Part shown: positions 1 to 32,022 of the stretch, in pieces
Numbering within the stretch: position 1 is the stretch's first letter
Layout: each line of letters opens with the position of its first letter
The notes under the pieces: generated by a model
Told to the model about the DNA's origin: nothing
Databases searched by the model: none
The model's input: the letters and a program-made list of their open reading frames with translations, nothing else
DNA from: an uncultured Candidatus Actinomarina sp.
Lineage (GTDB): Bacteria; Actinomycetota; Acidimicrobiia; Actinomarinales; Actinomarinaceae
Length of the DNA: 32,022 nt
Assembly: GCA_902593475.1 (NCBI GenBank)
Contig: CACJIM010000002.1
Location: 66,427 to 98,448, forward strand
Direction: 5' to 3'
Made by a program: the position numbers and the translations under genes

Positions 1-1897
1 CTATTGCATCTTTTTTAAGGAAGTCTTTTCTGTTTCCAGATATATCGTCTGTTTTTACAAGATCAAAGACAGTTTCATCTACGGCACCAAGAATAAGTGG
101 TCGCTGGTTGTAGCCGACAACAGTAGCTCTTGTTCTAGAAAGTTTTGTTACTTCATCTAGCTCTAAAAGTTCTTCCGATAAACCTGTTGGAATTCCTGGA
201 GAAACAAATACATTAGATGCGCTTACTTGATAGTCAGCAAGTATTACCTCACTTATTAGAGACTCTGCCTGTGCCTTGAATGAGGTCGTTATAACGTTTG
301 CCAAAGATATTAAAGTTAATCCAATCATTAAAGCTGATGCTGTTGAAGCAGTTCTTCTTGGTGTTCTTTTCGAGTTTTCTGTAGCCAATTTACCAAGAAT
401 TCCAAATACTAAGTTATAAGCTTTATCAAAAAGAAAAACAAAAGGCTTTGTAATTGATGGGGTAATTACAGAGATCCCAATAAAAATTACACCTGCACCA
501 AAACCTACTTGTTGCAGAGAAGACAAAGTTGGAAGGTCTAGAAAATCGTACAAAACACCAAATAACATTCCAAAACCAGCTATAGAAATGAGCGAACCAA
601 AAACTAAACGGATAAATAAAGATTTTCTCTTAGGTGTTGAGACACTGTCTCTAATCGCTTCCATTGGGCTTACTTGGGAGGCTTTTCTAGCTGGAAGTAA
701 AGAAGATAAGATAGTAACAGTTATTCCAATCATTAATCCTGTTATTGCAGCTTCTGTTGTTAAAACTAATGGTCCGTCTGGTAGTCCAAACTCAAAATAT
801 TGCAATCCTTCTTTCACTGCAACAGCTAAGCCAATACCAAGAGCAATACCTAGACCAGAGCCAATTACAGACATGAATAGAGATTCAGAAATTACTAATC
901 TGTAAATTTGTCTTTTTGATGTGCCTAGAGCTCTAAGTAGCGAGAGCTCTTTTGTTCTTTGAAGTAAAAGAATTCTAAATGTATTTTGAATGATAAAAGC
1001 TCCAACAAATATTGCGATACCAGCAAATACATTAAGTATTGTATTGAAAAAATCTAGACCTTGCTTGATAGAATCAGCTTGTTCTGCTGCAGCTTCTTGA
1101 GCGTTTATTACATTTAAATTTTCTGAATCTAAGTTTGTTATCTCAGTTTTAACATCATTAATATCAAAATTATTTTCTATAACTACATTTATTAAATCTA
1201 CTTCGCCTCTTGAATCTAATAATTTTTGAGCAGTCCTAAATTCAAACAGTGCAAAGGTTGCTCCGCCTGGAGCACCTACATTAGCAAACTCTGCAATTCC
1301 CACAATTGTAAATGATGCAGGAGTTGCACCAGCCAAAACTGTCACTCTATCTCCAACAGAAAAATCATGATTTTCTGCGGTTACAACATCCATGACCACT
1401 TCTTTTGTATTAGTTGGAGGCTCTCCTTCAACTAATGACCATTGCGCTGCATATGGATTGCTATCCCAAGCAGCCCCAAATGTTGGAGCAAATCCATTAG
1501 AAATTAATACTGTTTCACCATCTACAATTTTTATGAACTGGGCAAAACCCAATACTTCACCCCAAGCTGCTTTCACACTTGGTAAATTTGAAATCTCTTC
1601 AATTCTTTCATCAGGTATTTTCTTAACTTCAAACGAAATTGGCCCTTGACCACCATCACCACTAAATCCCTCAGCAAAATCCTCTTGTATTGGCTGTACT
1701 ACTAAGTCAACTCCCTCGTAAATGCCTGAAAATAGGTTATCAAATGCGGATTTATTGCTTTCCGAAAAAATATTTGAAGCAATAATAACTGCTACTCCAA
1801 GGATGATGGATGATGTTGTCAAAAATATCCTGACAGGATAGGTTTTTAAATTTTTCCAGGCTATCAGGAAAAGCGGGCGCTTTGTAAATCCAAACAT
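1..1897 (-). CDS. ABC transporter permease, MacB/FtsX family (partial, 3' end cut by window start)
   Basis: This reverse-strand frame is open from an ATG at 1897 to the window edge, giving about 632 residues with no stop. It starts MFGFTKRPLFLIAWKN, followed by one hydrophobic segment at about residues 20-37 and then a long extracytoplasmic MacB-like domain. Next comes an FtsX core with several membrane helices, including the typical stretch LLQRTKELSLLRALGTSKRQ and, after the next helices, LPARKASQVSPMEAIRD. A second module begins near NSKRTPRRTASTASALMIG, so this is the long two-FtsX-module type of permease, with the second extracytoplasmic loop cut off. The ATG shares one base with the stop of the upstream ATPase gene (TAATG), which implies translational coupling. 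It should form an export or lipoprotein-release type ABC complex with that ATPase. The substrate is not readable from sequence. Confidence 0.9.
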   Translation of the reverse strand, partial: MFGFTKRPLFLIAWKNLKTYPVRIFLTTSSIILGVAVIIASNIFSESNKSAFDNLFSGIYEGVDLVVQPIQEDFAEGFSGDGGQGPISFEVKKIPDERIEEISNLPSVKAAWGEVLGFAQFIKIVDGETVLISNGFAPTFGAAWDSNPYAAQWSLVEGEPPTNTKEVVMDVVTAENHDFSVGDRVTVLAGATPASFTIVGIAEFANVGAPGGATFALFEFRTAQKLLDSRGEVDLINVVIENNFDINDVKTEITNLDSENLNVINAQEAAAEQADSIKQGLDFFNTILNVFAGIAIFVGAFIIQNTFRILLLQRTKELSLLRALGTSKRQIYRLVISESLFMSVIGSGLGIALGIGLAVAVKEGLQYFEFGLPDGPLVLTTEAAITGLMIGITVTILSSLLPARKASQVSPMEAIRDSVSTPKRKSLFIRLVFGSLISIAGFGMLFGVLYDFLDLPTLSSLQQVGFGAGVIFIGISVITPSITKPFVFLFDKAYNLVFGILGKLATENSKRTPRRTASTASALMIGLTLISLANVITTSFKAQAESLISEVILADYQVSASNVFVSPGIPTGLSEELLELDEVTKLSRTRATVVGYNQRPLILGAVDETVFDLVKTDDISGNRKDFLKKDAI

Positions 1898-2625
1898 TAG
1901 ATGTTAGTTAAAGCCGTAACCTCCGCAACAATTTCTTCTTGTGTTGGTTGGTCTAAGTCACTAGCAATTCTTCCATCTTTAAGCATTATTACTCTATTGG
2001 CATAGGAAGCAGCGTAGGGATCGTGTGTAACCATAATGATTGTCTGGTTAAGCTCTTCAACTACGGACTTCATGAAACTTAAAAGTTCTTTGCTTGATTT
2101 TGAATCTAAATTTCCTGATGGCTCGTCTGCAAAAATTACTTCAGGCTTTGTAGCCATGGCTCTAGCAGCTGCTACTCTCTGTTGCTGTCCACCGGATAAT
2201 TCATTTGGCCTGTGTGTTAACCTGTCTCCTATATCTACTGTTTCAACTACTTGTTTTACCCAGTCCATATCTGGTTTTCTTCCAGCAATAGATGCTGGTA
2301 ATGTAATATTTTCTTCAGCAGTTAAAGTTGGGATTAGGTTAAAAGCCTGAAATACAAAGCCAAAGCTGTCTCGTCTAATTTTTGTTAATTGTTTATCATT
2401 TAAAGTTGATATGTCATCTTCTTTTAGAAATATCTGACCAGATGTTGGTCTGTCTAATCCTGCTAAACAATGAAGTAATGTTGACTTTCCAGAACCAGAT
2501 GGACCCATGATTGCTGTAAATTCGTTTTCTTTAAACTCAACATTAATTTTGTCTAACGCTGTGACACTTGTTTCTTTTTCACCATAAATTTTTGTTAAAT
2601 TAATAGAGTGAATTATTTTATTCAT
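1897..2625 (-). CDS. ABC transporter ATP-binding protein, LolD/MacB type
   Basis: This 242-residue nucleotide-binding subunit partners the FtsX permease that follows with a 1-bp overlap. Walker A is GPSGSGKST (41-49). The Q-loop lies in FVFQAFNLIPTLTAEEN, the signature is LSGGQQQRVAAARA (143-156), Walker B is VIFADEPSGNLD (163-174), and the switch histidine is in MVTHDP. The wording around the Q-loop and the SGNLDS D-loop is characteristic of the LolD/MacB/FtsE group, which drives mechanotransmission rather than uptake. The start is the ATG at 2625. It has no Shine-Dalgarno, but a TAGTAT hexamer sits exactly 7 nt upstream on the same strand, suggesting a leaderless mRNA. The substrate is unknown. 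Confidence 0.95.
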   Translation of the reverse strand: MNKIIHSINLTKIYGEKETSVTALDKINVEFKENEFTAIMGPSGSGKSTLLHCLAGLDRPTSGQIFLKEDDISTLNDKQLTKIRRDSFGFVFQAFNLIPTLTAEENITLPASIAGRKPDMDWVKQVVETVDIGDRLTHRPNELSGGQQQRVAAARAMATKPEVIFADEPSGNLDSKSSKELLSFMKSVVEELNQTIIMVTHDPYAASYANRVIMLKDGRIASDLDQPTQEEIVAEVTALTNI

Positions 2626-2632
2626 GAACCCA

Positions 2633-2638
2633 ATACTA
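2633..2638 (-). promoter_or_regulatory. Candidate -10 element of a leaderless promoter for the ABC exporter
   Basis: On the reverse strand TAGTAT is followed by 7 nt and then the ATG at 2625, so transcription would begin at or next to the start codon. No convincing -35 was found. The support comes mainly from the same geometry recurring before the fur-family gene, argR, trpL and the small membrane protein gene. Confidence 0.35.
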
Positions 2639-2701
2639 GGTTATGAATGGATATATTGATATTTCGACATTTCTGTTAACAAAAAATTTACAATTATAAT
2701 T

Positions 2702-2729
2702 TTGAAATTTTAAAAAAAACATCTACATT
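2702..2729 (+). promoter_or_regulatory. Candidate promoter of the trp leader/trpB2 transcript
   Basis: TTGAAA (2702-2707), a 16-bp spacer and TACATT (2724-2729) precede the leader ATG at 2737 by 7 nt. The leader peptide has no Shine-Dalgarno. The simplest reading is a transcript starting on or beside the A of that ATG, so the leader peptide would be translated leaderlessly. Confidence 0.5.
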
Positions 2730-2736
2730 AATAACA

Positions 2737-2781
2737 ATGTATAAAGTAACAAACTGGAACTGGTGGACGCTACATATGTAG
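2737..2781 (+). CDS. trpL: trp leader peptide (attenuator)
   Basis: This is a 14-codon ORF encoding MYKVTNWNWWTLHM, ending at TAG. It contains three Trp codons in four positions (2755-2757, 2761-2766), which is far from chance in AT-rich DNA. It lies immediately upstream of a leader terminator and a tryptophan synthase beta-like gene. Actinobacterial trp leaders are known to carry similar short Trp runs followed by a His near the end. When charged tRNA-Trp is short, the ribosome should stall on these codons and leave the segment just after the stop (2782-2786) free to form an antiterminator. When Trp is ample, the ribosome reaches the stop and covers that segment. Confidence 0.88.
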   Translation: MYKVTNWNWWTLHM

Positions 2782-2831
2782 GTGCCTAGTTCTATGTTGT
2801 ATTTTAAAGCCGGGCACAGCCCGGTTTTTTT
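2757..2831 (+). promoter_or_regulatory. Ribosome-mediated trp attenuator (alternative hairpins)
   Basis: Segment 1 GAACT (2757-2761) can pair with AGTTC (2788-2792), and CTACAT/ATGTAG (2770-2781) is self-complementary between them, so the Trp codons sit in or beside a protector hairpin. Segment 2 GTGCC (2782-2786) can instead pair with segment 3 GGCAC (2813-2817), plus a U-G pair. This would break the terminator stem at 2810-2824. The two states are mutually exclusive, as required for attenuation. The pairings were read by eye and no folding energies were computed. Confidence 0.75.
2806..2831 (+). terminator. Rho-independent terminator in the trpB2 leader
   Basis: CCGGGC (2810-2815), loop ACA and GCCCGG (2819-2824) form a six-pair all-GC stem. 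It is flanked by A's on the 5' side and followed by seven T's (2825-2831). It ends 15 nt before the trpB2 ATG and overlaps the antiterminator segment GGCAC. Confidence 0.9.
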
Positions 2832-2846
2832 ATTTTAGGAGGAACA

Positions 2847-4202
2847 ATGAGCGAACAATATAAATTTTTATTATCAGAATCTGAGATGCCAACACAGTGG
2901 TATAACATCATTCCGGACTTACCAAATCCACTACCACCACCATTGAATCCGCAAACAATGGAGCCAATTGGTCCAGAGGATTTAGCTCCCTTATTTCCAA
3001 TGGGTTTGATTTTACAAGAAGTGTCCCAAGATTCTTTTATAGATATACCAAAGCCTGTTTTAGATTTATATAAGCTTTATAGACCTTCCCCCTTATTTAG
3101 AGCAGTTCGACTTGAGAAAGCTCTAGGTACAAAATCAAGAATATATTACAAATACGAAGGTGGATCCCCGTCTGGCTCGCATAAACCTAACACTGCAATC
3201 CCCCAAGCGTTTTATAACGCGGAAGAAGGTGTTACGAAAATGGTTACTGAAACAGGTGCTGGTCAGTGGGGTTCTGCTCTGGCTTTTGCATGTCAGGCTT
3301 TTGGAATTGAGTTAGAGGTATTTCAAGTAGCTGCGTCATATTTAGCAAAACCTTACAGAAAAACCATGATGGAGATATACGGGGCAAAAGTTTACTCAAG
3401 CCCCTCTGAGAGAACAGATATTGGTAAAAAGTTTCTTTCAGAAGACCCTGAAACTCCTGGAAGTCTTGGTATTGCCATTTCAGAAGCTATTGAAGTTGCT
3501 GCTAAAGACAAGAAAACAAGATACGCACTTGGAAGTGTTTTGAATCATGTCCTAATGCATCAAACCATTATTGGAGAAGAGGCACTAAAACAATTGGAGC
3601 AGGCAGACGACTATCCAGATGTGATTGTTGGGTGTACTGGTGGTGGGTCAAACTTTGCCGGTCTCTTTACACCTTTTGCTAGAGAAAATATACAAAATAA
3701 AAAATCTACGGTTATTAGAGCTGTTGAGCCACAGGCTTGTCCATCTTTGACTAAGGGAACGTATGCATATGATTTTGGGGATTCAGTAGGAATGGCCCCC
3801 GTAGTCAAAATGCATACCCTTGGTCATTCTTTTGTGCCTGATCCAATTCATGCTGGTGGCTTGAGATACCACGGAATGGCACCACTGGTCAGCGCAATGT
3901 ATGAAGAGAAGTTAATCGAAGCAGAAGCAATAGGACAAAAAGAGTGTTTTGAAGCTGGTCAGTTATTTGCAAAAACTGAAGGAATTGTTCCTGCTCCAGA
4001 AGCTACTCACGCAATAGCATCAGCAATAAGAGCAGCAAAAAATGCAGATACAAACTCTGAGTCCATTGCGGTTTTAACTGCTATGTGTGGTCACGGACAC
4101 TTTGACATGCAGGCTTATAGTAATTTCCTGTCAGGAGAAATGGTAGATTACGAATTTCCTGCCGAAAAAGTAAAAATAGCAAAGGAGTCAATTAAGTCTT
4201 AG
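2847..4202 (+). CDS. trpB2: Tryptophan synthase beta chain-like protein, TrpB2 type
   Basis: This 451-residue PLP enzyme is expected to make L-tryptophan from indole and serine. The long N-terminal extension (MPTQWYNIIPDLPNPLPPPL), YRPSPLFRAVRLEKALG, and the PLP-lysine context GSPSGSHKPNTA (Lys113) are features of the TrpB2 subfamily rather than classical TrpB, which has HKxN in a different setting. The phosphate-binding loop is VGCTGGGSN. TrpB2 enzymes are often thought to act without TrpA, salvaging free indole. A strong AGGAGG lies 4 nt before the ATG, in contrast to the SD-less leader ATG upstream. No other trp gene is nearby, yet this one has its own Trp attenuator, so it is tied to tryptophan supply. 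The downstream gene is convergent. Confidence 0.93.
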   Translation: MSEQYKFLLSESEMPTQWYNIIPDLPNPLPPPLNPQTMEPIGPEDLAPLFPMGLILQEVSQDSFIDIPKPVLDLYKLYRPSPLFRAVRLEKALGTKSRIYYKYEGGSPSGSHKPNTAIPQAFYNAEEGVTKMVTETGAGQWGSALAFACQAFGIELEVFQVAASYLAKPYRKTMMEIYGAKVYSSPSERTDIGKKFLSEDPETPGSLGIAISEAIEVAAKDKKTRYALGSVLNHVLMHQTIIGEEALKQLEQADDYPDVIVGCTGGGSNFAGLFTPFARENIQNKKSTVIRAVEPQACPSLTKGTYAYDFGDSVGMAPVVKMHTLGHSFVPDPIHAGGLRYHGMAPLVSAMYEEKLIEAEAIGQKECFEAGQLFAKTEGIVPAPEATHAIASAIRAAKNADTNSESIAVLTAMCGHGHFDMQAYSNFLSGEMVDYEFPAEKVKIAKESIKS

Positions 4203-4331
4203 AGTGGTTATCTCCTTCCGCTCTGAAACCTTTGGTTCTGTCTTGTATAAAAAGAGAGTATCAAATGAAAAGTTATAGGGATGGGTTCATTAAGCTCCCC
4301 TAGGTCGAAAGATTTAGGTAACTCATCCCCG
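4201..4331 (+). ncRNA. Structured intergenic element between convergent trpB2 and znuB (unidentified)
   Basis: The 142-bp gap is unusually structured for this genome. AGAGTGG (4201-4207) pairs with CCGCTCT (4218-4224). AACC/GGTT (4227-4237) makes a small hairpin. A large one has an outer stem of GGGATGGGTT (4278-4287) with AACTCATCCC (4320-4329), ten pairs including one G-U. Its inner stem is CCTAGGTC/GATTTAGG closed by a GAAA tetraloop (4299-4318). GNRA loop plus G-U pairs favour a plus-strand RNA. It lacks a T-run, so it is not a standard intrinsic terminator on either strand. It does not match riboswitch, SRP RNA or tRNA consensuses I know. It could be a 3' UTR stabiliser, a small RNA or a factor-dependent terminator. 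Confidence 0.4.
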
Positions 4332-4344
4332 TAGCTTTAATTAA

Positions 4345-5187
4345 TTAGGAAACTGTAACTGTTGCTAGAGAACCTTTTTTTCTAATTTTATTTGATATAA
4401 AAGCTACAACAAAAATTGCAGTTGCAACAAGTGACATTGATGGGCCTGAAGGTAGGTTTAAAAAATATGAGAGATATAGTCCTGTAATTGATGAGATTAC
4501 ACCAAAAACAATGCTCACTTTTATAGAAGTAACAAAAGTGTTTGTTACTAGCTTTGCTGCCGCAGCTGGAATAATAAGCATACTGAGCACCAAGATAATT
4601 CCAACTGTTTGTAATGAACCAACAATTGCAATAGACAAGAGGATTAAAAATAGATAATTTAAAAAGGTGGTATTCAGACCTTTTACCTCAGCCCCTACAG
4701 GGTCGAATGAATAAAATAATAGTTGTTTGAAAAAGACTAAAACTAATGTGACCACAAGTATTAGTAGAAATACAACTATATAAACATCCGTCGTATTAAC
4801 AGCAAGGATTTGGCCAAACAGTAGATCTTCTAAATTTATTGTTACATTTAACAAAGAAATTAAGACAAAACCTAAAGCGAAAAATGAAGAAAAAATTATG
4901 CCGATAGCTGTGTCTTCACCAACATTTGTATTTTTGATTATTACACCAAGAAATATAGCAATTAATATTGCTGCTGGAACACCTAACTCGGAAATACTGA
5001 ATCCTAGAAACACCCCGACTGCAATAATTGGAAGGGTCGCATGGGCCATAGCGTCGGCCATAAAGCCCATATTTCTATTAATTGTAAATGGGCCAAGTGT
5101 TGAAAGCATTGCTCCAGACGCAAATGCTGTAATTAAAGACCTTATCATAAAGTCATACTTAAATGGTTCTAATAAAATTTCAATCAT
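4345..5187 (-). CDS. znuB: Metal ABC transporter permease, ZnuB/MntB (ABC-3) family
   Basis: This 280-residue polytopic inner-membrane protein has about eight or nine hydrophobic segments. ABC-3 family wording includes DAMAHATLPIIAVGVFLG near residue 45, EDTAIGIIFSSFFALG near 95, and VGSLQTVGIILVLSMLIIPAAAAKL near 195. It forms the channel of a zinc or manganese uptake system with the upstream ATPase, whose gene it overlaps by 8 bp, and with the His-rich binding protein encoded first in the operon. It is last in the operon and faces trpB2 convergently. The metal is most likely zinc, given the His-rich ZnuA and the adjacent Fur/Zur gene, but manganese cannot be excluded from the permease alone. 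Confidence 0.93.
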   Translation of the reverse strand: MIEILLEPFKYDFMIRSLITAFASGAMLSTLGPFTINRNMGFMADAMAHATLPIIAVGVFLGFSISELGVPAAILIAIFLGVIIKNTNVGEDTAIGIIFSSFFALGFVLISLLNVTINLEDLLFGQILAVNTTDVYIVVFLLILVVTLVLVFFKQLLFYSFDPVGAEVKGLNTTFLNYLFLILLSIAIVGSLQTVGIILVLSMLIIPAAAAKLVTNTFVTSIKVSIVFGVISSITGLYLSYFLNLPSGPSMSLVATAIFVVAFISNKIRKKGSLATVTVS

Positions 5188-5965
5188 TTTTATTACTGTT
5201 TGGTAAATGTAAATTATTTAATAAATTGCTGTGAGAACCATACATCTCCTCAACAACTTCTGGTGTTAAAACCTCAGAAGGATCACCATAGGCACAACAA
5301 TGCTTATTGAGACAAAGGACTTCATCAAACTTATCTTCTAGATTATTTACATCATGTGTTGCAATTAAGATAGTTTTTCCATCTAGATTTATATTATTTA
5401 TCAACTGCATGATATCTTCTTGTGCTCCAACATCAACTGCGCTGAAAGCTTCATCTAGAAGTAATATATCTGAGTCTTGAGCTAAAGCTCTTGCAATTAA
5501 AACTCTTTGAAGCTGACCCCCTGACAAACTTTTAATATTTTCATTTATTTTTTGAAGTAGACCAACACTCTCAAGAGCTTCTTCAATTTTTTTGTTTATT
5601 TTTTTTCTTTTGAAAATACTTATTGTATTTCTATTTGTTAATCCCATTTCAACTACTTGTTTTACAGAGAGAGGGAAATTCCAGTTCATTAAATCTTTTT
5701 GCGGCACGTAACTGACTGTTCCTTTTGCATCTTCTGGACTTTTGCCTTTAATAGTTAATGAGCCTTCAGTAAGGGGAATTAGTCCTGCTATTGCATTAAA
5801 TAGTGTGGATTTTCCACCGCCATTAGGACCGACAACCGCAACTTTTTTTCCTTTATTTATAGAAAAATTTACACTCTCTAAAGCTGGAGCATTCCCAAAG
5901 TGTACACAGCACCCATCTGAAATTATCAGAGGGGTGCTTGCACTATTCACTTCTTTAGTATCCAT
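5180..5965 (-). CDS. znuC: Metal ABC transporter ATP-binding protein (ZnuC-like)
   Basis: This 261-residue ATPase sits between the binding protein and the permease of the metal uptake operon. Walker A is GPNGGGKST (46-54). PQKDLMNWNFP is the Q-loop region typical of Mn/Zn transporters. The signature is LSGGQLQRVLIARAL (147-161), Walker B is ILLLDEAFSAVD (167-178), and the switch His is in IATHDV. A Cys-rich C-terminal stretch (LCLNKHCCAYGDP) is normal for the family. An AAAGG lies upstream of the ATG with usual spacing. The gap to znuA is 44 bp, and the 3' end overlaps znuB by 8 bp, consistent with a single znuACB transcript. Confidence 0.94.
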   Translation of the reverse strand: MDTKEVNSASTPLIISDGCCVHFGNAPALESVNFSINKGKKVAVVGPNGGGKSTLFNAIAGLIPLTEGSLTIKGKSPEDAKGTVSYVPQKDLMNWNFPLSVKQVVEMGLTNRNTISIFKRKKINKKIEEALESVGLLQKINENIKSLSGGQLQRVLIARALAQDSDILLLDEAFSAVDVGAQEDIMQLINNINLDGKTILIATHDVNNLEDKFDEVLCLNKHCCAYGDPSEVLTPEVVEEMYGSHSNLLNNLHLPNSNKND

Positions 5966-6009
5966 CGTGATACCTTTCTTAAAGCCATTGAAAGCTATCT
6001 ACAACTAAC

Positions 6010-7035
6010 TTAGTCTGCGTTTGCTAGGTTCTCCACAATTAATTTGACAGCACTAATTAAAAAGTCGGGATATGATTGGCCTTCCTTTAAGGTCTCAACC
6101 CATAAACCTTCTACAGCTTTAATACCTGTTTCCGCAACAATTGTCTCGGCGTACACTGAAGGTGCTTCAGATTCAATAAAGATAACTTTTACATTGTTGT
6201 CTTCAATGACATCTATAACATCAACTAGCTGTGCAGGTGATATTTCATTTGCTGAATCAAGACTAGGAATAATTGTAGAAAGTACCTCTAATCCAAATTT
6301 AGCTTCTAAATATCCCAACGATTCGTGAGTTGTTATAAGCTTTCTATTTTGAGATGGAACTGTCGATATTAAGTCAGATACCTGACCTATTAATCCTTTT
6401 AACTCGTCTGTATAAGCACTTCCAGCTGATTCATAGCTCGCAGCATTGCTTTGATCAAATTCTACTAATTTACCTTCAATGTATTCAGCTGCATATGCAA
6501 CTCTATTTGGGTCAAACCAAAAGTGTGGATCGTATGCTCCGTGGCCGTGCCCTTCATGTCCATCATGATCATCGTGACCTTCTTCGTCATCATGATCATC
6601 GTGACCTTCTTCACCATGATCTCCATGGTCGTCATGTCCACCTTCTTTAAATTCAATAGGATATACGTTTTCACCAACTTCAGCTAAAACATCTGTACTA
6701 CATGCTGAACTTTCGAGCAATTTAACAACTGCTGCCGGTTCATATTTTAACCCTGTATAAAAAACTAAATCAGCATCCGCAATAGTTCCAGCATCCTGCG
6801 GTGCTGGTTCGTATGTATGTGGATCTGCCTCAGGTGGCATAATGACAGTAAGGTTTATATTGTCACCGCCTACTTGGCTAACAAATTCACCAATCATAGG
6901 AGTCGTTGCTACAACATTAATTTTTCTATCTTCTATTACCGGACAGCCAGCTTCATCTGAACTGCCTCCGGCACAAGCAACAAGCACTATTGAAAGTGCA
7001 ATCACTCCAAATTTAAATAACTTATTGTTTTTCAA
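6010..7035 (-). CDS. znuA: Zinc/metal ABC transporter substrate-binding lipoprotein (ZnuA)
   Basis: This 341-residue cluster 9 (A-1) binding protein has a lipobox, LVAC at 18-21, that anchors it to the membrane. Expected metal ligands are His73 (ADPHTYEP), His171 (DPHFWFDP), the His of TTHESLGYLEAKFGL and an acidic residue near IFIESEAPS. Between the first two lies a His/Asp-rich loop (about 134-165, repeated GHDDHD units), the hallmark of zinc rather than manganese binding proteins. The start is TTG at 7035, chosen because AGAAGGAGA ends 5 nt before it and no ATG is near. It is first gene of znuACB, divergent from the Fur-family gene with two operators between, so zinc repression is likely. 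Confidence 0.94.
   Translation of the reverse strand: MKNNKLFKFGVIALSIVLVACAGGSSDEAGCPVIEDRKINVVATTPMIGEFVSQVGGDNINLTVIMPPEADPHTYEPAPQDAGTIADADLVFYTGLKYEPAAVVKLLESSACSTDVLAEVGENVYPIEFKEGGHDDHGDHGEEGHDDHDDEEGHDDHDGHEGHGHGAYDPHFWFDPNRVAYAAEYIEGKLVEFDQSNAASYESAGSAYTDELKGLIGQVSDLISTVPSQNRKLITTHESLGYLEAKFGLEVLSTIIPSLDSANEISPAQLVDVIDVIEDNNVKVIFIESEAPSVYAETIVAETGIKAVEGLWVETLKEGQSYPDFLISAVKLIVENLANAD
6562..6615 (-). repeat. 27-bp tandem repeat in the His-rich loop of znuA
   Basis: The block ATCATGATCATCGTGACC plus TTCTTC recurs with a 27-bp offset (starting at 6562 and 6589), encoding two nine-residue GHDDHD(D)EE units. The repeat probably arose by slippage, so loop length may vary between strains. 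Confidence 0.7.
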
Positions 7036-7058
7036 TTAAGTCTCCTTCTAATTACAAT

Positions 7059-7079
7059 AAATGAGAATAAGTCCCATTT
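7059..7079. promoter_or_regulatory. Fur/Zur-type operator 1 (znuA side)
   Basis: AAATGAGA-N5-TCCCATTT is a 21-bp inverted repeat with one mismatch to the second copy. Its centre is 38 bp from that of operator 2. It lies just upstream of the znuA ribosome-binding site. Confidence 0.8.
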
Positions 7080-7096
7080 ATTAGATTGTCAAGCAT

Positions 7097-7117
7097 AAAT
7101 GAGAATTTATCTCATTT
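7097..7117. promoter_or_regulatory. Fur/Zur-type operator 2 (perfect palindrome)
   Basis: AAATGAGA-N5-TCTCATTT is a perfect 8-bp-arm palindrome. Its right arm covers the expected -35 position of the fur-family promoter, whose -10 TATAAT is at 7135-7140. The Fur-family protein encoded next door would therefore repress both itself and znuACB. Confidence 0.85.
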
Positions 7118-7134
7118 TTTTAAAAATTTAAAAG

Positions 7135-7140
7135 TATAAT
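7135..7140 (+). promoter_or_regulatory. -10 element of a leaderless promoter for the Fur-family gene
   Basis: A perfect TATAAT lies 7 nt before the ATG at 7148, with no Shine-Dalgarno in between, so the mRNA should begin at the start codon. The -35 zone falls at about 7112-7117, inside operator 2. Confidence 0.65.
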
Positions 7141-7147
7141 TAAAAAC

Positions 7148-7591
7148 ATGTCACAGAACTCAAGGAAAATATTATCAGAACACAGTGTCTCTATAACCAA
7201 CCCAAGAATTCTTGTTCTGGAGGCCCTTTTAGATTTTGGTAATCCTATTACTATTGATGAACTTCAATTAAAGCTCGGAGATAGTGTTGCAAAGTCAACT
7301 TTATATAGGGTGTTGAATGATCTTAAAAAAATTAATATCTTAAACGAATTTACTTCACCTGATAATTCAACTGTTGTTGAACTTATCCTTGAGGACCATT
7401 CACACCATCATCATCTTTTTTGTAGCGATTGTGGAGAAGTTATTGATGTTGAACTGAGCGAAGAGTTTGAAATAATGCTCACAAAAGAAATTCAAAAAGT
7501 TCAGAAAAAATTTAACTTTGAAATTACAGACCATAGGGTTGAAATGTTTGGGTTATGTACTGAGGAATGCGCTAACTGTAAAAAAAATTAA
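7148..7591 (+). CDS. zur: Fur-family metalloregulator, probably Zur
   Basis: This 147-residue protein has the Fur winged helix at 1-85, with VAKSTLYRVLNDLKKINILNEF as recognition helix and wing. The metal and dimer domain contains DHSHHHHLFCSDCGEV, with structural Cys92/Cys95, and a C-terminal CTEECANC (Cys137, 141, 144). The poly-His hinge and the divergent znuACB operon argue for the zinc regulator Zur over iron-sensing Fur or PerR. It is likely autoregulated through the palindrome covering its promoter. The start ATG is 7 nt after TATAAT with no Shine-Dalgarno. The stop codon overlaps the end of a small convergent ORF by two bases. Confidence 0.9.
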   Translation: MSQNSRKILSEHSVSITNPRILVLEALLDFGNPITIDELQLKLGDSVAKSTLYRVLNDLKKINILNEFTSPDNSTVVELILEDHSHHHHLFCSDCGEVIDVELSEEFEIMLTKEIQKVQKKFNFEITDHRVEMFGLCTEECANCKKN

Positions 7592-7767
7592 AAAATTAGT
7601 GCAATTAAATTAGCGTTGAGCAACAAGGACTGTATTGCTTCAAATGTATGTAGTTGTTCAATGGGAGTTACTAATGGGATTGTCATGTGGTCGCCATCAA
7701 TAGTATTTTGAACTGCAAGAGCAGTTTCTACAATATCGTTTTGAAATGTATTACATAAAACGCACAT
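7588..7767 (-). CDS. Small hypothetical protein (59 aa) with N-terminal CxxC
   Basis: This reverse-strand ORF starts at ATG 7767 and begins MCVLCNTFQNDIVETALAVQ. It ends in hydrophobic NLIALIF at a TAA that overlaps the stop of the Fur-family gene. AGGG lies 7 nt before the ATG and a stronger AAGGAG lies further up (15 nt). It fills an otherwise empty 240-bp gap in a genome with almost no spare DNA, and the opposite strand has no long frame, which supports it being real. The CVLC pair could bind zinc next to a zinc operon, but this is speculation. I do not recognise a family. Confidence 0.45.
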   Translation of the reverse strand: MCVLCNTFQNDIVETALAVQNTIDGDHMTIPLVTPIEQLHTFEAIQSLLLNANLIALIF

Positions 7768-7831
7768 ATTTTCCCTGTTTATATCTCCTTGAATTTTACA
7801 ATATAAACTGACTTTTAAAAAGGCTAATTAA

Positions 7832-9067
7832 TTGAAATATCAAAACGTCTTATATCACGGAATCATAAATGTTGGTGATTTACCTATACCTTTCGATATG
7901 GTGCTAAATGCAGCAGTATTAACAATTGTTCTTACTTTTGTCTTTTTAAAGGTTTCCTGGAAGGAATCGATTTTAACCTCAAAAGAAACACTTTTTTCGA
8001 CCAAACAATCAACAAGTGGAAAGTTGTTTGGATTACTAATTTTAGCCTTACTGACAGTGCCAGGTTTAATAAATAACGAGACTGCAACAGTCTCAATAAC
8101 TCCACTAATTTTGTGGGTTTTTTTGTGGATTGGGGTGCCGGTTCTAGGACTTCTTTTCGGTGATTTATATGCAAAATTTAATCCACTTTCAATTTTAATA
8201 AATAGAGATGGTGAGCCCAAGAACGTTTACCCTGCCGCGTTCTTATTTGTTTGTTTGACTTGGTTTGAGCTTGTTTGGAGCAAGCCAGGAAATCCAAGGC
8301 ATATAGGTATCGTTTTCTTAATTTTGTTTTTAATTGTGTCAGCGCTTCAGAGATACTATAAAAAAACTATTATTGAAGTCGACCCTTTACTTCTTTTGCA
8401 TCACCTTTATAGCAAAATGAGAGTGACTAACAGGGCTCCTGTATTTAAAACACTCCTAAACAACTTGGCAAACCTCGCACAATTAAAAGGTATGGAGTAT
8501 TTCATACTTCTTATGATTGGTACTGTTACTTACGACGGATTGAGGGAGACAACTTTTTGGTTCAATATTTTTGGATCAAGAACTTTCGACACATTTTTCT
8601 CAACTGTTGCGTTTCTCTCAATGAATTTAATTGTTATATTTTTTTATAGGTTTGCTTGTTATTTCGCTATAAAAGTAAGCGGAGAAGATATTGAGTTAAA
8701 TGAAATATCACTCAAGTTTGGACACACAATGCTTCCAATTGCCTTTGCATATCATGTAACTCATTACCTGGGGCTACTTTTATTTGAATCACAAACAGTT
8801 TTGTTTAGGCTTAATGATCCATTTGGTTTTGGATGGAATCTTTTTAATATACAAAATGCTACAGTTGACTACTTTTTAGAACCTGTTGTGCTTTGGACAA
8901 TTATGGTAATTGTGACACTTGCTGGACATATGATAAGTGTGGTATTGGCTCATGATTTAGCGGTAAAAATCTTTGGCCACCAACAAAGTGATAAAACTCA
9001 ATATATCTTCTTATTTATAACAGTTGCATTGACGCTTCAAGCTTTGTTTGTATTAAGTGTTCCGTAA
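7832..9067 (+). CDS. Polytopic membrane protein of unknown function
   Basis: This 411-residue protein has about ten hydrophobic segments. It begins MKYQNVLYHGIINVGDLPIPFDMVLNAAVL. The HG...DLPIP start resembles a conserved uncharacterised membrane family I recall from many Actinobacteria, which I could not verify here. Soluble loops contain KPGNPRHIG and GHTMLPIAFAYHVTHYLG. The latter, with several His and Tyr in a membrane context, could be a cofactor or metal site (inference). The start is TTG at 7832 with AAAAAGG 8 nt upstream. It is divergent from the small CxxC ORF and is followed by a lipoprotein gene 44 bp downstream. No function is assigned. Confidence 0.75.
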   Translation: MKYQNVLYHGIINVGDLPIPFDMVLNAAVLTIVLTFVFLKVSWKESILTSKETLFSTKQSTSGKLFGLLILALLTVPGLINNETATVSITPLILWVFLWIGVPVLGLLFGDLYAKFNPLSILINRDGEPKNVYPAAFLFVCLTWFELVWSKPGNPRHIGIVFLILFLIVSALQRYYKKTIIEVDPLLLLHHLYSKMRVTNRAPVFKTLLNNLANLAQLKGMEYFILLMIGTVTYDGLRETTFWFNIFGSRTFDTFFSTVAFLSMNLIVIFFYRFACYFAIKVSGEDIELNEISLKFGHTMLPIAFAYHVTHYLGLLLFESQTVLFRLNDPFGFGWNLFNIQNATVDYFLEPVVLWTIMVIVTLAGHMISVVLAHDLAVKIFGHQQSDKTQYIFLFITVALTLQALFVLSVP

Positions 9068-9111
9068 AATATTCAGACAACGTATACTTTACAAGACTAA
9101 CATCGTAATTA

Positions 9112-11529
9112 ATGATAAAAAATAGTAACAAATTAATCTTATTAATTTTGTTTTTTTTAATTGTTTCCGCCTGTTCAAGCAATGATTCTTCTGGTCCTGC
9201 ATTAGTGGAGATATCCTCTGATGAGGAAGACTTGGACAGCGAGAAAGGTCAGGAAGAAAATGATGATGAGGAAGATAGTGGTGAAGGTGAAAATACTGAT
9301 GAGGAGACTGCAAATTTTATACCTCTAAAATTGCCAGATTTACCAGACCCAGTATTAAGTTCTTCTAGATGGAATCAAGTAAATGGACCTTTTGGTGGAA
9401 CAATTACAAGTATTTTTAAAAGTTTGGATGGGTACTGGGTGACTACAACAGACAATTCTGGACTCACAGATAGCAATCTTTATTTAGTAGACGGTAAAAA
9501 ATTCACATGGGAGTTAAAAAAAACTATAAGTGGAAACATGGGTGGGGTTGTTGTTGATGCTTCAAACCCTAACCAGATAGCTTTTTACACCGAAGCAACA
9601 AGTAACTCCGATTCAAGTGTTTTTATTTCAAAAGATGGTGGAGAAACTTGGGATGAAACAGAAGTAGGTGGTGGACAGTATTCGGCAATAGCCATAGGCT
9701 CACAAAATACTTCTACTCTGTACATAGCAGGAAGATATTTTCCAAATGGAGAAGACTGTGAAGATGAAGAAGGCGAAGACGACTGTACCCCTGAAAAAAA
9801 TTCGGCAATATTTATATCTAATGATTTTGGAACCTCCTGGAAAAAATCTTCCTCCATACCAAAAGGAGTTTTTGAAGAAATTGAATTGGAAGAAGGGCAA
9901 GAACTAGAGGAAGAAGATATTGATAAAGTAAGAGTTCTCTATGTTAGCCCATCTGATGATAACCACATATTTGTAGGTACAAGTAATTTACTAGTAAAGA
10001 GTAATAATCGAGGCTCGTCTTGGGAGTCTTTAAGTGACACTTTCCATAGATCAGATATTAAAGGTTTGGCAATTCATCCAAATAATCCAAACATAATTTA
10101 TGTAAGAATTGGACTTTATACTTTTTCAGACTGTTCAGATGTAGATAATGATGACCCTGATTATGAAGAAAGTGTATCCAAGTATTGTCCAGGTATTTAT
10201 AAAAGTACTGATGGAGGTGAGAACTGGAAATTACTCGATGACGCTACTGGAGACCCATCAGAAGGTGGTGTGTATATAAATGAATATGATGATTCAGAAA
10301 TTTATTCGGTTTTCGGAAGAGAAACATTTGTGAGTAAAGATGCTGGAATGTCATCTGATGTTTTCTTAGATACAAAAGAGCACCCTATTATTCCAGATGT
10401 TGGTGTGGAAATAATAACGTTTGGTGAAAGTGAAGCTGAGGTATTTATGGCAGGTCTTCAAGGTATTTACAGAACTTACGACAATGGTAAAACTTGGATT
10501 GAAACAAATACAGGTTTTGTAGGTTCTGAAGTTGTAGATCTAATTACTGCTTTGGATGGAACTATGTATGCAACAACTTATAATCTAGGAATTTTTAAGA
10601 GTATAGATGGTGGTAAAAACTGGGGTTTTGCTTCATTTGGTATAAAAAATTGGTATGGGATGCAGCTAGCAACTCACCCTGAAGATCCAGACACAATATT
10701 TACAACAACTAATGGAGGGGTTTATAAATCAACAAATGCTGGGGAATCTTGGAGGATTATTGGAGGGTCGGATCTTTGTGATGATGAAGAAGCAGGTGGA
10801 AACTGTCACTATCACGGAATAATTATAGAAAAAGAAGCACCATTCAAAGTCCTTGTGGGTAGTGGTGGAGATCAATACGCAAAAAAAGGTGTGGGGTTAA
10901 CTGGATCAGAAGACAGCGGAGAATCTTGGAGAAATTCTGATGACGGTTTTGTGAGAGATGTTCATGTAAGTAAATTAATAATTGATCCAAACAACAATAA
11001 TGTCTTTTATGCAACTACTCAGGGAGCTACAGAATATACAGATAAAGTTGGTGACGGAGCAGGAGTGTTTAAGAGTACTGATCGTGGTAATAACTGGACT
11101 CAGATTAACAATGGACTTGATAGCCTCGAAACCAATATATTAACCGTGGATCCTAATGATTCTGAGACACTCTATCTTGGAACAGATGACGACGGAGTTT
11201 ACAAAAGTACAGATGGCGGAGAAATTTGGAAAAAATTAACTGTCTCATCTATTCCAAAATCTTTTGGTGTAGGAGATATTATTGTTGATCCACAAAATAG
11301 TAACAATATCTATATAGGGACTGTAGATTATTTTAGACTCTCCGAAAGTAGAGGCGTCTTGGGAGATTTTGGAGTTTACAAAAGTACCGATGGTGGAACA
11401 ACATGGGAAGAATTCAATTCAGGCTTAAATCACCTTGGTGTTTTCTCTCTTGAGTTATCAGAAGAAAATAGAATCTTATATGCTGGGACAAGAGCCGGTG
11501 GTGTTTACTGGATCAGTTTAGACAGTTAG
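9112..11529 (+). CDS. Asp-box (BNR/VPS10-like) beta-propeller lipoprotein
   Basis: This 805-residue surface lipoprotein has a lipobox, VSAC, at 18-21, followed by a very acidic linker (about 33-65). The rest is built from about a dozen Asp-box repeats of the S-x-D-x-G-x-x-W type: SKDGGETW, SNDFGTSW, STDGGENW, TYDNGKTW, SIDGGKNW, STNAGESW, SEDSGESW, STDRGNNW, STDGGEIW, STDGGTTW. This indicates a sortilin/VPS10-like or sialidase-like propeller, possibly of more than seven blades. Besides Cys21 there are exactly six Cys, in three pairs (216/225, 341/359, 556/565), each bracketing an acidic insert. It lacks obvious sialidase catalytic residues, so a binding role is more likely than catalysis. The 3' end overlaps a convergent gene by 4 bp. 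Confidence 0.9.
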   Translation: MIKNSNKLILLILFFLIVSACSSNDSSGPALVEISSDEEDLDSEKGQEENDDEEDSGEGENTDEETANFIPLKLPDLPDPVLSSSRWNQVNGPFGGTITSIFKSLDGYWVTTTDNSGLTDSNLYLVDGKKFTWELKKTISGNMGGVVVDASNPNQIAFYTEATSNSDSSVFISKDGGETWDETEVGGGQYSAIAIGSQNTSTLYIAGRYFPNGEDCEDEEGEDDCTPEKNSAIFISNDFGTSWKKSSSIPKGVFEEIELEEGQELEEEDIDKVRVLYVSPSDDNHIFVGTSNLLVKSNNRGSSWESLSDTFHRSDIKGLAIHPNNPNIIYVRIGLYTFSDCSDVDNDDPDYEESVSKYCPGIYKSTDGGENWKLLDDATGDPSEGGVYINEYDDSEIYSVFGRETFVSKDAGMSSDVFLDTKEHPIIPDVGVEIITFGESEAEVFMAGLQGIYRTYDNGKTWIETNTGFVGSEVVDLITALDGTMYATTYNLGIFKSIDGGKNWGFASFGIKNWYGMQLATHPEDPDTIFTTTNGGVYKSTNAGESWRIIGGSDLCDDEEAGGNCHYHGIIIEKEAPFKVLVGSGGDQYAKKGVGLTGSEDSGESWRNSDDGFVRDVHVSKLIIDPNNNNVFYATTQGATEYTDKVGDGAGVFKSTDRGNNWTQINNGLDSLETNILTVDPNDSETLYLGTDDDGVYKSTDGGEIWKKLTVSSIPKSFGVGDIIVDPQNSNNIYIGTVDYFRLSESRGVLGDFGVYKSTDGGTTWEEFNSGLNHLGVFSLELSEENRILYAGTRAGGVYWISLDS

Positions 11530-11846
11530 GTTCTTGGGATTTTTTGACCGTCTTTATTAGTAAATTGCCCCGTCACAACAAGTAATAAATCTACCAAGTA
11601 CCATACTCCTAATCCTCCGAGGGTAATAAGCATAAGTACTCCTGTACCTATTTTTCCGACATAAAATCTATGGACACCTAGAACACCAACAAAAAAAGTT
11701 AGTAAAAATAAAGCTAGCCAATCTGTTGAGTTTGTTGTTGTGGAAGAATCTAGTAACTTCTCTTTTTGTGAATCAAACTCTTCTTGGGTAATAACCCTGT
11801 CTCTAAGCAGGTCATTTAACTTTTTTATTTCGTCAGCTGTACTCAT
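11526..11846 (-). CDS. SHOCT and TM2 domain membrane protein
   Basis: This is a 106-residue protein. The N-terminus, LNDLLRDRVITQEEFDSQKEKLL (about 10-32), is a SHOCT-like short helical motif. The C-terminal half is a TM2 domain with two membrane helices and the family pattern GVLGVHRFYVGKIGTGVLMLITLGGLGVWYLVDLL (about 54-90). TM2 proteins are widespread and of unsettled function. It starts 4 bp after the M48 protease gene on the same strand, so the two are probably co-transcribed. It overlaps the lipoprotein gene tail-to-tail by 4 bp. Confidence 0.88.
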   Translation of the reverse strand: MSTADEIKKLNDLLRDRVITQEEFDSQKEKLLDSSTTTNSTDWLALFLLTFFVGVLGVHRFYVGKIGTGVLMLITLGGLGVWYLVDLLLVVTGQFTNKDGQKIPRT

Positions 11847-11850
11847 ATGC

Positions 11851-13113
11851 TTATTTTAACTTATTTTCTATGCTGGCAACTCTTTCTGCAATTGGAGGAT
11901 GGGAGTAGTAGTAAGAACTATATAAAGGGTCTGGAGTTAAATTAGAAGCATTGTCTTTACTAAGTTTCAACAAACCAGAGATCATGTACTCTCCGTCAGT
12001 AAATTGAAATGAAAAATCATCAGCTTCGAATTCTCTTTTTCTAGATAGTGCTGATGTGAAAGGTTTAGTAAAAAATGTATATGAACCAGCAACCAAATAA
12101 AATAGTAAAAACTTAGAATAGACAGTTAAAGATTCCAACCCATGATCAAGAAAGAAGCTGTTACTTTTAAGTACTTCACTTAGTATATAGAAACCAATAA
12201 AACCAAATACTAAGGAGCTAATTAGTGTCTTCCTTATGTGCCCCAATTTATAGTGTCCTAATTCATGACCAAGAATTGCTTCCATTTCATCTGGAGTAAT
12301 TGTTTTTAACAGTGTGTCAAAAAATACAATTCTTTTATTCTTTCCAAATCCAGTAAAAAAAGCATTGCCATGCGTACTTCGTAAACTTGCATCCATGACA
12401 AATAATCCTTTTGATTTAAAATCAACTTTTTTCAATAATTTTTCTATTGGCTTTTTAAATTCTTCATTATCTAGTGGTTCAAATTTATTAAACAGTGGCA
12501 TTATTAATACTGGATAGAGAAAGAAAATAATTGCTTGGAGGGTAAAGACAGCTCCAAATGCGTATATCCACCAGTTATCTCCTAAATTTACAACTATGTA
12601 AATTACAGTTGCATAAATAACTGATGAGATAATTGCGGATATCAACAAACTTTTAAAAATATCTATCACAAATGTTTTTGTTGTTGTTTTGTTAAAGCCA
12701 TGTTTTTCCTCTATTACAAATGTTGAATATATAGATATTGGAATTGAAATTACCTGCTCAACTACCAAGAGTAAAAGTCCTAATAAAACTGCTCCGAGAA
12801 CATCTGATGATGTAGTAGAGACAACTATTTCAGCTAGAAAATTAAATAATCCTCCCAAAGTAAAAATTATCAATACTACAGCACCAAATAAAGCTGTGAA
12901 GATTTGAAATCTAATTCGGTCAACATTGTAGTCTATTGATTTCTTGTACTCTTCCTTAGTAACAACACTTTCAAACCTTTCAGGAATAGCATTTTTGTTA
13001 AGTTCGATCGATTTAAGGTTTCTAACTTTTAAATATGTTTCTAAAAGGAATTTTAAAACAACCAATCCAATAAAGATGGTTGTGAAGTTTGTAGATTCTA
13101 GAAAGTTTTGCAT
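11851..13113 (-). CDS. M48 family metalloprotease (Ste24/HtpX-like)
   Basis: This is a 420-residue integral-membrane zinc protease. The N-terminal half has several membrane helices and matches the CAAX-protease-1 type extension. The zinc site is HELGH (283-287, in EAILGHELGHYKLGH). The third ligand is the Glu in the downstream KREFEADDFSF helix, and YYYSHPPIAERVASIEN is the typical C-terminal M48 end. The length and domain order resemble Ste24p more than the shorter HtpX. In bacteria such enzymes act in membrane protein quality control. TATAAT at 13126-13131 on the reverse strand lies 12 nt before the ATG, giving a very short leader. It forms an operon with the TM2 gene. Confidence 0.92.
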   Translation of the reverse strand: MQNFLESTNFTTIFIGLVVLKFLLETYLKVRNLKSIELNKNAIPERFESVVTKEEYKKSIDYNVDRIRFQIFTALFGAVVLIIFTLGGLFNFLAEIVVSTTSSDVLGAVLLGLLLLVVEQVISIPISIYSTFVIEEKHGFNKTTTKTFVIDIFKSLLISAIISSVIYATVIYIVVNLGDNWWIYAFGAVFTLQAIIFFLYPVLIMPLFNKFEPLDNEEFKKPIEKLLKKVDFKSKGLFVMDASLRSTHGNAFFTGFGKNKRIVFFDTLLKTITPDEMEAILGHELGHYKLGHIRKTLISSLVFGFIGFYILSEVLKSNSFFLDHGLESLTVYSKFLLFYLVAGSYTFFTKPFTSALSRKREFEADDFSFQFTDGEYMISGLLKLSKDNASNLTPDPLYSSYYYSHPPIAERVASIENKLK

Positions 13114-13125
13114 ATATGGAAACTT

Positions 13126-13131
13126 ATTATA
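13126..13131 (-). promoter_or_regulatory. -10 element for the M48 protease/TM2 operon
   Basis: A perfect TATAAT on the reverse strand lies 12 nt upstream of the protease ATG. A TTGTTG-like -35 lies about 15 bp further up, within the 3' end of the aminotransferase gene. Confidence 0.5.
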
Positions 13132-13143
13132 GTTAAAGAAGGC

Positions 13144-14319
13144 TTACAACAACAAGCTAATTTGTTTTACGGTTTTTTCGATTTCCTCTTCCGTGTTGTA
13201 ATAGTGTGGGGCCATACGTAATAATGTGGGTAGGTTTCTTTTCTCTGAGTCTATAAGTGTACTTTCTGGCTCTACTAAACCTATAGCAAAGCCTGCTTCA
13301 GACATTTGATCAACAATTTTTTTAGGATCTTTTTTTCCTTCAATAGAGAAACTAATAATTCCACACTGCTCAGTACCAATATCACGCAACTGAATATTTT
13401 TAACTTCTGAAAGAAGTTTTCTGTTTAGCCTTGCTAGTAGCTGTACTCGTTCATGAATTAAGTCTATGCCTATCTTTTCAGCATAAATTACTGCTTCTCC
13501 TAGACCGGCTCGAAGGGCATATGAGTTTTCCCATGTCTCAAATCTTCTTGCATCTTCGCGTAATTCGTACACATTTTTACTAACCCAAGGAGCGCCAAAG
13601 TGATCAATCATGGCTGGTTCAATTGTGCTAAGCCATTTATCTTTAATATATAAAAAACCAGTTCCTCTGGGACCACGAAGAAATTTTCTTCCAGTTGCTG
13701 TCAAAAAATCACATCCAATTTTTTTTACATCTATGGACATTTGACCTGCTGCCTGACAAGCATCTAAAAGATAAGGTATGTTATATTTCTCGGCGACTTG
13801 ACCCACCTTCTCTGCTGGGTTTACTAAACCTCCATTTGTTGGAATCCAAGAAATAGCAATCAAGCCAACTTCTTTGTCGACCATTGATTCCAAAGCATTT
13901 ACGTCTAAAGTTCCACTTTCATCAGAGGGAACTGTCTCTATTGTTAAATTATCTTTTTTTGCACGTTGTAAAAAAGCTACGTAATTTGCGGCATATTCTG
14001 CTTCTGATGTAAGTATTCTTGAACCCGGGTTAAGAGGTAGGGCATAAAAGGCATGGCTCCATGCTACAGTTGAATTTTCCATTAGCGCAATTTCGTGAGA
14101 GTTTGCACCTATGTGTTTTGCAACTATGTCATATATTTTGTTCAGCTCTTGAGCTTTTCTAGCCTCTGCTTCATACCCTCCCATTTGAGCCTCTAGTTGA
14201 GTGTGTTCAATAATTGCATCAACAACTTTTTTGGGCATAAGAGCAGATCCACAGGCAAGAAGGTGTGTAGAAAAATTTATACCTGGGGTCTCAGCACGTA
14301 TTTTTTCAATATCAATCAT
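13144..14319 (-). CDS. Class V aminotransferase-fold PLP enzyme
   Basis: This is a PLP-dependent enzyme of about 391 residues. The frame is open to an ATG at 14376, but the first 19 residues overlap the uppS-like gene. MIDIEKIRAETPGINF (ATG 14319) matches where relatives of this family begin, so I use it; it has no good Shine-Dalgarno. Motifs include ALMENSTVAWSHAFYAL near the N-terminus, the PLP Asp in LLDACQAAGQMSID, and the PLP lysine in TATGRKFLRGPRGTGFLY. These place it with isopenicillin N epimerase-like or EgtE-like class V enzymes rather than IscS/SufS, as no typical active-site Cys loop is seen. Its substrate is unknown. It follows uppS by 11 bp and is likely in the same operon. Confidence 0.88.
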   Translation of the reverse strand: MIDIEKIRAETPGINFSTHLLACGSALMPKKVVDAIIEHTQLEAQMGGYEAEARKAQELNKIYDIVAKHIGANSHEIALMENSTVAWSHAFYALPLNPGSRILTSEAEYAANYVAFLQRAKKDNLTIETVPSDESGTLDVNALESMVDKEVGLIAISWIPTNGGLVNPAEKVGQVAEKYNIPYLLDACQAAGQMSIDVKKIGCDFLTATGRKFLRGPRGTGFLYIKDKWLSTIEPAMIDHFGAPWVSKNVYELREDARRFETWENSYALRAGLGEAVIYAEKIGIDLIHERVQLLARLNRKLLSEVKNIQLRDIGTEQCGIISFSIEGKKDPKKIVDQMSEAGFAIGLVEPESTLIDSEKRNLPTLLRMAPHYYNTEEEIEKTVKQISLLL

Positions 14320-14330
14320 TTGTAAAAATA

Positions 14331-15101
14331 TTATTTTCCAAATCTTCTCTCTCTTTGTGAGTACTCTCTGAGACATCGAAGAAAATCAATTTTTCTAAAT
14401 TCAGGCCAATAAACATCTTGAAAAATTACCTCTGAATAAGCACTCTGCCATAATAAAAAACCTGACAACCTTGATTCTCCACTTGTCCTAATAATTAAAT
14501 CTATATCTGGTGTTTCAGGAGAATATAAGTGCTTTCGTAGCTGCTCATCTGTTACGTTCTTGATTAGTTCATCAAAATCATTTTCATCATTTCTATTTTT
14601 ATCAATTAATCCTTTAATAGCGTCTAAAATTTCTTGACGTCCTCCATAACCTAAAGCAATTGTTAAGGTTTTTTGTCCTCCGCCCCTAACTTCTTTAAGT
14701 TGTTTTATAGTGTCCTGCAAAAATTCCGGTAAAAGGTCTGTGGATCCAATAAATTCAATTTTAAAGTTATCAACTACATCATCAATTAACAACTCTTCAA
14801 AAAGCTCATTTAAAACTTGGAAGTATGGTTCTAGTTCTTCCTTCGGTCTTGATAAATTTTCTCTTGATAAAAGCCAACTTGTAATGAAGTCAATCCCCAC
14901 CTCATCACACCATCCGATACACTCCTTAAGTCTTGTCATGCCGATTTTATATGAAACTTCAAAACTGAGTAATCCTTCTTTCCTTGCATACCTTCTGTGA
15001 CCATCATGAATTAATCCGATGTGTTTAGGTAAGCTTTCGTTAAATAATTTATTACGTAAACGATTTTCATAAATTGAGTAAATTAATCTTGGAGAGGACA
15101 T
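14331..15101 (-). CDS. uppS: Z-isoprenyl (polyprenyl) diphosphate synthase, UppS family
   Basis: This is a 256-residue cis-prenyltransferase that extends allylic diphosphates with IPP for lipid-carrier synthesis. The catalytic Asp33 is in HIGLIHDGHRRYARKEG. SRENLSRP (the SxEN motif) and LIIRTSGESRLSGFLLWQSAYSE hold the diphosphate-binding Arg/Ser, and the Glu/Trp C-terminal motif is VYWPEF. The usual MDGNxRW active-site motif reads HDGHRRY here, so the Asn is replaced by His (His35) and Trp by Tyr. Chain length cannot be read from sequence, and actinobacteria commonly have both a short- and a long-chain enzyme. It starts 3 bp after the aminopeptidase stop, in the same operon. Confidence 0.9.
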   Translation of the reverse strand: MSSPRLIYSIYENRLRNKLFNESLPKHIGLIHDGHRRYARKEGLLSFEVSYKIGMTRLKECIGWCDEVGIDFITSWLLSRENLSRPKEELEPYFQVLNELFEELLIDDVVDNFKIEFIGSTDLLPEFLQDTIKQLKEVRGGGQKTLTIALGYGGRQEILDAIKGLIDKNRNDENDFDELIKNVTDEQLRKHLYSPETPDIDLIIRTSGESRLSGFLLWQSAYSEVIFQDVYWPEFRKIDFLRCLREYSQRERRFGK

Positions 15102-15104
15102 TTT

Positions 15105-16526
15105 TTATGCTGTAACTGCTTCTATTTCTTCAATTGTTTTTGGAGCGTTCTCTGTGAGGTTAACTGGTCCATTGTTTGTACAAACTATATCATCTTCAAT
15201 TCTTACACCGATACCTAAGAGATCTTTAGGGATCTCATGTTTTACTGTTTTGGCGTTCGTCATTTCTTCTTTTTCTAATTTGGTAGCTTTCTCCATCCCC
15301 AAAATTTTTCTACGTTCTCTAATTTCATTTGGATCTCGTTCAAGTAAAGGAAATTCTATGACAGGCTTTGTTGGCCTTACATAGATTCCTGGCTCTATGG
15401 TTGTTACCATTCCATGGTCAAATGCTCTTGGTTGTCCATTTACTTCATTACTTCCAGCATCATGAACATCGAGGCCTAGCCAATGCCCAGTACCGTGCAT
15501 AAAGAATTCGAAAAAATGCATCATTGAGATTGTCTCTTCTACACCAAGTGGAACTAGTTTTAAGTTAACCAATGATTCAGATAGGGTTTTTATAGTTTGT
15601 TGGTGTACTTCTTTCATGGAGTTGCCCACAACTACTCCTTCTACACCCTCATTTTGTATCTTTAATACTTCTTCATATACATCTTTTTGGGGTGATGTAA
15701 ATTTTCCAGATACGGGAAAAGTACGAGTTACATCAGAAGAGTACATTCCATACTCTGCTGCTGCATCAATTAAAAGTAGGCTTCCATCATCAAGCTGATC
15801 TCTATTTGTTGAGTAATGAAGTATGCAAGCATTGTGACCACCTGCAACTATTGAGGGATAACCTAATCTTTGTGCACCTCTATCATGAAATATCCTTTCC
15901 ATTTCTGCACCAACTTGGTACTCGTACATTCCAGCATTTGTAGTTTTCATTGCATAAATATGACCCTCGACGGTTATATCACAAGCTTTTGTTAGTAGCT
16001 CAATCTCTCCATCACTTTTAATTAATCTAAGTTCTGAAACTATTGGTTGCAGTGAATATAGTGTTGCATTGCTGAAGTCAGCACCTCGTTGATCATACGG
16101 AACTGCGTGGGTAAGAATTTTCTTATCATATTTATCGAAATTATTGGTGGAGTAGTCACAATAAATATCATTAAAACCTCTAAGGAGGTTCGGAAGTATT
16201 TTTTCGTAGTCTTGAAATGAATAAGCTTTTGAAGCTTCATATTCATCAACTGCTCCAGACTGACCTAAACGTTTCCCTTCCCATGTCTCCATTTCCTCGT
16301 TTCTATCTTGAACAAACAAGTGCAACTCGGGTTTTGAGTCTTTAATGAGGATTACAGCATGAGCATCCGGTTCAGGCCATTCTGTTAAATAATAAAAATT
16401 TGAATCTTGTCGAAATGGATACCAAGTGTCATTGTTTCTGTAAACAATACTTCCACCATGCAGAATGACAGCGCCATTTTTTATTTGTTTTGCCAAGTTT
16501 TCTCTGGCAATTTTTGAATTACCCAT
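15105..16526 (-). CDS. pepP: Xaa-Pro aminopeptidase (aminopeptidase P, M24B)
   Basis: This metallopeptidase removes N-terminal residues preceding proline. The AMP_N domain (1-150) contains the diagnostic WYPFRQDSNFYYLTEWPEPDA. The M24 catalytic domain has all five dimetal ligands in context: two Asp in LLIDAAAEYGMYSSDVTRTF, His in HGTGHWLGLDVHD, Glu in TIEPGIY and Glu in GVRIEDDI. The frame extends to a TTG at 16550 (481 aa). I prefer the ATG at 16526 (473 aa), because AMP_N homology begins there; neither has a Shine-Dalgarno. It is followed after 3 bp by uppS. Confidence 0.9.
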   Translation of the reverse strand: MGNSKIARENLAKQIKNGAVILHGGSIVYRNNDTWYPFRQDSNFYYLTEWPEPDAHAVILIKDSKPELHLFVQDRNEEMETWEGKRLGQSGAVDEYEASKAYSFQDYEKILPNLLRGFNDIYCDYSTNNFDKYDKKILTHAVPYDQRGADFSNATLYSLQPIVSELRLIKSDGEIELLTKACDITVEGHIYAMKTTNAGMYEYQVGAEMERIFHDRGAQRLGYPSIVAGGHNACILHYSTNRDQLDDGSLLLIDAAAEYGMYSSDVTRTFPVSGKFTSPQKDVYEEVLKIQNEGVEGVVVGNSMKEVHQQTIKTLSESLVNLKLVPLGVEETISMMHFFEFFMHGTGHWLGLDVHDAGSNEVNGQPRAFDHGMVTTIEPGIYVRPTKPVIEFPLLERDPNEIRERRKILGMEKATKLEKEEMTNAKTVKHEIPKDLLGIGVRIEDDIVCTNNGPVNLTENAPKTIEEIEAVTA

Positions 16527-16572
16527 CACTGAATAAGAATAATCTACCAAGCAATAAAAAAGCTAGTGGTTT

Positions 16573-17379
16573 TTATATTGACACTAGAAATTCACGAAGA
16601 ATAGGATTCCAGTGTGTTTCATTGTGCTGGCCTTTTTCTTTGAAAACGAAATTAGTTTTAATGTTGTTCAACTTAAGTTCCTCTTCAATTTTTTTAACAC
16701 CAGAAACATAGAAATCATTATTATTTGTAAAATCTAAATCCCATTCTTTAGGAAATATGTTTTTTACTTGGTCACCAAAAATATCTCCCTCTTTTGTTCC
16801 AACTGATAAATTGCATATAGATTCTTTACTTAAGTTATTTAGATCGTTAACTATCCCTGGAAATCCAAACCAAAATGCTGGAGAAAGAGAGATTATGTTT
16901 TCAAAAGATGGATTTAGAATACCGGTCTTTATTGACATTAACCCTCCCATCGATGCTCCCATGACAATTTTTTTTAAATTAGCTACATCTATGTCGTAAT
17001 CACCATAAATCTGAGGTAGGTGATTTTCTAATATGGACTCTATGTGCATAGTTGCAAAATTTTCTTGTTCACCTCTTGGATAGGGGTTGTATTGTTTTTG
17101 TCTGCTAGAGTTTGAGGTCACAGCAACAACAAAATAACCTCTATTTTCTCTTTCCTCTAGATCAGTCAATAGTGATTCTAAATTAAAAAAATAACCGTAT
17201 GAACTCTTTGATTTTAAGAATAAATTTTCCGCATCAAATGCAAGAATCATGTGAGTAACACTCTTGAACTTTGGAAACCTGACCAAATAGCTATTTGTGT
17301 CTCCAAGATTTATATCAACAACCGGTTGGCTTATATAGATGTTTTCTAAACTTTTATCGTATTCTGAAAATAGCAGCAT
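16573..17379 (-). CDS. Alpha/beta-hydrolase, putative esterase
   Basis: This 268-residue protein has the alpha/beta-hydrolase fold. The nucleophile elbow is VMGASMGGLMS (Ser143), with LAFDAENLF near residue 50 and ISLSPAFWFG after the elbow. The C-terminal GQHNETHWNPILREFL supplies the catalytic His in the context typical of the esterase D / enterochelin esterase-like family. No signal peptide is visible, so it is probably cytoplasmic. The natural ester is unknown. It starts 4 bp after the argR stop on the same strand and is presumably read from the argR promoter, making it a possible ArgR-regulated passenger. Confidence 0.82.
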   Translation of the reverse strand: MLLFSEYDKSLENIYISQPVVDINLGDTNSYLVRFPKFKSVTHMILAFDAENLFLKSKSSYGYFFNLESLLTDLEERENRGYFVVAVTSNSSRQKQYNPYPRGEQENFATMHIESILENHLPQIYGDYDIDVANLKKIVMGASMGGLMSIKTGILNPSFENIISLSPAFWFGFPGIVNDLNNLSKESICNLSVGTKEGDIFGDQVKNIFPKEWDLDFTNNNDFYVSGVKKIEEELKLNNIKTNFVFKEKGQHNETHWNPILREFLVSI

Positions 17380-17383
17380 TAAG

Positions 17384-17845
17384 TTATTTTATATTATCCT
17401 CAATTGTCTTTGCTACTTCTCTTGCTTTTGATTCATCAGTAGAAATTATTAATACAACATTATCGCCTGCAATTGAAGCAACAATATTGTCGATATATAA
17501 ATTATCAATGGACTCTGCAATAACTTGTGCTGCAGCTGTTGTGGTTTTAACGACAACTTGGTTTGAAACTGGCTCTACATCAAGTACAAAATCTTCTAAT
17601 GCTTTTTTAGCAATTTTAATCTGGGCATTGTTATCTTGATTTTTTGGTAGCACGTAAATAAGTCTTCCATTTTTTAATCTTTTCTTGATCGCACCAAGTT
17701 CATTTAGGTCTCTAGATAGTGTTGCTTGAGTAATTTGAATATTATTTTTCTTAAGAAGTCCTTTGAGTTGATTTTGTGAAGAGACGTTTTCTGAATCTAT
17801 AAAATCTGCAATTAATCTTTGTCTTTGAATAGTTGATTTCTTCAT
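17384..17845 (-). CDS. argR: Arginine repressor ArgR
   Basis: This is an arginine-responsive hexameric repressor. The winged helix contains NVSSQNQLKGLLKKNNIQITQATLSRDLNELGAIKK (SR-DL recognition helix). The C-terminal oligomerisation and arginine-binding domain has TTAAAQVIAESIDNL and IVASIAGDNVVLIIS, with the conserved GD. The frame is open to an ATG at 17860, but that codon lies within the promoter spacer. ATG 17845 (153 aa, MKKSTIQRQRLI) is exactly at the predicted transcription start and is chosen here. The operator/promoter palindrome immediately upstream implies strong autorepression. No arginine biosynthesis genes are in the window, so other targets act in trans. Confidence 0.92.
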   Translation of the reverse strand: MKKSTIQRQRLIADFIDSENVSSQNQLKGLLKKNNIQITQATLSRDLNELGAIKKRLKNGRLIYVLPKNQDNNAQIKIAKKALEDFVLDVEPVSNQVVVKTTTAAAQVIAESIDNLYIDNIVASIAGDNVVLIISTDESKAREVAKTIEDNIK

Positions 17846-17880
17846 TGTATAAATATACATATAAATGAATATTTATACAA
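17845..17880. promoter_or_regulatory. Double ARG-box palindrome containing the argR promoter
   Basis: TTGTATAAATATACAT (17845-17860), ATAA, then ATGAATATTTATACAA (17865-17880) form a 36-bp near-perfect inverted repeat of two ARG-box-like halves. On the reverse strand it contains -35 TTGTAT (17880-17875), a 17-bp spacer and -10 TATATT (17857-17852), then 6 nt to the ATG at 17845. ArgR binding would therefore cover the whole promoter. It starts directly after the cca stop codon. Confidence 0.85.
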
Positions 17881-19254
17881 TTATAAATTATCAAAAATTT
17901 CCTTCGCTAGTTTTATTGCTTCCTCTTTAGAAACTTCACCTTCGTTTATTCTTTGCTCGTATAAGGCCTTCATGATCACGCCGACTTTAGGTCCTGGTTC
18001 TAAATCAAAAAGACTCATGATTTCATCTCCGCTAATTGGTGGTCTAAGTTTTGACATTTCTTCTTTTTCTAAAACTTCTTTTATTCTTGTCTCCATCTCA
18101 TCGAGTTTTTCAAAAATTTCTTGTGCTTTTTGTTTATTTTTAGTCGTTACATCAGCTCTAACTAAGTTATTGAGATCTTCCAAAACTTCACCAGCATCAA
18201 CAATATATCTTCTGACTGCAGAATCTGTCCAGCCCATTTTAAATGTATGCGGTCTCAGGTGCAGCTCAACTAAGCTAGCTACATTCTTAATAGTTTTTTT
18301 GTCGTACTTTAATTTTTGTAAAATCTTCTTTGTCATTTTTGCACCAACGACTTCATGATGTCGAAAATGAACTTTCCCATTTTCAATACCTTTTGTATTT
18401 GGTTTAGCAATGTCATGAAACAAAGCTCCCAGCCTTCGAATTAGTACGGGTGATACATTGTCAACTACCTTGAGAGTATGTTCATAAACATCTTTATGGT
18501 GATGATTAGGATCGACCTCAATTTTAAGTTCATTTAATTCAGGAAGGACATAAGAACTTAAACCACTTTCTACAAAGGTTCTTAGACCAAGTGAGGGATT
18601 TTTACCCACAAGTAGTTTAGATATTTCATCTCTTATTCTTTCAATAGATACTATTTTGATTCTTTCAACGTTATCTCTCATTGCTACATAAGTATCGTTA
18701 TCAGGTGAAAATCCGTGAGTACTTATAAACCGACAAACTCTTAACATTCTTAAAGGGTCATCTGAAAAAGAAATAATTGGATCATCTGGGGTCCTAATTG
18801 TTCCTGAAGCTAAGTCTTTTAGGCCTAAAAATGGGTCAACAAGTTCATTTTCTTTAATCGAATAGGCTATTGAATTAATTGTAAAGTCTCTTCTGGAGAG
18901 ATCTGTATTTAAGTCTGCTGCTGATTCAATAGATGGGTTTCGTGAAGAGTTTTCATATGTGTCTTTCCTGTATGTGGTTATGTGAACAGAATTATCATCA
19001 ATCTGCAGTTCAATAGTTCCAAACTCTCTACCAATTTCTGTTGTTTTATAACTATTACTGTTTAACAAACTTATGGACTCTTCGGGAGTTGCGTTAGTTG
19101 TAAAATCAAAATCTTTAGTATCAATATCTAATATGCCATCTCGAACAGCTCCCCCAACAAGATAGAGCTCAAAACCATTTGATATATAAAGATCAGAAAC
19201 GATTTTTAAATATTCGTTTTTGTCAATTAGATTTAACAACGTTCTTGGTACCAT
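17881..19254 (-). CDS. cca: CCA tRNA nucleotidyltransferase / poly(A) polymerase family with HD domain
   Basis: This 457-residue protein adds or repairs the 3' CCA of tRNA. The nucleotidyltransferase head has GGAVRDGILDIDTKDFDF (34-51, catalytic Asp48 and Asp50). It is followed by RRDFTINSIAYS, DDPLRMLRVCRFIS and the ERIRDE motif, then a C-terminal HD phosphohydrolase domain (ALFHDIAKP, His280/Asp281, with HHHKD at 251-255). This domain layout matches actinobacterial PcnA/Cca, which occupies the same place near the origin in Mycobacterium. It starts at ATG 19254, divergent from the NUDIX gene with 37 bp between them. The start has no clear Shine-Dalgarno. Confidence 0.94.
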   Translation of the reverse strand: MVPRTLLNLIDKNEYLKIVSDLYISNGFELYLVGGAVRDGILDIDTKDFDFTTNATPEESISLLNSNSYKTTEIGREFGTIELQIDDNSVHITTYRKDTYENSSRNPSIESAADLNTDLSRRDFTINSIAYSIKENELVDPFLGLKDLASGTIRTPDDPIISFSDDPLRMLRVCRFISTHGFSPDNDTYVAMRDNVERIKIVSIERIRDEISKLLVGKNPSLGLRTFVESGLSSYVLPELNELKIEVDPNHHHKDVYEHTLKVVDNVSPVLIRRLGALFHDIAKPNTKGIENGKVHFRHHEVVGAKMTKKILQKLKYDKKTIKNVASLVELHLRPHTFKMGWTDSAVRRYIVDAGEVLEDLNNLVRADVTTKNKQKAQEIFEKLDEMETRIKEVLEKEEMSKLRPPISGDEIMSLFDLEPGPKVGVIMKALYEQRINEGEVSKEEAIKLAKEIFDNL

Positions 19255-19291
19255 ATGGATAGCTTAGAAGAAGAATGGAAACAATAGAAGT

Positions 19292-19717
19292 ATGAATTCA
19301 GGAGTAGATTTTGCAGCGGGTGGGATTGTTCTTTTGAAGCAGAAAATTCTAATTGTAAAAAACAAAAGAGGCGATTCACCAGAAGACGGTATGTCTTGGT
19401 GGGGTTATCCTAAAGGGCATATGGAAGAAGGGGAAAAGCCTGCAGATGCAGCTGTAAGAGAAGTGTTTGAGGAAACAGGATTCGAAGTAAAATTAAAAAG
19501 CAATAAACCAATCGCTGAGTCAAGATACAAAATAAGTCGTGATGGAGAAAAGGTTCAAAAAACTGTTTGGTTCTATGAAATGGAAGTTGTTGAATCTTTC
19601 AAAAATGAACCTGATGATGAAATTGAGGAAATTGCACTAGTTGATTTTGATAGCGCTCTTGATTTACTAACTCACGAAGAAGATAAGAAAATTTTAAAGT
19701 ATGTTTTTAACAAATGA
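19292..19717 (+). CDS. NUDIX hydrolase
   Basis: This 141-residue protein carries a complete Nudix box at 42-64 (GHMEEGEKPADAAVREVFEETGF), preceded by WWGYPKGH. It hydrolyses a nucleoside diphosphate linked to another moiety. The WGYPKGHMEEGE context resembles diadenosine polyphosphate or MutT4-like enzymes, and mycobacteria have mutT4 at this same position beside pcnA. The substrate is not defined by sequence. Its 3' end overlaps the acetyltransferase gene by 17 bp, suggesting coupled translation. Confidence 0.9.
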   Translation: MNSGVDFAAGGIVLLKQKILIVKNKRGDSPEDGMSWWGYPKGHMEEGEKPADAAVREVFEETGFEVKLKSNKPIAESRYKISRDGEKVQKTVWFYEMEVVESFKNEPDDEIEEIALVDFDSALDLLTHEEDKKILKYVFNK

Positions 19718-20408
19718 AAAAAAGAAACATAGCACTTGGCAGGGAACTTTTTATACTCGAAAATGGAATGATAAAACACCTATTGTTTATTTTGAAAAAC
19801 TATATGGTGGAAGGCCTTTATTAAAGAAGATTAATCAGCTTGCATTACAAGAAAATCTCATCTTCAACTCTTCTATGGTTGATGAGAGTAATTCAGCAGT
19901 TTGGCAATCAGCTGGTTGGGAAGTTTTGGAAAAATTAAACGTACTGTCTTTAAATCTAAAAAACATTAAGCAGTCTGATAAAAACATAGAGAATGTTGAC
20001 GTGTTTACGGATAAAAAAATTCCTGAAGTTCTTCATCTAGATCACAATATTTTTGACCCATACTGGCAAAATTCAAGCGCTGCGTTTAAAGAGACAATTG
20101 AAAGTTGTATTCATAATTATTTATTCATCCAAAAATCTGATGGTGATACGGCTGGTTATGCCATATTGGGTATAACTAGAAATTATGGATTTTTGCAGAG
20201 ATTTGGAATTGTAAAAAAGTATCAAAATAGCGGTTTGGGTAAAAAGTTACTCGAAGACGTCGTTGCATTCTCAAAACGAAAAAAACTAGTTAATGTTCGT
20301 CTAAACACACAAACTCAAAATAAACATGCTCAGAGTTTGTATTTAAATAATGGATTTGTTTATACAAAGACCAATTTTTTAATTTTGGCAACTAGCAACC
20401 ATAAATAG
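19701..20408 (+). CDS. GNAT family N-acetyltransferase
   Basis: This 235-residue protein has a C-terminal GNAT domain (about 110-230). The acetyl-CoA loop is FGIVKKYQNSGLGKKLLEDVVAF, followed by VRLNTQTQNKHAQSLYLNNGF, the typical motif B and end. The N-terminal ~100 residues are a divergent, possibly second degenerate GNAT half. The start is ATG 19701, inside the NUDIX gene, since no other start codon is available before the conserved part. An acetyltransferase-like gene is also found in the mycobacterial origin cluster near parB, so orthology is possible but not shown. The acceptor is unknown. Confidence 0.82.
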   Translation: MFLTNEKKKHSTWQGTFYTRKWNDKTPIVYFEKLYGGRPLLKKINQLALQENLIFNSSMVDESNSAVWQSAGWEVLEKLNVLSLNLKNIKQSDKNIENVDVFTDKKIPEVLHLDHNIFDPYWQNSSAAFKETIESCIHNYLFIQKSDGDTAGYAILGITRNYGFLQRFGIVKKYQNSGLGKKLLEDVVAFSKRKKLVNVRLNTQTQNKHAQSLYLNNGFVYTKTNFLILATSNHK

Positions 20409-20434
20409 AACTACATTAATAATCCTCATTAGCT

Positions 20435-20440
20435 TAATAT
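20435..20440 (+). promoter_or_regulatory. Candidate -10 of a leaderless promoter for the small membrane protein-trxB-cwlM-like operon
   Basis: TAATAT lies 7 nt before the ATG at 20448, which has no Shine-Dalgarno. The -35 region is weak. Confidence 0.4.
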
Positions 20441-20447
20441 AAGTTCT

Positions 20448-20732
20448 ATGGAACAAGAAGATAGCTTTTTAGAATCCTTTGAAAATTTGGTAGACACTAT
20501 TAAAAGATTGGTTGTTAAACCAGTAAAAAGAGTGACTGGCTTTGCTTCATTAGGTTTCCTTTTAATTGTTTTGTTGTTCTTGTCGTTAATATTTATATTT
20601 ATAGGAATAATAAAAATTATGCAGGGTTTGGGGTTGCTCCTTGGAGTTAACCCAACTGGTTTCGCATTTGCTTCTCTAGGTATTCTGTTTTTATTTTTAT
20701 CAATTAAAAGTTATTGGAGAAAAAAAGTATGA
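20448..20732 (+). CDS. Small membrane protein upstream of trxB
   Basis: This 94-residue protein has a charged cytosolic N-terminus (MEQEDSFLESFENLVDTIKRL) and two hydrophobic helices at about 36-60 and 66-86. It ends in a basic YWRKKV tail, so both ends should be cytoplasmic. I do not recognise a defined family; the layout resembles small holin-like actinobacterial membrane proteins. Its stop overlaps the trxB ATG (ATGA), so the two are translationally coupled, and its own ATG has leaderless-type spacing from TAATAT. Confidence 0.75.
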   Translation: MEQEDSFLESFENLVDTIKRLVVKPVKRVTGFASLGFLLIVLLFLSLIFIFIGIIKIMQGLGLLLGVNPTGFAFASLGILFLFLSIKSYWRKKV

Positions 20733-21643
20733 AAAATGTAGCAATAATTGGTTCTGGACCAGCTGGATATACAGCTGGAATTTATGCAGGTAGGGCAAAT
20801 CTTGAACCAGTGCTTTTTGAAGGACTTGAATCTGGCGGTCAGCTAATGCTTACTACCGATGTTGAGAATTATCCTGGTTTTGTTGATGGAATAATGGGCC
20901 CTGAGCTAATGCAGGTTTTCAAAGGACAGGCTGAAAGATTTGGCACAGAAATTAAGACTGAAATTATTGACTCAATTGAAAATATTGATGGAGGTTTCAA
21001 ACTAACAAGCAGTAAAGGTGAGTACGAATTTAAATCTGTAATTATTGCATCGGGTGCGTCAGCTAGATGGCTTGGCGTTGAGGGTGAAAAAGAACTTCAA
21101 GGATATGGTGTTTCTGCTTGTGCAACCTGCGATGGATTCTTTTTTAAAGAAAAGGAAGTAGCAGTAGTTGGTGGTGGAGATTCAGCAATGGAAGAGGCTT
21201 TGTTTCTAACCAAGTTTGCAACAAAAGTGTATGTGATACATAGAAGAGATCAGTTTAGAGCTAGTCAAATAATGCAAGATAGGGTTTTAAATCATGAAAA
21301 AATAGAAGTGATTTGGAACAGTACTGTTGAAAAGATTATAGGTGATGGTTCTGTGTCTTCTGTAGTTCTAAAAAATACTGAAGACGGTTCAGAGTCTGAA
21401 CTTAACTTAGACGGCGTATTTGTAGCAATTGGTCATGATCCAAACGTAGAGTTTCTTAACAATTTTGTTGAACTAGATGAAAAGGGATATATAAAAACTG
21501 GGTTTACAACAGACACTAGTACTTCTGTTCCTGGAATCTTTGCAGCAGGAGATGTTGCAGATTCGATATATAGACAAGCAATTACTGCAGCGGGAACCGG
21601 GTGTCAGGCAGCTATAGATTCTGAAAGATGGTTAGATCATTAA
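20729..21643 (+). CDS. trxB: Thioredoxin reductase
   Basis: This 304-residue NADPH-dependent flavoenzyme reduces thioredoxin. The FAD site is IGSGPAGYTAG (7-17). The redox pair is Cys131 and Cys134 in SACATCDGFFF. The NADPH site is GGGDSAMEEALFL with HRRDQFRAS, and the second FAD motif is GIFAAGDVAD. The frame extends upstream to a TTG (20714), but GGAG 9 nt before the ATG at 20729 and homology both favour the ATG. No thioredoxin gene follows, unlike the trxB-trxA pair of mycobacteria. The partner must therefore be encoded elsewhere. Confidence 0.96.
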   Translation: MKNVAIIGSGPAGYTAGIYAGRANLEPVLFEGLESGGQLMLTTDVENYPGFVDGIMGPELMQVFKGQAERFGTEIKTEIIDSIENIDGGFKLTSSKGEYEFKSVIIASGASARWLGVEGEKELQGYGVSACATCDGFFFKEKEVAVVGGGDSAMEEALFLTKFATKVYVIHRRDQFRASQIMQDRVLNHEKIEVIWNSTVEKIIGDGSVSSVVLKNTEDGSESELNLDGVFVAIGHDPNVEFLNNFVELDEKGYIKTGFTTDTSTSVPGIFAAGDVADSIYRQAITAAGTGCQAAIDSERWLDH

Positions 21644-21653
21644 TCAAGAAAAC

Positions 21654-22562
21654 TTGAGTTATATTGATGAATTGTCATCTGATGAACTTTTAGATTTAAG
21701 TAACAAAATTCAAGCAGCAGGATATCAGTTTCCTGCTGATTCAGTTGAGTGTAAGTCCTTAGTAGAGCTTTTTTTAAATGATTACAATATAGAGAAAACT
21801 ATTTCTAAAGAAAATCTCTGGTTAGAGCTTTTAAATCATGGATACGATTTAGGTGATAGAATTCTCAATTTTTCGAATCCTGTTTTAAGAGGGTCTGATG
21901 TAGAAGAGCTTCAAGAAATGTTGTCTCGACTTGGGTTTTACTCTGAGCCAATCAACTCCGAATACACGAAAGAACTAATGAAAGCCGTGGAAGCATTTCA
22001 AGAAAATCGGGGACTTAGTGTAGATGGTGTTGTTGGGTTGAATACAGCCATTGAAATTAAAAAATTGATCAGACCAACTTTAGACAAGTCCCTTAATGAA
22101 GCAATTAAAGGCTTTAAGCCAGCTGGTTCAGCTTTGAATATTTGCATAAACATTGAAAACAATGGTGAGTACAGAGAACAAGTGGTGTTTTATGAATCAA
22201 TTAAGGAATCTGGAACAGAAAATGGAATGAACATTACTTTTGCTTCAGAAGCTGGGGAAGAGATGAGTAAGGAAAATATTATTTCTTTTGTAAACAAAAT
22301 AAACCCTTCACTTTTCTTAACTTTTGAAAACAGTGAAAAACAATCAGTAGATTATTTCAAAGGAAAGCACTCTGTAAGTAATATTGGTAAAAAATTGGCT
22401 GAAGACATTGGCAAAAAGTTAAATTTTGATGCAGTTGGTAAAAACAATATGCTTCTTAAAAATACTAAAGCGGTGTCCTTAGTAATAAATGGTAATTTTT
22501 ACCAAATTAATCCAAATACGGTTTTTGATATAGTTTCTGGAGTTTATTCAGAAATTTTTTAA
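21654..22562 (+). CDS. cwlM: CwlM-like peptidoglycan-binding protein with degenerate amidase domain
   Basis: This 302-residue protein sits between trxB and parB exactly where mycobacteria have CwlM. The first ~60 residues form a degenerate repeat, followed by LWLELLNHGYDLGDRILNFSNPVLRGSDVEELQEMLSRLGF and a clear peptidoglycan-binding domain ending GLSVDGVVGLNTA. The amidase_3-like region (about 155-302) lacks the PGHGG zinc motif: NICINIENNGEYREQV stands in its place. It also lacks the HxN ligand, with LFLTFENSEK instead. The domain skeleton (YFKG, GKKLAEDIGKKL) is still recognisable. Mycobacterial CwlM is a regulator of MurA and lipid II synthesis rather than an enzyme, so a regulatory role is inferred. 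The start is TTG, 10 bp after trxB. Confidence 0.85.
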   Translation: MSYIDELSSDELLDLSNKIQAAGYQFPADSVECKSLVELFLNDYNIEKTISKENLWLELLNHGYDLGDRILNFSNPVLRGSDVEELQEMLSRLGFYSEPINSEYTKELMKAVEAFQENRGLSVDGVVGLNTAIEIKKLIRPTLDKSLNEAIKGFKPAGSALNICINIENNGEYREQVVFYESIKESGTENGMNITFASEAGEEMSKENIISFVNKINPSLFLTFENSEKQSVDYFKGKHSVSNIGKKLAEDIGKKLNFDAVGKNNMLLKNTKAVSLVINGNFYQINPNTVFDIVSGVYSEIF

Positions 22563-22564
22563 AA

Positions 22565-23362
22565 CTAATTTAACTTCTCTATAAATTTTTTAAGCGCTTC
22601 GATGTTTTGAAAGTTTAGATTTACTTTAAATGATTTTCCTGATTTTTTGACTTGAACTTTTGAACCTAGAGTATTTTCAAGATCACTCTTAAGGTGTAGA
22701 ACTTCTTCGCTCACAGAAGACTTTCCATTTAACTCACTAACCTTTTCTTCAACCTTCCGACTATTTAGAGATAAGCTAATAATTTCAGAAAGTAATTTGT
22801 CTTGTAAGCTTTCATCTAAAACTATTAGAGGTCTTGCTTGACCAAAAGAAATTTTCTCTTCTTTTAAAGCTTCTTGAACTTTTTTACTCAAGTTAGAAAT
22901 GCGTAATAGGTTAGCAATAAATGGTCTGCTTTTTCCAACCAAAAGACCTATCTCTTTTGCGTTTAAGCCATGTGTTTCTTTTAAACTTTTGTAACCAAGT
23001 GCTTCTTCAATAGTGTTAAGTTGTGATCTTTGTACGTTTTCCACAAGACCAAGAACCGCAGCATCTTTGTCTGTTACGTCTTTAACTAAACAAGGAATGG
23101 TTTTCAGGCCAGCTGCTTTACTTGCTCGGAGCCTTCTTTCACCAGCAATTAATTGATATCTGTCATTACCCAAGAGTTGAACGATTATGGGTTGGATTAC
23201 ACCGCTTTTTTTAATTGATTCTGAAAGTTCACCTAGTTTTTTTTCATCAAAATATGTTCTTGCTTGCGTTTTGCTTTCAGAGATTTTTTCAATTTCGATA
23301 TCGACTACTTTAAATTCTCTAACATCTGTGTTTTCTATAAGCGAACTTAGGGATCTTTTCAT
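22565..23362 (-). CDS. parB: Chromosome partitioning protein ParB
   Basis: This is a 265-residue parS-binding CTPase. The N-terminal ParB/Sulfiredoxin domain contains LIAGERRLRASKAAGLKTIPCLV (the GERRxRA CTP-binding box). The HTH DNA-binding domain follows (LNAKEIGLLVGKSRPFIANLLRISNL, then ISFGQARPLI), and a short C-terminal dimerisation domain ends FKVNLNFQNIEALKKFIEKLN. It is slightly shorter than typical actinobacterial ParB (about 300-340) because the linkers are reduced. It overlaps parA by 4 bp (ATGA). A matching parS lies 0.8 kb away in rsmG. It is tail-to-tail with the CwlM-like gene with only 2 bp between. Confidence 0.96.
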   Translation of the reverse strand: MKRSLSSLIENTDVREFKVVDIEIEKISESKTQARTYFDEKKLGELSESIKKSGVIQPIIVQLLGNDRYQLIAGERRLRASKAAGLKTIPCLVKDVTDKDAAVLGLVENVQRSQLNTIEEALGYKSLKETHGLNAKEIGLLVGKSRPFIANLLRISNLSKKVQEALKEEKISFGQARPLIVLDESLQDKLLSEIISLSLNSRKVEEKVSELNGKSSVSEEVLHLKSDLENTLGSKVQVKKSGKSFKVNLNFQNIEALKKFIEKLN

Positions 23363-24114
23363 AAGCCAACCTTTTCTAGTAATTCATTGCTTAATTCTTC
23401 AAATTCAATTCTAGCTTTACTATATTCACTAAAATCTAATACAGTTTTAGCATAGAACGGACTATCTGCAATTTCAGTTAATTGTGATATATGTGTTGCA
23501 AACAACTTATCGGACAGTATTTGTTTTAACTCTGAAACAAAGTCGTGGTAGCTTGCTCTTCTTGTATCAACTTGATTCAAAACTACCCCCAGAAAATGAG
23601 GATCTGTGTGGGGTACTTCAGAAATTGTTTGTTTAGCAAATGACATTGCCTGGCCAACTCCCTCCACCGCTAAGAACTCTGGTTTACTTGGTATAAAGTA
23701 ATAATCAGATGTTGAAAGTGCTTCTTGCACCAAAGAACTCATGGTTGGTGGTGTGTCGATAAATATTATATCAAATGTCTTTATGGTCTCATTTTGTCGA
23801 ATTTTTCTCAGCTTTGAACCACCTACAATTTTTTCTGAATTATGTTTTTTAATGTCTACATCAGAAGGTATTAGATATAAATTTTCGAATACTTTTATAG
23901 GTTCTATAATGTTTTCACCTTCTAAGATTTGAGTTGTTGAAGTGTTTAATTCAGAAGTTTTGTTTTGATTAAGGTATGTAGATACATTTCCTTGAGGATC
24001 TGTATCAATAATTAATGTTTTTAAGCCTTTTCTTGAAAGCATGCTAGCAAGATTGATTACTGTTGTTGTCTTACCAACCCCACCCTTTTGACAAACTACA
24101 GCAATTGTTTTCAC
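23359..24114 (-). CDS. parA: Chromosome partitioning ATPase ParA
   Basis: This is a 251-residue deviant-Walker ATPase that moves ParB-parS complexes. The motifs are KGGVGKTT (10-17, with the signature Lys10), LIIDTDPQGNVSTYL and FIDTPPTMSSLVQEAL (switch II). It is a short ParA without an N-terminal HTH, as expected for a chromosomal Soj-type protein. The 3' end overlaps parB by 4 bp and the 5' end overlaps rsmG by 4 bp, so rsmG-parA-parB are translationally coupled. Confidence 0.96.
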   Translation of the reverse strand: MKTIAVVCQKGGVGKTTTVINLASMLSRKGLKTLIIDTDPQGNVSTYLNQNKTSELNTSTTQILEGENIIEPIKVFENLYLIPSDVDIKKHNSEKIVGGSKLRKIRQNETIKTFDIIFIDTPPTMSSLVQEALSTSDYYFIPSKPEFLAVEGVGQAMSFAKQTISEVPHTDPHFLGVVLNQVDTRRASYHDFVSELKQILSDKLFATHISQLTEIADSPFYAKTVLDFSEYSKARIEFEELSNELLEKVGL

Positions 24115-24707
24115 TTAACATTTATAACATCAATGTGTCTTATATCATCTTTATTAATTTTAAAATTCTCGTGTTTCACGTGAAACAAGTTTGAATCGTA
24201 ATCTAAGTCTTCTCCGTTTGATGAGACCAAATATGTGGTGTTTTTATTAGTTTTTAGAGAATTTATTACTTTTTTGCTTGAGATAAAGCATCTAGACACA
24301 AGAAAACCTCCTTTTTTTATGTGGTTATACGCATCGTCCTGAATGGCAAAAATATTGTTATTATTGAGTATTTTAATTAATCTTGAAAGTTCAAAAATTC
24401 TTTTTTCTTTTACATCAATTAAATTAACTGTAAGGTTTGTAGTGATTCCTATTGGAATTCCAGGTATTCCTCCTCCAGTTCCAAGATCTGAAATTACATC
24501 AATCTCGCCAGGAAGTTCAGATAATATTTTTCCAAAATAAACAGAGTGGACAATAAACTCATCCCATACAAATTGTTTGCTTTTTGGACTAATAAGTCCT
24601 GTTTTTATACCTGTATTACAAAGCCAGTCATGATAAATGATTAGTTGGTTTAAATTATCACCAATAAGTTTTTTACCCCAGTCAGGAACTTGGGGTTCAA
24701 AAGTCAT
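24111..24707 (-). CDS. rsmG: 16S rRNA (guanine527-N7) methyltransferase RsmG
   Basis: This 198-residue SAM-dependent methyltransferase modifies the 530 loop of 16S rRNA. The SAM site is ISDLGTGGGIPGIPIGI. The N-terminal YHDWLCNTGIKTGLISP and FVWDEFIVHS match actinobacterial versions. The C-terminal LFHVKHENF is partly dictated by an embedded parS site. It overlaps jag by 4 bp upstream and parA by 4 bp downstream. Confidence 0.94.
   Translation of the reverse strand: MTFEPQVPDWGKKLIGDNLNQLIIYHDWLCNTGIKTGLISPKSKQFVWDEFIVHSVYFGKILSELPGEIDVISDLGTGGGIPGIPIGITTNLTVNLIDVKEKRIFELSRLIKILNNNNIFAIQDDAYNHIKKGGFLVSRCFISSKKVINSLKTNKNTTYLVSSNGEDLDYDSNLFHVKHENFKINKDDIRHIDVINVK
24172..24187. other. parS: parS centromere-like site
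   Basis: TGTTTCACGTGAAACA is the perfect 16-bp consensus parS palindrome, located inside the 3' part of rsmG. It is the expected nucleation site for the ParB encoded next door. Only this copy was found in the window. Confidence 0.97.
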
Positions 24708-25471
24708 TCTTCTTCTTCTACAGGTGCAAAGACTACTGACCTGTAAGGTTCTCTTCCTTCTGAATATGACTTTATTCCATCAAAGTTCGTAGCTGCATCA
24801 TGTAGAGTTTTACGATCTACAGAGTTCATTGGTTCTAACATGACTTCTTGCTTATCTTCTAATATTTGTTTACTTAGTCTTTCAGCGTAAATAGTAAGTG
24901 CTTCTTTACGTTTTAGCGCATAGTCTGCGACATCAAGTCTAAGTCTGGTTCCTGCACCTGTTTTTCTTTGCACCACCGTTCTGGTAAGTTCGTGTAAAGA
25001 TCTGATAATAAAACCTTTGTCACCAACAAGAGCTTCTGTTTGCTCTCCAGTAACTTTGACCACTAAATTATCTTCTTCTAAGCTTCCTTCAACATCTCCT
25101 TTAAGTCCAAAAGACTTAACTAGTCCTTTCAAAAAATCTATTGAAACTTTGAGTTGTTCGTCTTTATCCGCTTCAACCCTTGGTTTTTTTGAATCATATT
25201 GCTTTTTATACCCACTTTTATTGGAGTTTTTGGAATTGTTATTTCGATTATTGTTGCGCCTTTTGTTTGTGTAATTTCTAGACCCACCGTTTCTGACAGA
25301 GACCCTTACAAGTGCTTTTGTTCCACCAACACCAAATACACCGCCTTCGGGTTCTCGAAGTATGTTTATGTTTGCTTGAGTTGCGTCTTCTAAATTTAAT
25401 TCGTTAAGGCCTGCTTTTATTGCATCATCAATCGATCTGGCTTCAACCTCAACCCATTTGTTATTTGCCAC
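24704..25471 (-). CDS. jag: Jag/KhpB RNA-binding protein (Jag_N, KH, R3H)
   Basis: This 255-residue protein has a Jag_N domain (MANNKWVEVEARSIDDAIKAGL... EPEGGVFGVGG, 1-58). An Asn/Lys/Arg-rich linker follows (about 66-98), then a KH domain containing VKVTGEQTEALVGDKGFIIRSLHELTRTVV. The C-terminal R3H domain has MNSVDRKTLHDAA (Arg-x3-His). It binds RNA and is linked to cell elongation and division in Gram-positive bacteria. It overlaps yidC by 1 bp and rsmG by 4 bp, the conserved yidC-jag-rsmG order. Confidence 0.95.
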   Translation of the reverse strand: MANNKWVEVEARSIDDAIKAGLNELNLEDATQANINILREPEGGVFGVGGTKALVRVSVRNGGSRNYTNKRRNNNRNNNSKNSNKSGYKKQYDSKKPRVEADKDEQLKVSIDFLKGLVKSFGLKGDVEGSLEEDNLVVKVTGEQTEALVGDKGFIIRSLHELTRTVVQRKTGAGTRLRLDVADYALKRKEALTIYAERLSKQILEDKQEVMLEPMNSVDRKTLHDAATNFDGIKSYSEGREPYRSVVFAPVEEEE

Positions 25472-26286
25472 TATTTTCTCCTTCTTTTTTTGCGGTTTTT
25501 GCGAGGATTTTCTTGAATAGGATTTGACTGTGAATCTTCATTATTTTCCTCATTTTTATCTTCTTTTTTAACCTCTTCACGGTCGTCTAGCTTAACAATT
25601 AAAGCTTGTTGACCAATTCGAAATATATTTCCAGTTAAAAAGTAGACAACAAGCCCAGTTGGTAATGTCCAAGATATAAATCCAAAAAATATTGGCATTA
25701 CTTTACCCACCATTTGCATTTGTTGGGCCTGAGGATTGTCACTTTTACCTGTTTTTTTTGTAATTTGTTGTTGCTGATATAAAGCTGTCAAAATAACAAA
25801 CAATATCAGTATTAAATATGGAACTCTATCAACCCAACCCGCTACTTCTGAGGGTGGAATTTGAAGGTCCATATTAAAAAATGTAAGACTTGTGCTTATT
25901 TCAAGATCTTTAAAAAGAACAGAAGTTGAAGGAATAAAGCTTAGGGGCTCTCTTAAAACTCTGAACAAAGCAAACCATATGGGCATCTGAATGATTAGAG
26001 GAAGTATACACCCTAGAGGGTTGATTCCTTTTTCTTTATACATTGCAGCCATGGCTTTGTTGAGCTCTTCTTTGTTATCCTTGTACTGTTTCTGAAGTTT
26101 TTTAATATCTGATTGTGCGTCTTGCATTCTTTTAGTAGATCTGGTTTGTCGAAGTGTAAGAGGGAAAATTATGACATTAATAATTACAGTTAAAATAGCA
26201 ATTGCAAACCCATATGAAAGCGTAAAATCATATACATATGAGAGTAAAAACCCAATTGCGAGTGCGAATGGTTCTAATATTGCCAA
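25471..26286 (-). CDS. yidC: Membrane protein insertase YidC
   Basis: This is a 271-residue Oxa1-family insertase that places proteins in the cytoplasmic membrane. The first core helix is followed by PLTLRQTRSTKRMQDAQ, then a coiled-coil hairpin (DIKKLQKQYKDNKEELNKAM). Next come GINPLGCILPLIIQMPIWFALFRVLRE and the final helices (MPIFFGFISWTLPTGLVVYF). The large extracytoplasmic domain of E. coli YidC is absent, as in Gram-positives. The C-terminal tail is basic (KNRKKRRRK) and may bind ribosomes. The start overlaps yidD by 16 bp including its stop. Confidence 0.95.
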   Translation of the reverse strand: MAILEPFALAIGFLLSYVYDFTLSYGFAIAILTVIINVIIFPLTLRQTRSTKRMQDAQSDIKKLQKQYKDNKEELNKAMAAMYKEKGINPLGCILPLIIQMPIWFALFRVLREPLSFIPSTSVLFKDLEISTSLTFFNMDLQIPPSEVAGWVDRVPYLILILFVILTALYQQQQITKKTGKSDNPQAQQMQMVGKVMPIFFGFISWTLPTGLVVYFLTGNIFRIGQQALIVKLDDREEVKKEDKNEENNEDSQSNPIQENPRKNRKKRRRK

Positions 26287-26489
26287 TTTTTACCAAATTT
26301 CTTATACAAAGGGTTACAAATTGCTATTCTTTTTAAAACAACAGGAGTGGTTTTGAACAATCCGTTTGTCTCAAGACTTTCAGTTATAGCCTGGGAACAG
26401 GTTGGGTAGTATAAACAATTACCACTGCCTAATCCGAGGTAGGAAAGCAAAGATCTACAAACCTGGTACAGAACCGTTACAATTTTCAT
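26274..26489 (-). CDS. yidD: Membrane protein insertion efficiency factor YidD
   Basis: This 71-residue protein has the family core GSGNCLYYPTCSQAITESLETNG, followed by VLKRIAICNPLYKKF, in place of the usual CRFxPTCSxYA and RLxRCxP motifs. The Cys and PTCS residues are kept. It lies in the standard rnpA-yidD-yidC order, 9 bp after rnpA, and its end overlaps the yidC start. It assists YidC/Sec-dependent insertion. Confidence 0.93.
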   Translation of the reverse strand: MKIVTVLYQVCRSLLSYLGLGSGNCLYYPTCSQAITESLETNGLFKTTPVVLKRIAICNPLYKKFGKNWQY

Positions 26490-26498
26490 TTTTATGTC

Positions 26499-26810
26499 TT
26501 AAAGCAGTGGGTGTCTAGTTAATATATTTATGATTTCAATTAATTTAAGCTTCGCTGCTTTTGAGCTTCCTTCAACCAAAATGTCTAAATTTAACTCTGT
26601 TTCTAAACCCCTGACTGCTTCTTTAATCCTTCTTTTAAATCTATTCCTGTTTACAGCGTTGGCGTGTTTGCTTGAAATGCTGATACCGAGTCTGTTTGTA
26701 CCAACAGTATTCTCTTTTACAAAAACTTTTACGCCTTTATCTGCAAAGCAGAACTCTTCTTTTCTTAGGTTTTCAAAATGACTTTTTTTATTTAGTGCAG
26801 TAAATTTCAC
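26499..26810 (-). CDS. rnpA: Ribonuclease P protein component
   Basis: This 103-residue protein subunit of RNase P carries the RNR motif HANAVNRNRFKRRIKEAVR and an N-terminal LNKKSHFENLRKEE. It is slightly short (typical length 110-125). The start is GTG at 26810, 7 bp after rpmH, as in the universal rpmH-rnpA pair. No ATG is available nearby. Confidence 0.94.
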   Translation of the reverse strand: MKFTALNKKSHFENLRKEEFCFADKGVKVFVKENTVGTNRLGISISSKHANAVNRNRFKRRIKEAVRGLETELNLDILVEGSSKAAKLKLIEIINILTRHPLL

Positions 26811-26817
26811 TAAAAAC

Positions 26818-26952
26818 CTAGGCAGATATAATTTTACGACCTTTTTTTCTTCTTCTTTTAAGAATTTCGCGACCAGCTCTGGTTCGCATTCTTGATCTAA
26901 AACCGTGTTTTCTGCTTCTTTTTCTATTACTAGGTTGATAAGTTCTTTTCAT
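26818..26952 (-). CDS. rpmH: 50S ribosomal protein L34
   Basis: This reverse-strand ORF of 44 codons runs from ATG 26952 and encodes [20 protein letters not shown], continuing [20 protein letters not shown] and ending IISA. It is full length and shows the universal L34 pattern (KRTYQPS...HGFRxRMxTxxGRxILxxRRxKGR). AAAGG lies 8 nt before the ATG. It is divergent from dnaA, the standard arrangement beside bacterial origins. Confidence 0.98.
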
Positions 26953-27239
26953 TTTTTACCTTTAACTAACAATAAATGAATAGAGTATTTAAACAAACCA
27001 AAATTATTTTTTAATTTTGCATGTTCGCGAAAACATTTTTTAACTCGCGAAAAACAAACTAACTAGGTTTCTATAACCACAGGGAGTTGTTGGTTATTTG
27101 ATAGTTTTGAACATATAATCCTCAATAAACATTGGGTTTCTTGAATTATTGATAAGCCTTGTGAAAAATTAATATGTTTTTCACACTCTATGAAATTTTC
27201 ACACTGTCGTTTAAGTTTAATGAAGTTGTAAGCGGAGTT
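26953..27239. other. rpmH-dnaA intergenic region, candidate origin/dnaA control region
   Basis: This is the largest gene-free interval here. No canonical TTATCCACA or TTGTCCACA was found. It contains CGCGAAAA-CA copies spaced exactly 20 bp apart (27026 and 27046). WTTTTCACA copies lie at 27160-27168 (reverse), 27177-27185 and 27195-27203, and a TTAAACA at 26989-26995. An inverted repeat ATAACC (27073-27078)/GGTTAT (27092-27097) is also present. A possible dnaA promoter is TTGATA (27149)-15 bp-TAATAT (27170). Position and repeats suit oriC or dnaA autoregulation, but replication function is unproven. Confidence 0.5.
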
Positions 27240-28556
27240 ATGAATAGTAAGGTTGATGAATTTCTATCTTGTTTAGAAAATGAGATAGAAAACAAGACAG
27301 ATAAATATTGGTTGGAACAAGTTGTCTTCGAAATTGGGGATGATCAAAACCTAAACATCATTGTAAATTCTGAGTTTATTAAGAACTCAATTGAAAAAAA
27401 GGTTTTGGATACCATAAAAAGGGTTTATAAAAGCATAAATGAGTTTGGTGATTGTGTTTTTGTTCTTGATAAAACCCTATCTATTACTACTAACGAATTT
27501 GAGATTGTAGAAGAAGCTGAGGTGGTAGAAGATAAGCCTGTTAAGGACCAACCCACCTATGAACTAGAAGTTTTTGATGAATTGTTTATTGGAAGTTGTA
27601 ACAACCTTGCAATAACTGCTGCTAAAAATGTTGTAACAAGTCCCGGAAAAAGGTTCAACCCCTTGTTTGTTTACGGAAAGCCTGGGGTTGGTAAAACTCA
27701 CTTACTAAAAACAATTGAAAGATCTTCTGTTTCTTCTTTTTATATTGATTCTGAATCTTTTCTTGAATCGTATATAAGTGGAATTAAAAATAAAGATATA
27801 GATATTTTTAAAAACAAAATAAGGTCAGTAGATATTTTATTGATTGACGATATTCAGTTTTTTCTAGGAAAAAAAGGAGTTTCCGAAGAACTGTTTCATA
27901 CAATTAATTACTTTCTAAACAACTCAAAAGCGGTGGTTTTAGCATCAGACCAAAAACCCCAAGAACTCATTAGTTTTCCTGAAAGGTTAGTTTCGAGAAT
28001 TCTAAACGGACTGGTTACAGACATAGAAAAACCTGATCAAAAAATGTTTTCCGAAGTTTTAAATAAAAACAACAATGAATATGGTGGAAACCTTATAACC
28101 AAGAAAGAGTTCGGTTTACTAACCTCTTTAGAGTTTCAAAGCTTCAGAGAAATTAATGGTGTTGTGAACAACTTAATAATCAACAAGCAAACAGGGGCTG
28201 GAAACGCTAACTATGTCGCAGAGATTGTTTCTATGTACTCCAACAACAAGGTGTTGGAACTTACCCCAGAGTTTATTCTTGATTATTGCTCTGATCTATA
28301 TCAAGTAGATAAAAGGTTAGTGTTGTCAAAAAATAGAAGTGAGCAGGTTAGTAATGCTAGACATCTTTTTATTTACTTAATGAGAAAACACACCGAGTAC
28401 TCGTTAAATCAAATTGGTTTATACGTGGGTAATAGGTCTCACTCTACAGTTTTATCTTCAATTAAAAAAGTTGAAGACTCTCCTGGTTTGAAGAAAGAAA
28501 TAAACATTTTCAACAATAAAGTTTCTTCTAAAGAAAATCTGTTAACAAAGGTCTAA
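27240..28556 (+). CDS. dnaA: Chromosomal replication initiator protein DnaA (divergent domain IV)
   Basis: This is a 438-residue initiator from ATG 27240. The frame is open to an ATG at 27174, but homology begins at MNSKVDEFLSCLENEIENK and the extension lies over a likely promoter and repeats. Domain I is followed by a very short linker and the AAA+ core. The core has FVYGKPGVGKTHLLKTIE (Walker A), VDILLIDDIQFFLG (Walker B) and ERLVSRILNGLVTDI (arginine-finger region). Domain IV reads SNARHLFIYLMRKHTEYSLNQIGLYVGNRSHSTVLSS. The DNA-reading motif GGRDHTTV is GNRSHSTV here, with Asp replaced by Ser400 and Thr by Ser402. GGAG lies unusually close (2 nt) to the ATG. Confidence 0.92.
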   Translation: MNSKVDEFLSCLENEIENKTDKYWLEQVVFEIGDDQNLNIIVNSEFIKNSIEKKVLDTIKRVYKSINEFGDCVFVLDKTLSITTNEFEIVEEAEVVEDKPVKDQPTYELEVFDELFIGSCNNLAITAAKNVVTSPGKRFNPLFVYGKPGVGKTHLLKTIERSSVSSFYIDSESFLESYISGIKNKDIDIFKNKIRSVDILLIDDIQFFLGKKGVSEELFHTINYFLNNSKAVVLASDQKPQELISFPERLVSRILNGLVTDIEKPDQKMFSEVLNKNNNEYGGNLITKKEFGLLTSLEFQSFREINGVVNNLIINKQTGAGNANYVAEIVSMYSNNKVLELTPEFILDYCSDLYQVDKRLVLSKNRSEQVSNARHLFIYLMRKHTEYSLNQIGLYVGNRSHSTVLSSIKKVEDSPGLKKEINIFNNKVSSKENLLTKV

Positions 28557-28658
28557 AATGTTTAAAACTTACAACATAAATTTGTCCTTGTTTAAGCCTT
28601 TAATGGGTTTATTAAACAATTTAAACAGTTTTATTGTTGTTATATATAAAGGAATAAT
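28557..28658. other. dnaA-dnaN intergenic region with TTAAACA repeats (possible DUE/origin part)
   Basis: This AT-rich spacer carries four copies of TTAAACA/TGTTTAA, at 28559-28565, 28589-28595 (as TGTTTAA) and 28612-28618, 28621-28627 (as TTAAACA). The first two face the last two. The dnaN ribosome-binding site AAAGG is at 28648-28652. In many actinobacteria oriC is in this gap. No canonical DnaA box is present. Confidence 0.4.
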
Positions 28659-29777
28659 TTGAAATTTAAAACAAAAACAAAAGATCTAAAAGAAGTAGTT
28701 TTATCTGTATCTAGAGCTGTTGATGTTAAGCCATCCACCCCCTCTCTTCAGGGTTTGTATATAAAAGTTGAAGACGGTTCATGTGTGGTTATAGGTTCTG
28801 ATTTGGATTTAGTTATTAAGGCGAAACTTAATGTTGACTCAATGGTTGATGGAGAGTGTTTAGTTAATGCAAGGATTTTATCCGAAGTGGTGAGGAAAAT
28901 GTCATCAGGTGAAATTGTATTCTCTGATCTTGGTAATGAAGTAATGATTGAAGCTGATAAATCAGAATATAAACTAAGAAAACTAGATCACCTAACATAC
29001 CCCAAAGCTTTATTAGAGAACTCTTTTGAACAAGAAAACAGCCAAAAACTGGCTCCTTTTGAACTTTTTACAGCACTTAGAAAGGTAGGTATAGCAGCAT
29101 CTCCAGAAGGTGGAAAACCAATACTTACAGGTGTTTTCTTTGATAACGATGGGGAAAAAACAACACTTGTCTCAACAGACAGCTACAGGTTGGCAACAAA
29201 CATAATATCCAGCCTACCTATAGACGATGCAGGAATCGTTTCTTATAGGTCTTTAAATGAAACCATAAAACTTTTTGAAGACAGTGAACAAGACATTTAT
29301 ATAAACTCAACAGAAAGAGAACTTCATTTTTATAACGAAAAATACTACACGTCTGTTAGAAAACTTGAGGGAAGCTACCCCGAATACCAGGCTCTTTTTC
29401 CAAAAGAGAATGTCTTTTCAATAGAGGTTGATAAAAAAAAGATATTGGAATCCCTAGACAGATCAACTGTGGTTGCTGAAGGGTTTATACCTGTGACATT
29501 AAAAGTGGTTGACGAAAACAACCTCAACATATCTTCCACAAACAAAGATATTGGAGGTGGAGTAGAAGAAATAGACATAAACATTCTTGGACTTGAAGTG
29601 GGAGACGTGACAGACTTTCAAATTTCCTTCAACCCAAATTATTTAATCCAAGGCATAGAAGTCTTGGATGGAAACAAAGCTTATTTACGATTTTCTGGAA
29701 ACGACAAACCAGCTGTGATTCAGGGTGAAGAAGAAACATATCAATATTTACTTATGCCTGTTAGAACTAACGAATAG
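28659..29777 (+). CDS. dnaN: DNA polymerase III beta subunit (sliding clamp)
   Basis: This is a 372-residue clamp of three repeated domains. Recognisable parts are LKEVVLSVSRAVDVKPSTPSLQGLYIKVEDG at the start, ILTGVFFDNDGEKTTLVSTDSYRLA in the middle and the C-terminal end YQYLLMPVRTNE, which carries the usual peptide-pocket MPxR/MPVR. The start is TTG at 28659, with AAAGG 6 nt upstream and no better codon. It is followed with a 1-bp overlap (TAGTG) by the DciA-like gene. Confidence 0.96.
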   Translation: MKFKTKTKDLKEVVLSVSRAVDVKPSTPSLQGLYIKVEDGSCVVIGSDLDLVIKAKLNVDSMVDGECLVNARILSEVVRKMSSGEIVFSDLGNEVMIEADKSEYKLRKLDHLTYPKALLENSFEQENSQKLAPFELFTALRKVGIAASPEGGKPILTGVFFDNDGEKTTLVSTDSYRLATNIISSLPIDDAGIVSYRSLNETIKLFEDSEQDIYINSTERELHFYNEKYYTSVRKLEGSYPEYQALFPKENVFSIEVDKKKILESLDRSTVVAEGFIPVTLKVVDENNLNISSTNKDIGGGVEEIDINILGLEVGDVTDFQISFNPNYLIQGIEVLDGNKAYLRFSGNDKPAVIQGEEETYQYLLMPVRTNE

Positions 29778-30064
29778 TGCTGAATAAAGAACCAGAAAAA
29801 ATTAATCCAAATAATAATTCTTTAGGTATAAATTTTAAAAACTCAAAAAAAATAGAAAACTACATTACAAACAGTCACTACAAATGGGTCGACGATATCG
29901 TGACAGGACCCGTTTTAGGAGACACGCTGGTGGTTTATGTTGATAACTCCAGAGTGAAAAAAATCGTACAATTAGACGAACAAAACTTAATCATAAATAT
30001 TGAGAAAAATACCAAAATAAGCCTTAAAAACATAGATATTCAAATATCTAATCTCAAGCAATAA
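29777..30064 (+). CDS. dciA: DciA-like (DUF721) protein, minimal form
   Basis: This 95-residue protein lies between dnaN and gyrB, where actinobacteria encode recF and then a DUF721 protein (Rv0004 in M. tuberculosis). The pattern YKWVDDIVTGPVLGDTLVVYVDNSRVKKIVQL follows the DciA core (W..VG...dgxLxVxvdss.w...L), with Trp37 as the key conserved position. NIDIQIS at the end matches the closing strand. It is much shorter than the mycobacterial protein (about 190 aa). DciA loads or regulates the replicative helicase. The start is GTG overlapping the dnaN stop (TAGTG). The assignment rests on position plus weak similarity. Confidence 0.6.
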   Translation: MLNKEPEKINPNNNSLGINFKNSKKIENYITNSHYKWVDDIVTGPVLGDTLVVYVDNSRVKKIVQLDEQNLIINIEKNTKISLKNIDIQISNLKQ

Positions 30065-30138
30065 TCTAGAAATCTAGTAAAATAGGAGTTCAGCAGGGGC
30101 TGTAACAAATAAATAGAAGCGTATCTTGGAGATAATTC

Positions 30139-32022
30139 GTGTCTAAAAAAGTTTCAAATAGTTATGATTCAAAAGATATAAAAATTCTTGAGGGTCTAGA
30201 AGCAGTAAGAAAAAGACCAGCAATGTATATTGGTTCGACCGGACCAAACGGTTTACACCACCTTATCTGGGAAGTATTAGACAACTCTGTTGACGAAGCT
30301 ATGGCCGGAAGGTGTTCAACAATCAAAGTAGCTCTGGAGAAAAATGGATCTGTTACAGTGGAAGACGATGGAAGTGGAATACCAGTAAAACCTCATCCGA
30401 AAACAAAAGTTTCAGCACTTACTACAGTTTTAACCACACTTCATGCTGGTGGAAAGTTTGAATCCGGAGCATATACAGTAAGCGGTGGCTTACACGGGGT
30501 TGGAATTTCAGTGGTTAATGCTCTATCAACCTTTGTAAAAGTCGAAGTTCAAAGAGACGGGTATTTTTGGAATCAAGGTTTTGATTTAGGTAAGCCACAA
30601 ACGAAAATTAAACGAGGAAAGGTTTCAAAAAAGACCGGAACAAAAGTCAACTTTTTAGCTGACCCTGAAATATTTGATGAAACACAAACCTACGACTACA
30701 ACATTGTTTCTGAAAGACTGAGACAAACTGCTTTTCTAAATAAAGGCTTGAAAATAACTCTTGTTGACAACAGGGTAAAACCAGCAACAAAGGAACTGTT
30801 TCACTTTAAAGGTGGATTGGTTGATTTTGTTGAGTATCTAAATGAGGGATTCGAACCACTACACGATAAAATCATATCTTTTTCAGACCAAACAAAGGAC
30901 TCAGAGATAGAAGTAGCTCTACAGTGGAAAAACGAAGACGATGTTACGGTAAAAAGTTTTGCAAACAACATTCACACACTTGAAGGTGGTACTCACGAAG
31001 AGGGACTTAGAACTGCAGTAACAAAAGCTATTAATGATTTCGCAAAAAAAAGAAACCTACACTCCGATATTTCACTAACAGGAGACGATATTAGAGAAGG
31101 TATGACAGGTGTCGTTTCAGTCAGGGTTAAAGAACCACAGTTTGAAGGTCAAACAAAAACAAAACTAGGTAATACTGAGATGAAATCCAAAGTTCAGGTA
31201 TTAATCAATGAAGAGTTTCCAAAATGGCTTTCAAAAAACACAAAAGAAGGTAGAGCAATTGTAGAGAGATGTGCTGTAGCTGCAAAAGCCCGCATGAGTG
31301 CAAAAAAAGCAAGAGAACTAACAAAAAGGAAAAGCATTTTAGAGACCTCTGGGTTGCCCGGAAAACTTGCAGACTGTTCATCAACAGATCCAACCGAAAG
31401 TGAACTCTTTATAGTTGAAGGAGACTCTGCTGCTGGTCCGGCAAAACAAGCTAGAGACTCTAGGGTTCAGGCCATACTTCCAATCAGGGGAAAAATTATT
31501 AATGTTCAAAAAGTTACTGAGAACAGAGCGCTTCAAAATGAAGAAATTAGTGCGCTAATAAAAGCAATTGGTACTGGAATAAAGACACAGTTTAATGAAG
31601 AAGAGTCAAGATATGACAAGATTATATTTTTAACAGACGCCGATGTGGACGGAGCCCACATTAGAACACTTTTGTTAACCTTTTTCTTTAAATTTATGCC
31701 AGGCCTCATTACAAGTGGAAAAGTATGGATTTCAGAACCACCACTTTACAGGTTAAAAGCTGCTTCTGGAATCACTTACTTAAAAGACGATGAAGCACTA
31801 AATGCATTTAAAAAAGAAAACAAGAACAAAAAATTTGATATAAGCAGATTCAAAGGTCTGGGTGAAATGAATGCCGGAGAGTTGTGGGATACCGCAATGA
31901 ACCCAGAAACAAGAACACTCATTAAAGTAACTCTTGCTGATGCAAAAGGTGCAATGGCAAAAGCCTCAGACATGTTTGAGGTTCTTATGGGCAACGATGT
32001 TTCAAAGAGAAAACTGTTTATT
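30139..32022 (+). CDS. gyrB: DNA gyrase subunit B (partial, last few residues beyond window)
   Basis: 628 codons are visible. The GHKL ATPase has MYIGSTGPNGLHHLIWEVLDNSVDEA, VEDDGSGIPV and SGGLHGVGISVVNALS. The TOPRIM domain has VEGDSAAGPAKQARDSR and TDADVDGAHIRTLLLTF, and the C-terminal part includes GLGEMNAGELWDTAMNPE. From family length roughly a dozen residues are missing at the end. The start is GTG at 30139, with TTGGAGA ending 6 nt upstream. The gene introduces negative supercoils together with GyrA, normally encoded next. ParE is an alternative, but position after dnaN and dciA favours gyrB. Confidence 0.96.
   Translation, partial: MSKKVSNSYDSKDIKILEGLEAVRKRPAMYIGSTGPNGLHHLIWEVLDNSVDEAMAGRCSTIKVALEKNGSVTVEDDGSGIPVKPHPKTKVSALTTVLTTLHAGGKFESGAYTVSGGLHGVGISVVNALSTFVKVEVQRDGYFWNQGFDLGKPQTKIKRGKVSKKTGTKVNFLADPEIFDETQTYDYNIVSERLRQTAFLNKGLKITLVDNRVKPATKELFHFKGGLVDFVEYLNEGFEPLHDKIISFSDQTKDSEIEVALQWKNEDDVTVKSFANNIHTLEGGTHEEGLRTAVTKAINDFAKKRNLHSDISLTGDDIREGMTGVVSVRVKEPQFEGQTKTKLGNTEMKSKVQVLINEEFPKWLSKNTKEGRAIVERCAVAAKARMSAKKARELTKRKSILETSGLPGKLADCSSTDPTESELFIVEGDSAAGPAKQARDSRVQAILPIRGKIINVQKVTENRALQNEEISALIKAIGTGIKTQFNEEESRYDKIIFLTDADVDGAHIRTLLLTFFFKFMPGLITSGKVWISEPPLYRLKAASGITYLKDDEALNAFKKENKNKKFDISRFKGLGEMNAGELWDTAMNPETRTLIKVTLADAKGAMAKASDMFEVLMGNDVSKRKLFI

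Follow-up and report, generated by a model that had tools for sequence, protein, structure and literature searches.

The gene between trxB and parB in Candidatus Actinomarina is the syntenic CwlM orthologue of this genus, and its amidase-like domain cannot bind a catalytic zinc in the usual manner. Most likely (we put the probability at about 0.6), the protein is cytoplasmic and non-catalytic, and it regulates or scaffolds the supply of peptidoglycan precursors by binding a precursor or an enzyme of the pathway. That catalysis is dispensable in CwlM, a point raised by an earlier sequence-only reading of this DNA, is not new: it has been demonstrated in M. smegmatis, and degeneration of the site has been mapped across Actinobacteria (PMC4946905). 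What is new here is the extent of the further loss: the phospho-tail, the charges of the helix proposed to contact MurA (whose matching arginines are altered as well), FhaA, and the cytoplasmic domain of MurJ. We found no published work on the CwlM-like protein of Actinomarina, either in the literature on Actinomarina and peptidoglycan or in that on CwlM and pseudoenzymes.

The window (the whole stretch of 32,022 nucleotides that was analysed) belongs to a draft genome of about 0.84 Mb with 60% completeness, whose nearest named relatives are Candidatus Actinomarina. Because this genome is incomplete, statements of absence are based on the genus set. The CwlM relative that had been proposed between trxB and parB is indeed there (Table 1), and the protein contains all three of the expected motifs (LGDRIL, LQEMLSRLGF, and GLSVDGVVG). 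Its TTG start is 10 bp past trxB, and its stop is 2 bp short of the convergent parB. The gene order pcnA-nudix-GNAT-TM-trxB-cwlM-parB-parA is found at every Actinomarina locus, up to the contig limits. The position of cwlM is identical in all 33 of the named Actinomarina loci, and most other Acidimicrobiia loci also have the order trxB-cwlM-parB. We took orthology from the locus because tree-based proof failed through a long branch: the branch leading to Actinomarina is very long (2.2), and the protein tree does not put the genus within its class, although a single clade is not rejected either (p-AU 0.31). Just upstream of trxB in Actinomarina (20448–20732 in the window) is a 94-amino-acid protein with two hydrophobic stretches; no Pfam family was found for it, and another Acidimicrobiia genome (L045) has a weak relative at the equivalent place.

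Since the place of cwlM beside parB and trxB is kept throughout the class, the protein might act in chromosome segregation or redox through these neighbours. This is very improbable: cwlM is convergent to parB and not co-transcribed with it, and mycobacterial cwlM, which adjoins trxB and parB as well, has its role in the cell wall.

Table 1. Features of the cwlM-like gene and its neighbours (coordinates are positions in the window).
Feature	Coordinates	Strand	Basis
trxB, conserved upstream neighbour	20714..21643	+	Pyr_redox_2, synteny
CwlM-like protein gene, 302 aa (P0001)	21654..22562	+	TTG start, ORF call
Degenerate first peptidoglycan-binding-like helical domain, residues 1–73	21654..21872	+	Alignment, model
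LGDR motif, residues 66–69	21849..21860	+	Alignments
PG_binding_1 domain, intact, residues 79–131	21888..22046	+	Pfam E 3.9e-16
SLNEAIK linker helix, residues 146–152	22089..22109	+	Counterpart of mycobacterial REEEL MurA-contact helix
Amidase_3-like domain without zinc site, residues 161–302	22134..22559	+	Fold match, hhalign
Shortened loop ENNGE, residues 168–172, at the place of DPGHGG...E; first His and first Glu lost	22155..22169	+	Alignments, model secondary structure
Second zinc His position, E225 here; E, K, R, N, or A in the genus	22326..22328	+	Alignment
Catalytic/zinc Glu position, N279 here; N or F in the genus	22488..22490	+	Alignment
parB, convergent conserved neighbour	22565..23362	-	ParB_N + HTH_ParB, synteny

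The protein has three domains. Residues 1–73 are helical in the structural model and align with the first PG_binding domain of Acidimicrobiia homologues, which is intact there; Pfam gives no match for residues 1–73. The LGDR motif is invariant within the genus, and its G67, D68, and R69 are invariant in a 26-row alignment of the class, while mycobacterial-type sequences (assigned by an IREEEQ helix and a PTGT tail) have LGAR or LGSR in its place. The PG_binding_1 domain also has a structural match, to SleB (6tci). For the C-terminal domain, Pfam gave no Amidase_3 match, so this call rests on structure. An AlphaFold model, built with 55 relatives from named genome contigs, had a mean pLDDT of 88 and a pTM of 0.81, with pLDDT below 50 at residues 146–150 of the linker helix. 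Its best matches in the PDB are Amidase_3 enzymes: CwlV (1jwq; E = 2e-6, probability 1.00), AmiP (7b3n), and Rv3717 of M. tuberculosis (4m6i; target TM 0.63). Profiles of the genus's C-terminal domain and of four-ligand CwlM amidase domains agree weakly (hhalign E = 0.0003, probability 40%), and two Acidimicrobiia homologues (L036 and L045) still exceed the Pfam cut-off for Amidase_3. The amidase fold therefore stands. The sequence-only reading had also stated that the fold-spacing motifs are kept, which is correct for the fold and incorrect for the spacing: in the model, the first strand of the amidase-like domain joins the helix via a loop of five residues (168–172), where the first His and Glu would be. 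The N-terminus has no hydrophobic segment (the highest Kyte-Doolittle mean over 19 residues is 0.98, at residue 121), so by hydropathy the protein probably carries no secretion signal, as in the CwlM family.

Homologues whose site is intact have as zinc ligands the H of DPGHGG, an E, the H of SxHxN, and the E of VEPGF. Both PGHGG and SxHxN are absent from the window protein, and the four ligand columns contain N170, E172, E225, and N279; at none of them does the genus conserve a ligand. None of the 31 Actinomarina sequences has a His at either of the zinc-His positions, and none of 33 sequences from other Acidimicrobiia has both. In the rest of the phylum, 24 of 43 homologues keep all four ligands (HEHE). 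On the tree there are at least nine changes between intact and not-intact sites, so loss of the zinc site is recurrent in the CwlM family. As for a replacement metal site, 22 residues of the amidase-like domain are invariant in the genus; His, Cys, and Asp do not occur among them and Glu occurs once, so a substitute zinc triad is not supported. Overall, the proposed loss of the zinc site is borne out, both in this protein and across the lineage. A search of the genus for a further, genuine amidase found none.

A gene that has lost its catalytic residues, in reduced genomes of around 1 Mb, could simply be decaying and non-functional. We give this almost no weight, as the gene is present in 33 of 34 genus relatives (34 of 35 if the window's own genome is counted) with intact reading frames and a confident fold, and dN/dS is well below 1 in all domains. 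Within the genus, dN/dS is 0.07–0.24 for the amidase-like domain and 0.00–0.11 for the second PG-binding domain, which is the most constrained part of the protein. All domains are under purifying selection.

In mycobacteria, the essential role of CwlM is regulatory, and phosphorylation of its C-terminal tail by PknB activates MurA (PMC4946905). A REEEL helix of CwlM is predicted to contact R346 and R355 of MurA, with in vitro support (PMC12723410). The sequence-only reading had carried the MurA-regulator role over to this protein, which is not supported as it was put: the mycobacterial function is not simply transferable, because the REEEL glutamates, the phospho-tail, FhaA, and the cytoplasmic domain of MurJ are all absent in the genus. 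The protein stops at the amidase-like domain, without a PTG/TGT tail, in 31 of 31 genus sequences. The counterpart of the REEEL helix reads LNEAIK, with A150 and I151 in place of the contact glutamates, while most other Acidimicrobiia homologues have VREREx at this position. The VREREx helix is widespread among tail-less homologues (class loci L031–L050 and L104–L154), which hints that the proposed MurA contact may be older than the mycobacterial phospho-switch.

The partners have changed as well. FHA-domain ORFs number at most one per genus genome and are 116–124 amino acids long; the FhaA partner is absent. As had been noted, murJ is not at the trxB-cwlM-parB locus, but it has been relocated rather than lost: it is elsewhere in the window's genome (G000 C4:19879-21165), about 11 kb from an ORF with PASTA domains (C4:31650). 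The spacing between murJ and the PASTA-domain ORF is similar in genome G003. Where the contig leaves MurJ uncut, the ORF in the genus is 495–506 amino acids, which is too short for the cytoplasmic domain. The PASTA-domain ORF (about 600 amino acids, the size of a kinase) is kept. The suggested genome search for MurA, MurJ, and PknB turned up the first two, along with this kinase-sized PASTA-domain protein.

Numbered by the R-x-D-x-H-xxxx-R spacing in one mycobacterial-type MurA, the MurA of the genus has Q346, G348, Q350, and K355 versus R346, D348, H350, and R355 in mycobacteria. Residue 355 of MurA is R or K in 41 of 48 CwlM-positive rows and in 4 of 21 CwlM-negative rows, a covariation that is confounded by deep MurA types, reduces to four independent contrasts, is not significant, and is suggestive at most. 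Genomes without detectable CwlM (L289–L294 and L276–L288) mostly have one of two other MurA types, in which the 346–355 segment differs. Also, the Cys of the catalytic loop is replaced by Asp (PGGDQLG) in Actinomarina MurA (G000 C15:6999-8231, L084, and the genus loci), just as it is in mycobacterial-type MurA; among Acidimicrobiia genomes this loop has either Cys or Asp.

One possible but doubtful alternative is that MurA is still activated much as in mycobacteria, through a re-evolved interface between the SLNEA helix and Q346, G348, Q350, and K355 of MurA. The helix with its lysine (SLNEA-K) is strictly conserved in the genus, the MurA counterpart (DIQxGWQHAMIKG) is nearly fixed, both sides were altered in the same lineage, and genomes that lack CwlM mostly have MurA types without the arginines. 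However, the contact charges on the CwlM side are lost, the phospho-tail is missing, the helix has low model confidence, and the association of CwlM with the MurA arginines is the non-significant one of four contrasts given above. Furthermore, the mycobacterial interface was itself predicted by AlphaFold; it is supported in vitro, and its effects in vivo are mild (PMC12723410).

Slightly less probable still is that the amidase cleft has become a pocket for a muropeptide or UDP-MurNAc-pentapeptide, which would make the protein a precursor sensor instead of a MurA partner. Five genus-invariant polar residues (N169, S198, E199, Y283, and Q284) directly follow strands whose tips make up the catalytic edge of Amidase_3, and the second PG-binding domain is the most conserved. 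But the clustering of these residues was deduced from strand order only, and they are not common to the rest of the class. A related proposal, which we hold to be similarly unlikely, is that the circuit of kinase, CwlM, and MurA/MurJ has been dismantled in Actinomarina, leaving a pseudo-amidase that acts independently of phosphorylation and whose old active-site cleft binds precursors. If true, this would uncover a more ancient core function of CwlM, on top of which the mycobacterial signalling was built later.

Our preferred reading is a non-catalytic regulator or scaffold of precursor supply. The first PG-binding domain of the protein is eroded and the second is intact, and the domain with the Amidase_3 fold retains none of the zinc ligands. 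We infer the cytoplasmic location, the binding of precursor or enzyme, and the regulation; the binding surfaces may be the second PG-binding domain and possibly the edge of the former active site. If the partner is MurA, then the two must touch in another way than they do in mycobacteria. Because CwlM persists under strong selection without the zinc site, the phospho-tail, or the known partner contacts, an ancestral core role may be separable from the mycobacterial regulation, and the Actinomarina set offers a natural experiment on the interface predicted between CwlM and MurA. The CwlM family profile matches 260 of 296 genomes of the phylum. The homologue search of Boutte et al. required a detectable amidase domain (PMC4946905), so lineages whose domain is beyond the reach of Pfam were probably missed.

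Among known systems, mycobacterial CwlM (Rv3915 and MSMEG_6935) resembles the window protein in its locus, in having two PG-binding domains and a domain with the amidase fold, in the lack of an export signal, and in its degenerate zinc site. In CwlM of M. tuberculosis and M. smegmatis, key zinc ligands are not conserved, and mutating the remaining two is tolerated (Boutte 2016, PMC4946905); CwlM homologues throughout Actinobacteria are without secretion signals, and in some of them the site is degenerate (PMC4946905). Mycobacterial-type CwlM differs in that two ligand positions are kept (RERD), in the IREEEQ helix and the PTGT tail, and in the first PG-binding domain, which is eroded in the window protein. 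CwlM from other Acidimicrobiia shares the locus, the loss of the zinc site, and the lack of a mycobacterial-type tail, but the VREREx helix is retained in most of these proteins, as are both PG-binding domains. With Amidase_3 enzymes (CwlV 1jwq, AmiP 7b3n, and Rv3717 4m6i), the window protein has the fold in common, whereas its zinc ligands are gone, its active-site loop is shortened, and its match to them in sequence is undetectable. EnvC has a different fold and is periplasmic. What it shares is the general principle of a hydrolase fold that is retained for regulation. It is a degenerate peptidoglycan hydrolase that works as a regulator (cited in PMC4946905).
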